The position numbers were made by a program, and so were the translations under genes. The notes beneath the pieces are model-generated. The model was not told where the DNA came from. It was given only the letters and a program-made list of their open reading frames with translations, and made no database searches. Positions 1 to 64,000 of a stretch of DNA of 64,000 bases are shown here, one piece after another. The first letter of the stretch is position 1, and each line of letters starts with the position of its first letter. Source of the DNA: Anaerolineales bacterium (GTDB lineage: Bacteria; Chloroflexota; Anaerolineae; Aggregatilineales; UBA2796); contig JABTTZ010000002.1 of assembly GCA_015075625.1 (NCBI GenBank), positions 744,001-808,000 on the forward strand, in the 5' to 3' direction.

Positions 1-349
1 AGGCTTTGCCGTAACGTTCTGTAGAGGGGACAGGCGATGTTTTCTTCTTCCAAATGATCAGATTTTGAAGTGTCCAGCCCGCCTCTCGCAGACAGGCTAA
101 AACGCGCTCTGTATTTTTCTCCCGCTGCATAAAGTAGACTGCTCCACCGGGCAATGTGTGTTGGTGGGTAAGCGAACACATCTCTGTCATCCAGCGCCAA
201 TAGGTTTTATCAGGTAGGTTGTCGTTATGCGCGGCGTAGTCTTTCCCCTGATTAAAGGGCGGATCAAGGAAGGTGAGCGCTAAATCAGAAGGCATCTCCT
301 CACAACGGAGATAATCGAGGGAGTGTCCTTGAACCACAGTGATCGACAT
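1..349 (-). CDS. Site-specific DNA methyltransferase, N-terminal part (cut by window edge)
   Basis: The first 116 codons of a minus-strand gene are present; the 3' part lies beyond base 1. Residues 29-32 read DPPF followed by NQGKDY, the DPPY-type catalytic motif IV of amino-methyltransferases that modify adenine-N6 or cytosine-N4 with S-adenosylmethionine. The order (catalytic motif near the N-terminus, SAM-binding FxGxG motif expected later) fits the beta class, but the SAM motif is off the window. The ATG at 349 begins MSITVVQGHS, a typical opening for this family. It lies 23 bases after the stop of the upstream lipoprotein gene, so it may be the third gene of a lepA operon. No restriction endonuclease partner is visible. 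The methyltransferase call is firm; specificity and completeness are unknown. Confidence 0.8.
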   Translation of the reverse strand, partial: MSITVVQGHSLDYLRCEEMPSDLALTFLDPPFNQGKDYAAHNDNLPDKTYWRWMTEMCSLTHQHTLPGGAVYFMQREKNTERVLACLREAGWTLQNLIIWKKKTSPVPSTERYGKA

Positions 350-372
350 GCCCGTTCCTCCCTTCTCTCTCT

Positions 373-786
373 CTAATTCGTCACGGTGAAGGTGAATCGT
401 TCCGACGCCGTTCGCCCATCGGGGAGTTTCACGACGACATCGACAAACCAATCGCCGCCCATCGTCCACTCGAAGGGGACGTTATAAACCCCCTTAATTC
501 CGCCGCTGAGGAAGCCGATCTCTTTCGCCATCCCCGCGTGGCTCATATCGCCGGTGATCGTCACGCTGCCTTCAGCAAGGGGCAGTCCGCCGGCGTCCGT
601 CACGGTAACGACCATATCGACCTTGCCCACCGTCAGCGCTGAAGGGTGTAGCGTGATGCGCAGATCAACGCTTGGGGTGGGGGTGGGCTGTGCCGAGGTG
701 CGACAGCCCGCGATGAAAAGATAGAACAGAAAGAGGATGATGCAGCGGACGCGCTGTGCCATCTCCACACGGGGAAGATAACCCAT
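373..786 (-). CDS. Small lipoprotein with YtkA/FixH-like beta domain
   Basis: A 137-residue protein with an N-terminal hydrophobic segment ending in the lipobox-like FIAGC (Cys28), so it is probably lipid-anchored on the outer face of the membrane. After a short Thr/Pro linker comes a single Ig-like beta domain resembling the YtkA/FixH-like family (pattern VTVTDAGGLPLAEGSVTI, then GGDWFVDVVV). Related proteins occur near copper or oxidase functions, but nothing here shows a ligand. I chose the start at 786, six bases beyond the lepA stop; the in-frame ATG at 762 is an alternative. A longer reading frame running into lepA exists but would overlap that conserved gene and is not used. Function is unknown beyond a secreted lipoprotein. 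Confidence 0.7.
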   Translation of the reverse strand: MGYLPRVEMAQRVRCIILFLFYLFIAGCRTSAQPTPTPSVDLRITLHPSALTVGKVDMVVTVTDAGGLPLAEGSVTITGDMSHAGMAKEIGFLSGGIKGVYNVPFEWTMGGDWFVDVVVKLPDGRTASERFTFTVTN

Positions 787-791
787 GATCG

Positions 792-2591
<1,800 letters not shown>

Positions 2592-2628
2592 GAAACATCT
2601 CAGTAGGGTACAGTTGCGAGTCTTCCCG

Positions 2629-2657
2629 ATTATAGCGGAGGATGGGGGGATTGTGCA
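2629..2657 (-). promoter_or_regulatory. Sigma-70-type promoter for lepA
   Basis: Read on the minus strand: TGCACA (2657-2652, four of six matches to TTGACA), a 17-base spacer, then a perfect TATAAT (2634-2629). The lepA start codon is about 38 bases downstream of the -10 box. Seen directly; activity is inferred. Confidence 0.55.
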
Positions 2658-2696
2658 GGCTGAGTAAGACGGTGGGATACCTTGAGAAGGGCGGCA

Positions 2697-3824
2697 CTAG
2701 CCGCGCCGCAACCGATAGCGCAGCCAGCGCCAAGCGATCCCCACCATGTGTTGCCAATAGCGCGGATACCCTTTGAACAGCGGCAGGTGATAGCGCTCTC
2801 GAATATAGCCCTGACGGGGGATGATTACCCGCAGCAAAAAGGCGACACGTGCCGCCCAGGAGAGCTTTCCTAAGCGCCGCGCCGTCCGTTCCACACCCTC
2901 TACGCCACTGATCAGCTTGCCTTGCCGCGCCCATTCCGACGCCGTTCGCTCGTTTTTCAAGGTGATAAAGATCGATTCGGGAAGGATCGTCCCAAAAGCC
3001 CTTTGTGTGTGCTGTAACGCCCGTTCAAGGGCATACGTCCACTCCAAGCGGGCTGCCCCCGCCGCTGCTGCTGTCCAATCGATGCCGCGTTCCACAAGCA
3101 GGTGAATGTCGAGCAAATGGCGTAAATCAAGCCCCTGTTCACGATCATGAAGGATCAGATGGGCAGCCAAATGCAGCAGCGATGCCTCCGGGTTGAAGAT
3201 GGTGAAGCCGCCCATCTGTGCCGTCTGCATCCAGAACCACGCCAACCCATTCGCGCTCAGCAGGGCAGGATCATTTACCAACGTAAAGTGAATCTCTACC
3301 GAGAGTGTTCCATCGCTCAGTTGATAATGGTGCATGAGCGCCGCCACTGCCGCCTTATCGATGACCCCCAATGTCCCTTGCCCGCCCTCATAAAGATGAA
3401 AGCCTACCTCTTCCGCCGCCCTGAGCGCCCCTTCGATTGCCTCAAAAGGAACAAGTACATCGAGATCGATCATCGGGCGTAACGCAGGGTCGGGGTAAAT
3501 TGTGAGACCAAGCGCCGCCCCTTTTAGCCAGATTGTGGGAATGGCTGCCGCCCGCAGCGCGGTTTCAAGGCGGTGTTGGGCGCGGCGCAAGGCAAGCGAA
3601 CGGATTGTATGCGGCACGGCAGCAGCGGGGGCGGCGGCGAGCTCAGGCGTTTTCAGGATGTCAGGGGTGGTCGTTTTGACCGCCCAGACAAGCATCGGGA
3701 GCAGCCCCTCGCGTTCGGCGTGGGCAATCAACGCCCCCCAAAGGGAAGGGGGAATCTCGGCAGCGGTGCGCCGTTTGGTAATGAGTGCGGCGAGGATGGG
3801 GGAGAGTGATAATGGGTTGCTCAT
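2697..3824 (-). CDS. Nucleotidyltransferase family protein (NTP_transf_5 type)
   Basis: A 375-residue protein of the uncharacterised nucleotidyltransferase group (PF14907-like). Visible hallmarks are WLKGAAL around residues 99-105 and, after a short helix, the metal-binding DLD (Asp120, Asp122) in the context RPMIDLDVLV. The rest is helical, without signal peptide or membrane segments. Members of this group often sit in lasso peptide, polysaccharide or HPr-kinase-like gene clusters, and their substrates are unknown. Here it lies alone, divergent from the kinase gene at 3893, about 38 kb from the lasso locus in this window. The family assignment is good; the substrate cannot be told from sequence. 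Confidence 0.7.
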   Translation of the reverse strand: MSNPLSLSPILAALITKRRTAAEIPPSLWGALIAHAEREGLLPMLVWAVKTTTPDILKTPELAAAPAAAVPHTIRSLALRRAQHRLETALRAAAIPTIWLKGAALGLTIYPDPALRPMIDLDVLVPFEAIEGALRAAEEVGFHLYEGGQGTLGVIDKAAVAALMHHYQLSDGTLSVEIHFTLVNDPALLSANGLAWFWMQTAQMGGFTIFNPEASLLHLAAHLILHDREQGLDLRHLLDIHLLVERGIDWTAAAAGAARLEWTYALERALQHTQRAFGTILPESIFITLKNERTASEWARQGKLISGVEGVERTARRLGKLSWAARVAFLLRVIIPRQGYIRERYHLPLFKGYPRYWQHMVGIAWRWLRYRLRRG

Positions 3825-3892
3825 GAATCAGCAATCCTACCACGCCGTGTCCATGCTACAATCCCCACTGACTATGTGGGAGATGCCGCCCG

Positions 3893-6800
3893 ATGACGAC
3901 CACACCACTTGTATCAGCCGCTTCCTCAGGACTCATTGCCCGCCGCTATCGCCTTGATGCTCCCATCGGGCAAGGCGGGATGGGGACAGTTTTCCGAGCG
4001 CATGACCGTCTTACGGGGCGCTCTGTAGCGCTCAAGCGCGTCCTCCCTGATGGGGGGCAGGTTGGCAGCGATGCCAGCGAAACCGACCTTCGCGCTATCC
4101 TCGTCCGCGAATTTCAGACCCTCGCCGCGCTCCGCCACCCTAACATCATCAGCATTCTTGATTATGGCTTTGACGACGCCGGCGCTCCCTTCTTCACGAT
4201 GGAACTTTTAGACGCCCCACAAACGCTGATCGCCTATGGGCGCGATCTCCCTGTCACCGGGAAGGTAGCCCTTTTGATCGATACGCTGCGGGCGTTGGTC
4301 TACCTTCATCGGCATGGAATCATCCACCGTGACCTAAAACCCGGGAATATCCTCGTCAGCGAAGGGCGCTTGCGTGTCTTGGATTTTGGGACTGCGGCGC
4401 ACCGAGCAGATATTGAGGCGGGGGCAGGGACGCTTGCCTATATGTCGCCAGAGGTGCTGCGCGGCGGGGTGGCAAGCGCTGCCTCTGATCTCTACGCAGT
4501 GGGCGTGATCGCCTATGAACTGCTCACCGGGAAATTCCCCTTTGATACTGACAGCACTGCCCGTTTCGTCGATCAGGTTCTCTATTTGGGGGCTGACCTC
4601 TCGCCCCTTCCTGATAGTGCGCTGAAGGTTGAAGTGCTTACCGCCAAAAGCGTTGAAATTATCCCCTTCACAGACGATTCCCCTCCAGTGAGCAAGGATC
4701 GTCTGCGCACACCATCCTTGCGAGGGGTAGTTGGGCGGCTCTTGGCAAAGTCGCCTCAAGACCGTTATGCCGAGTCCCTGAGCGCGATCCTTGAGCTGTG
4801 CGAGGCGGCAGATTTGCCCTATCCAGAAGAAACAGCCGCCCACCGTGAGAGCTTTCTTCAGGCATCCCGCTTTGTGGGGCGGGAGGAAGAACGGCAAGCG
4901 CTGACAAATGCGGTCAACGACGCCCACGCTGGCAAAGGCGGTCTATGGCTGATTGGCGGCGAATCTGGCGTGGGAAAATCCCGCCTGATGAACGAGATAC
5001 GGATCACCGCCGCAGCGCGGGGAATGTTGATCATGAGCGGGCAGGCGGTCAGCGAAGGGGTGATCCCTTACGGGCTGTGGCGAGAGGTAATCCGCCGGGT
5101 GGCACTCTACATTGATCTGACCGATCTTGAGGTGGCAATTTTATGCGCCATTGCTCCCGATTTGCCCTCCCTTTTAGGGCGGGAAATTTCCGCTGCGCCC
5201 CACACTGAAGGCAAAGCGGCGCAGGTGCGGCTTTTTGCCACGCTTACCGAAGCCTTTCGGCGCTTGCCCGGGACGGCGGTGATCCTTTTGGAGGATTTGC
5301 AATGGGCGGACAGTGGCAGCCTTGATCTGCTGACATGGCTAGGGGGCAGCCTTGCCAAAGAGTCGCTGCTCGTTGTCGGAAATTACCGCAACGATGAAAC
5401 CCCGCAGCTGCCGGAGACACTCCGAGGGGGACATCCACAGGTCATTCACCTCCAACGCTTTAGCCCAGAGCATATCGAGACGTTGACGGCGTTCATGTTA
5501 GGCGAGGCGGGTCATGAGCCGGCGATTTTAGAGCTTTTGAACCGTGAGACAGAAGGGAACGCTTTCTTTCTTGTGGAGGTTGTCCGGGCGCTGGCAGAAG
5601 CAGCCGGACGGTTGGAGCGCGTCCGTGATATGACTTTGCCCGCGCATGTTTACGCGGGGGGGATTCGTCAGGTGGTAGCGCGGCGCTTGGAGCGCGTTGC
5701 CGAGGCGGATCGCCTCGTGCTGACCCTCGCCGCGCTGATTGGGCGAGGCATAGACGAGGAAGCGCTGCGCTGTGCGCATCCGACATGGGAAATTTGGGAT
5801 GTTCAGGAATGGCTGCGCCGTTGTGCCGAGGCGGGTGTTCTTGATGTGGCAGAAGGGTGTTGGCGCTTCGCTCATGACAAGCTGCGGGAAGTCTGCCTTG
5901 AAACGATTCTCGCGGAAGACCGTCCGGCGCTCCATCTCCGCGCCGCTGATGGCTTGGAAAAGGCGCACGCGGTGAATCTAACACCCCATTACGCGGCGCT
6001 GGCGTACCACCTTCAAGAGGGGGGAGAACACATCCGCGCCCGCGAATTCTGGACGTTGGCGGGCGATACCTCGGTGACCCAGTTTGCTCATGACGATGCC
6101 CTCAAATACTATGGCAATGCCTTGCGCCTGACCCCTGAAGACGATCACCGCATCCGCTATGACCTCCACCTAAAGCGCGTCAACATGAGTGTGCGCCGCA
6201 GCGCCATAGAGATTGTTGAGGCAATACTGCGCGATCTGGCGGGGGAAGCCGCCTATCTAGGCGATGCAGAACGCGCTACCACCGCCTTGAAAGCAGCGCA
6301 GCACGCCGGTTCGGTCAGTGATTACCCCACCGCCGAGGGGCGATCCCTTGATGCGATTCAGTTAGCACCCGATGATGATGGCTTGCAGATTGCCGCCCGA
6401 ATCGTCCTCGGTGAGAGCTACCACCATCGGGGGCGTTATGAGGAGGCAGACGCTTGCTTTCAAGAGGGCTACACCATTGCCAAGCGGCGCGACTGGCTGA
6501 ATGAACAGGCGCACTGCCTGAACAATCAGGGGGCATGGCGCTACGATGCTCAACGGATTAGCGAGGCGCTCCCCTTTTATGAGGAGGCACTCAGCGCCGC
6601 CCGCGCCGCCGGAGATTGGGCAACCCAATGTGACGCCCTCAACGGGATTGGCATGACGACAGCAAACCTTGATTTTGAACGGAGCTTAACGGCATTTGAG
6701 GGGGCGCTGGTACTGGCAAAACGCGCCTCGGATCGCCTTCGTATGGGGCGTGCCTACAACAACCTCGGAACGGTGTCCTCGCAACACGGCTTTCTAAGTC

Positions 6801-7546
6801 AGGAAATTCGCTATTCGCTGGATGCCGCCGATCTGCAACGGAGCATTGGGAACAAGCGTGGCGAGTCGATCTCGCTCTATAACCTCGGTATGGCGATGCT
6901 CGATGTGGGGCGCAATGAGCTAGGGCGTCTGTATGCTAACCATGCTATCGCCATTTCCCGCGAGATTGGTGAGCGGACGTTGGAGGCATTTTTCCTTGCC
7001 GAAGGGGCGTATAGCGATTACTGTGAGGGGGACTATGAAACGGCGCTCACCAGTTTGGGAGAAGCGATCCAGCTTGCCCGTGAATTGAACGCCAGCGGCA
7101 CACTAGCCGGGGCGCTCTCCCTGAGTGGGCGCGTGTTGTTGGCGCTTAAGCGCTATGACGAAGTGTTCCCTTACGTTGAAGAGGTGAGCGCCATTGAACG
7201 AGATAGAAACATGGGAGCGAATGATTTTGCCTTTCTGGTGCGCCTTCTCGCCTTAGAGGGGCAAGAGCAGAGCGATCAGGTGCGCCCCGCCCTGACGGAA
7301 CTCTATGAACGGTTGAAGGCGATGGAGTTCAGTCCGGGCTACAAGGGGGCGTGGGCGCTGCTGGAAGGCGGCAAGCTGCTCACCCGCTGCGGCGACCCTC
7401 GTGCCGCTGACGTGATCAGCCACGCGGCGGAAAAACTGAAAGAACGTCTCGCCAAGATTGAAGAAGATGATCTCCGCCGCGATTACTTGAAGATTCCCGT
7501 TCATGTGGAAATTCTCACCCTTGCTGGTCAGGCGCTGGCGTCATAG
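3893..7546 (+). CDS. Ser/Thr protein kinase fused to AAA ATPase and TPR repeats (PknK-like)
   Basis: A 1217-residue cytoplasmic regulator. Residues about 18-290 form a Hanks-type kinase with the glycine loop GQGGMG (26-31), catalytic Lys48, the HRDLKPGN loop (from about His145) and a DFG near 164. A predicted ATPase/STAND-like module begins around residue 325, with Walker A GGESGVGKS at about 355-363 and a Walker-B-like ILLEDLQWAD. The C-terminal 500 residues are tetratricopeptide-like helical repeats (NNLGTVSSQHG, YNLGMAML). The architecture resembles PknK-type or guanylate-cyclase-associated signal integrators: the TPR/ATPase part probably senses partners and gates kinase output. Promoter-like TACAAT lies at 3857-3862 after TGC. 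The ATG at 3893 leaves 18 residues before the kinase core. Substrates are unknown. Confidence 0.9.
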   Translation: MTTTPLVSAASSGLIARRYRLDAPIGQGGMGTVFRAHDRLTGRSVALKRVLPDGGQVGSDASETDLRAILVREFQTLAALRHPNIISILDYGFDDAGAPFFTMELLDAPQTLIAYGRDLPVTGKVALLIDTLRALVYLHRHGIIHRDLKPGNILVSEGRLRVLDFGTAAHRADIEAGAGTLAYMSPEVLRGGVASAASDLYAVGVIAYELLTGKFPFDTDSTARFVDQVLYLGADLSPLPDSALKVEVLTAKSVEIIPFTDDSPPVSKDRLRTPSLRGVVGRLLAKSPQDRYAESLSAILELCEAADLPYPEETAAHRESFLQASRFVGREEERQALTNAVNDAHAGKGGLWLIGGESGVGKSRLMNEIRITAAARGMLIMSGQAVSEGVIPYGLWREVIRRVALYIDLTDLEVAILCAIAPDLPSLLGREISAAPHTEGKAAQVRLFATLTEAFRRLPGTAVILLEDLQWADSGSLDLLTWLGGSLAKESLLVVGNYRNDETPQLPETLRGGHPQVIHLQRFSPEHIETLTAFMLGEAGHEPAILELLNRETEGNAFFLVEVVRALAEAAGRLERVRDMTLPAHVYAGGIRQVVARRLERVAEADRLVLTLAALIGRGIDEEALRCAHPTWEIWDVQEWLRRCAEAGVLDVAEGCWRFAHDKLREVCLETILAEDRPALHLRAADGLEKAHAVNLTPHYAALAYHLQEGGEHIRAREFWTLAGDTSVTQFAHDDALKYYGNALRLTPEDDHRIRYDLHLKRVNMSVRRSAIEIVEAILRDLAGEAAYLGDAERATTALKAAQHAGSVSDYPTAEGRSLDAIQLAPDDDGLQIAARIVLGESYHHRGRYEEADACFQEGYTIAKRRDWLNEQAHCLNNQGAWRYDAQRISEALPFYEEALSAARAAGDWATQCDALNGIGMTTANLDFERSLTAFEGALVLAKRASDRLRMGRAYNNLGTVSSQHGFLSQEIRYSLDAADLQRSIGNKRGESISLYNLGMAMLDVGRNELGRLYANHAIAISREIGERTLEAFFLAEGAYSDYCEGDYETALTSLGEAIQLARELNASGTLAGALSLSGRVLLALKRYDEVFPYVEEVSAIERDRNMGANDFAFLVRLLALEGQEQSDQVRPALTELYERLKAMEFSPGYKGAWALLEGGKLLTRCGDPRAADVISHAAEKLKERLAKIEEDDLRRDYLKIPVHVEILTLAGQALAS

Positions 7547-7557
7547 CCTTCGGAGGG

Positions 7558-7577
7558 CTGTGGTAGAATCACCACAG
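7558..7577 (+). promoter_or_regulatory. Perfect palindrome overlapping a -10 box
   Basis: CTGTGGT (7558-7564) and ACCACAG (7571-7577) form a perfect 7-base inverted repeat with a 6-base centre. The left arm and centre contain TAGAAT (7564-7569), a good -10 box preceded by TGG, so the site could be an operator occluding a promoter for the zinc ribbon operon. A weak stem-loop terminating the kinase transcript is the alternative; there is no T tract. Confidence 0.4.
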
Positions 7578-7603
7578 TGCAAATATACAAAGGACACGCG
7601 ACC

Positions 7604-7831
7604 ATGTATTCAACACGCTGTACAAGCTGTGGTCAGTTGATCCAGATGAAGACGGAAGAAATCCAAGCGGCAATCAGCGAGGCAGAGGCGGCGGGACACA
7701 CCACCTACCAAATGCCTTGCCCAAAATGCCGCCGTCCGGTGAAGATGACGGTGAAGGCGCTCAAATTGAAGCTGCCCCGCGCCGTGCCGGAATCCCTTGA
7801 TGGGCGAGGGGATGGGCAAGACGAAGCGTGA
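7604..7831 (+). CDS. Small zinc ribbon protein
   Basis: A 75-residue protein whose first half is a two-knuckle zinc ribbon: CTSC (Cys6, Cys9) and CPKC (Cys39, Cys42), separated by a helical charged segment. The tail is basic, then acidic. I chose the ATG at 7604, preceded by AAGGA at a suitable distance, over an in-frame GTG at 7577 that lies inside the palindrome. The protein resembles zinc-finger/thioredoxin-leader ribbons found at the head of many bacterial proteins, here free-standing. Its stop overlaps the next start (GTGA), so the two are translationally coupled. Function is unknown; nucleic-acid or protein binding is a guess. Confidence 0.65.
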   Translation: MYSTRCTSCGQLIQMKTEEIQAAISEAEAAGHTTYQMPCPKCRRPVKMTVKALKLKLPRAVPESLDGRGDGQDEA

Positions 7832-9081
7832 GGCGCTACGCCAGCCATGCCCTCCATGTGATCCTCACCGAGGGAGGGGCGCTCAGCCGCGCGGATGGTG
7901 CGGCTGAACGTCTCCACCGCATTCAGGTGATCGATGCCATTCTAAAGACCCTTGAGTCCGATGCGCGGCTGACGCACTTCACCCTCATTGGCGGCACACG
8001 CCGACTGGAAGATTACCTTACCCTTCGCCCCGAACACTTCCCCCTGATCGAGATGGCGATTCGGCAGCGGCGTTTGATCCTGAATCCGGTGCTGCTCATG
8101 CCAACGGCGACCTTCAGCCCAGAGATGCTGATTCGGACGCTTCTTTTGGGCGGACAAAGCGCCGCTGCCTTCGGACGGTTTCACCCCGCCTTGATCCTCT
8201 CGGCGCTGCCGTCTGAACTCCCCCAGATTGCAGCGGGCTTTGGACAATCTACCCTTCTTATGCTCACCCCATCAGCGGACACCGCCACCATGTCGCCTGT
8301 ATTCCCGCTCTTATCCCAACAGCAAGGCGATGATGGAACAGTCCTGATCGTGGCGAGGGCGCTTTCCCTCAACGCCCTGATCGGTGCGCGTGAACAGTGG
8401 ACGGCGGGAGCGACCAGCCGCCACCTAGCGGCTGATCTGGCATGGGAAGAAGGTGTTTTAGATAGTTTGAACGCCACGATACCCACCAAGCCTGACGAGC
8501 GTTTCCTCAGCCATGCTCCCGCCTTTCTTCGCGCCATTCAGGGAGATACACAGTCGGAAGCGCTCGCACCGCTCGCCATCCCAAATCAGCCTCACACCTT
8601 CACTGAGGGCGAACGCCTCTTACGCGAGGTCATTGAACCCGCCGCTGTCCTCGCCCACTATGGTGCGTTACCAATGACTTTTCCCCGTCCGACGGCACTG
8701 ATTCGCAGCTTGTGGACAGAGGTAATTCACGCTCATGTGGGAGACAGGTCGCCGCGCCTTGATATCGCCGCTTATGCCGCTGTCCTCGCCAGCGGGCGAG
8801 AGTCGCCTCTCAATGATGCCGTGCGGGTGGAGGGAGAAAAATTTCGGATCATGGCGGTGAAACCCGCCGAGGGCGGCGCAGGGTGGGTTGTGCGCGGGGT
8901 GAACGAGGGAGTAGAGCCAGCCTATGTCACGCTGACGCCCTTCCGCCCCTTTAGGCGTGTCGCTGTCTTGCGCATGGACGAGACGCCAACGGGCGGCGTG
9001 ATGGGCGTGGAGAAAGACGGGGCGATCCGCTTCAAAGCTGCCCCCAAACGCATGTTGACCTTTGGGTTCGGGGACTCCTGA
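7828..9081 (+). CDS. Glycoside hydrolase 38 (alpha-mannosidase)-like protein lacking catalytic motifs
   Basis: A 417-residue protein starting with GTG at 7828, coupled to the zinc ribbon gene. The stretch LEDYLTLRPE, then RQRRLILNPV and MLIRTLLLGG, follows the GH38 N-terminal pattern (LEDYLxIRPE, EGRLxIGPW, SLIRNLLLG). The segment ELPQIAAGFG matches the family's QLPQILRGFG, and EVIEPAAVLAHY followed by SLWTEVIHAH matches its helical middle domain. The zinc-binding HxHxDxxW is absent at the N-terminus, the nucleophile-bearing DxFGH is replaced by LSALPS, and the HDS of the middle domain is gone. The protein is also about half the usual length. It is best read as a pseudoenzyme or binding protein of GH38 ancestry. 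The homology is by eye. Confidence 0.6.
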   Translation: MRRYASHALHVILTEGGALSRADGAAERLHRIQVIDAILKTLESDARLTHFTLIGGTRRLEDYLTLRPEHFPLIEMAIRQRRLILNPVLLMPTATFSPEMLIRTLLLGGQSAAAFGRFHPALILSALPSELPQIAAGFGQSTLLMLTPSADTATMSPVFPLLSQQQGDDGTVLIVARALSLNALIGAREQWTAGATSRHLAADLAWEEGVLDSLNATIPTKPDERFLSHAPAFLRAIQGDTQSEALAPLAIPNQPHTFTEGERLLREVIEPAAVLAHYGALPMTFPRPTALIRSLWTEVIHAHVGDRSPRLDIAAYAAVLASGRESPLNDAVRVEGEKFRIMAVKPAEGGAGWVVRGVNEGVEPAYVTLTPFRPFRRVAVLRMDETPTGGVMGVEKDGAIRFKAAPKRMLTFGFGDS

Positions 9082-9091
9082 GCTATTTATG

Positions 9092-9126
9092 GTGAGTCGT
9101 CCCCCTCACGGAGCGGGACGGCTCAC
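9092..9126. terminator. Hairpin between convergent genes
   Basis: GTGAGTCGTCCC (9092-9103) pairs with GGGACGGCTCAC (9115-9126), twelve pairs with one G-U, loop of eleven. It sits between the ends of two convergent genes and has no long T tract. It probably blocks read-through in both directions. Confidence 0.55.
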
Positions 9127-9131
9127 AAGCC

Positions 9132-11279
9132 CTAGAAAAACGTCCCTTCCCCGCTTGGGCGTTGGACAATCGCATTAGGCAGGAATTGAAGGGATTCTTC
9201 GCGTGCCGTCGCCAACAAAATCTGCACCTGATCGCCAAACTCATCATGAATGTTGACCAGATCGCGCATCATGGCGATTAGGTCGGCATTATCCACCTCG
9301 GCGGTGCCGGGGGTATCAATGATCAGAAAGCCCGGATGTTTCCCCAACCCTGCCCGCACTTGAATCAGCATCAGGGCAAGATGGAAGGCAACCTTGAATT
9401 TGACTCGTTCACTGCGGGCAAGATCGTTATGGGCGACATGAATTCCCCCTTGAACAAGCCGCACATAACGCTTTTCGTCAATGATCACCCGTTCCAGATC
9501 GGGCAAGCCGAAGTCTGTCGCCAATTGGACGACGAGGGCGGTCAGCGCGTTGTAGACGTTTTGGTACATCGAGTAAACAGATTCGTCGGCGATGCCGGCG
9601 GCGGTTTGTAGGATGACATGCCACAGCGCCGCCGTCTCTACCTCGCGTTGTTCGGCTTCCACATCGGCTTGGCTGCGCTGAAGTTGATCGAGACTGCCCT
9701 CAATCTGCCCCTTTCGCACGAGCAAATTGGCGTAAGAGGCGGTAAATCCTCGCCGCGCCTGATCAACGCTTGATTCCAACGCCTTTCCCAAGCGGGCGAT
9801 TTCCTCTCGCTTGGCGTTGATCAGCGTCTCCCGCGAGGCGATATCCTCGGTAATCCGTTTCAGCGTTTTCTTCAGCGCCGAAATTTCCTCATCACGCTCT
9901 GCCAAAATGACCTTTACATCGCCGGTGGTGCGTGCTGCTTGAAGGGGTTGGTGGCAGACAAAACAGACGTGTTCATCGCGTTCCTTTGCCAACCGTTCGG
10001 GGGAATCAACCTGCGCCTCACAGTGGGGGCAGCGGACGATGGCGAGGCTGTTGATCAGGTAGCGAACCTCGCTTTGTTCCTTCAGGGCTATCTTTTCCCG
10101 TTCGGCGTCAAGGATGTCTCGTTCCGCCTCGGTCCGTTGGGTGTGCAACGCAGCAATTTCTTCCGTCAGGCGGTTTTGCTCGGCAAGAATGGATGCGCGG
10201 CGCTCTCGTGTGGCAACAAGGGCAGAATCATCCTCAACCGCCGTCGGCTCGTGCTGCATGATCTGAAGCGCCCCTTCAAGGTCGGCACGTTCTTGCTCCA
10301 AACGAAGGATTTGCTCAGCAATCCCCGCTTGTTTGCCGCTGACACGGGCGCGGGCGCGTCCAAACGCCTCTCGTGCAAAATCCGCCTGAACCTGAATCTC
10401 AGCGACAGCACGGGCATGATCAACGCCCAACATCATTTCCAAAATCTTGCGATCTTGGCGTCCGTAGCCCTTTTGCGGATCGATGATCAGATCGTCGTAG
10501 GAGTCGTCCTCAATTTGGATAGCATGGGCATAGGTGCGCCATGTTGTGCTGTGAGCGTGGAGGTCAGGATCGTCTTTTGCCGCGCCGTGTGCCGTCCAAC
10601 GCAGCGAGGTGATCCCTAATTGGGTCATGAAGAAGGAATCAAGCGCATCGCGCATTTCATCACGGCTTTTGTAGCGCAAGACGGGCGGGGCAAAGCCAAG
10701 ATCAATCTGATCAAGGTCATGATAGCCGCTGAACACCCCTCCGCTAATCAGTTCGCCGCTGCGGTTTACCCGACTGGTAAACTGCTCCCCGCCGATCCGA
10801 AAGCAGACAATAACATCGGTAATCCACCCCCGGATACGCTTTGATATGCCACTATCTGACCCCGTGAGCGCCCAGACAACGGCGTTCAAGATCGTGGATT
10901 TTCCCGATCCATTTTGCCCCACCCATGCCCACAATCCCGTGCTGAGATCGCGCTGGTAATCAAATTTGCGTGTGGCGCCGCTTTCTGTGCGGCGTTTTTC
11001 CCCCAAGATGCGCAATTTTTCGATCAGCAAGCGCCCTTTGGGTTCGGGGACGGCTTGGCGCAAATATTCATGAACGCCGGCATCTTGCAACACATCACGA
11101 ATGATCTCCGGGGTGATGTGGGGATGGTCTTTGGCAAGCTGCCCTGCCGTCTCCGCCACCAACCGATCAAAGGTGAGCATCAGGGAGCGCACAGCGGGGA
11201 GAGCATCTGCCCCATGCACCCCATTCAGCCCGTTTGGTTTCGGGTTGGAACTGTTAGAACTGTTGGAACTGTTCGTCAT
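9132..11279 (-). CDS. SMC/Rad50-like ATPase with zinc-hook-type cysteine pairs
   Basis: A 715-residue ABC-class ATPase of the SMC/Rad50 kind. Walker A GQNGSGKST is at 121-129, after an N-terminal helical domain of about 80 residues. A coiled coil runs from roughly 290 to 590, broken by CPHC (about 415) and CFVC (about 440) that could bind zinc. The C-terminal half has a signature-like segment LARSERVKFK and a Walker B reading FLIIDTPGTAEVD, with TPG where most SMC proteins have EP. The N-terminus is an odd Asn/Ser repeat (NSSNSSNSS). It overlaps the end of the gene at 11254-11916 by 26 bases, so the two are coupled. It resembles the ATPases of ABC three-component or condensin-like defence systems; that placement is inference. 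Confidence 0.8.
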   Translation of the reverse strand: MTNSSNSSNSSNPKPNGLNGVHGADALPAVRSLMLTFDRLVAETAGQLAKDHPHITPEIIRDVLQDAGVHEYLRQAVPEPKGRLLIEKLRILGEKRRTESGATRKFDYQRDLSTGLWAWVGQNGSGKSTILNAVVWALTGSDSGISKRIRGWITDVIVCFRIGGEQFTSRVNRSGELISGGVFSGYHDLDQIDLGFAPPVLRYKSRDEMRDALDSFFMTQLGITSLRWTAHGAAKDDPDLHAHSTTWRTYAHAIQIEDDSYDDLIIDPQKGYGRQDRKILEMMLGVDHARAVAEIQVQADFAREAFGRARARVSGKQAGIAEQILRLEQERADLEGALQIMQHEPTAVEDDSALVATRERRASILAEQNRLTEEIAALHTQRTEAERDILDAEREKIALKEQSEVRYLINSLAIVRCPHCEAQVDSPERLAKERDEHVCFVCHQPLQAARTTGDVKVILAERDEEISALKKTLKRITEDIASRETLINAKREEIARLGKALESSVDQARRGFTASYANLLVRKGQIEGSLDQLQRSQADVEAEQREVETAALWHVILQTAAGIADESVYSMYQNVYNALTALVVQLATDFGLPDLERVIIDEKRYVRLVQGGIHVAHNDLARSERVKFKVAFHLALMLIQVRAGLGKHPGFLIIDTPGTAEVDNADLIAMMRDLVNIHDEFGDQVQILLATAREESLQFLPNAIVQRPSGEGTFF
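11247..11273 (-). repeat. Three 9-base repeats in a gene overlap
   Basis: On the minus strand AACAGTTCC, AACAGTTCT, AACAGTTCC lie in tandem. They encode the Asn-Ser-Ser repeats at the start of the ATPase and, in another frame, the Gln/Phe-rich end and stop codon of the upstream gene. A gain or loss of a unit keeps both frames. Confidence 0.8.
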
Positions 11280-11916
11280 AGCGTTTTTGAATCACCGAAA
11301 TAAGGGGTGTGGAGGCGGCAGCTACAGGGGACATTCCCAGGTAGGGCATTGCCGCTAAATCATAGGAATCCAAGATATGCCAAAAATCACGCACGATCTG
11401 ACACTGCTGATGATACCAAGCAAAACTAGGCGCTTCCGCCAAAATCTGGTGAGCGAGGGCGATGCCCCGCGTCTCTAGGACAATCTGGTGCGATCCGCCT
11501 TTCGTGAACGAGGGGCGATCACTGATCACCGCACGGCTGGCGAGGTTGCTTAGGATGAGGTTCATTTCCCCAGAAATCCCCCAGGGCTTGTAGGCTGTGC
11601 CGGGCAGGGCAACGCGGTGAACTTCGGCGTTTGCTGTCCTCAGCAGACCATCAAGGATACTTCGTAGGGCGTCTTGTTGGTCGCTGAGACGGGCAGGCTT
11701 GTATTTCAGCGCATCCAGCAGGGCAAGGGCAAGATGCCCAGGCTCGCGCACCCAAAAATCGAACCGTCCTAAGCGTGTGAAGGAATCAAACAAATAGGTT
11801 TCGCCGTCAAACAGCCCTTGTGAACGCTCACCACCGACATAAAGGACGAGGATGAGCCGCGCCGCATGGCGTTCATAAGCAAACGATTCAAGAGAACGAT
11901 CAGGTAGTGAATCCAT
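11254..11916 (-). CDS. Partner protein of the SMC-like ATPase (unknown family, ABC-3C middle-component-like)
   Basis: A 220-residue soluble protein without signal or membrane segments, first gene of a two-gene operon with the SMC-like ATPase. The N-terminal third, with RLILVLYVGG, then TYLFDSFTRLGRFDFWVREP, and the later GISGEMNLILSNLASRAVI look like a winged-helix accessory protein. Middle components of ABC three-component systems and kleisin-associated proteins have a similar layout: a short beta-rich start mentioning a neighbouring domain surface, then a helix-turn-helix region. This likeness is weak and by eye. A TATAAT lies 33 bases upstream (11954-11949). Its end overlaps the ATPase start inside a 9-base repeat. 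Role is inferred only from linkage: binding or loading the ATPase. Confidence 0.6.
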   Translation of the reverse strand: MDSLPDRSLESFAYERHAARLILVLYVGGERSQGLFDGETYLFDSFTRLGRFDFWVREPGHLALALLDALKYKPARLSDQQDALRSILDGLLRTANAEVHRVALPGTAYKPWGISGEMNLILSNLASRAVISDRPSFTKGGSHQIVLETRGIALAHQILAEAPSFAWYHQQCQIVRDFWHILDSYDLAAMPYLGMSPVAAASTPLISVIQKRYDEQFQQF

Positions 11917-11948
11917 AGTTCGTGCTTACTGTGTGGCAGGGAACGCGC

Positions 11949-11954
11949 ATTATA
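11949..11954 (-). promoter_or_regulatory. Likely -10 box of the SMC-like operon
   Basis: A perfect TATAAT on the minus strand, 33 bases upstream of the ATG at 11916. No convincing -35 box is seen at 16-18 bases. Confidence 0.4.
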
Positions 11955-12103
11955 CACGGGCGGGACGCTTTGGGAGAGAGGGAACTGCTCATGGCGATCA
12001 GAACAAATTTTCAAAAACACTCTAGTCACAGGCGCTCTGCCATGCTACAATAGGTCTTATGTGCAGCGCACACCCCAATTCATCCGTCTAATCCGTCGAT
12101 CCC

Positions 12104-12126
12104 CACCGAAAGGGAGCGTTTCGGTG
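12104..12126 (+). other. Hairpin in the ftsK leader
   Basis: CACCGAAA (12104-12111) and TTTCGGTG (12119-12126) make a perfect 8-base stem with a 7-base loop, 67 bases before the ftsK start. Promoter-like TACAAT boxes lie at 12046-12051 (after TGC) and 12127-12132. It could be an operator or part of a 5' UTR; it has no T tract. Confidence 0.4.
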
Positions 12127-12193
12127 TACAATGTGTGCATCGTCGCCCACCCAACGTCGTTAGGACACGCCACATTGGAAAGGGAATTGTCTT

Positions 12194-15100
12194 ATGTCGG
12201 GCAACCCATTCGGGACACGCAAAACAGACCCCGAAGATAAAGACAAAGAAGAAAAGTCTGGCGAGGAAAAATCGTCCTCGTCCCCCTTTGCCTCGAAATC
12301 GGGCAGCAGCCCGTTCAACAAGGGGAGTCTTCTGAACAAAATCGACGATAAAGACAAGAAGGACGACAAGCCCCCAGAACGCCCCGCCACAGGCACATTT
12401 AACAAGCCCTTTGGTGGCGGCAGCACGGGGAGTTTTGGAAAACCCGCCGAAAAACAAGAAGATAAGCCATCCTCTCCCTTTGGCGGGAACAAGCCAAGCT
12501 CCCCTTTTGGCGGCGGAGGCAACAAGTCCGAGTCAAAACCAACCGAGCGCCCCACCTCAGGGGGGTTCAACACGCCGAGCAAGCCGCCACAATCCGGCAC
12601 GTTCAACACACCAAAGCCCGCCGGACAAACGGGGACGTTCAACAAACCGAGCAGCCCCTACGGTCAAAAAGACGATCCGCCTAAACGCGAGGAATCAAAG
12701 CCTGGCAGCGGTCTGCTTAACCGTTCGCCGTTTGGCGGGAACAAAGCAGACGACAAGAAATCCGAACCCGCTAAGAAGGATGATAAGCCTTCTGGCGGCG
12801 GGGGCTTTTTTAACCGCTCGGCATCTGGCGGGAGCAAGCCAGAAGAGAAGAAATCCGAGCCGTTCAAGAAGGATGATAAGCCTTCTGGCGGCGGGGGCTT
12901 TTTTAACCGCTCGGCATCTGGCGGGAGTAAACCAGAAGAGAAGAAATCCGAGCCGTTTAAGAAGGATGATAAGCCTTCTGGCGGTGGGGGCTTTTTTAAC
13001 CGCTCGGCATCTGGCGGGAGCAAGCCAGAAGAGAAGAAATCCGAGCCGGTCAAGAAAGATGATAAACCTTCTGGTGGCGGCTTATTCGGGCGCTTTGGGG
13101 GAGGGAAAAAAGATGAGAAAAAGGATGAGAAGAGCGGGTTCAAAACAAGCGCCCCATCGCTAAAAACGCCCGTCCCCACACCGGGTGGAAAACCAGCCGA
13201 GAAAAAAGAAGAATCCCCCGCACGGGGGGGATTCTTCGGCGGCCTGACGAATCGCGGCAAAGCGCCCGAACCGGCCAAGAAAGACGACCCCAAAGCCACC
13301 GGAACGGCCTCAAAATTGCCCCCTTCTAGCAGCGGGAGCAGCAGTACCGGAAAATCATCGGCGGCGGCGTCCTCCATTGCCCCCAAAGCGCCAGCACTCT
13401 CCAATCTGATCAACCGTTTTCGGCGCGGCGGGGCAAAGCCCAACGAAGCGGCGACGGCGGCGGATCGCAAAGCGCTGATCGGTACGGCAAAAGGCAGCAC
13501 CACCGCGCCCCAAGCACGTCTTGACAACAAACAGGCGAAACCGCTTGACAAAACAGGGACACAAGTCACTGTCCGGCGACGGGGATTATCGCTTGATCAG
13601 AAATTAGACGCTGTGGGCTACGCCATGATGGCGACAGCGGTGATCATCTTCTTTGGGTTGATTCAACCCCAAGATGGGACGATGCCTGATGTCTTGGCAA
13701 AGATCGCCGGAGGGTTGTTCGGCTATGCCCGCTATGTCATTCCGCTGCCACTTATGGCGGTGGGGGCGTGGCTGTTGGTGCGCCACTTCAAGGACAACCC
13801 TTTCCTCGAATTTGATCTGAAACAACTCACTGGGCTGATCGTCCTCTTTATAACGGTGGTGATCACTATCCATGCTGTCGTTTTGCTGAACACCGAGGTC
13901 TACTCGTGGGAGGAACTGGATCAGTCCTCTACCGCCCTTGTTGATGCGATGCAAGGCGGTGGATGGGTGGGGCATTTCCTATATGGGGCGCTCATCCGCA
14001 TCGCCAGCGAATATGGGTTATGGGTTGTTTTGGCGGGATTCCTTGTGGGATCACTTATGGTCACCTTTGAGGTCTCTTTCAAGGAAATTTCCGACACCGT
14101 GAAGAATTCGGCGGTGATCTGGCGGCGGCGCTATCGCGGTATGGCAGATCGGCGGCGAGTGTGGGTGGAGAACCGTCGGGTGAAAACACACCTCCGCCAA
14201 AATGAACGGGCGGTTCGTCTTGCCGCCAAACAACAAGCACAGCAGCAAGCGCTGGTTGCTTCCCAAGCACAACTCCAAGCACAGCAAACTCAGCAGCAGG
14301 CGATTCCTGCTGCCGCATCGTTGGTGACAGCCGCCCCCAGCAGTGGGGCAACCGCCCGCCGCACAGCCACAGAAGGCACGGACGGAAAAACGGCAATCCC
14401 GAAGATTGCCCCAGCATTGGCAACGGCAGCAACCGCCGCCCGGTCTACAGGGACAGCGCCTGCCGTCCGCATGACGGGAAGCGCCCCGACTGTGGCAGAC
14501 GAACCCCCACTGCCACCGCCTCTCAAGCCGACGCCTATTGGCGCACGCTCAAAGCCCGCACTCATAGAGCCAGACCTTGAGCCACCTATGCCAGCGGCGG
14601 TCAAGCCCACGCCCATGAGCGCTCCGATGGGGGCGAAATCAACGCCCTTTGGGAAGGCAAAAACTGCGGTGACCGATGAGACGGTAGCCACACCCTCTTT
14701 AGAAATGGCGAAGGTGGAACTGCCGACTGAGGTAGAAAAAACCGTTCCGGTGGTCGAATCGAAAGCCGAGGCAAAAGCGAACGAACCGCCTAAATCGGCT
14801 TTCGGCGGAAAGTTCGGGGCAGCCCCTGCCACTGGGGGGAAACCCTCTGGTCTATTCAGCAATGCCCCTACTACAGACGATAAGGCGGAAAAAAGCGCTG
14901 AGACACAATCTGCGTTGGAGACCACAGCCGCTCTGAACGAGGCAGCAAAGGTCGAATCAAAGCCTGCACCAGCAAGCGTTGGTAGACCGGGCGGCATGTT
15001 TGGAAAGCCCGCCGAGGCAAAACTATCCCCGAAAGAAGATTCCGCGGCAGTAAAGGCAGAGGCATCAGCCACCCCCACGCCGCCACCCACGTTGCCCACC

Positions 15101-17380
15101 GAGCGCCTTGCGGGTGTGGGGAAACCACCCCCCACGCCAGGGGAAAAACCAGCCTCGTCGCCCTTTGGGACGAAAGCGCCCTTTGGGGCAAAACCGGCAA
15201 CAGGGGCATTTAATAAGCCAACTGAGAGCGCAGCCGATGCGCCCAAGACCGCAGCGCCGCCCACCACTCAGGCTGACGTGAAACCCGCCGAAAAGAGCGC
15301 GGGAAAAGGGGAGGAAAAGCACGCTCCGTTTGGGAAGCCGGCTGCCACCGCCAGTTCACCAGCGAGTTCCCCCTTTGGAGCAAAAGCGCCCTTCGGGAGC
15401 AAACCTGCCAGCGGAACATTCGGGAAGCCAGCGGAGGCATCTACCCCCGCGATGAACACCGTTCCGCCAGGCGAATCCTCCGCGGCAAAAGACGACGCAC
15501 CACCAGCGGATATGAAACCGCCCACGCCAAAGCCTGGGGTTTTCCCAACACGCCAAACAGCAACGATCCCTTCCCCATTTGCCAAGCCTGCACCAAAACC
15601 GACGGGCGAGACGCCAAAGGTTGTGCCGCTCCCCGTTGATGAGGATGAGGACACCACCTACGAACCCTTTGACGATGTGGATGCTGCTGATGATGATCTC
15701 TATGATGAGGTCGATGATCTGCCCCCAGGGGGCGATAAACTTCAACCGCTTGTGATTGCCAACCCAAGCCCCATCCAAGCAGCGGCTGCCCCGCCCCCAA
15801 CGCGCCGTACCAGCACCGCCGGATGGGATGTCCCCACCTATGCCGAACTTTTGGAAAGCGGCACACAGCAGCGCATTCAAGAGGAAGTGCTGCGCGGGCA
15901 GGCAAAATTGATCGAAGAAACCCTGAATGCTTTTGGCGCACCGGGGCGGGTGGTTGCCGTGAACCCCGGTCCGGTGATCACCCAGTTCGGTGTTGAGCCG
16001 GATTACCTGACCAGCCGGCAAGGAAAAAAGACCCGGATCAAAGTGAACGCCATCGCTAAACTGGATGCAGACCTCGCCCTTGCGCTGGCGGCACGCTCTA
16101 TCCGTATTGAAGCGCCTGTGCCGGGGAAGGGCTATGTCGGCATCGAAGTCCCCAACCCCGAAGCCTCGCTCGTCGGTTTGCGAGATATTATGGCGTCGCA
16201 AGCCTTCAACAAAATCAATTCGCGGCTGCGGATTGCCCTCGGCAAAAGCATTGATGGCACACCCATCGTTGCTGACCTAACCCAAATGCCGCATATGCTG
16301 ATTGCTGGAACAACCGGATCGGGAAAATCCGTCTGCGTAAATGCGGTGATCGCCAGTCTGCTAATCGAAAATGCGCCGGACGAACTGCAATTCATCATGG
16401 TCGATCCCAAGCGCGTTGAACTTACTGGTTACAACGGTATTCCCCATCTGATCTCCCCCGTCGTGGTCGATCTAGAACGGATCGTTGGCGTTCTGAAGTG
16501 GGTGACGCGGGAGATGGATGATCGCTACAAGCGCTTCTCGGCAATCAGCGCCCGAAATATCACCGATTACAACGGAAAGATCGACGCGGGCGAGCGGAAA
16601 ATGCCCTACCTTGTGGTGATTATTGACGAACTGGCAGACCTGATGATGCTTGCCCCCGACGAAACAGAAAAGGTGCTGACGCGCTTGGCGCAAATGGCAC
16701 GTGCGACGGGTATTCATCTGATTCTCTCCACACAGCGTCCGAGTGTGGATGTCGTCACGGGGTTGATCAAAGCAAACTTCCCAGCGCGTATTTCCTTTGC
16801 GGTGGCGTCTGGCGTCGATTCGCGTGTCATTTTGGATCAACCGGGGGCGGAAAAACTCTTGGGACGTGGCGATATGCTTTACCAAGCACCTGATGCCCCC
16901 GCCCCGCTGCGTGTTCAGGGCGTCTATGTCTCAGACAAAGAGATCAACCAAATCACCAAGTATTGGCGGGATGCGGCAACGGCGTTCAAAGGCGTCAAAC
17001 CCTCCATCCCACTGACCAGTTTTGAGACGAATGACCGCGCTACCAGCGGGAATGGCGGCGGCGCGCCGCGCTTTGGCGGCGGCGCGTTCGGATCAGGAAA
17101 CCCCTCCTCGCGTCCGGTGACAACGCCCACCGATAAGGCGTTCTTCAACGCTATCCGCGAACCGGAAGCGCCCGATGAGAGCGACCTGACCGATGTTGAG
17201 GAACACTACAAACAAGCGGTCACCCTGTTCAACGATACTCGAAAGATTTCCGTCTCCATCCTCCAACGGCGGCTGAAGATTGGCTTCAATCGGGCAATTA
17301 AGGTCATAGACCTGATGAAACAGCGCGGCGTCCTCGGCGTAAATGATCCCACAAGCGATGAACCAGAAGAAGGCAAGTAG
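12194..17380 (+). CDS. ftsK: Giant FtsK/SpoIIIE DNA translocase with repetitive disordered linkers
   Basis: A 1728-residue FtsK, about twice the usual length. Residues 1-470 are a low-complexity region rich in Gly, Lys, Asp, Ser and Phe with many FG/FN-type motifs (SPFGG, GTFNKP, GSFGKP) and a 31-residue tandem repeat. Residues about 475-630 hold the membrane segments. A second disordered, coiled and Pro/Ala-rich linker spans about 660-1240. The motor follows: Walker A GTTGSGKS near 1372, DPKRVELTGYNGIPHL, Walker B VIIDELADLMML near 1475, then the C-terminal gamma winged helix (about 1660-1728) that reads polar DNA sequences. It moves chromosomal DNA at the division septum. The ATG at 12194 follows AAGGGAA. 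The linkers are far longer than in model FtsK proteins. Confidence 0.95.
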   Translation: MSGNPFGTRKTDPEDKDKEEKSGEEKSSSSPFASKSGSSPFNKGSLLNKIDDKDKKDDKPPERPATGTFNKPFGGGSTGSFGKPAEKQEDKPSSPFGGNKPSSPFGGGGNKSESKPTERPTSGGFNTPSKPPQSGTFNTPKPAGQTGTFNKPSSPYGQKDDPPKREESKPGSGLLNRSPFGGNKADDKKSEPAKKDDKPSGGGGFFNRSASGGSKPEEKKSEPFKKDDKPSGGGGFFNRSASGGSKPEEKKSEPFKKDDKPSGGGGFFNRSASGGSKPEEKKSEPVKKDDKPSGGGLFGRFGGGKKDEKKDEKSGFKTSAPSLKTPVPTPGGKPAEKKEESPARGGFFGGLTNRGKAPEPAKKDDPKATGTASKLPPSSSGSSSTGKSSAAASSIAPKAPALSNLINRFRRGGAKPNEAATAADRKALIGTAKGSTTAPQARLDNKQAKPLDKTGTQVTVRRRGLSLDQKLDAVGYAMMATAVIIFFGLIQPQDGTMPDVLAKIAGGLFGYARYVIPLPLMAVGAWLLVRHFKDNPFLEFDLKQLTGLIVLFITVVITIHAVVLLNTEVYSWEELDQSSTALVDAMQGGGWVGHFLYGALIRIASEYGLWVVLAGFLVGSLMVTFEVSFKEISDTVKNSAVIWRRRYRGMADRRRVWVENRRVKTHLRQNERAVRLAAKQQAQQQALVASQAQLQAQQTQQQAIPAAASLVTAAPSSGATARRTATEGTDGKTAIPKIAPALATAATAARSTGTAPAVRMTGSAPTVADEPPLPPPLKPTPIGARSKPALIEPDLEPPMPAAVKPTPMSAPMGAKSTPFGKAKTAVTDETVATPSLEMAKVELPTEVEKTVPVVESKAEAKANEPPKSAFGGKFGAAPATGGKPSGLFSNAPTTDDKAEKSAETQSALETTAALNEAAKVESKPAPASVGRPGGMFGKPAEAKLSPKEDSAAVKAEASATPTPPPTLPTERLAGVGKPPPTPGEKPASSPFGTKAPFGAKPATGAFNKPTESAADAPKTAAPPTTQADVKPAEKSAGKGEEKHAPFGKPAATASSPASSPFGAKAPFGSKPASGTFGKPAEASTPAMNTVPPGESSAAKDDAPPADMKPPTPKPGVFPTRQTATIPSPFAKPAPKPTGETPKVVPLPVDEDEDTTYEPFDDVDAADDDLYDEVDDLPPGGDKLQPLVIANPSPIQAAAAPPPTRRTSTAGWDVPTYAELLESGTQQRIQEEVLRGQAKLIEETLNAFGAPGRVVAVNPGPVITQFGVEPDYLTSRQGKKTRIKVNAIAKLDADLALALAARSIRIEAPVPGKGYVGIEVPNPEASLVGLRDIMASQAFNKINSRLRIALGKSIDGTPIVADLTQMPHMLIAGTTGSGKSVCVNAVIASLLIENAPDELQFIMVDPKRVELTGYNGIPHLISPVVVDLERIVGVLKWVTREMDDRYKRFSAISARNITDYNGKIDAGERKMPYLVVIIDELADLMMLAPDETEKVLTRLAQMARATGIHLILSTQRPSVDVVTGLIKANFPARISFAVASGVDSRVILDQPGAEKLLGRGDMLYQAPDAPAPLRVQGVYVSDKEINQITKYWRDAATAFKGVKPSIPLTSFETNDRATSGNGGGAPRFGGGAFGSGNPSSRPVTTPTDKAFFNAIREPEAPDESDLTDVEEHYKQAVTLFNDTRKISVSILQRRLKIGFNRAIKVIDLMKQRGVLGVNDPTSDEPEEGK
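12773..13051 (+). repeat. Three tandem 93-base repeats inside ftsK
   Basis: Exact-length 93-base units begin at 12773, 12866 and 12959, with a fourth partial unit from 13052. Each encodes 31 residues beginning KKDDKPSGGGGFFNRS and ending KPEEKKSEPF. Copies differ by a few silent or conservative changes, so the array is recent. It preserves the reading frame. Confidence 0.95.
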
Positions 17381-17394
17381 CGACAGAGAGAAAA

Positions 17395-17417
17395 ACGGGG
17401 GCAGAGGCTGCCCCCGT
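17395..17417 (-). terminator. Rho-independent terminator (minus strand)
   Basis: ACGGGGGCAG (17395-17404) and CTGCCCCCGT (17408-17417) form a perfect 10-base stem with a 3-base loop. On the minus strand it is followed by TTTTT (17395-17391), so it ends the DUF402 gene; it may also stop ftsK transcription. Confidence 0.8.
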
Positions 17418-17430
17418 CCTCATATGACCA

Positions 17431-17904
17431 TCAGCCGATGAGGACATCAAAGGGTGGGTCGCCGGCGGCGACGCGCTCTTGGATCGTCCGCACAGCGCCC
17501 CGCGCCGCTGCCCGCACCCCCTCCTCAAGGGGCAATGCCTCAAATTCATCCTCGTCAATCAGCCGCACATCGCCCGCCGCGCTGACCCACACATCAAGCG
17601 CCAAATCACGCCATGTCACTGCCGTTGGGGTGATTGTTGCCGGAAAAGTGATGTTGCAATACCAGCCTTTGATATGCCCATGCGTCACATCGTGAATCTC
17701 AAAGACGTTATACCAGCGATCCGTGTAAAACCATTCGATGAACCGATCCCCTTGCCGCCAAACAACATAACCATCGTCGCTCTCATGCCCATTGTAAATG
17801 GCTTCAACCTGACACCATGTTGCTCCCGCCGCCAAAAGCCGTCCTTCGTAGCGCCAACGTTCCTCACCACGATGATCCAATTTATAAATCGTGATCGGTA
17901 GCAT
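17431..17904 (-). CDS. DUF402 family protein
   Basis: A 157-residue protein of the DUF402 fold. Visible are RYEGRLLAAG, the acidic WYCNITFPATIT and DLALDVWVSAAGDVRLIDEDEF, where Asp and Glu residues form the metal and phosphate site of the family. Characterised relatives are nucleoside di-/triphosphatases (Ntdp) or RNA-associated proteins. The C-terminal helix (EEGVRAAARGAVRTIQERV) is usual. It is a single gene on the minus strand with its own terminator, divergent from the kinase gene at 17985. Substrate is not evident; the phosphatase role is known only for the family. Confidence 0.8.
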   Translation of the reverse strand: MLPITIYKLDHRGEERWRYEGRLLAAGATWCQVEAIYNGHESDDGYVVWRQGDRFIEWFYTDRWYNVFEIHDVTHGHIKGWYCNITFPATITPTAVTWRDLALDVWVSAAGDVRLIDEDEFEALPLEEGVRAAARGAVRTIQERVAAGDPPFDVLIG

Positions 17905-17984
17905 CTTCCCTCAATTCTGGGTAAAGTTTCCGTGTATTCATTGTATTCATCGTTATTTTCTACACGAGTGCTGCGAGGACGCCG

Positions 17985-19496
17985 ATGATCGGTCATACGT
18001 TGAACGAACGCTATCGTTTAGAGGAGGTCATCGGGGAGGGGGCAACCGCCACAGTCTACCGCGCTACAGATACACGTCTGCGGCGTACTGTCGCGGTGAA
18101 GATGCTGCTGCCGCATGTCCATAACAGCACTCGCCAGCGTTTTGAGCAAGAAGCGCTTGCCTCGGCACAGTTGAACCATCCGGGCATCATGCTCATTTAC
18201 GATGTGGGGCGAGATCGTGATTCTCACTACCTCGTTGTTGAACTCGTTCAAGGTCACCCCCTGTATGAGTATATCCCGGCACAGCCAGATGTGATTGCTC
18301 GCCTCGGCTATCATATCTGCCTCGCCCTTGATTACGCCCACCGCGCCGGATTCATTCATCGGGACATCAAGCCCGCCAACATTTATGTGACGGGCGAAGA
18401 ATCAATCAAACTGATGGACTTTGGCTTGGCAATTCCCGTTGATGGGGGGGTGAAGCGCGTCACCGCAATGGGATCGATCATTGGGACGCCCGCCTACCTT
18501 TCCCCCGAACAGGCGCAAGGCAAACGGCTTGACCCACGCACCGACCTCTACTCGCTTGGTGTTGTCCTTTATGAAATGGCAACAGGTCAACTTCCCTTTG
18601 ATTCCGAGGATATTTCAGCGATTCTGATTCAACAGGTGAACAAACAGCCCGTTCCCCCGCGTAATATTGCCCCGCACATCCCCTTGTGGTTGGACACGAT
18701 CATCCTCAAGGCATTGGAAAAGCAGCCTGATAACCGCTTTGCTTCGGCAGCAATCATGGCGGCGGCACTTCAAGCGGGGCTGAGCGGCACGGTCCGTTCT
18801 ACTGTCTCCAACGAAAGCCTGCCAAAACTTGTTGAACGTCCGCCGCAAATCAAAGCCGTCCTTGTGGATGATCATCCGTCTTTGCGTGCGCCACTCGCTG
18901 CCTACCTTGAACTATCCGGCGATATTACTGTCTTGGACGAAGGCAGCAACGGGCGAGAGGCGATCCAACTTGCCGAAAAGCATCAGCCGGATGTCTTGCT
19001 GCTGGATTTGAATATGCCTGTCATGGGTGGTTTGGATGCCCTGCCAGAGGTGAAGCGCGTCAGCCCTCGGACAAAAGTGTTGATTCTCACCGGACGGGAC
19101 GAAACGCCCTATGTCATGCGGGCGCTGCGCAGCGGGGCAAACGGGTATATTCTAAAGACCTCTACCGAACAAGAGGTGGTCAACGCCGTGAAGGATGTTT
19201 TTAGCGGGACCACTGTTTTGGGCAAGGGCATTGCCGAGCGTCTTGTCGAAGGCTTGAAGGGCGGCGGGCTTGACCCGCTGACAAACGAGGAACATCAGGT
19301 GCTGCGTGCTATTGCTGCCGGTTTCGAGGAAAACGATCAGATTGCCGAGCGTTTGGCAATTCCCCCAGACAGCGTGCCGCGCCTGCTGAAGGGGATCATA
19401 GACAAGTTGGGGGTTAAGACGCGCTCTGAAGCGGCGCTTATGGCGCTGCGGGCGGGCTGGATGACGGTGGACGACATTCGGGATATGACCCGCTAG
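17985..19496 (+). CDS. Ser/Thr kinase fused to a NarL-type response regulator (REC plus HTH)
   Basis: A 503-residue hybrid. Residues 1-265 are a Hanks kinase with GEGATATVYR, HRDIKPANIY and DFG (in LMDFGLAIP). Residues about 286-405 are a receiver domain: acidic pair in VLVDDHPS, phospho-acceptor Asp341 (DLLLDLNMP context), and the conserved Lys in YILKTST. Residues about 435-495 form a LuxR/NarL-like helix-turn-helix (LTNEEHQVLRAIAAG, then a recognition-helix region ending LGVKTRSEAALMAL). A one-piece protein therefore joins Ser/Thr phosphorylation to a DNA-binding response regulator. No histidine kinase is adjacent. Whether the kinase domain modifies its own receiver or HTH is unknown. The glycosyltransferase gene converges on it 22 bases beyond its stop. 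Confidence 0.9.
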   Translation: MIGHTLNERYRLEEVIGEGATATVYRATDTRLRRTVAVKMLLPHVHNSTRQRFEQEALASAQLNHPGIMLIYDVGRDRDSHYLVVELVQGHPLYEYIPAQPDVIARLGYHICLALDYAHRAGFIHRDIKPANIYVTGEESIKLMDFGLAIPVDGGVKRVTAMGSIIGTPAYLSPEQAQGKRLDPRTDLYSLGVVLYEMATGQLPFDSEDISAILIQQVNKQPVPPRNIAPHIPLWLDTIILKALEKQPDNRFASAAIMAAALQAGLSGTVRSTVSNESLPKLVERPPQIKAVLVDDHPSLRAPLAAYLELSGDITVLDEGSNGREAIQLAEKHQPDVLLLDLNMPVMGGLDALPEVKRVSPRTKVLILTGRDETPYVMRALRSGANGYILKTSTEQEVVNAVKDVFSGTTVLGKGIAERLVEGLKGGGLDPLTNEEHQVLRAIAAGFEENDQIAERLAIPPDSVPRLLKGIIDKLGVKTRSEAALMALRAGWMTVDDIRDMTR

Positions 19497-19499
19497 GGC

Positions 19500-19520
19500 G
19501 AGCCTTCGGCAGAGAGGCTC
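19500..19520. terminator. Short hairpin between convergent genes
   Basis: GAGCCT (19500-19505) and AGGCTC (19515-19520), a 6-base stem between the ends of the kinase-regulator gene and the convergent glycosyltransferase gene. No T tract; weak. Confidence 0.35.
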
Positions 19521-20637
19521 ACCCCTCCAACAAGCCAACCAACGCCTGCATTCGCTGGTCATAGGTATGGTGAGTGAGGACGTGATCGCGGGCGGCGCGT
19601 GCCATACCTTCCCGTTCCGTCGGGTGGGCAAGGTAGTGCATTGCCAATTCGCGCAAATGCGCCGGATCGCGGTACATGACGAGGTGTTTTCCCGGTGTAA
19701 ACCAGCGCGATATACCGGGGCGATCATCCGTAATTTGAAAGATGCCGCACGCTGCTGCCTCAAAAAGTCGCAAATTGCCCCCCCAACGCATAAACGTGCC
19801 ATGAGGGTTCACCTGAATTTTTGAGCCACATAGGACGCGCAGCATCGTCTCCCCAAGTGCCTCGCCCCGATACTGATCGCGCAGCGACTGTGGTATCCCG
19901 TGAATACTCCAAATGCCAAGCCCCAAATCGCGCACGGCGTTCAGCGCCTCCACCCGATCTCCGTAAAGTCGATCAGGGACAAGCGTCCCCACGAATCCTA
20001 ATTCACAGGCATAGCGCCCCTGTTCTTCGGGGGTCAATAGGTGTGGATGGTGAAACTCAGGATCACAGGCAGAGATGGGCAGCGCCTCCATCTTCTTGGC
20101 GCCAAGTTCCAGCCATTGAATCCCGTGATAGTAATCATTGACCAGAACCAGATCGTAAAGCGGCGCGGCAGCGCGTTCCATCGCATTGGAAAAGACCACC
20201 GGACTCACCCCGCTGAGGTAGACAATCTTCGTCCCCAAACGGCGGATCGCCGCCAACGTTTCGGTGTAAATGACGGTGTTCCCGCCGGAGAGCAAGAATG
20301 CCTCTGGGCGAAAACGGGCAACCTGATCGAGCAGGCGGCGGTTGCGGAGGCGATAATCGGGATTCAAGCGGGGAGCGTTGGCGTTCAGCGTCCCGCTCAG
20401 ACGGGCGAAAAGGCGATTCCCTTTGAAGCGTTCCATGTGCATTCCGCCGCCAAAAAGAGCGGGGGTGTTCCGAATAAAGCCCGCCACTTCATGCCCCTGT
20501 GCGCGGAGTGCTTTTGCCCAAAAATAAGCCCCCTGTGAAGGCGGAAAGAGGGGATCGGGCGCATCAGGAGGAAGGGTAGCCCGAAAGGTGGCAAGTTCTT
20601 GGGGGTGATGTAAGGATGCGGCGAGTAGAAACTTCAC
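19519..20637 (-). CDS. Glycosyltransferase, GT-B fold (Glyco_trans_1_2/CgeB type)
   Basis: A 372-residue soluble protein. The C-terminal domain carries LRLFEAAACGIFQITDD, then HLVMYRDPAHLRELAMHYLAHP and the closing helix RDHVLTHHTYDQRM, the pattern of the Glyco_trans_1_2 family, in which a conserved acidic residue and the ACG loop bind the nucleotide sugar. The N-terminal half holds a Rossmann-like acceptor domain (FLLSGGNTVIYTETLAAIRRLGTK). It probably adds a sugar to a cell-surface glycan or protein. It is a single gene, divergent from the hydrolase operon at 20775. Sugar donor and acceptor are unknown. Confidence 0.8.
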   Translation of the reverse strand: MKFLLAASLHHPQELATFRATLPPDAPDPLFPPSQGAYFWAKALRAQGHEVAGFIRNTPALFGGGMHMERFKGNRLFARLSGTLNANAPRLNPDYRLRNRRLLDQVARFRPEAFLLSGGNTVIYTETLAAIRRLGTKIVYLSGVSPVVFSNAMERAAAPLYDLVLVNDYYHGIQWLELGAKKMEALPISACDPEFHHPHLLTPEEQGRYACELGFVGTLVPDRLYGDRVEALNAVRDLGLGIWSIHGIPQSLRDQYRGEALGETMLRVLCGSKIQVNPHGTFMRWGGNLRLFEAAACGIFQITDDRPGISRWFTPGKHLVMYRDPAHLRELAMHYLAHPTEREGMARAARDHVLTHHTYDQRMQALVGLLEG

Positions 20638-20774
20638 GAATGTGCCTCACAGGTTTCAAGAACATCCCATAACGTGCAACAGTCCGCCGCGTCCTGAATA
20701 GAGAGCGGCGGTGGTTGGTGTTATAATCCTGAATACTGTGAGGAATCTTCTCTCACGTAGCCTAAAGGATTTTC

Positions 20775-21581
20775 ATGACCGGAACACTACCAACCATCCC
20801 ACTGCATTATACCGAACAGGGAAACGGATCGCCGCTTGTGCTGCTGCATGGTTTCCCTTTAAACAATCTGATTTGGGCGGAAACCGTCCGCACCCTCAGC
20901 GATCACTATCGGGTGATCACCCCCGATTTGCGTGGCTCTGGTAGCAGCCCCTTCACAGATCGCAGCATGTATCACATGGAAACACTTGCCGAGGATGTCC
21001 TTGCTCTGCTAGACAAACTGGGCATTGAAAAAGCCAGCATCATGGGACACAGCATGGGTGGCTATGTGACACTTGCCCTCTGGCGGCTTGCCCCCGAACG
21101 GTTCTTAAGCATGGGCTTGGTCAGCACACACGCTTGGGCGGATACTGATGAAGGGCGCAAAGGGCGTGAGGCGCTTGCCGAAAAAGTCTTTATGAATGGC
21201 TCGAAAGAAGCCGCCGATGCGATGATGCCCAAGATGTTTGCCCCAGAAACGCCCTCTGATGAATCATTCATTGAGTCTGTGCGGGCGATGATGGTGGCAA
21301 CAAACCCGATTAGCGTGGTGGGGATGTTGCGGGGAATGGCGGCACGCCCCGATTCCAGCTCACTGTTACCCGATATAACTGTTCCCGTTGCCGTGCTGCA
21401 CGGTGATCATGATGCGCTGATCCCCTTCCACCGTGCAGAAACGATGGCAGCTGCCATGCCCGATGCTGTCCTGTTTACCATTGAACAGGCTGGACATATG
21501 CCCATGCTGGAACAGCCCCAAGCCACAGCAGCCGCCATTCGTCATTTCTTAAGCAAGGCACTACCCGACACCCGCACATGA
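20775..21581 (+). CDS. Alpha/beta hydrolase
   Basis: A 268-residue alpha/beta hydrolase. Oxyanion motif HGFPLN near the start, nucleophile elbow GHSMGG (about residue 93), acid in LHGDHDALIP and base His in EQAGHMPMLEQP complete the triad. It has the size and spacing of the haloperoxidase/3-oxoadipate enol-lactonase group, but substrate cannot be set from these motifs. No signal peptide, so cytoplasmic. AAGGA sits just before the ATG, and a TATAAT lies at 20722-20727. Its stop overlaps the start of the Yip1-like gene (ATGA), making it the first gene of a four-gene operon. Confidence 0.88.
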   Translation: MTGTLPTIPLHYTEQGNGSPLVLLHGFPLNNLIWAETVRTLSDHYRVITPDLRGSGSSPFTDRSMYHMETLAEDVLALLDKLGIEKASIMGHSMGGYVTLALWRLAPERFLSMGLVSTHAWADTDEGRKGREALAEKVFMNGSKEAADAMMPKMFAPETPSDESFIESVRAMMVATNPISVVGMLRGMAARPDSSSLLPDITVPVAVLHGDHDALIPFHRAETMAAAMPDAVLFTIEQAGHMPMLEQPQATAAAIRHFLSKALPDTRT

Positions 21582-22417
21582 CCGAAACACCCCCCCGCCG
21601 CCTAGCCGCACGCCCGAAAGGACTTTCCGCCAATATAGGGGCGACACTCACGCAGCCGATCAGCCTCTTTCGTTCCCTTGTCGAAGCACCGCAAAGGCAG
21701 TGGCTAACTATCGCCTTGATTGTGTTGATCCTCGTTGGTCTTGCCGCCGTGCGGTTTGATGCACGCCTACGAGAGAGTGCTGCTGGCGGGATAGCCACAG
21801 AGGGCGGCGTTCCCATCAGCCCAAGCGGTGGCGGCGGCGTTCCGCCACCCGGTGGTGGTGGTGGCGGCGTTCCGCCGCCCAGTGGCGGGGGTGGCGACCT
21901 CGGTGGGGGCGGAACAGCGCCCCCTACCACTGCAGATGTGGGGACGGTTTGGACAACGGCGCTGCTTGCCGGAACGCGCCTCGCCCTTATGTGGGGGGGA
22001 ATGGCGATTCTCCTCAGCCTCGTCTCGCTCTTGCAAGGGCGTGCGCCGGATATGGCATTAAACCTTCATGTGGCAATCTGGTCAAGCCTCCCTCTCGGCG
22101 TGATGGCGCTCCTCCAGATCATTTACTATGGGATGGGGGGGGCGGTGGGCGGCGGCGGACTTCCGACTCTGATACAGGAATGGGCTGGCTTCCAGACCGC
22201 ATCCCCTACAGGGCAGGCGCTGCTCCTTGCCGCGGCTGGACAGGTGACACTTTTTTGGCTGTGGTCGCTGCTCTTGCTCTATTTTGGAGCGCGACACTCC
22301 CTGAAAGGATCGGTATTCGCCGCTTTGGTGGTGACGCTTCTCTGGGCGGTTATCGTGATCGCCCTCCCCGTGATCAGCGGGGCGGTGAAAGCGCCCATCT
22401 CTGCGGCACTCCCGTAG
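21578..22417 (+). CDS. Yip1-like integral membrane protein with Gly/Pro-rich loop
   Basis: A 279-residue protein with one N-terminal membrane segment (about residues 47-62), a very glycine- and proline-rich loop (about 75-115, GGGGVPPPGG-type repeats), then four membrane segments. The spacing of the last four helices and the short loop between them fit the Yip1 domain seen in bacterial membrane proteins of unknown role. It overlaps the hydrolase stop by four bases and lies 19 bases before the ABC ATPase gene. It might serve as membrane partner of that ATPase, which has no FtsX-type permease here; this is inference. Confidence 0.6.
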   Translation: MTETPPRRLAARPKGLSANIGATLTQPISLFRSLVEAPQRQWLTIALIVLILVGLAAVRFDARLRESAAGGIATEGGVPISPSGGGGVPPPGGGGGGVPPPSGGGGDLGGGGTAPPTTADVGTVWTTALLAGTRLALMWGGMAILLSLVSLLQGRAPDMALNLHVAIWSSLPLGVMALLQIIYYGMGGAVGGGGLPTLIQEWAGFQTASPTGQALLLAAAGQVTLFWLWSLLLLYFGARHSLKGSVFAALVVTLLWAVIVIALPVISGAVKAPISAALP

Positions 22418-22436
22418 TTCCACCGGTACAGACGTT

Positions 22437-23165
22437 ATGTCATACATCATCGGGCGCGGTCTGCATAAATTCTTCCCCATGGGCGAGAGTGATCTGCATG
22501 TCCTCAAGGGGATTGATGTCACCATTGAACGCGGTCAGTTCACGGCGATTATGGGTGCGAGTGGGTCAGGCAAAAGCACATTGATGTACCTCCTCGGCGG
22601 GTTGGATCAAGTTAGCGAAGGGGAGATTGTCATTGGCGGGCAGCGTGTGGATCGCTTAACGGGCGACGAACTGGCGCACTTCCGCCAGCGGATGATGGGC
22701 TTCATCTTTCAACAGTACTACCTTGTGCCAACGATGAATGTCCTCGAAAATGTTGCTCTACCGGGGATTTTCGGGGGGTTGAGTCGGGATCGGCGGGAGG
22801 AACGCGCCTTTCGTCTCTTGGATTATTTGGGGATGGCAGAAAAGGTTGATCAGCGCCCAAACCAACTTTCCGGTGGGCAGCAGCAGCGGGTTGCCATTGC
22901 GCGGGCGCTTTTTACCAACCCGCCGATCATCATGGGCGATGAGCCAACGGGCGCTCTGGACAGCAAGACGGGGACAATTGTCATGCGGCTGCTGCGCACC
23001 CTAGCGACAAAACACGGCAAAACCGTGATCGTCGTCTCCCACGATGCAAGCATAGAGCGTTGGGCAGATCGCATGTTGTTTTTGCGCGATGGACAGATCG
23101 AACGGGATTGGCTCTCGGATCGTGAGGCATACCCCGACCCCCTTTTGGAGGATGACGAACGTTGA
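22437..23165 (+). CDS. ABC transporter ATP-binding protein, LolD/MacB family
   Basis: A 242-residue ATPase. Walker [10 protein letters not shown] (40-48), Q-loop within [16 protein letters not shown], signature LSGGQQQR (about 143-150), Walker [13 protein letters not shown] and the switch His in VVSHD are all intact. The GALD ending and NVLENVALP motif are typical of the LolD/MacB/FtsE-like group, which works with FtsX-type permeases in lipoprotein release or mechanotransmission. No such permease is adjacent; the neighbours are a Yip1-like membrane protein and a secreted CARDB protein. The gene overlaps the next (TTGA). Confidence 0.93.
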
Positions 23166-23176
23166 TTCAGCAAGAG

Positions 23177-25180
23177 ATGAAGGTGACTCTAAGACGAACC
23201 CTGGTTGGTCTCTTGTGGCTTATTGCCGCCGTGCTTCTGCTTGGGCAGCAGCCTGCCGCTGCCCAAGACGATCCACCCACTGCCACGCCACCTCCCCCCC
23301 CCGGTCCGCTCCAGATCAACCGTGTTGAGCCGACGACCCTCCTTGCTGGAAAAGGTGGGGTTATCTCCATCTTTGGGGCAAATTTCACCTCTGGCAGCGT
23401 TGTCCGCTTGGTGGGATGGGGGTTCGTCGATACACGCTTCATCAACAGTGGGGCGATCACCGCCTCGATCAATGATTCTGTCCCCGCTGGACAGTATGGG
23501 ATTGAGGTGAACGATCCAGTAACAGGCGTTCGCCAAGCGCCCTTCCCCCTTCTCTTGCTGGCTCAAACACCCACCCCCAGCCCTGAGCCAACCCTTAAAC
23601 CGGGTGAGCCGTCTCTCGTCGTCAGTTCCTTCAGCAGCATCCCCGCCGTTGTCCGTGCCGGGGATGAATTCACCGTTCGGTTCACCCTTGTCAATCGGGG
23701 GGAGCGTCCGGCGCTAGGCGTTACGGCGGCGGTTGATTCGGGCGGGAAATTTGCCTCGGCGGGCGGACAAGGGGCAGTAAACGTCGCGGATATTGGCGTG
23801 GGGCGAAGTGCCACAGTGACATTGCAAGCGGTGGCAGCCGCAGACGCTCCGGCAGGGGCAACCGTATTTACAATTGCCCTGAAATACCGCGATCTCGAAC
23901 CAAAGAACTACGAGACAAAGGTGACCATCACCGTCACTGTCGCGGTGAAGGAAGCGGGTGTCACGCAGTTGGCGCTTGACCGCTACGCAATCACACCCGA
24001 AAACCCCGCCCCCGGACAGGCGGTTGATGTATTCATGGTCATCGCCAACATTGGCAGCGAGACGGCACGCGGCGCAGCGCTGAGTTTTAAGGCGGAAAAT
24101 GCCGCGCTCTTGCCGGGATTGGGGGGCAGCACCTTCGCGCTAGGGGATATTTCGCCGGGGGAAACTGTTGAGATTTCCGTCCCGATGATCGTCAATACGG
24201 CGGCGAAACCGGGCGCACAACCGCAGAGCATTGCCCTGACCAGCATCTTGAGTGATGGGAAAACGCAAGAAAATGCGGCGATAATCACCATTAATGTGGC
24301 GGCGGCGGGGGTCAAAGCGGCGCTTATGCTGCTGCAATCCTACAACGCCGATGTCGATCCGATCACGCCGGGGGCAAAATTTACCCTCAAGATGGTGCTG
24401 CAAAACGCCGGAAATGATTCCGCCGAGAATATCCTATTGACCTTTGGAACAGTGGAAAAATCGGGTGGTTCGTCGGGGGGGAGCGGCGATGGCAGCGGCG
24501 GTACAGGCGGCGGGACAAGTTCCACGCCAAGCGAAACGTTTGCCCCCATTGGAAGCGGGGGGACGATTTTGGTGGGCGATATTCCGATGGGCGAGAGCAA
24601 GACGATTGAGCAGATGTTCATGACCAATGGCACAGTGGCGAGCGGAATTTACAACCTCCCTATTACGCTCATCTATCGTCGTGGTGATGGCAGTGAGGGG
24701 AAAGACACCCTTCGCGCCGGACTCATCGTTGTTGCCCTTCCCGATCTGACAATCAACGTTGAGCAGCCCCTTTTAGAGACGGTCAATGTCGGTGAGCCTG
24801 CCAGCGTAGCGCTGACCGTTGTGAACAATGGGAGTGGGACGGTCTCCATGATCGATGCCGAAACGCGGGTGACCAATGGCACATTGATGGGAAACGCTAC
24901 CCAACAGCTAACGCCCTTAGCCAGCGGGGAAGATGTAACCATCCGCGCCGATATCATGGCACTAGCGGAAGGCGATATGACGGTGACAGTGGTCATTCGT
25001 TACCGTGATGCGCTGCGCCAAACGCGAGAGATCCTCCGCGAATTTCGGGCGGTGGCAGTTCAACCGCCTCCGCTGCCCACCTTTGAACCTGTAGAGCCAA
25101 CGCCGACGCCTTCGCCCACCCCTTCCCAAGAAGACACCCTGCGGCGCATCCTTTTGGGGTTGTTGGGCTTGGGGAATTAA
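23177..25180 (+). CDS. Secreted IPT/CARDB-repeat surface protein
   Basis: A 667-residue exported protein. A signal peptide ([20 protein letters not shown], ending near QQPAAAQ) precedes an IPT/TIG-like domain (about 35-120) and then four or so CARDB-like beta domains of about 100-120 residues (repeated [36 protein letters not shown] motifs). A Gly/Ser-rich linker lies within the third. The end is Pro/Thr-rich ([14 protein letters not shown]). CARDB domains are adhesion modules of cell surface proteins. A TTG at 23162 overlaps the ABC ATPase stop and is an alternative start; the ATG at 23177 gives the better signal peptide. It is last in the operon with hydrolase, Yip1-like and ABC genes. Confidence 0.75.
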
Positions 25181-25414
25181 TCGGGAGGGCGAAACATCTC
25201 CTGAAATCAACCTCCCCTAGAGAACTTGGATACCCCCTAACCCGCTCCCCACAAATGGAGAGCGGAACTTCCTCCCTTTCTCTGTTTGTGGGCTGAGGGG
25301 CGTGCCTACAAAACAAAAATTCCCCATGCTTCGCGTCTCGCCAAACATTAACGGGCAGCGGGCAATTTTTCCCGTACAATTGAACGGATAGTCTTTCAGC
25401 AAAGGAAGTAGCGG

Positions 25415-26539
25415 ATGCCCAACGAAACAATTTCGCGGCGCGGCTTTCTGATTGCCATAACCGGCTCAGCAGTGGCGGCGGCGGCGGGCTGCCGCCCAAC
25501 AAACGCCCCACCCGCCCCAACGCTCTATGTGCCGGGGAGCGACCCGAAACCAATCACGCCCACCGCCCCACCGCCGACCTCGGTACCGGTGGCAAATGCC
25601 CCCCGCGATCCCCTTTTTGGCAAACTCACTTACGATTCTACCATCCTCACCGATGTCTCGAACCTCTACGTGACGCAGTATGATTACAATAACACGCCAG
25701 AGGTTGATGCCGCCACATGGACATTCACCGTAGATGGCTTGGTGAACACCCCGCAGACCTATAGTCTAGAGGCAATCAAGGCGCTGCCTGCCCATGAGGA
25801 TATGCGCGTCTTGGAGTGCATCAGCAACCCCGTTGGCGGCACGCTCATTGGCAACCTGATGTGGAAGGGTGTCCTCTTTGAGCAAATCCTGAGCCAAGTG
25901 GGGCTGAAGGCGGACGCCACACACGCCCGTTTTTATGCGGCGGATGGCTATGAGACAAGCGTTGCCCTCGAGTGGATTACCCAACCGAACGTCCTGCTTG
26001 CCTATGAGATGAATGGCGAACCGCTGACAACCGTACACGGCTTTCCGCTGCGCATCCATATGCCCGGACTGTACGGACAGAAGATGCCACGCTGGTTGAC
26101 CCGTATTGAATTTATTGATTACGAATTCGAGGGGTTTTGGGAGAGTCGCGGCTGGTCTAAGACGGCGGCGATCAAGACGAAATCGATCATCCGCCAACCT
26201 ACCGATAACGATCCTGTGCAGAGCGGAACGGTGGTTGTCTTGCAGGGGGTTGCCGTCGCCGGAAAACGGGCAATCCGCACCGTTGAGGTGCAGATTGAAG
26301 GCGGGGATTGGCTGCCTGCCACGATCAAAGCCCCGGCTGAAGACTCCCCCCTTGCCTGGACGCAGTGGTGGTTTGAGTACGTGATCCCCGCGCCGGGCGC
26401 TTATCAATTTTCGGTACGGGCGACGGACGAGACGGGCTACACCCAAATGACCGTCGCTGAAGGCGTCTTTGGCGGGGCATTCCCCGATGGCACGGATAAG
26501 ATTCACCGCGTGTCCATTCGCAGTCAGGAGAATTCATGA
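25415..26539 (+). CDS. Tat-exported molybdopterin oxidoreductase (sulfite-oxidase family)
   Basis: A 374-residue protein. The N-terminus SRRGFL (residues 7-12) is a twin-arginine export motif, followed by a hydrophobic stretch ending AAAAGC, which also looks like a lipobox. The body is the oxidoreductase molybdopterin domain of the sulfite oxidase family: MRVLECIS with the Mo-ligand Cys near 134, and HGFPLRIHMPGLYGQKMPRWL. A dimerisation beta domain (Mo-co_dimer) closes the protein (GTVVVLQGVAVAGKRAIRTVEVQ). Its ATGA overlap with the cytochrome gene suggests electrons pass to that heme protein. Substrate unknown: sulfite, or a methionine-sulfoxide or nitrate role, cannot be told. Confidence 0.88.
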   Translation: MPNETISRRGFLIAITGSAVAAAAGCRPTNAPPAPTLYVPGSDPKPITPTAPPPTSVPVANAPRDPLFGKLTYDSTILTDVSNLYVTQYDYNNTPEVDAATWTFTVDGLVNTPQTYSLEAIKALPAHEDMRVLECISNPVGGTLIGNLMWKGVLFEQILSQVGLKADATHARFYAADGYETSVALEWITQPNVLLAYEMNGEPLTTVHGFPLRIHMPGLYGQKMPRWLTRIEFIDYEFEGFWESRGWSKTAAIKTKSIIRQPTDNDPVQSGTVVVLQGVAVAGKRAIRTVEVQIEGGDWLPATIKAPAEDSPLAWTQWWFEYVIPAPGAYQFSVRATDETGYTQMTVAEGVFGGAFPDGTDKIHRVSIRSQENS

Positions 26540-27357
26540 CCGCGCCAGAAGAACGTGCTGTCCATGTCCAGAAGCGCCCGCGCCGCCGCTTGTGGCTTAT
26601 CCTCGGCGGGCTAGTGGGGGTCTTGATCGTCCTCGGTGGTGGTGGCTTTCTGGTTGGCACGGCGTTGGAAGAACAAGATACCTTCTGCGCCTCGTGCCAC
26701 ACTCCCTCCGAAGTGACCTACTTCAACCGCGCTTATATGGCGCTTGACCAACCTGCCGAAACGACGGTTGATCTCGCCACCGCCCATTACCGCGCTGCTC
26801 AAGCCAGCAGAACGGTGTTCAAGTGCATTGACTGCCATCGGGGGGATGCCGGACTCAGCCACCGCGTGACGGCGCTGGCGCTAGGCGCCTATGATGCAGT
26901 AGTGTTCTTCGCCGGACGGGACGATCCCACGATTGAAAAGCACAAAACGAAAACAGGCTGGTTGGCGAACGCCGCCTGCACCACCTGTCATGGCGAGACG
27001 CTGCTCTACCTTGATGGGATCAACAACCACTTTCACAGCTACCTACCAGCGGCGCGGGTGGCGCTAGAGCGCGGCGGGACGCTGCGGATTAGCGACGCCG
27101 TGCGGGAGAGCGGGCGCGAGGGCGCACGGGTGAACAGCAGCGGCGAAAGCCCCTTCACCCTAAAAACCATTGATGGGGTCGTTCCCATCCAGTGTTCAGA
27201 TTGCCACCAGCCACACAAGGCACAGCCAGAGAGCGCCACATCCTATTTCATGGCAAAAGATCTGCGCATTGCCACCTGCGTCGATTGCCATATCGCTGCC
27301 AAACAAGGACCGCAAAGCGTCCGCGAATTATCGGGGGAGGAAGGGGAGGGCGACTAG
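26536..27357 (+). CDS. Membrane-anchored pentaheme cytochrome c (NapC/NirT-like)
   Basis: A 273-residue protein with basic N-terminal tail, one membrane anchor (about residues 24-44), then five c-type heme sites, CASCH, CIDCH, CTTCH, CSDCH and CVDCH. The spacing and the anchor resemble NapC/NirT quinol dehydrogenases, which usually have four hemes, so one is extra. It is exported with hemes on the outer face. Translation overlaps the molybdopterin gene by four bases, and the GMC oxidoreductase gene follows 60 bases later, so this is likely the electron carrier between the two. Physiological donors are inferred. Confidence 0.85.
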   Translation: MTAPEERAVHVQKRPRRRLWLILGGLVGVLIVLGGGGFLVGTALEEQDTFCASCHTPSEVTYFNRAYMALDQPAETTVDLATAHYRAAQASRTVFKCIDCHRGDAGLSHRVTALALGAYDAVVFFAGRDDPTIEKHKTKTGWLANAACTTCHGETLLYLDGINNHFHSYLPAARVALERGGTLRISDAVRESGREGARVNSSGESPFTLKTIDGVVPIQCSDCHQPHKAQPESATSYFMAKDLRIATCVDCHIAAKQGPQSVRELSGEEGEGD

Positions 27358-27419
27358 CCATTCCTTCCAAATGGCGCTATAAACCCACAACGCTCTAAGA
27401 ATAGGTGTAAAACCAACCC

Positions 27420-29405
27420 GTGTTTTCTGAACGTGAATTCGCTCTTCTCACCGCCATTGGGGATACGATTATCCCCGCCCTTGCTCTAGCGGACGACCCA
27501 CACGGGTTTTACGCCCGCCCTGCCAGCGATCTGGACATTGCCAAACGGGTTGTTGGCGTCCTCCAGAGCGTTGCCGCGCCTGGGGATGTCAGCCAGTTAA
27601 AGATCGTCCTCAGTCTGCTTGATCAGCCCCTTGTCAATTCGCTGTGGGGGGGGCATTTCAAGGGCTTTTTGGAAATGACCCTTGCTGAGCGCACGGCACT
27701 TCTTCAAGACTGGGCGCGGAGTCGAATTTCGCTACGGCGGAAAGCGTTCTCTACCTTGCAGCGGTTGTTTGGGTTTCTCTTTTACACGGTGACCGATGCC
27801 GAAGGCTGCAACCCAAACTGGACGGCGATGCGCTATCCGGGTGGGGCCAACAACCTTCCCCAAACGCCCAAACCGATCACGCCGCTGACGATTAGCGAGG
27901 CAATCACGCTGACGACGGAGGTCGTCATCATTGGCAGCGGGGCGGGCGGCGGCGTGGTGGCGGGGGAGTTGAGCGCGGCGGGGGTTGATGTCCTTGTTGT
28001 GGAAAAAGGCGGCTACTATGCCGAGAGCGATTTTGATGGGCGCGAACTGCGCAGCCAACAGCGCATGTATGAGCGCAGCGGATTCAATGTCACTGCTGAT
28101 CAGGGAATGCTTGTCCTTGCTGGCGCAACGCTTGGCGGCGGCACGACGATCAACTGGACGGCGGCTCTGCGCACGCCCGATCATGTCCTTGCCGAATGGG
28201 AGCAGCGCTACGGGGTGAGAGGCTATACGGACAGTGCCTACCAAACAGCGATGAATACCGTTTCGGCGCGGATTCACGTCACAACGGCGGAATCGGAGGC
28301 AAACGCCCGCAATGCGGTCTTGCTGCGCGGCGGCGCGGCAGGGAATCATCCGGCTGTGCCCATTCCGCGCAATGTGGATGGCTGTGCCGAACACGGCTAT
28401 GACTGCGGGTTTTGCGGCTTTGGCTGCCGCCACGGGGCAAAACGGGGGACACTGACGACCTACCTTCAAGATGCTTACGATCATGGGGCGCGGATCATCG
28501 TCCGGGCTGAGATTGACCGTGTGTTGATTGAGAACGGCTGCGCCGTAGGGGTTGTTGGGCGGGCGCGGACGGGCGCGGGGGAGATCGTCCCCCTGACGAT
28601 TCGGGCGAAGGCGGTGGTGGCGGCGGGTGGGGCGCTCCATACGCCAGCGCTCTTGCTCCGTTCGGGCTTGGCAAACTCGCACATTGGGCGGAATCTGCAC
28701 CTGCACCCCACCTCCGGCACATTCGGCTTTTATGCCGAACCGATCCGAGGGTGGGAAGGGGTTATGATGAGCCATTATATCCCCGCCTTTGGCAATCTAG
28801 ATGGGCAGGGTTATGGCGTTGCCCTCGAATCTGCGCCGGCGCATCCAGGCTTGACGGCAATCGCCTTTCCCTGGGTGGATGGCTTGCAGCACAAGCAGTT
28901 GATGCTGGAATACGCGAACGCCGCCAACATTTTGGTGATCACCCGTGACCGCGACGGCGGGCGCGTCAGGCTGGATCGAGAGGGCAAGCCGCGCATTGAG
29001 TATCGCATTTCTGCCTATGATCGAGCGCACCTCCTGCGCGGATTGGTCGCATCCCTCGCCATTCACGCCGAGGCGGGCGCACGGTACATTCGGACGCCCG
29101 TCGCAGCGGCGGGGATGTGGAGTCGAGAACGCGGCGACGATCTGACCACCTATACTGAACGTTTCGCCGCCATAGGCTTGCGCCGTTACGATTTTCTACA
29201 GGGCAGCGCCCATCAGATGTCCTCCTGTCGGATGGGGGGGAATCCCACACTAGGGGCGGTGGATTCTAACGGGGAGAGTTTTGAGGTGCGGCGGTTGTTT
29301 GCTGCTGATGCCAGCGCTTTGCCAACGGCGACGGGCGTCAACCCGATGCTGACAATCATGAGCGTCGCCAAGCAGATCAGTGCGGCGGTGCGGGCGGGGA
29401 TATAA
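27420..29405 (+). CDS. GMC-family flavin oxidoreductase (long-chain alcohol oxidase-like)
   Basis: A 661-residue protein. Residues about 1-135 resemble the small subunit of gluconate/alcohol dehydrogenases (FFxxLxAIGDTIIPA-type start). The FAD-binding Rossmann motif is at about 170 (IGSGAGGGVVAGE). A cysteine-rich loop at about 319-341, DGCAEHGYDCGFCGFGC, matches the C-x-x-C-G-x-G-C segment of fatty alcohol oxidases. The C-terminal HQMSSCRMGG and GVNPMLTIMSVAKQI carry the catalytic His/His region. No signal peptide is visible, though the partner cytochrome is exported. A GTG start at 27420 is used. Reaction: probably oxidation of an alcohol or sugar, with electrons to the cytochrome. Confidence 0.85.
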   Translation: MFSEREFALLTAIGDTIIPALALADDPHGFYARPASDLDIAKRVVGVLQSVAAPGDVSQLKIVLSLLDQPLVNSLWGGHFKGFLEMTLAERTALLQDWARSRISLRRKAFSTLQRLFGFLFYTVTDAEGCNPNWTAMRYPGGANNLPQTPKPITPLTISEAITLTTEVVIIGSGAGGGVVAGELSAAGVDVLVVEKGGYYAESDFDGRELRSQQRMYERSGFNVTADQGMLVLAGATLGGGTTINWTAALRTPDHVLAEWEQRYGVRGYTDSAYQTAMNTVSARIHVTTAESEANARNAVLLRGGAAGNHPAVPIPRNVDGCAEHGYDCGFCGFGCRHGAKRGTLTTYLQDAYDHGARIIVRAEIDRVLIENGCAVGVVGRARTGAGEIVPLTIRAKAVVAAGGALHTPALLLRSGLANSHIGRNLHLHPTSGTFGFYAEPIRGWEGVMMSHYIPAFGNLDGQGYGVALESAPAHPGLTAIAFPWVDGLQHKQLMLEYANAANILVITRDRDGGRVRLDREGKPRIEYRISAYDRAHLLRGLVASLAIHAEAGARYIRTPVAAAGMWSRERGDDLTTYTERFAAIGLRRYDFLQGSAHQMSSCRMGGNPTLGAVDSNGESFEVRRLFAADASALPTATGVNPMLTIMSVAKQISAAVRAGI

Positions 29406-29596
29406 GCGCACACAGGTGCAACGGCGGGGAGGCGAAGGCGCCGGCGCATCCAAGGGATCCCTACAACAGGCACAGGGAGAGATATGAACACCCCTCCCGT
29501 TTGGCAAGAGCGCTGCCGGTAGGGTATCTTTTGACCTTACCAAGCGGACCACCCACGATTCCATCCACATAAGCTACAGACGAGGGAACGCCCATC

Positions 29597-30835
29597 ATGA
29601 GACAACCCAATCGCCCTTTTCGCCGTCACCTTGCGCCGCTGATTGCCCTACTGCTGATCGCCTTTGCCGCTGGCTGTGGTGGGGGTGGGCAAGCCACAAC
29701 AGTGCCGGGGGCGACGATCACCCCCATTCCGACGGTGGCGATCACCCCCGCCCCAACGGTGATTATCCCCACCATCGGCGCAACGCCGCGCCCAACCACC
29801 GTTCCCACGCTGACGGGGACGCAAACGGGGACGGATAGCTGGTTACAGGTCTACTTCACCGATCCGGCAGCGATCAACCCAGAGCGGACAAACGGGATCG
29901 ACCAGATCGTGATCAAGGCGCTCAACGAGGCGAAAACAAGCATTGATATTGCCTCCTTCGATTTCAACCTGAAGGCGGTGGTCGATGCCCTTGCCGCCGC
30001 GAAAAAACGTGGCGTTAGCGTGCGCTTGGTCTTGGACACTCTTGATGGCAACCTGAACGTCCGCGCCATCGCCAGCCAGAAGATTGAGGCATACGATGCA
30101 AAAGAGGCGCTCAGTGCGGCAAAACTTGCCTTCACGGAGGGCGGGCGCTCTAGCGGCTTGATGCACAACAAAATCGTAATCATTGATGGGCGCTTGCTCT
30201 ACGTTGGATCGTGGAATCTATCGTTCAATGACACCTATAACAACAACAACAACCTCCTCGAAATTCGCAATCCGGCGCTCATTGCCAACTATCAGGCAAA
30301 ATTCAACGAGATGTACGTTGAGGCAAAGTTTGGTCGCCAAGCGCGGGTCGGGGCGATGCAGCCCTCGCTGACGATTGACGGGACGGCAGTGAACGTCTAT
30401 TTTGCGCCCGTTGATAAGGTGATGGAGAAGGTTGTTGCCGAGGTCAAAAACAGCAGGCGCTCCATTCGCTTCATGATCTTCACCTTTACCCATGCCGATC
30501 TGTCAGGGGCGATCATTGAGCGAATGGGAAAGGGTGTCACCGTACAGGGGGTCATTGAGAGTCGCGGCGCCTCTCAGGGGGCAATGCCCACCCTCGTCTG
30601 TGCCAAAGTTCCGGTGCGGGTGGAGGGCGGCGGGGGGACGATGCACCATAAGGTGATCATCATTGATAACGAAGTGGTGATCACTGGCTCGTTCAACTTC
30701 ACAAAATCAGCGACGGAGCAGAACGACGAAAACCTCTTGATCATCCGCAACAAGCGCTTGGCACAGGCATACATTGCCGAGTTTGACAAAATGTGGGCGT
30801 TGAGCAGCGCCCCCGCCAATGTCACCTGCCCGTAG
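29597..30835 (+). CDS. Secreted phospholipase D-like lipoprotein with two HKD motifs
   Basis: A 412-residue lipoprotein. Signal peptide with lipobox LIAFAAGC (Cys27), then a Thr/Pro linker to about residue 75. Two PLD domains follow, each with the HxKx4D motif: MHNKIVIIDG near residue 190 and MHHKVIIIDN near 350. Such proteins cleave or transfer phosphodiester bonds; the family covers phospholipases, cardiolipin synthases and nucleases. The two-domain form of about 330 residues is usual for bacterial PLD-like enzymes. It is exported to the outer face of the membrane. A hairpin-rich repeat follows downstream. Confidence 0.9.
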   Translation: MRQPNRPFRRHLAPLIALLLIAFAAGCGGGGQATTVPGATITPIPTVAITPAPTVIIPTIGATPRPTTVPTLTGTQTGTDSWLQVYFTDPAAINPERTNGIDQIVIKALNEAKTSIDIASFDFNLKAVVDALAAAKKRGVSVRLVLDTLDGNLNVRAIASQKIEAYDAKEALSAAKLAFTEGGRSSGLMHNKIVIIDGRLLYVGSWNLSFNDTYNNNNNLLEIRNPALIANYQAKFNEMYVEAKFGRQARVGAMQPSLTIDGTAVNVYFAPVDKVMEKVVAEVKNSRRSIRFMIFTFTHADLSGAIIERMGKGVTVQGVIESRGASQGAMPTLVCAKVPVRVEGGGGTMHHKVIIIDNEVVITGSFNFTKSATEQNDENLLIIRNKRLAQAYIAEFDKMWALSSAPANVTCP

Positions 30836-30904
30836 GGTGGGAAGAACCCCTATCCCCCGCAAGGAGAAGGGGGAAAGACGAATGACATCTTTCCTTTTGC
30901 TTTC

Positions 30905-30951
30905 TAAGCCCCGAAGGGGTGGTTATTCTTAGCCCGCTGCTTTAGTGGGCG
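30905..30951 (+). repeat. Dispersed intergenic repeat, copy 1
   Basis: Core reads AAGCCCCGAAGGGG then TGGTTATTCTTAGCCCGC. The same core occurs in reverse orientation at 33389-33442 and at 63294-63348. The palindromic flanks can form a hairpin. Directly seen; its function is not known. Confidence 0.75.
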
Positions 30952-31037
30952 CTCACGGACGGTGAGGGGCGCAATGCATTGCGCCCCTATGGGAATTACA
31001 ATGTCAACAGAACCTAGCCTAAGGAAAAAACACCCCG

Positions 31038-32180
31038 GTGACACGCCCTGATATGCTTGCCCTTGCCGAGGGGCTGGCGACAAAGTTTGCCATAACTGCC
31101 GCCAAACACGATGCCGAGGGGACGTTCCCCCACGCCAATTTCGCCGCCATTCGAGAAGCCGGCTTGCCGCGCCTGCCCGTGCCGCTTGCCCTCGGTGGGT
31201 GGGGCGGCGGGCTTGGCGATGCGGTGCGCGTCCTTGAACGGTTGGCGATGGGCGATGGCAGCACGGCTCTGGCATTCGCCATGCACCTGCAAACCATCGG
31301 GATGGCGGTGGATAAGGGCGAGTGGTCAGCGGGGATGTTGGCGCGAATCAGCGCCGAGATCAACGAACGGGGCGTATTGCTGAACTCGTGTGCCACCGAA
31401 CCGGAGTTGGGCAGCCCAAGCCGAGGGGGGCGTCCGCAGACGACAGCACACCGCCAAGAGGGGGGCTACCGCATCAGCGGGCGAAAGACATTCGCCTCCA
31501 TGTCCCCCGTGCTGGATTACTTCATCGTCCCCGCCGCCCTTCAGGATGAGCCGACGATTGGGCGCTTCCTGATTCCGCCCGGGGAGGGTGTCCGTTTGGA
31601 CGAGACATGGGACGCGCTAGGGATGCGCGGAACGGGCAGTCATGACCTTATCTTGGAGGATGTGTTCGTCCCTGAAACAAATCTCTTGGCGCTCAGTTCA
31701 GATGCGCCTGCTGACCCGAACAAAGCGCAGTTTAACGCCTGGTTTACCCTTTGCGTGTGTGCCGTCTACCTCGGCGTGGCGGCAGCGGCGCAGCGCGTGG
31801 CGCTCGACTACGCCCAAACCCGCGTCCCCACTGCCCTCGGACGCCCGATTGCCACCCTCGAAAGCATTCAGCGGCGGCTTGGTGAGGGCGAGTTTGATCT
31901 AAACGTGGCGCGGGCGCTGCTTCACCACACAGCAGCGCTGTGGGATAGCGCTGAGGGGCGGGAGGAGATTGGGGCGGCGCTGATCACGGCGAAGGGGTTC
32001 ATCACCAATGCGGCGATCCGCGTTGTCGATGGGGCAATGCGCGTGGCGGGCGGTGTCAGCATGACGCACACCCTCCCGCTGGAGCGCTACTACCGTGATG
32101 TACGGGCGGGGCTGTTCCACCCTCCCGCCGATGATGCGGCACTGCCGTTGTTAGGGCGTTTGGCGCTACGCGGACGGTAG
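31038..32180 (+). CDS. Acyl-CoA dehydrogenase family protein
   Basis: A 380-residue flavoenzyme. Visible are the substrate/FAD loop (NSCATEPELGSPSRGG, replacing the usual TEP motif), GGYRISGRKTFASMSP, the middle-domain GMRGTGSHDLILEDVFVP, and the C-terminal helical bundle. The usual catalytic Glu of the C-terminal helix is not evident from sequence alone, so the enzyme could be a hydroxylase-type or dehydrogenase member (for example the DszC/nitroalkane-oxidase branch). It oxidises an acyl-CoA or related substrate in the cytoplasm. A GTG start at 31038 is used. Its end overlaps the convergent glycosyltransferase gene by 15 bases. Confidence 0.85.
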   Translation: MTRPDMLALAEGLATKFAITAAKHDAEGTFPHANFAAIREAGLPRLPVPLALGGWGGGLGDAVRVLERLAMGDGSTALAFAMHLQTIGMAVDKGEWSAGMLARISAEINERGVLLNSCATEPELGSPSRGGRPQTTAHRQEGGYRISGRKTFASMSPVLDYFIVPAALQDEPTIGRFLIPPGEGVRLDETWDALGMRGTGSHDLILEDVFVPETNLLALSSDAPADPNKAQFNAWFTLCVCAVYLGVAAAAQRVALDYAQTRVPTALGRPIATLESIQRRLGEGEFDLNVARALLHHTAALWDSAEGREEIGAALITAKGFITNAAIRVVDGAMRVAGGVSMTHTLPLERYYRDVRAGLFHPPADDAALPLLGRLALRGR

Positions 32181-33317
32181 GTGGTCATCACCCACACCGT
32201 CAAACCCCGCCAAGCGCCGCAACATCGCTGCGTTTGCCGCCTTCTCGGTGATCTCCCCACGCCCGATCTGCCCTTCAAGTTCCCTCAGAAATGCCACCTG
32301 CGCCTCACCCTCGCTGAGCAAGATGCGCCGTTTTTCTAAAAGATCGGGGTTCTCGGTGGGGTAGCGCTCATAAATGATACGCAGCGCGTCCACAACATCG
32401 ATCCGGCGGCGGAGGTTCATGTTGGATACCTGATCATAAATGCGGTATTCGCAGACAATCCGCCCTGTCGGTTGGAAGGGGTAGCCGCGCGAGGTACGCA
32501 GAAGGTATTCCCAGTCTGCTAAGCCGGGAAGTGATTCATCATAGAGTCCCATCACCTCGTAAATATCCCGATGGAAAAACGAGGCATGAATCACGATGAA
32601 GTTGCTCCACAACAGGGCATCGGGATCAAACGCCCAATGGGGGACGATCTTTCGCTGAAGGGGAATCAACACGCTACCTCGCTGCCCAAGCAGAACATGG
32701 TTGTAATCGCCATAGAGAACACGCGCCGCCGGATGCGTCAGGCTGGCATTGTGGAAGGTGGCGAGGTGAAAAGGGTAGAGAATATCATCATCATCAAGAT
32801 GGACGAAGTAATCGCCACGCATGGCGCGGAGGGCGGTATTGCTGGCAGCGCAGCGCTGCTGGCGCGTGGGGTGGCAGATGTACTGAATGGGAAAGTGCGC
32901 CTCGAAGCGGTGCAGCAGCGGCGCGACATCCTCGCCAGCATCGTTGACAACGACGACCTCGAAATTACGGTACTCTTGCATGGCAAGGCTGGTGAGGGCA
33001 AGGCGCAGCATGTGGGGGCGGTTGTAGGTGCGGACGAGGACGCTGATCTTCGGGCGGTATTTGGTGCGGCGTGGCGGTAGCGCGGGGATGAGCGCCTCAT
33101 TTGTGGCACGCGCTGCCAGCGCATCTAAGGCAGTCAGCGCTCCTTCGCCGCTGAGTGCCGCTGCATCATAGGAATCGGGGACGAGCGGATCAGGCGGGCG
33201 GTATTGACGCCGTTCGCCGCTGAGCCATAGAAGGCTGCGGCGGGCAAAGCGCCAAAACCCCTCGCGGCGAAGGGTACGCAGCGCCCCGTGAAGAATTTCC
33301 CCAACTCGGTTTGGCAT
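32166..33317 (-). CDS. Family 2 glycosyltransferase
   Basis: A 383-residue GT-A enzyme. The Rossmann-like core begins RTYNRPHMLRLALTSLAMQ, then VVVVNDAG, and the divalent-metal motif HLDDDDILYP follows, as in GT2 enzymes. The end has a GT2-type helical tail. No membrane segments, so it acts in the cytoplasm. The ATG at 33317 is chosen because AGGA lies six bases before it and a longer frame would run into the intergenic repeat. It probably contributes to surface polysaccharide; donor and acceptor are unknown. The stop overlaps that of the acyl-CoA dehydrogenase gene. Confidence 0.88.
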   Translation of the reverse strand: MPNRVGEILHGALRTLRREGFWRFARRSLLWLSGERRQYRPPDPLVPDSYDAAALSGEGALTALDALAARATNEALIPALPPRRTKYRPKISVLVRTYNRPHMLRLALTSLAMQEYRNFEVVVVNDAGEDVAPLLHRFEAHFPIQYICHPTRQQRCAASNTALRAMRGDYFVHLDDDDILYPFHLATFHNASLTHPAARVLYGDYNHVLLGQRGSVLIPLQRKIVPHWAFDPDALLWSNFIVIHASFFHRDIYEVMGLYDESLPGLADWEYLLRTSRGYPFQPTGRIVCEYRIYDQVSNMNLRRRIDVVDALRIIYERYPTENPDLLEKRRILLSEGEAQVAFLRELEGQIGRGEITEKAANAAMLRRLAGFDGVGDDHLPSA

Positions 33318-33388
33318 GGCATTCCTCGTTTTATCATGGGTGGTGACGTGGTTAGGGCAACCCAGTGGAATCCGTCCAATGTTAAAAG

Positions 33389-33442
33389 GTCGGGCTAAGC
33401 ATAACCACCCCGACGGGGCGACTTTCAGCCCCGCGCCCACTG
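33389..33442 (-). repeat. Dispersed intergenic repeat, copy 2
   Basis: Reads on the minus strand GCCCCGTCGGGG then TGGTTATGCTTAGCCCG, the same core as at 30905 and 63294. It ends in the short GC-rich tail GTGGGCGCGGGGCTG. It lies between the ATP synthase operon and the glycosyltransferase gene. Confidence 0.75.
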
Positions 33443-33451
33443 GGGGGAATC

Positions 33452-33493
33452 AAAAACGCCCCCATCCTCCCCGCATGGGAAGAAAGGGGGCGT
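33452..33493 (-). terminator. Terminator after the F0 ATP synthase genes
   Basis: On the minus strand ACGCCCCC (33493-33486) pairs with GGGGGCGT (33463-33456) around a 22-base loop, followed by TTTTG. It directly follows the b-delta gene, so the operon ends without the F1 genes. Confidence 0.65.
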
Positions 33494-33512
33494 AGCGGGC
33501 GCTGCGCCCGGC

Positions 33513-34214
33513 TTAGTTCATCTTCGCGGCAAGGCTGGAGAGCTTGCTGCGGACGCTGCCATCCACAACCTGATCACCAGAGCGCAAGATCACGCCGCCG
33601 AGGATTGCCGGATCGACGTTGAAATCGACCTTGCTTGCCTTCAATTGGCTTTTGATCTTCGCTTGCTCGTCGGCGGTCAGCGTCAGGGCGCTGGTCACTT
33701 CGATGCTCTCGCCCAATTTCTTCACATCAGCGGGGAGGGCGGTGAAGAAGTCATTGACAATGGTCTTGCCCTTGCCCTGATCGATGGATTGCCCAACGAC
33801 GCGCTCAGCAGCGGCAATAGCGATCTGCCCGACCTGCGAACGCACCTCAGCAAGGATGGCGTTCCGTTCTTCAATTGCTTCCTGCCGCGCCCGGGCGCGG
33901 ATACTCTCTGCCTCGCGGCGTGCTTCTTCGAGGGCGCTTTTTTCTTGCCCTTCGGTAGCGGCGCGGGCGTCTTCGACGATCTTGGCTGCCTCACGGCGGC
34001 GTTCGTCAATCAGTTTTTGCGCGTCACGTTCGGCGTTCGCCAGCGCGTTTTCGGCGTTACGGGCATCTTCCAGCCCTTTGGCGATGCGCTCACGGCGCGT
34101 TTCCAGTGCTTTTACCATCGGTTTCCATACCAACAACCAGAGCAACGTCGCCACGATGGCGAAGTTGACAATCTGGGAGAGCAGTACGCCGGGATTAATG
34201 CCTAAGCGATCCAT
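33513..34214 (-). CDS. atpF: ATP synthase F0 subunit b fused to delta-type C-terminal domain
   Basis: A 233-residue protein with the b-subunit N-terminus: one membrane segment (about residues 12-30, LLSQIVNFAIVATLLWLLVW) and a long charged coiled coil to about 150. From about 165 the sequence becomes delta/OSCP-like: SALTLTADEQAKIKSQL, then VDFNVDPAILGGVILRSGDQVVDGSV, matching the C-terminal domain of delta that binds the top of F1. Bacterial b is normally about 160 residues, so the extra 70 explain the fusion. No separate delta gene is in this operon. It is the last gene, after atpE. Confidence 0.85.
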   Translation of the reverse strand: MDRLGINPGVLLSQIVNFAIVATLLWLLVWKPMVKALETRRERIAKGLEDARNAENALANAERDAQKLIDERRREAAKIVEDARAATEGQEKSALEEARREAESIRARARQEAIEERNAILAEVRSQVGQIAIAAAERVVGQSIDQGKGKTIVNDFFTALPADVKKLGESIEVTSALTLTADEQAKIKSQLKASKVDFNVDPAILGGVILRSGDQVVDGSVRSKLSSLAAKMN

Positions 34215-34240
34215 GATCCCTCCTTATAGCCTAATCTGAA

Positions 34241-34510
<270 letters not shown>

Positions 34511-34538
34511 CTAGAATTACAGTTCGTTAGGTGTGTGC

Positions 34539-36092
34539 TTAGTGATGGTCGTCGTGACCGTCGCCATGCCCGTCGCCGTGATCGTCACCGTGATGCGACA
34601 CCACCGCTTGCGAAGCGTAGATGATCGTCAAGGTGGCAAACACATATGCCTGCATCCCACCAATGACCAACTCCAGCAAGTAGATCGGCACCGGGGCGAT
34701 GAACGCCACGAGGAAGCTGAAGACGATCAGAAGGATGCCGCCCGCGAACAACGCGCCAAAAAGACGGAAGGTCAGCGAGACAAGGCGGGAAATTTCTGAG
34801 AGAATCTCGATAATCCCGACGATGAAGTCAATGGCACCGAGCGGTTTCTTGCCCAAATTGCCCAACGCAGGCAGGTTGATAAACTTGTAGAAGTACGGGA
34901 TACCAAGCGCCCGAATGCCCCAGAACTCAACAAGCAAGAAGACGATCAACGCCAACGCTAAGGGGACGTTGAGGTCTGTTGTCAAGCCCCGGAAGAAGGG
35001 GATGATCACCAGTTTGTCGCTGCTGGCAGCCTCAACAGCTTCTTTGCCACCCGCTTTGTAGATTTGATACTCGTGATAGAAATGCGCAATTTGTTTGTCG
35101 AGGGTGTCTTTCGCCCCGTGTGCGGCTTCTTCGGCAAGGAAGTGCCATGGCTTTTTATGCTCAAAGTCTTTCTTTGCCTGTGCCTCGTCAAACTGAGCGC
35201 CAAGAGCGGTCTTTTGCTCTTTCAGATACTCTTCGAGTTTCTTTTCATGCAGTTTCTCATAGAGCGCTGCCCCTTCCAGTTTCGTCTCGGCAGCAAAGGC
35301 GTTGATGGTCGCCTGCGTTTCCTCAACGAACAGCGTCTGATTTTTAGCAGCAAGAGGGGGGGTTGCCCATGTGTAGGTTTCCTCGCACTTCAGGGTATCG
35401 GCACGGGTTGCCTTTGCCCCTGTTCGTAAGCCAAGCTGCGAGGGTTCGTTCTGCCCATCGGCAGGGACTTCCGGCTTGCCGCGCCCATCAATATGGAGCG
35501 CCATAATCGGGCGGGCGGCGGGGTTATCTTCCGTCAAGCCCTGAACGGGGTAGCCGTTCTGCCCAGTGGCAAGCGGGTCGCTATCGGCGGCGGCGACGTT
35601 ATATTCCGCACACGAGACGATCCCGATGCTCTCGAAACCCGGAAGCAGTTTCAGCCAGTTAGCAACCAACAAGAACAGGAAAATGCTTGCCGCAATGGGA
35701 AAGACCCAGCGGGTGAACTTACCAACCAACCCATAGGCTTGGTTGTAGAGAAATTCGCCGATCATCTCGATGAAGTTGGTGAAGCCGCGTGGGACGAATT
35801 TATCCGCCGGCGCACTGCGCAGCGCACGTCCAACAACCAACGCAATGGCGATCAGAATGACATCCACTGCGATCAAGGACGTTAGGGTATTCGTCAAATC
35901 CAAGCCAAAGAGCCAACGCGGGCTGAGGATTTCCGCCGGCATCGTAATGACCGGCAGCCCCACGCCTGAATTTGCCCCCGGCAGCCAGAAAAAGGCAGGA
36001 CCGACGCACGCCACAGCGATAAACACCACCAGCCCGATGAAGATGATCAAACCGCGCACAGGTGCGCTTAGACCGCGCCAAAATGCGCTCAT
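34539..36092 (-). CDS. atpB: ATP synthase F0 subunit a with a large extracytoplasmic insertion
   Basis: A 517-residue subunit a, about twice the usual length. The start at 36092 is set by AGGAGG seven bases upstream; a longer frame to 36125 exists. Core motifs are present: NFIEMIGEFLYNQAYG, WLKLLPG, PFFRGLTTDLNVPLALAL, and the essential Arg in SLTFRLFGALFAGG. Between WLKLLPG and the PFFR motif lie about 200 extra residues (approximately 156-359), hydrophilic and helix-forming, with cysteines near 161 and 236. By the known topology of subunit a this loop faces outside the cytoplasm. The C-terminus is His/Asp-rich (DDHGDGHGDGHDDHH). Second gene of the operon. Confidence 0.9.
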   Translation of the reverse strand: MSAFWRGLSAPVRGLIIFIGLVVFIAVACVGPAFFWLPGANSGVGLPVITMPAEILSPRWLFGLDLTNTLTSLIAVDVILIAIALVVGRALRSAPADKFVPRGFTNFIEMIGEFLYNQAYGLVGKFTRWVFPIAASIFLFLLVANWLKLLPGFESIGIVSCAEYNVAAADSDPLATGQNGYPVQGLTEDNPAARPIMALHIDGRGKPEVPADGQNEPSQLGLRTGAKATRADTLKCEETYTWATPPLAAKNQTLFVEETQATINAFAAETKLEGAALYEKLHEKKLEEYLKEQKTALGAQFDEAQAKKDFEHKKPWHFLAEEAAHGAKDTLDKQIAHFYHEYQIYKAGGKEAVEAASSDKLVIIPFFRGLTTDLNVPLALALIVFLLVEFWGIRALGIPYFYKFINLPALGNLGKKPLGAIDFIVGIIEILSEISRLVSLTFRLFGALFAGGILLIVFSFLVAFIAPVPIYLLELVIGGMQAYVFATLTIIYASQAVVSHHGDDHGDGHGDGHDDHH

Positions 36093-36151
36093 AGAGACCT
36101 CCTCGTGCCTAGAGTGGAGAGACACAACCGACTACTCAAAAAACACCCTCC

Positions 36152-36439
36152 TTATGGTTCATTGGCAGACTCATCCCCGCCGACCCCGCTGCCCTTCCCT
36201 TGCGGAAGAATGCGTGAGATCAAGAGGCGCGTCAGCCACATTGCCAAGCCCAAGTTAAGCGGTAAACCAAGCAGGATCGCCGCCACCACGCCTAATTTTC
36301 GCCCGCCAAGCAGCGGATCAATCGCCAAACCAAAGGCGAGCGAGCCGAGGGCAAAGAGTGCCATAAAACATCCCATCGCCCCGGCAAGTCCGAGGGCGGC
36401 GGTGGGTGTGGCGGGCGTTTTTTGATGCTGGTCAGCCAT
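36152..36439 (-). CDS. AtpI/AtpZ-like small membrane protein
   Basis: A 95-residue protein with two membrane segments (LAGAMGCFMALFALGSLAFG and VVAAILLGLPLNLGLAMWL) and a charged tail. It leads the F0 operon, where AtpI/AtpZ assembly proteins usually sit; these help insert c subunits or carry Mg2+/Ca2+. The start at 36439 is chosen because a promoter -10 box lies at 36457-36462 and a longer frame would begin inside it. Sequence likeness to AtpI is weak, so position carries most of the weight. Confidence 0.6.
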   Translation of the reverse strand: MADQHQKTPATPTAALGLAGAMGCFMALFALGSLAFGLAIDPLLGGRKLGVVAAILLGLPLNLGLAMWLTRLLISRILPQGKGSGVGGDESANEP

Positions 36440-36456
36440 TTGTGCAATCTGTAACA

Positions 36457-36485
36457 AGCGTAACGAATAGATCACCGTTTGTCAA
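36457..36485 (-). promoter_or_regulatory. Promoter of the F0 ATP synthase operon
   Basis: On the minus strand a perfect TTGACA (36485-36480), 17-base spacer, TACGCT (36462-36457). The predicted start site is about 11 bases before the ATG at 36439, which supports that start. A small inverted repeat GGGCA/TGCCC lies just upstream (36505-36518). Confidence 0.6.
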
Positions 36486-36741
36486 GACAAAAACGGCACT
36501 TGCGGGGCAGCAATGCCCACTTTCCTCTACTTTTTGAGAACGATCTGCCTGATCGCCGCATGGTGACGGTGCGCGTCAACGAAGGTAATGATAACCCAAG
36601 CTATTGGAAAAACCTACCCTTTTTCTAAGTTGTGCCGTAATTTTTTCGTGCATCCCCGTGCCGCATGGGGGAACGTGGCGCAAGAGCGTAGCACTTGGTA
36701 AAGAATGGGGTTTTTGAAACAGAGTCCAGAAATTCCGGCAA
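36486..36741. other. Divergent intergenic region, no gene seen
   Basis: Between the promoters of the ATP synthase operon and plsX. It contains the small repeat noted above and one CCCC/GGGG stem near 36655-36672. No convincing coding frame, tRNA or known riboswitch was seen. Confidence 0.5.
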
Positions 36742-36770
36742 TTGATCAGATTTCTCGCCCGAATTACAAT
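36742..36770 (+). promoter_or_regulatory. Promoter of plsX
   Basis: TTGATC (36742-36747), 17-base spacer, TACAAT (36765-36770). The plsX ATG lies 35 bases beyond the -10 box. Confidence 0.55.
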
Positions 36771-36804
36771 AGACAGATTACACCAACACGGATCACAGAC
36801 ACCC

Positions 36805-37983
36805 ATGCGGATTGTCATTGATGTCATGGGCAGCGACGAGCGCCCATTCCCAGACATTGAGGGGGCGGTACAGGCGGGGCGCTACTTCCACGAGCTAAAC
36901 GGGCGGGAGAGCGACCCCGTTACCTTGATACTCGTCGGAGATCAGAAGGTTATCAGAGCAGAATTGACCAAGTGGGGGGCGCAAGACCTCCCGCTTGAGA
37001 TTGTCCATGCCTCACAAGTTATTGAGATGAAGGAAAAAGCAAGCCGCGCCGCCCGCAGCAAGCCCGACTCCTCGATGCGGGTGGGGATGGAGATGGTCGG
37101 CACGGGGAAGGCAGATGCTTTTGTGACGGCAGGAAACACCGGCGCGGCACTGGCTCTGGCGACAGTTCACGCCCTGCGCCGCCTGCCGGGGGTGCGTCGT
37201 CCGGCGCTCACCTCCCTAATGCGCGTAGAGAACGAAAAAACCGTCGTCCTTGTCGATCTAGGGGCAAATGCCGATTCGCGCCCCGAATGGTTGGTGCAGT
37301 TTGGGGTGATGGGTAGTTTGTATGCACAGCACGTCCTCGGACAGGCAAACCCTCGTGTCGCTTTGCTCTCCAACGGGGAGGAAGAAGGCAAGGGGAACAA
37401 ATTGGTGCGCGATGCTGCCGGGTTGTTCCCCAAGGCGGGGATCAATTACATGGGCAATGTTGAGCCGAGGGACGTTCTGCAAGGGGCGGCAGATGTTGTT
37501 GTTGCCGATGGGTTCGTCGGCAACATCATGCTCAAATCGCTTGAGGCGGCGGGCGATACGATGTTTCGCTCTCTGCGGCGCGAACTGAGCCTGAATCCGA
37601 TTCGGATGTTGGGGGCGTTCCTCTCCAGACCCGCCTTTGTCAAACTCTATCGCCAAGTAGACCCCTTTGAGATTGGTGGAGCGCCACTTTTGGGGGTGAA
37701 CGGCATCGTGATTGTGGCGCATGGGCGGACGAACGCAAAGGGCATCAAAAATGCCATTTTGCAAGCACACCGTGCCGCACGCGCCAACGTGATCAGCGCC
37801 ATTCAGCACGGGATGGCACGCTATGCGGGCATTGCCGAGGACGAGATTGACGAAGTTACCGTGATCAAACGTCCGCGCCGCAACCGCTTAGCAAACATCC
37901 TCCGCTGGCGCTTCAGTCCGCTGCGTTTACGCCGTCGGGGTCGGGGGCGCGGGCGGCGAAACGCTGGCTTGTTAAATTCATGA
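36805..37983 (+). CDS. plsX: Phosphate acyltransferase PlsX
   Basis: A 392-residue PlsX that converts acyl-ACP and phosphate to acyl-phosphate, the first step of membrane phospholipid synthesis in most bacteria. The start at 36805 gives the family opening MRIVIDVMGSDERP. Other hallmarks: SRAARSKPDSSMRVGM, AGNTGA, LVDLGANAD, and VVADGFVGNIMLK. The last 30 residues are very basic and Arg-rich (RRRGRGRGRRN), longer than usual. The stop overlaps the next ATG (ATGA). No plsY, rpmF or fab gene is adjacent, which differs from most genomes. Confidence 0.95.
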   Translation: MRIVIDVMGSDERPFPDIEGAVQAGRYFHELNGRESDPVTLILVGDQKVIRAELTKWGAQDLPLEIVHASQVIEMKEKASRAARSKPDSSMRVGMEMVGTGKADAFVTAGNTGAALALATVHALRRLPGVRRPALTSLMRVENEKTVVLVDLGANADSRPEWLVQFGVMGSLYAQHVLGQANPRVALLSNGEEEGKGNKLVRDAAGLFPKAGINYMGNVEPRDVLQGAADVVVADGFVGNIMLKSLEAAGDTMFRSLRRELSLNPIRMLGAFLSRPAFVKLYRQVDPFEIGGAPLLGVNGIVIVAHGRTNAKGIKNAILQAHRAARANVISAIQHGMARYAGIAEDEIDEVTVIKRPRRNRLANILRWRFSPLRLRRRGRGRGRRNAGLLNS

Positions 37984-38741
37984 GACGGACTCTATATAGC
38001 GTTTTTCTGGCGTTGGCACTAGCAGCCTGCCAGACCACCCCCGCCCCACTCCCCACCTCCCGTCCGGCAGGGGGCAGCCGCAACCGCGATGTGCGCATCA
38101 CCGTGCGGACTGTGGCGGGCTTTGAGATGGTGAACGTCCCCGCTGGCTGTTTCCAGATGGGCAGCGGGGATGGGCGGCGGGACGAACAACCCGTTCACGA
38201 GGTCTGTTTTGCCCATCCTTTCTGGCTGGATCGCTTTGAGATCACAAATGCTCAGTACGGCTCAGAGGGACCCTTCCCCGGTGCTGACCTCCCACGCACA
38301 AACCTGACATGGTATGAGGCACGCGACTTCTGCGCCCAACGTGGCGGGCGCCTGCCTACCGAGGCGGAATGGGAATACGCGGCGCGTGGTGTGGAGGGGT
38401 GGCATTACCCCTGGGGCAACCGTCTGGAGGATTCGCGTGCCGTCTTTGACAAAAACAACCAGTTGCAGCCCGCGCCTGTCGGCAGCAAACCAGCGGGGGC
38501 ATCGTGGGTGGGGGCGCTTGATTTGGCGGGGAACGTTTGGGAATGGACGAGTTCACTCTACCGCCCCTATCCCTATAATCCGGCAGATGGGCGCGAGTCA
38601 GCGGAGGCAGAGGGGGAGCGCGTCCATCGCGGCGGGTGGCTCAGCTACATTGATTATGGGATCAGCGGACATACACGCTTTCGCCGGGACCCCAACGCGC
38701 CGGACTGGTTCATCGGCTTTCGTTGTGTGGTAGACAACTAG
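37980..38741 (+). CDS. SUMF1/FGE-domain lipoprotein
   Basis: A 253-residue lipoprotein. Lipobox LALAAC (Cys17) ends a short signal peptide. After a Pro/Thr linker comes a formylglycine-generating-enzyme-like domain: MVNVPAGCFQMGS, PVHEVCF, WLDRFEITNAQY, LPTEAEWEYAARG, LAGNVWEWTSS and GFRCV. In sulfatase-activating FGEs two catalytic Cys lie near the C-terminus; only the single GFRCV cysteine is seen here, so oxygenase activity is doubtful. Many family members instead bind ligands or serve as sensors. Coupled to plsX by a four-base overlap. Confidence 0.85.
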   Translation: MRRTLYSVFLALALAACQTTPAPLPTSRPAGGSRNRDVRITVRTVAGFEMVNVPAGCFQMGSGDGRRDEQPVHEVCFAHPFWLDRFEITNAQYGSEGPFPGADLPRTNLTWYEARDFCAQRGGRLPTEAEWEYAARGVEGWHYPWGNRLEDSRAVFDKNNQLQPAPVGSKPAGASWVGALDLAGNVWEWTSSLYRPYPYNPADGRESAEAEGERVHRGGWLSYIDYGISGHTRFRRDPNAPDWFIGFRCVVDN

Positions 38742-38762
38742 CGTTATTAAGGACATAATCGT

Positions 38763-39701
38763 TTGGATAGTGTAACTCCTCGCGAAATTGACTACACCGC
38801 GCCCCTTTTGTCGCCGAACGCCAGCCGCTTGAAGCCGAACAAGGGGTGGGCGGCGCTGCGTCTTGCCGAACTATGGCAATACCGCGAACTGCTTTACTTC
38901 TTGGTGTGGCGGGATGTTGTAGTCCGCTACAAACAGACCCTTCTCGGCGTGACGTGGGCGGTGATCCAGCCCTTCATGACAATGGTTGTTTTTAGCTTGT
39001 TTTTTGGCGGCTTGGCGGGTGTCCCCTCGGATGGAATTCCCTACCCCATCTTCAGTTTTGCGGCGCTCGTCCCCTGGACGTTCTTCGCCAATGGGCTTGG
39101 ACAGGCATCTAACAGCCTTGTGGGAAGTGCCAACCTGATCAAGAAGGTCTACTTTCCGCGCCTGATCATCCCCATCAGCGGTGTTTTGGGCGGATTGCCT
39201 GATTTTCTGATCGCTTTCGTTGTGTTGATCGGCTTGATGATCTTTTATGGCTTGTTTCCGGCATTGGGGGCGCTGATCTGGCTACCCGCCTTGCTCATTT
39301 TGGCGTTGATCACGGCGTTGGGGGTGGGGTTGTGGCTCTCGGCGCTGAACGTGTATTACCGCGATGTGCGCTATATTGTCCCCTTCATTATTCAACTGTG
39401 GATGTTTGCGACGCCCATTGCCTATTCCTCCAGCTTGCTCCCACAGCCATGGCGGACACTCTATGCGATCAACCCGATGGTTGGCGTGATCGACGGCTTC
39501 CGTTGGGCGCTGCTGAGCGGTGAGCGGGGGAATCCGCTGACGCATATTGCCGAGGGGGTTGGCTTCCAGTGGCAGACGATGAGCATGGCCAGCCCTCCGA
39601 TGGGGATGATCCTCGTCTCAACAGGCGTGGCGCTTGTCATCCTCCTCAGCGGGATTGCCTATTTCCGTCGTGTGGAACGCACCTTTGCCGATGTTGTGTG
39701 A
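38763..39701 (+). CDS. ABC-2 type polysaccharide/polyol export permease (Wzm-like)
   Basis: A 312-residue protein with six membrane segments. The opening WRDVVVRYKQTLLGVTWAVIQP and later SALNVYYRDVRYIVPFIIQLWMF match the O-antigen/teichoic-acid ABC-2 permease family (Wzm/TagG), which exports polysaccharides with a Wzt/TagH ATPase. No such ATPase is adjacent, so the partner must be elsewhere. A TTG start at 38763 is used, preceded by AAGGA. A perfect hairpin follows the gene at 39749-39772. Confidence 0.85.
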   Translation: MDSVTPREIDYTAPLLSPNASRLKPNKGWAALRLAELWQYRELLYFLVWRDVVVRYKQTLLGVTWAVIQPFMTMVVFSLFFGGLAGVPSDGIPYPIFSFAALVPWTFFANGLGQASNSLVGSANLIKKVYFPRLIIPISGVLGGLPDFLIAFVVLIGLMIFYGLFPALGALIWLPALLILALITALGVGLWLSALNVYYRDVRYIVPFIIQLWMFATPIAYSSSLLPQPWRTLYAINPMVGVIDGFRWALLSGERGNPLTHIAEGVGFQWQTMSMASPPMGMILVSTGVALVILLSGIAYFRRVERTFADVV

Positions 39702-39748
39702 GTACGGTATATGAGTACGGTATAACTGTGTCGATTTGTACCCTTTCC

Positions 39749-39772
39749 CTACGATTTGTCCATAAATCGTAG
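39749..39772. other. Perfect hairpin upstream of a promoter
   Basis: CTACGATTT (39749-39757) and AAATCGTAG (39764-39772), nine pairs with a 6-base loop. It ends 7 bases before the -35 box of the next gene. A terminator for the permease or an operator are both possible. Confidence 0.5.
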
Positions 39773-39778
39773 CGGAAC

Positions 39779-39806
39779 TTGCAACCTGAGAATCACCCGA
39801 TATAAT
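39779..39806 (+). promoter_or_regulatory. Promoter of the LPxTG-like surface protein gene
   Basis: TTGCAA (39779-39784), 16-base spacer, perfect TATAAT (39801-39806). The ATG is 47 bases beyond the -10 box. Confidence 0.6.
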
Positions 39807-39853
39807 TAATCTAGTGCTAATCTTCTGAAACGCGCACACGAGGACATAACGTC

Positions 39854-41623
39854 ATGAATCTAAGAAAACTCGCAACGCTGCTGCTTGTTGCGTTATTTGT
39901 CTTGCCTTTTGCGGCAGTGGGACAGCCCACCAAAGCGCAGCCTATTTATCGCTGCTTCCCCACCTGCGATCCCGCTGATGGGAAATTCATGGTGTTGGTG
40001 GGAACGGGGTTGAATTCCCTCGTTGGGGGATCGATTGAAATCCAACTCGCTGCCCCTGCGGGTTCTGCCTCCTTCACACTCGGCATTTTCGATGGCGATA
40101 GCGAGCAACCGGGTGATTCGACCGTTCCAATAACCGTTGGTCAGGCAAGTTTTTGGGATCGCGTCACCTACATTAGTGGTGATGTCTACGACCCAGCAAA
40201 CTGGAATAACCTCGTTTTGGATTATGATTTGTATGCCGATCCCTTGGGGGATAACACTGGCGGAACATTCCTCGGCACGTTCAACAGCGAGACGATGCTG
40301 AATGACGACTGGAGCGAGTTTCTCATCCCCAACAGCCCTCTGGCGCAATCCCCAAGCGGGAACTTTTTCTATCGGTTGGTGATTAGTTCGCCAAACGCGA
40401 GTTTGCCCGGCGTCGCCAATCAGTTCAAGCTCCGCACGGATAGTTATTTGGCAGTTCAGCCTTCTGCCTTCCAGGTCATTGGCGGGAGCTTTAACCAAAG
40501 CGACTTGTTCTTCCTCTATCCCAATTTCCCTTTGCTCACCAATTCCCCCTATTCGGGGGTGTGGGATATCTATCTTGACTTCTTCAACCCCACCTTCGAC
40601 TTGGTGGTGTGGGATGGGGACCTTGACCGAGGGAAAGTGACGATCACCCCCGGTCCAGTGTTTACCGTCTCGGATAACGACACGGATGATCCTGATACAG
40701 CGAATGTTGGTATTCCGCCATGGGCGGTGGGAACGGCGGCTGTCCCTGAAGGGGTTGCCGTTGGGTCAACCTTCCCTGGTCCGGTTACCGCAACAGGGAA
40801 TCCGGCAGATGACTTCGATAACCAATTGGCGCTGCCGACCTCACAGCTCTTCATGCGTTCCCCAAGCATTGAATACACCGTCTACGATCCGAACGGCACA
40901 GTCTTCTACAACCCCAATCCATCGGGAAACCAAGAGTGGGAGCAGTTCCGCATCACCAGCGATCCGGCGGACCCACCCGGAACCTATGATTATTTCTCTC
41001 CATCGCTGCCGGCTGGTTTGTGGCGGCTGGAGCTTAGCGGACTTGACCTCAGCAACCTAAACGCCCTGCGCCTGTTTGTGAGGATTGCCTGCGTGCAAGG
41101 GACAAGTGTCCCCGGCTTCCAAGATGTCGCCTGCGATAATATCCTACGCCCGTTCCTGATTGGCGATACGGTGTGGTGGGATTACAACGGGAACGGCGTC
41201 CAAGACCCCGGCGAACCGGGTATCCCCGGCGTCATCGTTGAATTGATCGGGACGACTGGCACGGTAATCGCCACGACAACTACCGACGCCAGCGGGCTGT
41301 ATTTCTTCAACGTGGATGCCGGCACGTATACCGTGCGCGTTGCTTCCTCCAACGATACCAATACCCTTGTTGATGCTATTGCGACGACCCCCAGACAGTT
41401 CACAAACACGGTGGTCAATGCAAACATCCTGACCTACGACTTTGGCTTCCGCCTGCCACCCGGCACGCAGCGGACACCCACGCCTGTGCCACCGGTGACG
41501 ACTCTCCCTTCAACAGGGTATGCGCCTGCCCCCGACGGTCTGCTGCCTTGGGGAATCGCACTGATTGTTGGTGTGGCGCTTGTCGCTGGCGGGATGCTCG
41601 CCCGTAAGCGTCGGCAGAACTAG
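39854..41623 (+). CDS. Surface protein with SdrD B-like domain and LPxTG-like anchor
   Basis: A 589-residue exported protein. A signal peptide (LATLLLVALFVLPFAAVG) is followed by beta-rich regions of unknown family to about residue 430. A Cna-B/SdrD B-type domain then occupies about 436-500 (DTVWWDYNGNGVQDPGE, IPGVIVELIG, ATTTTDASGLYFFNV). The end has LPSTG at 551-555, a membrane segment and the basic tail RKRRQN, the classic sortase sorting signal. In this likely single-membrane-type envelope it could be covalently anchored, or the motif could be an archaeosortase/exosortase-like tail. No sortase gene is in the window. A hairpin region and terminator follow. Confidence 0.8.
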   Translation: MNLRKLATLLLVALFVLPFAAVGQPTKAQPIYRCFPTCDPADGKFMVLVGTGLNSLVGGSIEIQLAAPAGSASFTLGIFDGDSEQPGDSTVPITVGQASFWDRVTYISGDVYDPANWNNLVLDYDLYADPLGDNTGGTFLGTFNSETMLNDDWSEFLIPNSPLAQSPSGNFFYRLVISSPNASLPGVANQFKLRTDSYLAVQPSAFQVIGGSFNQSDLFFLYPNFPLLTNSPYSGVWDIYLDFFNPTFDLVVWDGDLDRGKVTITPGPVFTVSDNDTDDPDTANVGIPPWAVGTAAVPEGVAVGSTFPGPVTATGNPADDFDNQLALPTSQLFMRSPSIEYTVYDPNGTVFYNPNPSGNQEWEQFRITSDPADPPGTYDYFSPSLPAGLWRLELSGLDLSNLNALRLFVRIACVQGTSVPGFQDVACDNILRPFLIGDTVWWDYNGNGVQDPGEPGIPGVIVELIGTTGTVIATTTTDASGLYFFNVDAGTYTVRVASSNDTNTLVDAIATTPRQFTNTVVNANILTYDFGFRLPPGTQRTPTPVPPVTTLPSTGYAPAPDGLLPWGIALIVGVALVAGGMLARKRRQN

Positions 41624-41635
41624 AGATTACACAGA

Positions 41636-41696
41636 CAACCGCCTTTCCGCAGAACCGGACGCGCAGCAGCGCGTCCGAATAAAGGTAGGGCGGTTG
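41636..41696 (+). other. Nested inverted repeats after the surface protein gene
   Basis: An outer repeat CAACCGCC (41636-41643) with GGCGGTTG (41689-41696) encloses an inner one, GGACGCG/CGCGTCC (41657-41676). It has no T tract, and a separate terminator follows at 41719. It could be an mRNA-stabilising 3' structure. Confidence 0.45.
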
Positions 41697-41718
41697 CTCT
41701 CGATTGGTTGAGTTTTTT

Positions 41719-41745
41719 GGACGCACAGTAGGGCGTCCTTTTTTT
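41719..41745 (+). terminator. Rho-independent terminator
   Basis: GGACGC (41719-41724) and GCGTCC (41733-41738) form a stem followed by seven T (41739-41745). It separates the surface protein from the lasso peptide locus. Confidence 0.8.
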
Positions 41746-41775
41746 GTCCGTGTGTTTTGTCAGAATCGTCAGGTC

Positions 41776-42249
41776 ATGCCCCGATTATTAGCACGATTCT
41801 TCTCGCAGCCACCCCTTAAGAAACGTCTCTTTCTTTGGGCATGGGTTCTTCTTCTCCGCTTTGATCTACTGCTGAGGGCTGCATCCTTCCGGCGTGCTGA
41901 ACGGATTCGCCCCATACAGGTTGCTCAGCAACCCGCCCCGCCCCTTGAAACGATCCTGTGGGCGGTGAATGCTGCGGCTGCCCACCACCTTTACCCGATG
42001 ACTTGCCTTCGCCGCGCCCTGACGCTGCGCTACCTGCTTGCCAAAGGGGGGATCGTCTCGAACCTGTGTTTTGGGGTGCGCTATGAGGGGGAAACCTTTG
42101 CCGCCCATGCGTGGATAGAGCTAAACGATCAACCGTTTGGCGAACGGATTGATCCGACGGTACGCTATGTAAAAATGGAAAAAATGCCAGTGGCTATACG
42201 CCCACCGACTCCGGGGCTTAAACATCGGGAACACTCGGAATTACAATGA
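41776..42249 (+). CDS. Lasso peptide leader protease (B2, transglutaminase-like)
   Basis: A 157-residue member of the lasso peptide biosynthesis B2 family. The core TCLRRALTLRYLLAKGGI carries Cys77, followed by FGVRYEGETFAAHAWIEL with His111 and an Asp near 118 or 126, the Cys-His-Asp triad that removes the leader peptide. The short hydrophobic N-terminal region is typical. The family normally needs an RRE protein (B1) to present the leader; none is seen here, fused or free. ATG at 41776 is chosen over an upstream frame start because the first 24 codons beyond it overlap the terminator. The cyclase gene starts 16 bases later. Confidence 0.88.
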   Translation: MPRLLARFFSQPPLKKRLFLWAWVLLLRFDLLLRAASFRRAERIRPIQVAQQPAPPLETILWAVNAAAAHHLYPMTCLRRALTLRYLLAKGGIVSNLCFGVRYEGETFAAHAWIELNDQPFGERIDPTVRYVKMEKMPVAIRPPTPGLKHREHSELQ

Positions 42250-42265
42250 CACAAGAGGAGGGACG

Positions 42266-44149
42266 ATGGCGGGATTATGCGGAATTGTTCGATTTGATGG
42301 AGAACACCTAGAGGATCATCTGCTAGAGGAGATGATCAGGGCAATGGCATATCGCGCTGTTGATGGGGTGCGCCGCTTTACTGATGGGCAGCTTGCCTTT
42401 GCCCACCTTGCCCATCACACCACCCCCCAAGCCCTCAGCGAACAGCAGCCCTTAATAACGGCAGATGAGGCGTTCGTTTTGGTGACAGATGCCTTCTTGG
42501 TCAATCGCGCCGCACTGATCGCCACCTTGCGCCCTACGGGATTCCTGCCAGCCCAAGCTGACGACGATCTTAGCGATGCGTCCTTAATCCTTGCCGCCTA
42601 CCGCCAATGGGGTGAGGCGTGCCTTGCCCATCTTGATGGCGATTACGTCTTTGCCGTGTGGGATAAGTCGGCGCAAGTGCTTGTTTGTGGGCGCTCCCCC
42701 TTTGGAGGGAAGGCGCTTCATCTCGTTTATACCCCTCATTACGCCGCCTTTAGTTCGGATGTCACCCCATTATTGACTTTGCCAGGGATCTCCCGCCAAC
42801 CGAATGCCTTGATGCTGGCTGCTTTTGGCACCTTTCAACTGGATGAGGAGAGTTCAGAAAGCTACTTTCGTGATATTTTATGGCTGCCGCGCAGTGGGAT
42901 TATGCGGCTGACAGACAGCGGGGTGGAACAGCGTTGGGGGTGGCAGCCAGAGATGCCCCACTCTGTTCAGCGGAAGTCCGCCCACGATTATGCCGCCGAA
43001 CTGCGAGGCTTGCTGACCGAGGTCATGATCGATCAGATGCGCAGCAGTCGCCCCATCTATGGCATTTCGCTTAGTGGTGGGATGGATTCGACGACGATTG
43101 CCGCCTTAGTCTACCATCAACTGACCACGCAGGGTGAGGGCAAACTGATCGCTCATCACATCTATGCGGAGAGTATGCTTGATGAGCGCCCTCGGGTTAG
43201 GGCGCTGGCGCAAAAATTGGGGATCACTGTCCAGTACCATCCGATAGAACCGTTTGCTGCGTCGTTCGAGGAACTGGAAGCTCTGATACTGCCAGAAATT
43301 CCTTTTTTGAATCTATTTCAACCTATGAGTCTGTTTTTGGCAGGGGAGATCAAAGCGGAAGGCGGCAGTTTCTTATGGACAGGACATGGCGGGGATAACC
43401 TCTTTGCTCGCTCGCACTATACTCACTTGTACCAAGCTCTGCGCGGCGATTTTCGCTCTTTCCGTCCGCTGCAGGGGATCGCTAAAGCACAGGGCGAGTC
43501 GGCGCTGCGGCTTTTTGCGCGCTATTATGTTCGCCCTCTACTGCCTAAATGGGCGCTTCAGGGACGCGAAGTCGCCTTTAATGCGCGCAAATTTACCCAG
43601 CTAGAATGGCTTTCCCCCCGATTCAAGGAACAAGATGGGCTAGAGGCTTATTGGGAGCGGCAGCAAAAGCGTTGGCGCGGCATCTCTCCCTATCAAGATG
43701 CGTACAACCGAGTGTGGTATGGGTTGCAAGGTCGGGGAAGTGTCTTAGCCGCACAGCAAACCTTAGCGCGGGAAGGTGTTGAATCGCGGATGCCCTTGCT
43801 TGACCGTCGCTTGGTCAACTTTTCGCTCACCCTCCCTCTAGAGGAGGCACACCTCTTTGGGCGGCAAAAGCTGGTGATGCGCCGCGCCATGAGCGACCTC
43901 TTGCCACCGGAGGTAACCGGTCATTTTGGGAAGCGCCATGTGAATGCCTCCAGCGATCATACCTTTTATGGCATGATCGAACTGGTACGCGGCTTGTTTC
44001 ATCAATCGCGTTTAGCCGAACTTACCTTAGTTGACGATCAAACCATTCAAGGGCTGTTGGATCGCTATATTACAGAGCGCCGCCACCCTGATCAACTTTT
44101 ACTGACGTGGCTGATGTTTATGGAACGCTGGCTGCGGAAATTTTGCTAA
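42266..44149 (+). CDS. Lasso peptide cyclase (asparagine synthetase B-like, C protein)
   Basis: A 627-residue AsnB homologue. The N-terminal domain (1-210) has the glutaminase-like fold but begins MAGLCGIVRFDG, so the Cys is at position 5 and cannot be the N-terminal nucleophile; the glutaminase is thus probably inactive, as in lasso cyclases. The C-terminal domain has the PP-loop SLSGGMDSTT (about 268-277) that adenylates a carboxylate, followed by WTGHGGDNLFARS. It would activate the Glu8 side chain of the core and join it to the N-terminal Gly, forming the macrolactam ring. Its place beside B2 and precursor supports the role. A true AsnB is the alternative. Confidence 0.85.
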   Translation: MAGLCGIVRFDGEHLEDHLLEEMIRAMAYRAVDGVRRFTDGQLAFAHLAHHTTPQALSEQQPLITADEAFVLVTDAFLVNRAALIATLRPTGFLPAQADDDLSDASLILAAYRQWGEACLAHLDGDYVFAVWDKSAQVLVCGRSPFGGKALHLVYTPHYAAFSSDVTPLLTLPGISRQPNALMLAAFGTFQLDEESSESYFRDILWLPRSGIMRLTDSGVEQRWGWQPEMPHSVQRKSAHDYAAELRGLLTEVMIDQMRSSRPIYGISLSGGMDSTTIAALVYHQLTTQGEGKLIAHHIYAESMLDERPRVRALAQKLGITVQYHPIEPFAASFEELEALILPEIPFLNLFQPMSLFLAGEIKAEGGSFLWTGHGGDNLFARSHYTHLYQALRGDFRSFRPLQGIAKAQGESALRLFARYYVRPLLPKWALQGREVAFNARKFTQLEWLSPRFKEQDGLEAYWERQQKRWRGISPYQDAYNRVWYGLQGRGSVLAAQQTLAREGVESRMPLLDRRLVNFSLTLPLEEAHLFGRQKLVMRRAMSDLLPPEVTGHFGKRHVNASSDHTFYGMIELVRGLFHQSRLAELTLVDDQTIQGLLDRYITERRHPDQLLLTWLMFMERWLRKFC

Positions 44150-44467
44150 GTATCTATCCGTAAATTAAAAGGTGAACGGTAGGGGCAACCCCTCACCCCC
44201 TAGCCGCCTCTCCCGCTGTGCGGGAGAGAGGGAATAATATCTTTTTCGGGAGGGGCGCTGCCCCTCCCCTCCCCGTGAGAGACAAGGTGGTGAAGAAAAC
44301 GCCTGTTGAAAAGCCCGTAGATAGCGGTCAAGAGGGTAGGCTCATCCCTCACCACCGAATTTAAGGATAGGCTCTAAGGGCGCGTTTGGAATGTTAGGGC
44401 GTGCCGGTAAGATGTTCTCGGTGCTGAAGTGGCGGGTTGAACATAGGGTGTTATGAATTTTTTTTGA
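44150..44467 (+). other. Region between cyclase and precursor genes, no gene seen
   Basis: Includes a palindromic element, CCTCTCCCGC then GCGGGAGAGAGG (about 44207-44232), inside a C/T-rich run. Related C-rich runs occur at 25230 and 30850. No coding frame of convincing length was seen; no RRE protein could be hidden here. Confidence 0.5.
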
Positions 44468-44496
44468 TTGACATTTTCCCGACTCTGTGTTACTTT
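44468..44496 (+). promoter_or_regulatory. Promoter of the lasso precursor
   Basis: Perfect TTGACA (44468-44473), 17-base spacer, TACTTT (44491-44496). The expected start site near 44503 lies beyond an in-frame ATG at 44487, which rules that codon out and favours 44523 or 44538. Confidence 0.55.
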
Positions 44497-44522
44497 ATGA
44501 GCGTGTTTTGGACGATCACTCA

Positions 44523-44717
44523 ATGGAACACTCATTTATGAATCCTCAATCACATGGTCTTATCGCAGTGGAAGAAAGCAGGAAAAGCAAACCCAAAAAG
44601 GGATATGTTCCGCCACAATTAAAAGCGTGGGGTGAACTTGCAACCCTTACACAAGGCTTGCTTAACCCTCCTTTGGAACCAATCTTTCCCTTCAGTCTTT
44701 GCAACCCTGGTACCTAG
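44523..44717 (+). CDS. Lasso peptide precursor (A protein)
   Basis: A 64-residue precursor from ATG 44523 (or 59 residues from ATG 44538). The leader holds YVPPQLKAWGELATLTQ with Tyr-17, Pro-14, Leu-12, Gly-8 and Thr-2 relative to the core, exactly the RRE-binding and cleavage register of known lasso leaders. The core is 20 residues: it opens GLLNPPLE, so Gly1 and Glu8 can close an 8-residue macrolactam, and ends with SLCNPGT. The tail has two Phe and an Ile as possible plugs, one Cys and a C-terminal Thr. The 44487 start is excluded by promoter position. A terminator lies 47 bases beyond the stop. Confidence 0.85.
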   Translation: MEHSFMNPQSHGLIAVEESRKSKPKKGYVPPQLKAWGELATLTQGLLNPPLEPIFPFSLCNPGT

Positions 44718-44763
44718 TCAACAACCATCCACACGGGCAGCGGGCATGGTGAGATGTTCCTTC

Positions 44764-44797
44764 AGCCCCCAGCACCTATAGGCTGCGGGGCTTTTTT
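44764..44797 (+). terminator. Rho-independent terminator after the precursor
   Basis: AGCCCCCAGC pairs with GCTGCGGGGCT (one bulge), followed by six T (44792-44797). It would end the short precursor transcript before the kinase-like gene. Confidence 0.75.
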
Positions 44798-44847
44798 GGT
44801 GAGATCGCCTTGTATACCCTCAATACCGTGTCCCACCCCTCCTTTCT

Positions 44848-45795
44848 ATGTATGCTCTCAGACTAATTGTCTCTCTACCCTTTTTATCTTCTGAAGAAGG
44901 CGGCAGTCCTCCCCTCATGTGGAGGGTGATTGATCGTCCCCCCTTGAGGGTGAACTGGTCACAGCCCACTGTACGAGGGGCTGCCCGCCGCGCCGATGGC
45001 GAATCGTGGTATCAGATTTACCGCGTCCCGACGCCAGACGGCGTGATCCATGTCGAACGCATTCTAGAGGTGGGCGATTACTATCTGTACCCCGACGCAA
45101 TTCACTGCCACCCGGCGGATCAGGCTGATGCCGATGAAGTGATGGACTGCTTCCTGAGCCATGCCCTTTCGCTGTGGTTTGAGCTACGCGGGCAGCCTGC
45201 CATACACGCGGGGAGTGTTGCCTTGCCGGAAGGGGCAGTTTTATTTTCCGCCGTTAGCGGGGGCGGCAAGAGTACGATGACCGCCCATTTCGTTGCGGCG
45301 GGTTATCCGCTCATTGCCGATGATGTGACGATCTTCGCCCAACAAGATGGGGAGATCGTCGCTCCAGCAGGCTACCCTCAAATGAAGATGACCGATGCCA
45401 CCGCCTCGCGGTACATCCCCACCTATGAGGCGCTCCCCCCTGTAAACGTACATAACCCCAAACGGCGCGTCCCCATTGGGACGGGCATTTTGGGGCGCAT
45501 GGCGGGTGATCATTCCCCGGTAAAGCGCCTTTACCTTTTAGAGCGTTTTGACCCTACCGAAGCAGATGCGGCGATCACGATCACGCCCATTCTGGGGGCG
45601 GCGGGTCTGATGGAATGGCTGCGGGCGTCGATGGTGACGTGGTTTGTTGAGCCGCTCGGCTTGCAAAAAGGGCGGATGGATTTCTTTGCCAAGCTGCTTA
45701 AAACGGCGAAGGTGTGTCGTTTGCGCTACCCAAGCGGCTTAGAGCATTTGGATGCCGTTCAAGCGGCGATTGTGGCGGATGTGGCGAACGACTGA
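44848..45795 (+). CDS. HPr kinase-like protein (lasso tailoring kinase candidate)
   Basis: A 315-residue protein with an HprK-like P-loop SAVSGGGKST (about 134-143), then HFVAAGYPLIADDVTIF, whose Asp residues bind Mg2+ in the family, and FMKMTDATAS-type substrate loop. Homologues in paeninodin-type clusters phosphorylate the C-terminal Ser of the lasso precursor. The precursor here ends in Thr, so phosphorylation of that residue is a testable idea and not shown. Related proteins also exist in PqqD/nucleotidyltransferase clusters of unknown role. Separate from the precursor by a terminator, so it may have its own transcript. Family call good; substrate inferred. Confidence 0.75.
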   Translation: MYALRLIVSLPFLSSEEGGSPPLMWRVIDRPPLRVNWSQPTVRGAARRADGESWYQIYRVPTPDGVIHVERILEVGDYYLYPDAIHCHPADQADADEVMDCFLSHALSLWFELRGQPAIHAGSVALPEGAVLFSAVSGGGKSTMTAHFVAAGYPLIADDVTIFAQQDGEIVAPAGYPQMKMTDATASRYIPTYEALPPVNVHNPKRRVPIGTGILGRMAGDHSPVKRLYLLERFDPTEADAAITITPILGAAGLMEWLRASMVTWFVEPLGLQKGRMDFFAKLLKTAKVCRLRYPSGLEHLDAVQAAIVADVAND

Positions 45796-45818
45796 AGAAG
45801 GCGAGGACACTCACCCTT

Positions 45819-46358
45819 ATGAACCGAGACGACATTTATCTTCTCTACGATTACAACGATTGGGCAGATCGCCGTATTTTGACAATGTGCGCCAAAATCA
45901 GCCATGAGCAGTACACCGCCCCCACCACCATCGGGACGGGCTACGGCAGTCTACGGGCGACCCTCGTCCATATTGTCTCGGCGATGCAGCTTTGGCGAAT
46001 GCTGTTCACCGACCCGCCAAATGTCTATCGCTCCGAAGAAGATCACACCGCGCTAGAGCTTACCGAAGCCGAATTTCCGACGCTCAGCGTTTTAGAGAAA
46101 CGCTGGCAAGAAGAACGGGATACCCTACGCGCTTACCTCAACACCTTGGATGATGGGAAGGTGAAGGGCGTTCTGCGCTACACACTCCCCAATGGGATCG
46201 TCCGTGAGCGCGTGTTGTGGCACTGCCTTGTTCACCTCGTCAATCATGGCACGCAGCACCGGAGCGAGGCGGCGGTTTTACTCACCGGATACGGACAATC
46301 TCCCGGCGATATTGATATGACTGTGTTCCTCAATGAGCATTTCAACCTGCCGTCGTAG
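45819..46358 (+). CDS. DinB/YfiT-like metalloprotein
   Basis: A 179-residue four-helix-bundle protein. The metal ligands of the family are visible: TLVHIVSAMQLW with His near 46, and LVHLVNHGTQHRSEA with two His near 136 and 140. DinB family members bind divalent metals and some use bacillithiol, mycothiol or glutathione; the exact thiol is unknown. The ATG at 45819 is chosen as the family-like start; a longer frame from 45714 overlaps the HprK-like gene. Its gene is close (24 bases) to that gene, and converges on aspartokinase. Confidence 0.8.
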   Translation: MNRDDIYLLYDYNDWADRRILTMCAKISHEQYTAPTTIGTGYGSLRATLVHIVSAMQLWRMLFTDPPNVYRSEEDHTALELTEAEFPTLSVLEKRWQEERDTLRAYLNTLDDGKVKGVLRYTLPNGIVRERVLWHCLVHLVNHGTQHRSEAAVLLTGYGQSPGDIDMTVFLNEHFNLPS

Positions 46359-46405
46359 GGGGTCGGAATACACCCACTCCCTCCCCACATCCCTATATGC
46401 CTTTT

Positions 46406-47800
46406 CTAACGCTTGATCTCTGGGAAAATCTGCCGCAGCATGGGGATCGTACTTGATTCGGTCAGCTTGTGAAGCTGGCGCACAGCGTCTTTCATGTGGA
46501 TGGGTTCAACGGCAAACAAACGCCGTCCACCCATCCCCCGCGCTGCCGAGAGGACGGGGACGCTGATCGGCGCACTGCCCACCGTCCCCGACCCAAAGGC
46601 GGCAATCACCTTGACAACGGCGATCTCCCATTTGGGGAGCGCCCCTCGCAGCGTCGCCGCCACTCGCCCCGCTGCATCAGGACCCTCGCTGGTGGGGACG
46701 ACGAAGGTGAGCGTGGTATGGTGATGGCTATGCAAAACGATCACCGGTCCGCGTGCGGCTTGCCCAACTGTATGGTGAATTTGCACAAGGAAGGCGGCGA
46801 GATCAAGCGGCTGCCCATTGAGTGTCATCGCCAGCCCGTCAACGGCAGTCACTGCTTTCAGCGCCACACCTGTATCCTGTGCCTCGGCTTGAATCAGCGT
46901 GCCGGCGTGGTCAAGATTATCGGGGTTGCGAACGCGCAGCGGAATCCCACGCGGGGCGAGCGGTTCAATGGCATCGGGATGCAGCAGGCGCGTCCCAAAA
47001 TAAGCGAGTTCTTCAACCTCGCCATAGGAAAGCAAGGGAATCACCCGCGCCCCCGGCACAATAGCGGGATCAGTAGACATAATGCCATCGACATGCGTCC
47101 ACAGCCAGACCTCATCTGCCCGCAGCGCCGCCGCCAAGAGAGTCGCCGTGTAATCACTCCCGCCGCGCCCTAGCGTGGTGATCACCCCTCGTCGCGTCGC
47201 CCCGACGAAGCCCGGCAAGATCGGCGTGATTTTCGCCTCCAAAAGGGGGCGGAGGATCGCTTCGGCGCGTTCTTCGATCAAATCGATCAGCGGGTTGGCG
47301 TTTTGGTACACCTCATCGGTGATAATAACCGACTCGGCATCCACTGTGACGGCGGTCAAGCCCTCCACCCGAACAAGAGCGGTGAGGATCGCCGCCATCA
47401 CTTGTTCCCCTACTGCCATCACCCTATCCCGATCCCGCGCTGTCGCCCCTCGTTCGCGGGCAATCCGATCACAGAGGGACAGCACTTCGTAAAGGTGATG
47501 ATCCAAGAGGGTGATCAGACGTTGGCGAACGCCTAAATCGGCAATCAGCGTGTCAAGTAGGGTGATGTGCTTTTCCCGGATCAGGGCGACAATGCGGCGG
47601 TAGCCGCTGCCGCCGCTGTGTCCGGCTTCGGCGCTCTCCACCGCCCGCCGGAAAGCGTCGGTCACCCCGCCCATTGCCGAGACGACGACGACGATCTGAT
47701 CCCACGCCAGCGCCTCGGCAGCAATCACGCCGGCAACACGAGCGAGTTTGCGGGCGTCTGCCGTCAGCGACCCGCCGAATTTCATCACCAAGAGCGCCAT
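46406..47800 (-). CDS. Aspartokinase
   Basis: A 464-residue enzyme that phosphorylates aspartate for lysine, threonine and methionine synthesis. Motifs are MKFGGSL at the start, GRGGSDYTATLLAAAL for the catalytic site, and VDGIMSTDPAIVPGARVIPLLSYGEVEELAYFG, plus a C-terminal pair of ACT-like regions for feedback control (DGLAMTLNGQPLDLAAFLV, HHHTTLTFVV). The ATG at 47800 overlaps the stop of the preceding membrane protein gene in TGATG; a GTG at 47803 is the alternative. No other amino-acid gene is adjacent. Single lysC-type form; regulation by end products cannot be read. Confidence 0.92.
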   Translation of the reverse strand: MALLVMKFGGSLTADARKLARVAGVIAAEALAWDQIVVVVSAMGGVTDAFRRAVESAEAGHSGGSGYRRIVALIREKHITLLDTLIADLGVRQRLITLLDHHLYEVLSLCDRIARERGATARDRDRVMAVGEQVMAAILTALVRVEGLTAVTVDAESVIITDEVYQNANPLIDLIEERAEAILRPLLEAKITPILPGFVGATRRGVITTLGRGGSDYTATLLAAALRADEVWLWTHVDGIMSTDPAIVPGARVIPLLSYGEVEELAYFGTRLLHPDAIEPLAPRGIPLRVRNPDNLDHAGTLIQAEAQDTGVALKAVTAVDGLAMTLNGQPLDLAAFLVQIHHTVGQAARGPVIVLHSHHHTTLTFVVPTSEGPDAAGRVAATLRGALPKWEIAVVKVIAAFGSGTVGSAPISVPVLSAARGMGGRRLFAVEPIHMKDAVRQLHKLTESSTIPMLRQIFPEIKR

Positions 47801-50388
47801 CACTGCACCTCATACTCACGGAGTAAGATCAACCCATCCGCCGCACCGCGGGCATCGTCAAACACCATCAGACGGGTGAGTGACGGATAGCTGTACCATC
47901 CGGCATAAAGGCGGTATGTGCCAGCGGGAAAGGCGGGCGGCATCCCTCCAATCACTTCTGTCCATATCTCGTTAGGGTGCCATTGGCTGGTGGGATACGT
48001 TCCCTCCCCCGGCTCCCCGTCAAACTGAAGCATCATTGTGCCATCAGCGCTGACGAGATGAAAAAAGAGGTGGTAATTCTCGCGGAGGGGCGTATCCGTC
48101 CGCCAGCGTGTTTCGATCTCGAAATATCCCTCGCCAAGTGCTGAGGGTGCGGCATAGCCAAGGAAGTACAAGCCCCCCTCAAGGGCGACGGTGTGCCTGA
48201 CCAGCGGCGCAATGGAGGCGCTCTCCGGTGGCGCGTTCACCTCAAGTGCCACACACTGCGGGGTGCTTAATTCCTGACAGGATTCGCCCCTCATAACACA
48301 CCTCGGCGGAAGCGAGGTGAGGGTACAGCCTTCAAGGGGATTCAGGGTGAGTGTGTGAAACCCGGCTGAAAGGCGCAGCGGAAGCCGAACCCGCGATCCC
48401 TCTTGCGCTGAGGTGATCCATCCTCCATAACGGGTAAATCCGTCTTGTCCGTCAAGGGTGATCCCTAGCGAGCGCGGGCGCAGAAACCCGCGCAGTGGGA
48501 GAATGAGGGTTTCCTCAATGGCAGCCGGCGTGTAGAGGGGGATGTTCAGTGACTCCCCAACCCACACCCCCGAAGACGGAAATGTCCACAGAAGCGCCGT
48601 TTCTTGGGGCGGGGTGTTGGGCAGTTCAACAATCAGGTAGCGCTCGTCTTCATAAGTGGGCGTGCCGAGAACCGTCCTTGCCGCCGCCAGTTGATCGGCG
48701 CGGAGTACCTGTTTATGCAAAATAAGGACATCCACGCCTACCCTGTTCAAGAGTCCTGCTACTGCTGTTGGGAGCGAGGCGGGCTGACCTTCCTGCTCGG
48801 CGGGGAGCAGTGACGCCTCTCCGCTGACCGCCGCCGTGATCAGGCGCAGCATACCTGCATTGGCGTTCGTCTTGCGGGAGACGTAGCCCGCCAACAGCGG
48901 CTTGTGGTGGGCGGTTTGGTAGAGCAGCGCCAGTTTTTGCGCCGTTGGGTCGTCGTGGGGGAGGTGGTGAACAGCGCGAATATCGCTCCGGGTGGCGAGA
49001 TCGTAAAAATAGGAGGGAATATCTGGCGGCGTAACGGGGAAGGGAAAAAAAAGTTGATACTCCATCAGGATCAGGGCGGCGAGGGGGATGAGAAGGATTC
49101 TCTTACGGGGTGTCCTCTCTCGCAGCCGTGCCAACCCTAATGCCGCCAAGACGCCTAACGCCAGCCCTGTTGTCATGTTGAAGCGCCCGGGCGTCCGCGT
49201 GACAGCGATCAGGGGAAGGTCTTGGAAAAGGGCGTAAGGTAGGGTGATGTAACTTTCCTCGCGCAGGGTGTAGGGCAAAGCGGCATACCCTTCCGGCGAA
49301 TCGGTGCGGGTGCGCAGGGGAATATCGCCGACCTTCAGCACCGCCCCAAGCGAAAAAACCATGCAGCCGAGAAGTACCGCCAACCACACGCCGCCGCCAC
49401 GCCGCGCCAAAACCCCGATCAGCGCCAAAACGCCGCCGAGAATTCCCACATAGGCAGCACCCTCAGTGCTGTTGATGCCAATCGCTTGCTGCGCATAGGG
49501 CAGGGTCATTGGGCGGGTGAAGGGCGAGAAGGGCGAGGGCGAGACAAAACTGAGTAGATCAGCGCTGTATCGGACGCGCCCACTCTCTTGGAGGTAGGCG
49601 GGCGTATCGGGGGCGAGCGCCTCACCGATCAATGGGGCGTAAAAGGGGAGAATCAACAGCGCCCCGCCGACGAACATCCCACCCAGGGCGGCAGCGATCT
49701 TCGGCTGACGGAGCGTGCGACGGTAGACGGGTGAGAACAACCCATATGCCCCGCCAAACAGGACGAGCGGCATCACCCCGTAGACGATCCCTGTGAAATT
49801 GCCCAAAGCTAAGACCCATAATGCCAATGCCCCAATAAGCGTCCATCGTCTGGGGTGTTCCGCCCCGCCAAGAAGCCGCCATAGCGTCAGCGCCACGATG
49901 GGCAGCGCGTAGTTTGAAAGGGGGTTCACATGCCCCGCCGTTAGGTGCCCTTGTGCGGCGGGGAAGGCGCAGAAGATCAACCCGCCGATCAACGCGGGCA
50001 TCACCCGCCCGCCGCTGACGGCGTGGCAGAGCAGGTAGCCCGCCACCCCGCAGAGGACAATCATTGTCAGAATCCATAGGTTGAAGGCGGCAATCTCCCC
50101 CACAAGGAAACTCAAGGCGGTGATCGGAAGGTAGATCAGCGGTTGGGCAATCTGCGTCGCACTAAAAAAACCAGTGGGGTAGACGAGCAAGCTCTGATAA
50201 AAGGGATTCAATCCGTTTTGGAGGGCATATTTCGCCCACCACGCAAGGCGGATGTATTCGGCGCTGTCGCCGTATTCCGCTCCCGCCATGCCCACCCCAA
50301 GCTGCGTGATTAGGGGATAGGTTATAAAGACCGCCACCGCAAGGTAAAAGCCGATGATCCCCACTCGCCGGATAGAAACCATTTTCAT
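47800..50388 (-). CDS. Large polytopic membrane protein, GT-C/YfhO-like
   Basis: An 862-residue protein. Residues about 8-470 hold roughly twelve membrane segments (for example GIIGFYLAVAVFITYPLI near the start) with an acidic early loop, GAEYGDSAEYIRLAWW, as in GT-C-fold glycosyltransferases or YfhO-like proteins. The C-terminal third (about 560-860) is a soluble beta-rich domain, probably external. The Asp residues of the first loop are the usual metal/donor site. Its stop is fused to the aspartokinase start (TGATG), so translation of the two is coupled. It may transfer lipid-linked sugars to proteins or glycans; that is inferred. Confidence 0.65.
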   Translation of the reverse strand: MKMVSIRRVGIIGFYLAVAVFITYPLITQLGVGMAGAEYGDSAEYIRLAWWAKYALQNGLNPFYQSLLVYPTGFFSATQIAQPLIYLPITALSFLVGEIAAFNLWILTMIVLCGVAGYLLCHAVSGGRVMPALIGGLIFCAFPAAQGHLTAGHVNPLSNYALPIVALTLWRLLGGAEHPRRWTLIGALALWVLALGNFTGIVYGVMPLVLFGGAYGLFSPVYRRTLRQPKIAAALGGMFVGGALLILPFYAPLIGEALAPDTPAYLQESGRVRYSADLLSFVSPSPFSPFTRPMTLPYAQQAIGINSTEGAAYVGILGGVLALIGVLARRGGGVWLAVLLGCMVFSLGAVLKVGDIPLRTRTDSPEGYAALPYTLREESYITLPYALFQDLPLIAVTRTPGRFNMTTGLALGVLAALGLARLRERTPRKRILLIPLAALILMEYQLFFPFPVTPPDIPSYFYDLATRSDIRAVHHLPHDDPTAQKLALLYQTAHHKPLLAGYVSRKTNANAGMLRLITAAVSGEASLLPAEQEGQPASLPTAVAGLLNRVGVDVLILHKQVLRADQLAAARTVLGTPTYEDERYLIVELPNTPPQETALLWTFPSSGVWVGESLNIPLYTPAAIEETLILPLRGFLRPRSLGITLDGQDGFTRYGGWITSAQEGSRVRLPLRLSAGFHTLTLNPLEGCTLTSLPPRCVMRGESCQELSTPQCVALEVNAPPESASIAPLVRHTVALEGGLYFLGYAAPSALGEGYFEIETRWRTDTPLRENYHLFFHLVSADGTMMLQFDGEPGEGTYPTSQWHPNEIWTEVIGGMPPAFPAGTYRLYAGWYSYPSLTRLMVFDDARGAADGLILLREYEVQ

Positions 50389-50515
50389 ACGGATGTTTTA
50401 GATGTTCCTCTCTTGCCACCCGCCAAAGATAACGCTATAGTTGTTCCTAAGCGATACGCGAGCGTAAGAATGTGCGCGGTATTGCGCTCTGAAAACAACC
50501 GTCACCTATATCAGG

Positions 50516-50543
50516 TTGACAAACCTATTCATCACATTATACT
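50516..50543 (+). promoter_or_regulatory. Strong promoter ahead of a structured leader
   Basis: Perfect TTGACA (50516-50521), 16-base spacer, TATACT (50538-50543). The expected start site is near 50550, about 350 bases upstream of the cysteine synthase start. Confidence 0.6.
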
Positions 50544-50549
50544 CATGGA

Positions 50550-50845
50550 TGATGATAGGCTGTGGGAATCAAGGAATAGAATACCTTCTCCCATCCTTCT
50601 TGTAAGGTTCTGGTTGTAGTTCAACCAGTGAGGCTACTGCAATATGCGAGTTGAGGCTTGCTTGTGTCTGGAGCAGGGACGCTAGGTTCTTCTTCAGATA
50701 GTTAAGCAGATAACGCGACCAACAGCCTGAAGAAGCGCCCGTCCCTGAGCGCAGCACCGAGATACCCATCGGATGCTGTTACACGCTTACTGGACAAGGC
50801 GCTTTTTTGCTGCCTGTTGGTCGCGTTTTGTTTGCCTATTACCGA
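50550..50845 (+). ncRNA. Structured leader or small RNA upstream of cysteine synthase
   Basis: A roughly 290-base region after a strong promoter contains several stems. The largest is a rod-like imperfect hairpin 50712-50827: 14 pairs AACGCGACCAACAG/CTGTTGGTCGCGTT, then AAGCGCC/GGCGCTT, GTCC/GGAC, TGAGCG/CGCTTA, CAGCA/TGCTG and CCGA/TCGG, ending in an 8-base loop (50761-50768). A second perfect stem is CTGGTTG/CAACCAG (50610-50628). ATAGGC (50556-50561) could pair with GCCTAT (50835-50840) to close the region. No T-box, SAM or other known riboswitch motif was recognised. It is either a cis-acting leader of the downstream gene or a separate RNA. Confidence 0.45.
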
Positions 50846-50898
50846 GCCTTATGAAGTCGCTCAATTCACGAAACGTCACCGAGGGAATAACGAACCAA

Positions 50899-51864
50899 AT
50901 GACCCTTTTCGCCACATATGGAATGCCTATAAACGCCCCCGCCGCCGTTGGGGGGATTGAAGCTCTGATTGGCAACACCCCCGTGATCAGCCTTCGGCGG
51001 ATCACGGCGCACCTACCGGAAAACGTCCAGCTTTACGCCAAGGCAGAATGGACAAACCCGGGCGGCAGCGTGAAAGACCGCGCCGCGCTGAACATCATCC
51101 GCACGGCGGAACGGGAAGGGAAACTTCGCCCCGGCATGACCCTGGTGGACAGCACAAGTGGGAATACGGGCATCGCTTATGCCATGTTGGGCGCCTCGCG
51201 GGGGATCAAGGTGAAGCTCTTTGTCCCCGGCAACGCCAGCCCAGAACGGCTTGCCATCCTCCGCGCTTACGGGGTTGAACTCGTCCTGACCGACCCGTTG
51301 GAAGGATCGGACGGGGCGATCCGCGCCGTGCGTGAACTCGTCGCCCGCGAACCTGATTCCTACTTCTATGCCGACCAGTACAATAATCCAGCAAATTGGG
51401 GCGCTCATTACGCCACGACGGGGGTCGAAATCTGGGAACAGACGGGCGGGACGGTGACGCACTTCGTCGCCGGATTGGGAACGACAGGAACGCTCATGGG
51501 GACCGGGCGACGGTTGAAGGATTACAACCCGGCGGTGCAGATTGTCTCTTTGCAACCGGATTCGCCCTTCAACGGGTTGGAGGGCTTGAAACATATCGCC
51601 ACTGCCATCACGCCCGGCATTTACGACCCAAATTTGGCAGATCGGGATATTGGGATCAGCACGGAAGCCACCTATGGGATGGTTTTGCGTCTTGCCCGTG
51701 AGGAAGGGCTGTTGGTGGGGATTAGCGCGGCGACGGCTGTTGTTGGCTCGCTGATCGTTGCTGAGGAAGCCGCCGCACGGGGCGAGAGCGCGACGATTGT
51801 GACGCTCTTTCCTGATAACGCCTCCAAGTATCTGAGCCACGCACCGTATAACACCTTGCTCTAG
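50899..51864 (+). CDS. Cysteine synthase (PLP-dependent O-acetylserine sulfhydrylase family)
   Basis: A 321-residue enzyme that makes cysteine from O-acetylserine (or O-phosphoserine) and sulfide. The PLP lysine is in NPGGSVKDRAA, the phosphate-binding loop TSGNTG follows, then GLGTTGTLMGTGRRL. The start at 50899 (MTLFATYGMP) is chosen because GAGGGA precedes it and earlier in-frame codons overlap the leader hairpin; ATG at 50848 is possible. The size fits CysK/CysM. It follows a structured leader with its own promoter, suggesting regulation by RNA structure. Whether it uses acetyl- or phosphoserine is not clear. Confidence 0.9.
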   Translation: MTLFATYGMPINAPAAVGGIEALIGNTPVISLRRITAHLPENVQLYAKAEWTNPGGSVKDRAALNIIRTAEREGKLRPGMTLVDSTSGNTGIAYAMLGASRGIKVKLFVPGNASPERLAILRAYGVELVLTDPLEGSDGAIRAVRELVAREPDSYFYADQYNNPANWGAHYATTGVEIWEQTGGTVTHFVAGLGTTGTLMGTGRRLKDYNPAVQIVSLQPDSPFNGLEGLKHIATAITPGIYDPNLADRDIGISTEATYGMVLRLAREEGLLVGISAATAVVGSLIVAEEAAARGESATIVTLFPDNASKYLSHAPYNTLL

Positions 51865-51963
51865 AGACCTGCTACAGCACGTCCCCTACCCTCCCACGCA
51901 AGGCGACGATGCGGTACATTTAGGAGATGTCTATCGCCTTTCCAGATGCGGTGCATATGACCA

Positions 51964-53220
51964 ATGACCATCTCCTTTGATCTCCCTGAGCGATTTCTAG
52001 TCCAACGTGCCATGCTGCACGCCATTGCCGAGCAGACGATGCGCCCCTATTCCCGCCAGCTTGATGAAGCCGAACACGAACGCCCCACCGCCTTTATCAC
52101 GATGATGTGGGGTGTTCTGAAAGAACAACAAGCGCGGGCAAGTGCGAAAAGCGCCAGCATAGGGGATGCCTCTCCCTCTGAGCGTACCAAGACGGGGACG
52201 GCGTGCCTGAAAATGGTTGTTATCTCTGAACAACTTGCTTGGGGCGATTTGGGACAGTACATGACGATGCCTTCGCCCTTCCTTGCCGGCGCAGTGATCG
52301 AGGTGGCGGGCAGCCCTGAGCAGAAGCGCCGTTTTCTGACGCGCTTTGCCGAGGGGGAGCCGAAATGGGGGGCGATGGCAATGACCGAACCCGCCGCTGG
52401 ATCAGATACCTCTGCCATTGAGACAACCGCCGTCCTTGACCCAACAACAAACGAATGGGTCTTGAACGGCTGGAAAATCTTCTGTACGAATGGGACACTC
52501 GCCCTTGAGGAATCGGACGGTATCCTCGTGGTGTGGGCGACGGTGGACAAAAGCGCTGGACGGGCGGGGATGAAACCCTTCGTCGTGGAGGCGAAAACCC
52601 CCGGTGTGAAGATTGCCAAAGCGGAAATCAAGCATGGCATTCGCGCCAGCGACACGGCGGCAATCGTCCTTGAGAACGTCCGCATCCCCTATGACAACCT
52701 GCTTGGCGATCCAGCTATCCAAGAGCGCAGCGGGACGGCGGGCTTCAAGGAGGCGATGGCAACGTTTGACGCCTCCCGCCCAATTGTGGGAGCGGTGGCA
52801 GTAGGCGTGGGGCGGGCAGCATTGGAGTTCCTAAAAGAAAAACTTGCCCAAGAGGGAATCACCCTCGATTACAACAAGCCCAACCACCTGATGACAACGG
52901 TAGAACGCGATGTCTTAGAGATGGAGGCGCAGTTAAAGGCGGCGTGGCTGCTCACCCTGCGTTCGGCAGCCCTGTTTGATCGCGGTGAGCCAAACAACCT
53001 AGAAGCGTCTATGGCGAAGGTGAAAGCGGGCAAGGCAGTGACCATCGTCACCCAAAAGGCGGTGGAACTCTTGGGGACAATGGGCTACAGCCGCGAATGG
53101 CTGGTTGAAAAGTGGATGCGCGATGGCAAGATCAACGACATTTACGAGGGGACGGGGCAGATCAATACGTTGATCGTCGCCCGCCGCATTTTGGGCTACA
53201 CCTCCAAAGAATTGGCGTAA
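51964..53220 (+). CDS. Acyl-CoA dehydrogenase
   Basis: A 418-residue flavoenzyme for alpha,beta-dehydrogenation of acyl-CoA. The substrate motif MTEPAAGSDTSAI, FAD-binding WKIFCTNGT and GIRASDTAAIVLENVRIP are present, and the catalytic Glu lies in the closing IYEGTGQINTLIVARRIL. This is the standard form (the protein at 31038 is more divergent). Electron transfer flavoprotein genes are not adjacent. It is a single gene on the plus strand, convergent with the solute-binding protein gene 15 bases later. Confidence 0.95.
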   Translation: MTISFDLPERFLVQRAMLHAIAEQTMRPYSRQLDEAEHERPTAFITMMWGVLKEQQARASAKSASIGDASPSERTKTGTACLKMVVISEQLAWGDLGQYMTMPSPFLAGAVIEVAGSPEQKRRFLTRFAEGEPKWGAMAMTEPAAGSDTSAIETTAVLDPTTNEWVLNGWKIFCTNGTLALEESDGILVVWATVDKSAGRAGMKPFVVEAKTPGVKIAKAEIKHGIRASDTAAIVLENVRIPYDNLLGDPAIQERSGTAGFKEAMATFDASRPIVGAVAVGVGRAALEFLKEKLAQEGITLDYNKPNHLMTTVERDVLEMEAQLKAAWLLTLRSAALFDRGEPNNLEASMAKVKAGKAVTIVTQKAVELLGTMGYSREWLVEKWMRDGKINDIYEGTGQINTLIVARRILGYTSKELA

Positions 53221-53235
53221 CGCGCCCCGCACCCC

Positions 53236-54870
53236 CTAGTCCCCTAGTGTGGCATTCCACAGCAACGGCGACCACCCATAGGCATCAAAGATGAGGTTGC
53301 CCACGCGCCCGCTGACACCGTTCAGATTCACCGTGTCACGGATGGGCAAGATCAGCGCCTGATCCATGATCAAACGCTGCGCCGCTGTGTACAACCCCGC
53401 CCGATCCGCCGGATCAAGACTCTGCGCGGCGCGGCTGAGCCAACCATCAAGTTCAGCGTTGGCGAATTTGGAGAGGTTGTTCGGCGCATCGGAGCGGTAA
53501 AAGAGTGTCAAGAGGTTGGCATCGACGCCGTAATCGTTGAACGCCAAGAGGTGATACTCGTTCGTCCGCTGTGCCTCGCGGAGCGCCGCCAAGCCCGGCA
53601 CTTGGCGCAGTTCAAGCTCAATGCCAATTTCTCGCCATGCACTCTGGATTTTTTGGGCAATCTGCGGAGCATTGCCCCACGAGGGGACGACCATGATCAG
53701 GCTGAGCTTGACGCCGTTCATCTCCAAAATGCCGTCGTTGTCGCTATCGGCGTAGCCCAATGCCCGAATCGCCTTCCGTGCCGCCTCCCGATCATAGGGG
53801 TAGTAGTCCTTTGCGTTTTTATCATAAAAGGGCGTCGTAGCCGAGAGCGCTCCATAGGCGGGGGGCGAAAACTGCTGGAAGATCGAATCGGTGATCGCTA
53901 TGCGGTTCGTCGCTTGGATCAACGCCCGCCGCAGCGCCACATTATCCAGCGGAGGGCGCGTTGTGTTCATGAAAAACTGGAAAGGCATTCCGGGTATTGG
54001 CTGGGGGACGAGGGCGAGTCCTTCGGTGCGGGCTATGTCGACGGCATCCAGCGGGGCAAGCTCGCCCATCACCTCTGCCGCACCCGTCTCCAATGCGGGG
54101 GCGCGGGTGGCAGGGTCAACAAAGAAGCGGAATTCAACTTCCTCAATGGGGGCGGGGTTTGCCGTCAGGTAAAAGGGCGGCCCCCAATGGTAATTCGGGT
54201 TACGCCGCAGGAGGATGTAATCGCCTGGGACGAACGTCACCATCATGTACGGACCTGTCCCCACCTGATGGAGTTGGTAGCGATCTCGGTCATACTCCAG
54301 GAGCGCTTTGGGGCTGGCAATGCCCAAGTAGCTTTGCGAGAGGGCGTCAAGGAACGCCGCGTAAGGCTGGCTGAGGATCAAGGTGATTGTGAAGGGATCA
54401 ATGATCTCGTAGCCCGTGTACGACCCCAACATGAACAGCGCTTTTTGTGATTTCGTCTCTGGGTTGGTGATCCGATCTAGGGTGGCGGCAACGGCAGCCG
54501 TGTTGAAGGGTTCACCGTCGTGAAAGGTGACATCCTTTCGCAAGAAGAAGGTATAGCGCAGCCCATCGGCGGAAATTTCCAAGCGCTCAGCCAAACCCGG
54601 CACAAATTCGTCCGTTGAGGGGTCGCGGTAAAGCAGGGTGTCGTAGATGGAACGCAAAGGGATGGTCAGTTCGACAGAGGCGTTGATGTGCGGATCAAAG
54701 CCGCTTGGCAGGAGGGTTAAGCCGTAGACAATCCGTCTAGCCGATTGGGCAGAGGCAACATCGGTGGCTGTCCCCCGCAGAAGCGCAAAACCGACAAAGC
54801 CGACTCCCCCACAGAGGAGCAGCAGCACGGAAAGGCACGAGAGTGCCACAAACCCCGGACGGCGATTCAT
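53236..54870 (-). CDS. ABC transporter substrate-binding protein (peptide/nickel family 5)
   Basis: A 544-residue extracytoplasmic binding protein. The N-terminal membrane segment (VALSCLSVLLLLCGGVGFVGF) is an uncleaved anchor or signal. The family 5 motif lies at about 110-135: GLRYTFFLRKDVTFHDGEPFNTAAV, and IRDTVNLNGVSGRVGNL closes it. It binds oligopeptides, nickel or glycosides and passes them to a permease. No permease or ATPase is near; it is the last gene after deoC and a histidine phosphatase, 38 bases beyond deoC. Confidence 0.9.
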   Translation of the reverse strand: MNRRPGFVALSCLSVLLLLCGGVGFVGFALLRGTATDVASAQSARRIVYGLTLLPSGFDPHINASVELTIPLRSIYDTLLYRDPSTDEFVPGLAERLEISADGLRYTFFLRKDVTFHDGEPFNTAAVAATLDRITNPETKSQKALFMLGSYTGYEIIDPFTITLILSQPYAAFLDALSQSYLGIASPKALLEYDRDRYQLHQVGTGPYMMVTFVPGDYILLRRNPNYHWGPPFYLTANPAPIEEVEFRFFVDPATRAPALETGAAEVMGELAPLDAVDIARTEGLALVPQPIPGMPFQFFMNTTRPPLDNVALRRALIQATNRIAITDSIFQQFSPPAYGALSATTPFYDKNAKDYYPYDREAARKAIRALGYADSDNDGILEMNGVKLSLIMVVPSWGNAPQIAQKIQSAWREIGIELELRQVPGLAALREAQRTNEYHLLAFNDYGVDANLLTLFYRSDAPNNLSKFANAELDGWLSRAAQSLDPADRAGLYTAAQRLIMDQALILPIRDTVNLNGVSGRVGNLIFDAYGWSPLLWNATLGD

Positions 54871-54908
54871 ATGGTTTGAATATTCCTTTGTGATTATGAC
54901 GCATTGAA

Positions 54909-55904
54909 TCAGGGCATGGGTTGGTAGCGATCTGCGGCGTAATGCCCGGTGAGGTGATGGGAAAGCTGCCGCTCAATATCGGTCAGCAAGGCGCTTGCCC
55001 CCAAGCGAAACAATATTGGGTGTGTCCAAGCATTGCCCAATTCTTCTTTCATCAAGATCAGCCAATCGAGCGCCCCTTTTGCGGCGCGAATCCCACCCGC
55101 TGGCTTGAAACCGATTTTGTACCCCGTCCGTTCGTGGTAATCACGGATTGCCCGCACCATGACCAAGCCATTCGTCAGCAGGGCGTTGACCGCCTCTTTG
55201 CCGGTACTCGTCTTGATCACATCAGCGCCCGCCATCATCGCTACAAGGCTTGCCTGCCCAATATGGCGCAGCGTGCCAAGCTCCCCAACGGCGAGGATCA
55301 CTTTTAAATGTGCTTCGCCACAGGCTTGGCGGAAGGCTGCCACCTCATCATAGAGAGCGCTCCACTCCCCGCGCAAGACGGGCGCACGGGAGATCACCAC
55401 ATCAATTTCGGCTGCCCCTGCCGCCACCGATTCCTTGATTTCCTCAACCTTGAGGCGGAGCGGCGTTTGCGCCGCCGGAAAGCCCGTCGAGACGGCGGCG
55501 ACGGGAATCCCCGACCCACGCAAGGCATCCACCGCTGTGCTGACAAGGTTATGGTAGACGCACACCGCGCCGACCTTGATTCCCAACCCCCCTGCCCCTA
55601 GCGCTGTCAACAGTTCCGCCCGAACGGGCTGCCGCGCCTTCGCACATAAGCGCTGGACGTTCCCCGGCGTGTCGTCGCCCGCTAAAGTCGTCAGGTCAAT
55701 GAGAGTGATCGCCCGCAGCAGCCATGCCGCTTGCCAGTCTTTCTTCACTGTCCGCCGTGTGATCAGCGTGGCGGCGCGGCGTTCGACGGCGCTTTTGTTG
55801 ATGCGCACCTCGTTGACCCAACCGAGGTCAAGCGGCATCCCCGGATTTCGCGCCGTGTGATCAAGGGCAAGGCGTTCCTTTGGCGTGGTAGTTTTCGTGA
55901 TCAT
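54909..55904 (-). CDS. deoC: Deoxyribose-phosphate aldolase
   Basis: A 331-residue aldolase that splits 2-deoxyribose 5-phosphate to acetaldehyde and glyceraldehyde 3-phosphate in nucleoside catabolism. The Schiff-base lysine sits in ADVIKTSTGKEAV, the proton-relay lysine in YKIGFKPAGGIR, and VCVYHNLV contains the family's early active-site segment. It is longer than the E. coli enzyme (259 residues) but near the size of the type seen in actinobacteria and eukaryotes. The phosphatase gene lies 7 bases upstream, so the two are co-transcribed. With the solute-binding protein the operon may handle nucleoside scavenging. Confidence 0.93.
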   Translation of the reverse strand: MITKTTTPKERLALDHTARNPGMPLDLGWVNEVRINKSAVERRAATLITRRTVKKDWQAAWLLRAITLIDLTTLAGDDTPGNVQRLCAKARQPVRAELLTALGAGGLGIKVGAVCVYHNLVSTAVDALRGSGIPVAAVSTGFPAAQTPLRLKVEEIKESVAAGAAEIDVVISRAPVLRGEWSALYDEVAAFRQACGEAHLKVILAVGELGTLRHIGQASLVAMMAGADVIKTSTGKEAVNALLTNGLVMVRAIRDYHERTGYKIGFKPAGGIRAAKGALDWLILMKEELGNAWTHPILFRLGASALLTDIERQLSHHLTGHYAADRYQPMP

Positions 55905-55911
55905 GACTGGG

Positions 55912-56439
55912 TTACCTCACCCGCAGCATCTCGATGGTTGTGAATGTATCCCCCTCAAGGTGGAGAGAGATTCCCTCGCAATAGGAAAAGCCATCCCCCC
56001 ACGCGCTGTAATCGGCGTCGGGAAAACAGGCGATTGCCCCGAATTCAATGATTGAGCCGTGCAGAATGATCAGCGCCGCAGCGCCATTGGGAATGGTCTG
56101 GGCAATCTCTCGCCAAAGGGCGACGACCTTTGTGGCGAACGCTGCTGCCGGAGGATGGCTATTCACCACCACTGCATGATTGGCAATGGTATAAGGTGGC
56201 GCAATCTGGTTGAAGATCGCCCCCGGCATCGTGTGCAGTTCCTCCGCCGGATGTTGAGCGTCTACAGCATAGCCCATCGCCAGCGCTGTTTCGTAGGCGC
56301 GGGGGAGCATACTGGTGATCACACGGGCATACGTCCCCATGCCCTCTCCCACGCGGCGGGCAAGGCTCACCCCCGCTTGGTTCAGGTGCGGGTCAGGGGC
56401 AGATCGGCTACTGTGGCGGCGAATATAAAGTGTACGCAT
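55912..56439 (-). CDS. Histidine phosphatase family protein
   Basis: A 175-residue phosphoglycerate-mutase-like protein. The RHG motif reads RRHSSRSAPDP (His9), then SMLPRAYETALAMGY and the second catalytic His in ILHGSIIEFG. Gly of RHG is replaced by Ser, which is tolerated in some members. Such enzymes remove phosphate from sugars, nucleotides or proteins. It is the first gene of the operon with deoC; a role in nucleoside or deoxyribose phosphate metabolism is inferred from position. Confidence 0.8.
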   Translation of the reverse strand: MRTLYIRRHSSRSAPDPHLNQAGVSLARRVGEGMGTYARVITSMLPRAYETALAMGYAVDAQHPAEELHTMPGAIFNQIAPPYTIANHAVVVNSHPPAAAFATKVVALWREIAQTIPNGAAALIILHGSIIEFGAIACFPDADYSAWGDGFSYCEGISLHLEGDTFTTIEMLRVR

Positions 56440-56517
56440 AAGGTATGGATTATAACCTAATCATGGTAACATGGGGGCGTACACATGTTTTGCCTTGTGT
56501 CAACGACAACCATTTTT

Positions 56518-57561
56518 ATGTACCAGCGCATTGTGATCCTTAAACCGTGCTGTATTGGTGATGTGATCTTCGCCACACCGCTGCTTTTGGCACTGCGCCG
56601 CGCCTACCCCACCGCCGTGATCGATTGGGCGGGTGGGGGCAGCGCCCGCGCCGCGCTGAGCGGACACCCCGCCTTAGAAACGATCCACGATACGGGTGGG
56701 CGGGCGAATCCGGCAAGCCGCCCCCTCTCGCTGCTGCGTGCCGTTCTCACCGTTCGTCGGGGCGCTTACGATCTCGCCGTGACGCCGGATCGCTCCCGCC
56801 TGTTGGGGCTGATTCCCCTTCTGGCAGGGATACCCGTCCGCGCAGGATTGGATAGCGGGGGGCGTGGCTTTGCCCACACGATTCGTGCGCCGATTGACCC
56901 CGCTGTGATTCGCCACGAGGCAGACATTTACCTTGATGTCGGGCGGGCGTTAGGCATTCATGTGGAGGGTGTCTATGCCGAATGTCCACCGCCCCCAGAG
57001 GCGCACGCCCGCGCTGAGGCAATCATGACGGAGCATCACCTTCAGATAGGACGGTTTGTGATTGTCCATCCGGGCGGTGGTGTGAACGCTGGCATGACCA
57101 TGACGATCAAGCGCTACCCACCGCTGCACATGGCGGCACTGGCAGATCGGCTCAGCCGCGTCTTGGGCGATATTCCCGTAGTGAGCATTGGCGCGGCAAG
57201 TGACCGCGAGGCGCTGGCGGTGTTTCGGGCAGCAGCCCAAGCCCCGCTAATTGATCTTGCCGAGCAACTGACTCTGCGGGAGATCGGCGCATTGGCGGTG
57301 CGGGCGGCGCTTTACGTTGGGAATGACAACGGTGTTGGGCATTTGGCAGCAGCATCGGGGGGAAAGGTCTTGATGATTTTTGGACCCTCCGACCCGCGCC
57401 GTTATGCCCCCTTTGTGCCGCCGGATCGGGCGCGGGTGGCATGGCGAACGATGACTCTTCCCACTGGTGGGGTGGGCGGCGCCCCGCCCGATTTCCGTTG
57501 GGAGCGCGACGGAGTGACCGTTGATGAGGCGTTTCAGGCGGCGCTGCCGTTGTTGGTCTAA
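56518..57561 (+). CDS. Family 9 glycosyltransferase (heptosyltransferase-like)
   Basis: A 347-residue GT-B enzyme. Opening RIVILKPCCIGDVIFATPLLLALRRAYP and the C-terminal YVGNDNGVGHLAAASGG, then IFGPSDPRRYAPF, are GT9 hallmarks; the family transfers heptose from ADP-heptose to lipopolysaccharide in Gram-negatives. In a Chloroflexota-like organism without typical LPS the sugar is probably added to another surface glycan. The start at 56518 gives the conserved opening; ATG 56485 is an alternative. Divergent from the histidine phosphatase gene. Confidence 0.88.
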   Translation: MYQRIVILKPCCIGDVIFATPLLLALRRAYPTAVIDWAGGGSARAALSGHPALETIHDTGGRANPASRPLSLLRAVLTVRRGAYDLAVTPDRSRLLGLIPLLAGIPVRAGLDSGGRGFAHTIRAPIDPAVIRHEADIYLDVGRALGIHVEGVYAECPPPPEAHARAEAIMTEHHLQIGRFVIVHPGGGVNAGMTMTIKRYPPLHMAALADRLSRVLGDIPVVSIGAASDREALAVFRAAAQAPLIDLAEQLTLREIGALAVRAALYVGNDNGVGHLAAASGGKVLMIFGPSDPRRYAPFVPPDRARVAWRTMTLPTGGVGGAPPDFRWERDGVTVDEAFQAALPLLV

Positions 57562-57689
57562 TCCCCGATGTTGCAGGGAAAAGAGACGCCGAGGCAGCCT
57601 ATCGCCTTCAGCCCCTCTCTTTTGTGTGGGAAGTACGGTTTACCATGCAACCATATGTGAAAGTGTTCCCCAAAGCCCCCCATCAACGA

Positions 57690-57709
57690 CCACACCACAC
57701 CACACCACA
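57690..57709 (+). repeat. Four tandem CCACA units
   Basis: Exact CCACA repeated four times just before the WD40 gene (start at 57744). Slippage here could change the spacing between a promoter and the gene. Seen directly; effect not known. Confidence 0.75.
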
Positions 57710-57743
57710 CCCATAGGGGATGTATTTTATTCAAGAGGCATTT

Positions 57744-60467
57744 ATGCGAAAACAATCGGTCATTATCCTTTCATGTTTGGTGCTTGGTGCGGTGATGGTG
57801 GGTACGGGGAGTCATGCTACCGTCGCCCATGATGGCGTGGCAGAAAGCCGCCGCCTTGCCGCCGCCGCTGTCGAGGTGATCCGCGATGGCGAACGGCTGG
57901 ATAAAACGCTTGCCGTGCTGCTTGGTATTCGCGCCCTCCAAAGCGCCTATACAGAGGAAGCCGATTTGACATTGGGCGAGGCGCTCACCTACCCCATCCC
58001 CCTCAAACAATTGGCTGATCCGCACAGGATGGCGACGGGCTACGGGGATTGGGCATACCGTCAACTGCTTGCTCTCTCCCCAGATGAACGCTATGTGTTG
58101 GTTGGCGCGGATTACGACGCGCCTATTGGTGCAGAGCGTATTCCTGATGAGGGGATGCCCACGCTTGGCTTTGGCAAACCCCGCCGCCTTCAGGATGATT
58201 TTTCCTTCGATAACACCCTACGCTTGATCGATTTGCATACGGGGCAGGAGGTGCAGCGCTTTGAACGCCCCACGACGAATCCCGATGGAACAGAGATCGA
58301 TACCTTTGCCTTTACCAAGAGTATTGCCTTTCGCCCCGATGGACGGGTGGTTGCCAGTGCCTCAGAGAACTGTGTCATTCGCCTGTGGAATGTCGAATCG
58401 GGACGTTTGCTGCGTCAGTGGAAGTCAGAGCAAGGCGACTATTGCAACTCGCGCCATCTTGCCTTTTCCCCAGATGGCAAAACGCTGGCAATGACGGATG
58501 ACACCCTTACACTTTGGTCAGCCGATAGCGGGGAACTTCTTCAAACCCTCGGTGAGCGGCTGGAAACTTCCTATCAACTGTTCAGACAACGCTATTTTCC
58601 CCCTGTGTTCTCCGCCGATGGACGCTATTTGCTGAACGGCGACGATACAACGATCCGCCTCTGGGAGGTGGCAAGTGGGACTCTTCTCCGTCATGTGTTG
58701 GTCGATCAGGACGGCGATTCAGCGAACACTTTTTTATCAGTGAACGCCTCATTGGACGGCGAATTCATCGTTAGCGCTGACGCTCAGGGAGAGGTTCGGG
58801 TGCGCCATTGGGATTTGACCCCGGTGAAAACCCAGCAAGGAAAACACCCTCTTCAATTTACACAAGTCACCTTGCTTGAGGATGGGGAAACGTTTTTAGC
58901 CTTTTCCGATCATCCCGACGATCCCGACTATGATTCTGGCATGTTGGGGTTGTTTGACTTTCAAACGGGGGCACGCCTACGTCACTACCCAAACATATAC
59001 CCCCAGTGGAATTCTCCCTCCTACTTCAGGAGAGGGATTCCCTATGTGATTAGCCGCAGTGGGCGCTATTTTCTACAAGGGAACCCTCTTTCCCTATGGG
59101 AAGTGCAAGGCGCACCGGGCATTGTTTCGCAGGTGAGCAAGGTACTGGGCATGACCTATACCCATCACGGGCGCTATGTCGGCATTTTTCATGATTCCGA
59201 TAACGACCCACCGCGTCCCGCCCAAATTTGGGATATTCAGTGTAAGTGTCTGGTTGCGCAGTTTAGCCCTGAGACGCGGGGAATTATGTTCTCTCCAGAT
59301 AGCGCCTATGTAGTGACCACCGATGGGAAAACCAGCTATATCTGGTATTTGGAAGGACCCAATGCCGGGCAAAAAGGTGGTCACGTGAGGGGTTTCATCC
59401 GGCAGATTTTGCCGAATGGATGGGTGGTGACAGTCGCACAGAGCAGTACAGGCGGATCGTTTAGGTTGTCGGATGTGTTGGGACCTCTGACGCGGCAGAT
59501 CATAGGCATAGACTGGGATAGTTACGAAACCACCCTGCCCATCATCACTGCCGATGGGCGTTATATCCTCTTTCCTGCGGAGGAATCTCTGAGCCTCTCA
59601 CAGGTGGCTGCGTTCGGGTACGCCCCCCCAGTATGGCGCATCCCTCTGCCAATGTATGCCGAGTGGTCTCTCTCGCCCGATGAACGGCAGATCATCGTCA
59701 CCTTGTCTGTATTTGACAATAATACGTTCAGCCGCCTGATGAGTCTCTACGATCTGGAAACGGGGGCGCTCCTTCAGCAGGTGTCCAGCGAGGGCTATTT
59801 CCCTACCTTTTCGCCAAATGGGCGTTATATTGCGCTCACCGAACCAAACAAATTTGTCATTTACGATTGGCGTGCAGGGCAACATGTATGGAGTTTTCCC
59901 GATGGGCTAGGGCAGATCACCTTTACCCCAGACAGCCGCGCCGTGCTTATCCCTGACTATACGCGCCAACGTTCCACCTTGTACAGCCTTGCCGATAAGC
60001 GCGTGCTGCGGGCGTTCCCCGTTGTAGGAAAGGTGTCGTTCTCCGCCGATAGCCGCACACTCTATCTGGAGACAAAGCGCGACATGGCGGATGTTTTTGA
60101 AGGGTGGGATGTTGATTATCACGAGTTTCTTCGCACGGCGTGCCGTAGCGTGGGACGGGATTTCACCGCCGAGGAGCGCCAAACCTATGCCATTCGGGAC
60201 GATCAGCCCACCTGCCCAGATGATCTGACGGGACGGGAGCGCCTCCTAGAGCGAGCGCCGACATGGACAGCCGTCCCCACGCTGACGCCGGAACGGGCTG
60301 CCGAAGGCGGCATCACGCCTTTTCCATCCCCAACGAGGAGCAACTTTACCGAACAACCAACGAACACACCCACCCTAACGCTTGCCCCGCTGCGGTTAAC
60401 GCCTTTCCCGACGCTCACCCCGCCGCAGTTAACGCCGATCCCGCCCCTTCCGACGGCGAAACCGTGA
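57744..60467 (+). CDS. Secreted WD40-repeat protein
   Basis: A 907-residue exported protein. Signal peptide (SVIILSCLVLGAVMVGTG), then a helical segment (about 40-90) and many WD40-like blades across about 110-800 (SASENCVIRLWNVESGRLL, LSPDERYVLVG, FSPDSAYVVTT). The tail is Pro/Thr-rich and ends in a PTLTPPQ-type repeat, likely a surface or wall spacer. WD40 beta-propellers bind proteins or carbohydrates; in Chloroflexota such proteins are often numerous. The ATG at 57744 is chosen for AAGAGG upstream and the signal peptide. A strong hairpin follows at 60484-60514. Confidence 0.8.
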   Translation: MRKQSVIILSCLVLGAVMVGTGSHATVAHDGVAESRRLAAAAVEVIRDGERLDKTLAVLLGIRALQSAYTEEADLTLGEALTYPIPLKQLADPHRMATGYGDWAYRQLLALSPDERYVLVGADYDAPIGAERIPDEGMPTLGFGKPRRLQDDFSFDNTLRLIDLHTGQEVQRFERPTTNPDGTEIDTFAFTKSIAFRPDGRVVASASENCVIRLWNVESGRLLRQWKSEQGDYCNSRHLAFSPDGKTLAMTDDTLTLWSADSGELLQTLGERLETSYQLFRQRYFPPVFSADGRYLLNGDDTTIRLWEVASGTLLRHVLVDQDGDSANTFLSVNASLDGEFIVSADAQGEVRVRHWDLTPVKTQQGKHPLQFTQVTLLEDGETFLAFSDHPDDPDYDSGMLGLFDFQTGARLRHYPNIYPQWNSPSYFRRGIPYVISRSGRYFLQGNPLSLWEVQGAPGIVSQVSKVLGMTYTHHGRYVGIFHDSDNDPPRPAQIWDIQCKCLVAQFSPETRGIMFSPDSAYVVTTDGKTSYIWYLEGPNAGQKGGHVRGFIRQILPNGWVVTVAQSSTGGSFRLSDVLGPLTRQIIGIDWDSYETTLPIITADGRYILFPAEESLSLSQVAAFGYAPPVWRIPLPMYAEWSLSPDERQIIVTLSVFDNNTFSRLMSLYDLETGALLQQVSSEGYFPTFSPNGRYIALTEPNKFVIYDWRAGQHVWSFPDGLGQITFTPDSRAVLIPDYTRQRSTLYSLADKRVLRAFPVVGKVSFSADSRTLYLETKRDMADVFEGWDVDYHEFLRTACRSVGRDFTAEERQTYAIRDDQPTCPDDLTGRERLLERAPTWTAVPTLTPERAAEGGITPFPSPTRSNFTEQPTNTPTLTLAPLRLTPFPTLTPPQLTPIPPLPTAKP

Positions 60468-60483
60468 GGTGAGTAGAATGCTT

Positions 60484-60514
60484 TGCCGCCTCGCCCACAA
60501 TGGGCGAGACGGCA
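60484..60514 (+). terminator. Terminator-like hairpin after the WD40 gene
   Basis: TGCCGCCTCGCCC (60484-60496) pairs with GGGCGAGACGGCA (60502-60514), one mismatch, 5-base loop, followed by TGTATCTTTT. Confidence 0.65.
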
Positions 60515-60535
60515 TGTATCTTTTAAGGAGCATAA

Positions 60536-60564
60536 GGGGCGATCACCTTTAGACTAGACGCCCC
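60536..60564 (-). terminator. Terminator-like hairpin after clpB
   Basis: GGGGCG/CGCCCC stem (60536-60541, 60559-60564) beyond the clpB stop on the minus strand; the T-run is weak. Confidence 0.45.
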
Positions 60565-60579
60565 AGGCGGCATCCCTGC

Positions 60580-63195
60580 TCAGGCGCTGACAGGCTCGCT
60601 TTGCGAGAAGATGAGGGCTGTTTCGCCGCCCTCTGTCGTCCCCACATCAACATAAATCATCTCGCCCTCGCGCAGCGCCCCTTCGAGGATGTACACGGCG
60701 AGAGGGTCTTGCAGTTCGCGCTGAATGATGCGCTTGAGCGGACGCGCCCCAAAGGTGGCGTCGTAGCCACGCTCGGCAAGGTAGCGTTCTGCCGCCGCGC
60801 TGAGCGTGATTCCCATTCCGCGCTCTGCCAAAAGCGTGCGCAGCCGCTCGATCTGGATGTCCACAATCTGAACAATGTCGTCGGGGGTCAGGGTGTGGAA
60901 GGTGACGATCTCATCAATCCGGTTCAAAAACTCTGGACGGAACAGGCGATCCAGTTCGGCAAGGACAGCCGCCCGCAGCCGTGCCGGATCGCCGCCGATC
61001 TGCTTGATTTGAGCGCTGGCAGCGTTGCTGGTCATGATCACGACGGCGTTTTTAAAGCTGACGATGCGCCCTTGCCCGTCCGTCAGCCGTCCATCGTCCA
61101 AAACCTGCAAGAGAACATTGAACACATCGGCGTGCGCCTTTTCGATCTCGTCCAGCAAAACGACGGCATACGGGCGGCGGCGGATTGCCTCGGTAAGCTG
61201 ACCGCCCTCGTCATAGCCCACATAGCCGGGCGGCGCTCCGATCAGCCGGCTGACGTTGTGCTTTTCCTGATACTCGCTCATATCAATGCGCACGAGGGCA
61301 TCATGATCATCAAAGAGGAATTCCGCCAGCGCCCGCGCCAGTTCGGTCTTGCCAACACCCGTTGGCCCCAAAAAGAGGAACGATCCCATCGGGCGGTTGG
61401 GGTCTTGCAGCCCCGCCCGCGAGCGGCGAACGGCGTTTGCCACTGCCCGAATCGCCTCGTCCTGCCCGATAACGCGCTTATGAAGGCGCTCCTCCATGTG
61501 CAGCAGCTTTTCAACCTCTCCCTCCAACAGTTTTGTCACGGGGATGCCCGTCCATTTGGCAACGACGATGGCGATTTCTTCGGCGTCCACTTCTTCTTTC
61601 AAAAGCGCATCCCCACGCTGCATCTCGTGGAGTGCCGCCTCGCTGGCGGCAAGCTGCTTTTCCAACGCCGGAATATCGCCATAGCGCATCCGCGCCGCCG
61701 CTTCAAGGTCGGCGCGGCGTTCGGCTTGCTCCAAGCGGACGCGGCTTTCATCTAACTTTGCCTTTGCCTCCCGAATAGCGCTGATCGCATCCTTTTCCGC
61801 CGTCCAGCGGGCGCTGAGGGCACGGCTTTCCTCCCGCAGGTTTGCCAGGTCGTTCTCCAATTTGGCAAGGCGATCTCGGCTTGCCTTATCGCGTTCTTTG
61901 CGCAGCGCCTCGCGCTCAATCTCAACCTGCATGATCTGGCGATCAATCATCTCCACTGCGGCTGGTTTGCTGTCGATTTCCATACGCAGACGGGACGCTG
62001 CCTCATCGATCAGGTCAATTGCCTTGTCGGGAAGCTGCCGATCTGCGATGTAGCGGTGGGAGAGCGTCGCCGCTGCGATCACGGCGCTGTCTTGGATGCG
62101 CACACCGTGATGCACTTCATAACGCTCTTTCAAGCCCCGCAAAATGCTGATCGTGTCCGCCACGTTCGGTTCATCAATGAATACAGGCTGAAAGCGCCGT
62201 TCGAGCGCGGCATCTTTTTCGATGTATTTGCGGTATTCATCGAGAGTCGTCGCCCCAATGGCGTGCAGTTCGCCCCGCGCCAACATGGGCTTGAGCATGT
62301 TTCCGGCGTCCATCGCCCCTTCGCCGGCGCCCGCCCCGACAATCGTATGAAGTTCGTCCAAAAACAAGACGATCTCGCCAGCGGCATCGGCAACTTCTTT
62401 GAGAACAGCCTTCAGGCGTTCTTCAAATTCGCCGCGATATTTAGCGCCAGCAACGAGCGACCCCATATCAAGGGCAATGATCCGTTTGCGCTTCAGACCC
62501 TCTGGCACATCGCCATTTACAATGCGCTGCGCCAGCCCTTCGACAATCGCCGTCTTGCCAACGCCTGCCTCGCCAATGAGGACGGGGTTGTTCTTCGTCC
62601 GGCGGCTGAGGACTTGCACAACGCGGCGGATTTCCTCATCGCGCCCGATGACTGGATCAAGTTTCCCCGTGCGGGCGGCGGCGGTCAGATCGCGCCCATA
62701 TTTTTCCAGCGCTTGAAAGGTCGCTTCGGGGTCTTGGCTGGTGACGCGCTGCCCGCCGCGTATGGCGACGAGCGCCTTCAAGACCTCGGCATAGGTGATG
62801 CCCTGTCGCTTGAGTAGATCGGCAAGGGTCTTGTCCTCGGTGAGCGCAAGGAGGATGTGATCAGTGCTGATGTACTCATCCTTCATCTTGCCCGCCTCGC
62901 GTTCGGCACGGCTGAGCGCCTCCACCGCCGGGCGGGAGAGACCCGTCTGGGCGTCCCCCGTGACGCGGGGTTTTGCCTCAAGGAGCGCCTCCAGCTCAGC
63001 GGCAAGCCGTTCGGGGCGTCCCCCGATGCGGGCGATGACCTGGGGGACGACCCCCTCTGGCTGCTGAAGGAGCGCCAACAGCAGGTGGGCTGGCTCAATT
63101 TCTGGGTGGTGTTTTTCGCCGGCAAGGTTCTGCGCGGCAAGCGCCGCCTCCCGCGCTTTGTTCGTAAAATTGTTTAGGTTGATCATAGGAATCAT
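60580..63195 (-). CDS. clpB: ClpB disaggregase chaperone
   Basis: An 871-residue HSP100 chaperone that resolves protein aggregates with DnaK. The N domain (1-145) is followed by NBD1 with Walker [14 protein letters not shown], a middle coiled-coil domain (about 405-520) that marks ClpB rather than ClpA/C, and NBD2 with [14 protein letters not shown] and the sensor [10 protein letters not shown]-type motif. Start ATG at 63195 follows AGGAGAGG; the ATG nine bases later is an alternative. An AT-rich palindrome (63210-63223) lies just upstream. No dnaK or grpE is adjacent. Confidence 0.97.
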
Positions 63196-63209
63196 CCTCT
63201 CCTTGTTCT

Positions 63210-63223
63210 GATTCTAAAGAATC
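63210..63223 (-). promoter_or_regulatory. Palindrome upstream of clpB
   Basis: GATTCT and AGAATC (63210-63223) with a 2-base centre, about 15 bases upstream of the start codon. It is a candidate operator; it is not the CIRCE or HAIR consensus. Confidence 0.35.
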
Positions 63224-63293
63224 TCGTGTAGGAAAGGCGTTGGCAAACCATTAGAGGGATGTTGTAGGGGAAGGGAGTTACGGAGTGCGGGGG

Positions 63294-63348
63294 GGGGCGC
63301 GGGGCTGAAGCCGCCGCGCTAGGCATAACCACCCCGTTGGGGCTTAAG
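63294..63348 (-). repeat. Dispersed intergenic repeat, copy 3
   Basis: On the minus strand AAGCCCCAACGGGG then TGGTTATGCCTAGCGCG, the core shared with the copies at 30905 and 33389. It lies in the clpB-kinase intergenic region, which otherwise contains C/G-rich runs and no recognised gene (63224-63535). A TATAAT (63496-63501) is a possible -10 box for the downstream kinase. Confidence 0.75.
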
Positions 63349-63535
63349 ACGAATCCAGGGAGAGTCTCTTTGCCTTCAAGCGTCAATCCTAGTCTGCTGC
63401 TTTAGGGGCAGGCAAAACGGCGCGGACGCCCCAGGGGTCGCCCCTACAGAATAATTTATAGTGCCTATGGTATGATTTCCTCTCCCGATTTGGGTTATAA
63501 TCCCCTCAGCGCCTCTCTCTAACCAATGGTGGTAC

Positions 63536-64000
63536 ATGATGACAGACCTCATCGGGCAGCGTCTTGGGGATTATGTGATCAGCGGCGTGTTGGGCAAAGG
63601 AGGCATGGCAGCCGTCTACCGCGCGCGCCAGCAAAGCGTTCAGCGCGATGTGGCGATCAAAGTGATCAAACCCGATCTCACCCAGTCGCTAAACCCGGAA
63701 GAATTCCTCGCCCGTTTCCGGCGCGAGGCACAGACGATTGCCAACCTGAGCCACCCCCATATTTTGAAATTGTTCGATTACGGGCAGGCGGGCGAGATGC
63801 TCTACCTGGTCATGGAACTGCTCTCCGGCGGCACGTTGGCGGATCGGCTCAAGGGAGGACGCCTCAACCTGACCGCCGCCGCAAAACTCTTGGATCAGGT
63901 GGCGGGGGGGCTTGATTACGCCCACAAGCGGGGCATCGTCCACCGCGACCTGAAACCGCAAAACGTCCTCTTTGACGAGGAAGGCAACGCCTTCCTGAGC
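63536..64000 (+). CDS. Ser/Thr protein kinase, N-terminal part (cut by window end)
   Basis: The first 155 codons are present. The glycine loop GKGGMAAVYRA, Lys near 43 in VAIKVIKPDL, and HRDLKPQNVLF are visible, so the catalytic core up to the catalytic loop is intact. The rest lies beyond 64000. It is the third Hanks-type kinase in this window. The start ATGATG at 63536 follows no strong ribosome site. Extra domains or a membrane segment cannot be known. Confidence 0.85.
   Translation, partial: MMTDLIGQRLGDYVISGVLGKGGMAAVYRARQQSVQRDVAIKVIKPDLTQSLNPEEFLARFRREAQTIANLSHPHILKLFDYGQAGEMLYLVMELLSGGTLADRLKGGRLNLTAAAKLLDQVAGGLDYAHKRGIVHRDLKPQNVLFDEEGNAFLS

Follow-up and report, generated by a model that had tools for sequence, protein, structure and literature searches.

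Organization of the locus

In the window, by which we mean the whole 64-kb stretch of DNA that was analysed, we found four genes on the same strand in the order B2 peptidase, C cyclase, precursor A and HprK-like kinase (K). The features of the locus are as follows.

41776-42249, + strand: B2 leader peptidase (Transglut_core3; lasso_biosyn_B2); PF13471, E 6e-21; NF033537, E 4e-20, above cut-off
42266-44149, + strand: C protein, asparagine-synthetase-type macrolactam cyclase, 627 aa; PF00733, E 2e-37
44523-44717, + strand: predicted lasso precursor A, 64 aa, stop included in the coordinates; called from the ORF, the leader model and the motif scan
44523-44654, + strand: leader of precursor A
44655-44714, + strand: predicted core of precursor A
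44715-44717, + strand: stop of precursor A
44763-44796, + strand: GC-rich hairpin followed by six T, terminator-like and bulged, downstream of precursor A; fold z -0.86
44848-45795, + strand: HprK-like kinase, 315 aa, putative precursor kinase; TIGR04352, E 2.5e-8, below cut-off; matched by HPr kinase structures

The open frame of B2 runs from 41704 to 42249 and starts at a TTG at 41704, with the conserved part starting near the ATG at 41776. The catalytic Cys and His are conserved in this protein, which is the one above-cut-off B2 that the genome carries. The C protein keeps the SGGMDS motif and its Asn_synthase match lies above the cut-off. Its best NCBIfam match is the lasso cyclase model NF033535 (E 1.3e-84), with a score of 285 bits that is under the cut-off of 525. 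Both B2 and C, the pair of genes expected near a precursor of the lasso class, are encoded close to the ORF at 44523-44717.

A dispersed repeat, which has 41 genomic matches and may be a REP-like or small mobile element, occupies 44165-44300 between C and precursor A. A consensus scan of the locus for a promoter and a terminator found neither; by eye, a TTGACA can be seen near 44470, as can the run of six T behind the hairpin, whose z-score does not mark it as unusually stable. Directly upstream of B2, positions 39854-41623 encode a surface protein with an SdrD-B domain, an LPSTG-like end motif and a membrane helix, which we did not count among the lasso genes. As a candidate lasso exporter we considered the ABC permease at 38763-39701 and rejected it, since it is of the polysaccharide-export type.

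The precursor and its predicted product

The ORF at 44523-44717 is almost certainly a lasso precursor. Its translation consists of a 44-residue leader, MEHSFMNPQSHGLIAVEESRKSKPKKGYVPPQLKAWGELATLTQ, and a 20-residue core, GLLNPPLEPIFPFSLCNPGT. Computed relative to the predicted cleavage site, the leader positions are Tyr-17, Pro-14, Leu-12, Gly-8 and Thr-2, so that the leader has both the YxxPxL element and the Thr at -2 of the lasso class. The sole acidic residue of the core is Glu8, which falls within positions 7-9, where this class has Asp or Glu. There is one Cys (C16), and the only hydroxyl residues are Ser14 and the C-terminal Thr20. The full leader motif with an acceptor at core positions 7-9 was matched once in the window and not at all in 60 dinucleotide-Markov random windows. 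Furthermore, the NCBIfam model lasso_leader_L3 had a single above-cut-off match in the whole 4.68 Mb genome, and this match was at precursor A; run on the precursor protein alone, the model gave 18.5 bits, just under the cut-off of 19 bits.

These results agree with most of what the initial annotation had read from the sequence. The ORF that it proposed exists on the + strand with exactly these coordinates, stop included, and recomputing the register of its five leader residues gave the same positions, as did its 20-residue core with Glu8, one Cys and a terminal Thr. It had counted three Pro in or near the ring, and this holds for that part of the core (two in the ring, at positions 5 and 6, and one adjoining it, at position 9), but two more, at positions 12 and 18, bring the total to five. 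Its proposal of an 8-residue macrolactam is supported by the register, by the neighbouring B2 and C genes, and by related precursors in the class. Because no ring other than Gly1-Glu8 fits, and because the motif register, the adjacent B2 and C and the related precursors of the same class point the same way, a class II lasso peptide with an 8-residue Gly1-Glu8 ring is clearly the best reading of the sequence and in our judgement a highly probable one. The expected [M+H]+ of the core minus one water was computed as 2108.088, or 2188.055 if the peptide is phosphorylated.

We found no close relatives of precursor A among the genomes of the family, plasmids, the PDB or PHROGs; a weak plasmid match was detected in Nostoc (E 0.09). 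Since no close relative is present in the collections searched, precursor A appears to be a new lasso peptide gene of a well-known peptide type, in keeping with the earlier statement that the sequence was not a known lasso peptide. The claim of a new natural product is borne out in so far as the sequence appears new, but its novelty is lowered by the commonness of lasso loci in the bacterial class, where B2 is matched above cut-off in 67 of 396 genomes. The predicted product would be a new Pro-rich lasso peptide with an 8-residue ring from an uncultured Chloroflexota lineage. The kinase, the missing B1 (see below) and the commonness of lasso loci in the class had been left out of the initial annotation.

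A solitary B1 gene on another contig

The B1 (RRE) protein of lasso systems is normally encoded beside B2, to which it delivers the leader. In the paeninodin system, B2 alone fails to cleave and B1 is required (PMC5067487). No B1 was detected in the 64-kb window with filters off, and B2, C and the kinase are each free of an RRE domain. We also considered, and rejected, a B1 that had been overlooked in the window or that forms part of one of these three proteins, as there was no match and the domain boundaries leave no room for one. The genome does contain one above-cut-off PqqD-family gene, its only lasso-type B1, which is solitary and lies on another contig.

G000:C1:360814-361077, minus strand: solitary lasso-type B1; PqqD family, with matches to lasso PqqD models and to lasso B1 proteins in the PDB

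Among NCBIfam families, this protein is matched best by the two lasso PqqD models (E 4e-17 and 6e-16, neither reaching the model's strict cut-off), and in the PDB it matches lasso B1 proteins (9x90, E 9e-9; TbiB1, E 7e-7). Its nearest relatives among the collected loci are also B1 proteins of lasso clusters, with up to 52% identity. The gene is flanked by a Thr-rich lipoprotein and a CoxM-like protein, both named from their sequences, with no lasso genes around it, and a motif scan found no convincing second lasso precursor beside it. Given these neighbours, the solitary B1 could serve something else. Since the genome has one B2 above cut-off, the solitary B1, if it serves any lasso B2, serves that of the window. 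We consider it likely, from these comparisons, that the RRE for the window locus is supplied in trans by the solitary B1. A literature search that mostly covered sources outside subscription journals returned no description of an unclustered lasso B1; for lanthipeptide proteases, unclustered genes are documented (PMC8960859).

Together, the genes suggest the following course of maturation. The kinase would probably phosphorylate the linear precursor first, before processing. B1, made from its own distant locus, would then bind the YxxPxL part of the leader, allowing B2 to cut after Gln(-1). The C protein would adenylate Glu8 and join it to the amine of Gly1 around the tail, which would give an 8-residue ring and a 12-residue tail. 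We infer ring closure, threading, phosphorylation and the partnership with B1 from the sequences of the genes.

Conservation in a sister species and across the class

In the sister species (G010), B2, C, A and K follow one another in the same order, and B1 is again absent from the locus. The genome of this species contains an orthologous solitary B1, 50% identical to that of the window's genome, on a different contig, and a relative of the same lipoprotein lies about 5 kb from this gene. Identity between the window and the sister species is 37% for C, 39% for B2 and 45% for the kinase. The two C proteins are sisters in the C tree. In the B1 tree, which is short (82 columns) and was relied on only for this pairing, the two solitary B1 proteins group together as sisters (support 99/95). 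The genus is represented by two genomes only, so that the pairing of the solitary B1 with the B1-less locus rests on one evolutionary event.

The YxxPxL element is kept in the precursors of both species. The precursor of the sister species (L027:5953-6153, minus strand) has its core near GESPIIRVDSGINTSRPI, and a Gly1-Asp9 ring fits there only with a leader one residue longer than usual, which would place Thr at -3. The same genome has a second lasso-type locus (L133:7199-8967), truncated where the contig ends, with a nucleotidyltransferase-like gene, B1 and C. Neither a B2 match nor a close B1 was found in the other nine genomes of the family. A weak match to the solitary B1 (31%) in G006 lies inside a radical-SAM locus (L132:808-3961), which encodes two radical-SAM-like proteins, a tandem PqqD-like protein, a small Gly/Cys-rich peptide and an HprK-like protein and is apparently a different RiPP locus.

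At the level of the order (154 genomes), a B1 relative was present in 11 of 11 genomes with a B2 match versus 6 of 143 without one (Fisher p 6e-13, a value that ignores phylogeny and includes loci with an adjacent B1). Of the unique B2+C loci flanked by 1.5 kb or more on each side, 59 in all, 56 have B1 nearby, the exceptions being the window, the sister species and G295. Two more loci without B1, L139 and L163, were excluded from the exceptions because they run to contig ends. The G295 loci, L112 and L227, are complementary: one has B2, C, a precursor and a kinase and lacks B1, and the other has B1, C, a kinase and a precursor-like ORF, with no recognised B2. This pattern suggests one B1 shared by the two partial loci; encoded apart from the B2, it would act across loci there too. 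Related precursors in the class share the layout of precursor A, with the acceptor at position 8 or 9, and many have Gly1 together with Glu or Asp at 8.

On this evidence, it seems probable that in the window's genus the lasso B1 has moved out of the cluster for good and acts in trans from a remote locus. If so, it would be a mistake to dismiss lasso loci elsewhere as broken for want of a B1. The indication that an RRE may lie outside its cluster bears on when lasso loci are called complete in genome mining, and the window locus together with the solitary B1 would allow RRE specificity in trans to be tested cleanly.

Alternative explanations

The lasso locus might instead have lost its B1 and be decaying or silent, with the solitary B1-like gene serving something else. 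The absence of B1 beside B2, when 56 of 59 comparable loci have it, would fit such a loss, as would the fact that no lasso gene adjoins the solitary B1. We nevertheless think this unlikely. All four genes are intact with their catalytic motifs, and the same four are retained in the sister species at the identities given above, a divergence at which a decaying locus would hardly survive; moreover, the solitary B1 is kept in both species, and relatives without the locus are also without B1. That two species have no RRE in the locus could also mean that B2 and C of this genus work without any RRE and that the solitary B1 belongs to another pathway. This is distinctly improbable, given that both precursors have kept the YxxPxL element, which is read by B1, that both genomes have kept a lasso-type B1, and that the paeninodin B2 needed B1 for cleavage (PMC5067487).

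The remaining alternatives concern the peptide. Threading is unreadable from sequence, and the ring and loop are Pro-rich, features compatible with a C product that is a branched or linear cyclic peptide and not a threaded lasso; the placement of B2 and C in lasso families by sequence and the lasso layout of related precursors make such a product highly improbable. The precursor is short and its protein-level leader score falls just under the cut-off, as might be seen for a chance ORF beside unrelated genes. The probability of this is negligible, however: the motif occurs once in the window and in none of the 60 random windows, the ORF holds the only above-cut-off leader match in the genome, B2 and C adjoin it, and the sister species has a precursor in the same place.

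The kinase and its predicted target

For the class II lasso peptide that we prefer, with B1 supplied in trans, the kinase gene predicts a further modification. The reported kinase motif, H-G-G-G-K-S-D-D (PMC10368454), is present at seven of eight positions in the window kinase; the first Gly is Ala135 there and Thr in the kinase of the sister species. PadeK and BsfK are reported to act on the linear lasso precursor (PMC9266682, PMC10368454). The target in the window peptide would be Thr20 or, less likely, Ser14, and we propose Thr20 tentatively, at somewhat less than even odds. The locus shares with the paeninodin type an HprK-like kinase in the cluster, and it lacks the C-terminal Ser of that type, the core ending in Thr and that of the sister species in Ile. 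In the initial set of 88 B2+C loci, from which duplicates had yet to be removed, 81 had a kinase. Since many of the precursors at these 81 loci end in residues other than Ser or Thr, C-terminal phosphorylation here is a guess.

Relation to known lasso systems

The window locus resembles the class II paeninodin type (PadeA/B1/B2/C/K) in its Gly1 core, its separate B2 and C and its HprK-like kinase, and both cores have a hydroxyl residue at the C-terminus, Ser in paeninodin and Thr in the window. The paeninodin cluster includes B1, whereas the window locus does not, and phosphorylation is known in the paeninodin type, whereas the window peptide is only predicted, from its genes, to be phosphorylated. 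The BsfA/BsfK system of Bradymonas sediminis (PMC10368454), in which B1, B2, C and an HprK-like kinase act on a core that starts with Gly and has its acceptor at position 8, is also similar to the window locus. However, the BsfA leader has Ile(-2) in place of the usual Thr(-2) found in the window leader, and BsfK acts on Ser3, whereas the window ring contains neither Ser nor Thr.

Lasso loci from Chloroflexota of the window's own order and class (OLB13, L028; UBA6092, L134) have in common with the window locus a YxxPxL...G leader and an acceptor at position 8, an HprK-like kinase is common in them, and the C protein of the window groups with that of UBA6092 in the C tree. These loci carry B1 beside B2, unlike the window locus. 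Two precursors and two kinases are encoded in the OLB13 lasso locus (L028:9080-11126), each precursor directly before a kinase. In three other loci (L102:8626-9606, L104:8503-9510 and L108:2925-3992), a second PqqD-like domain ends a protein of about 330 residues encoded between precursor and kinase.
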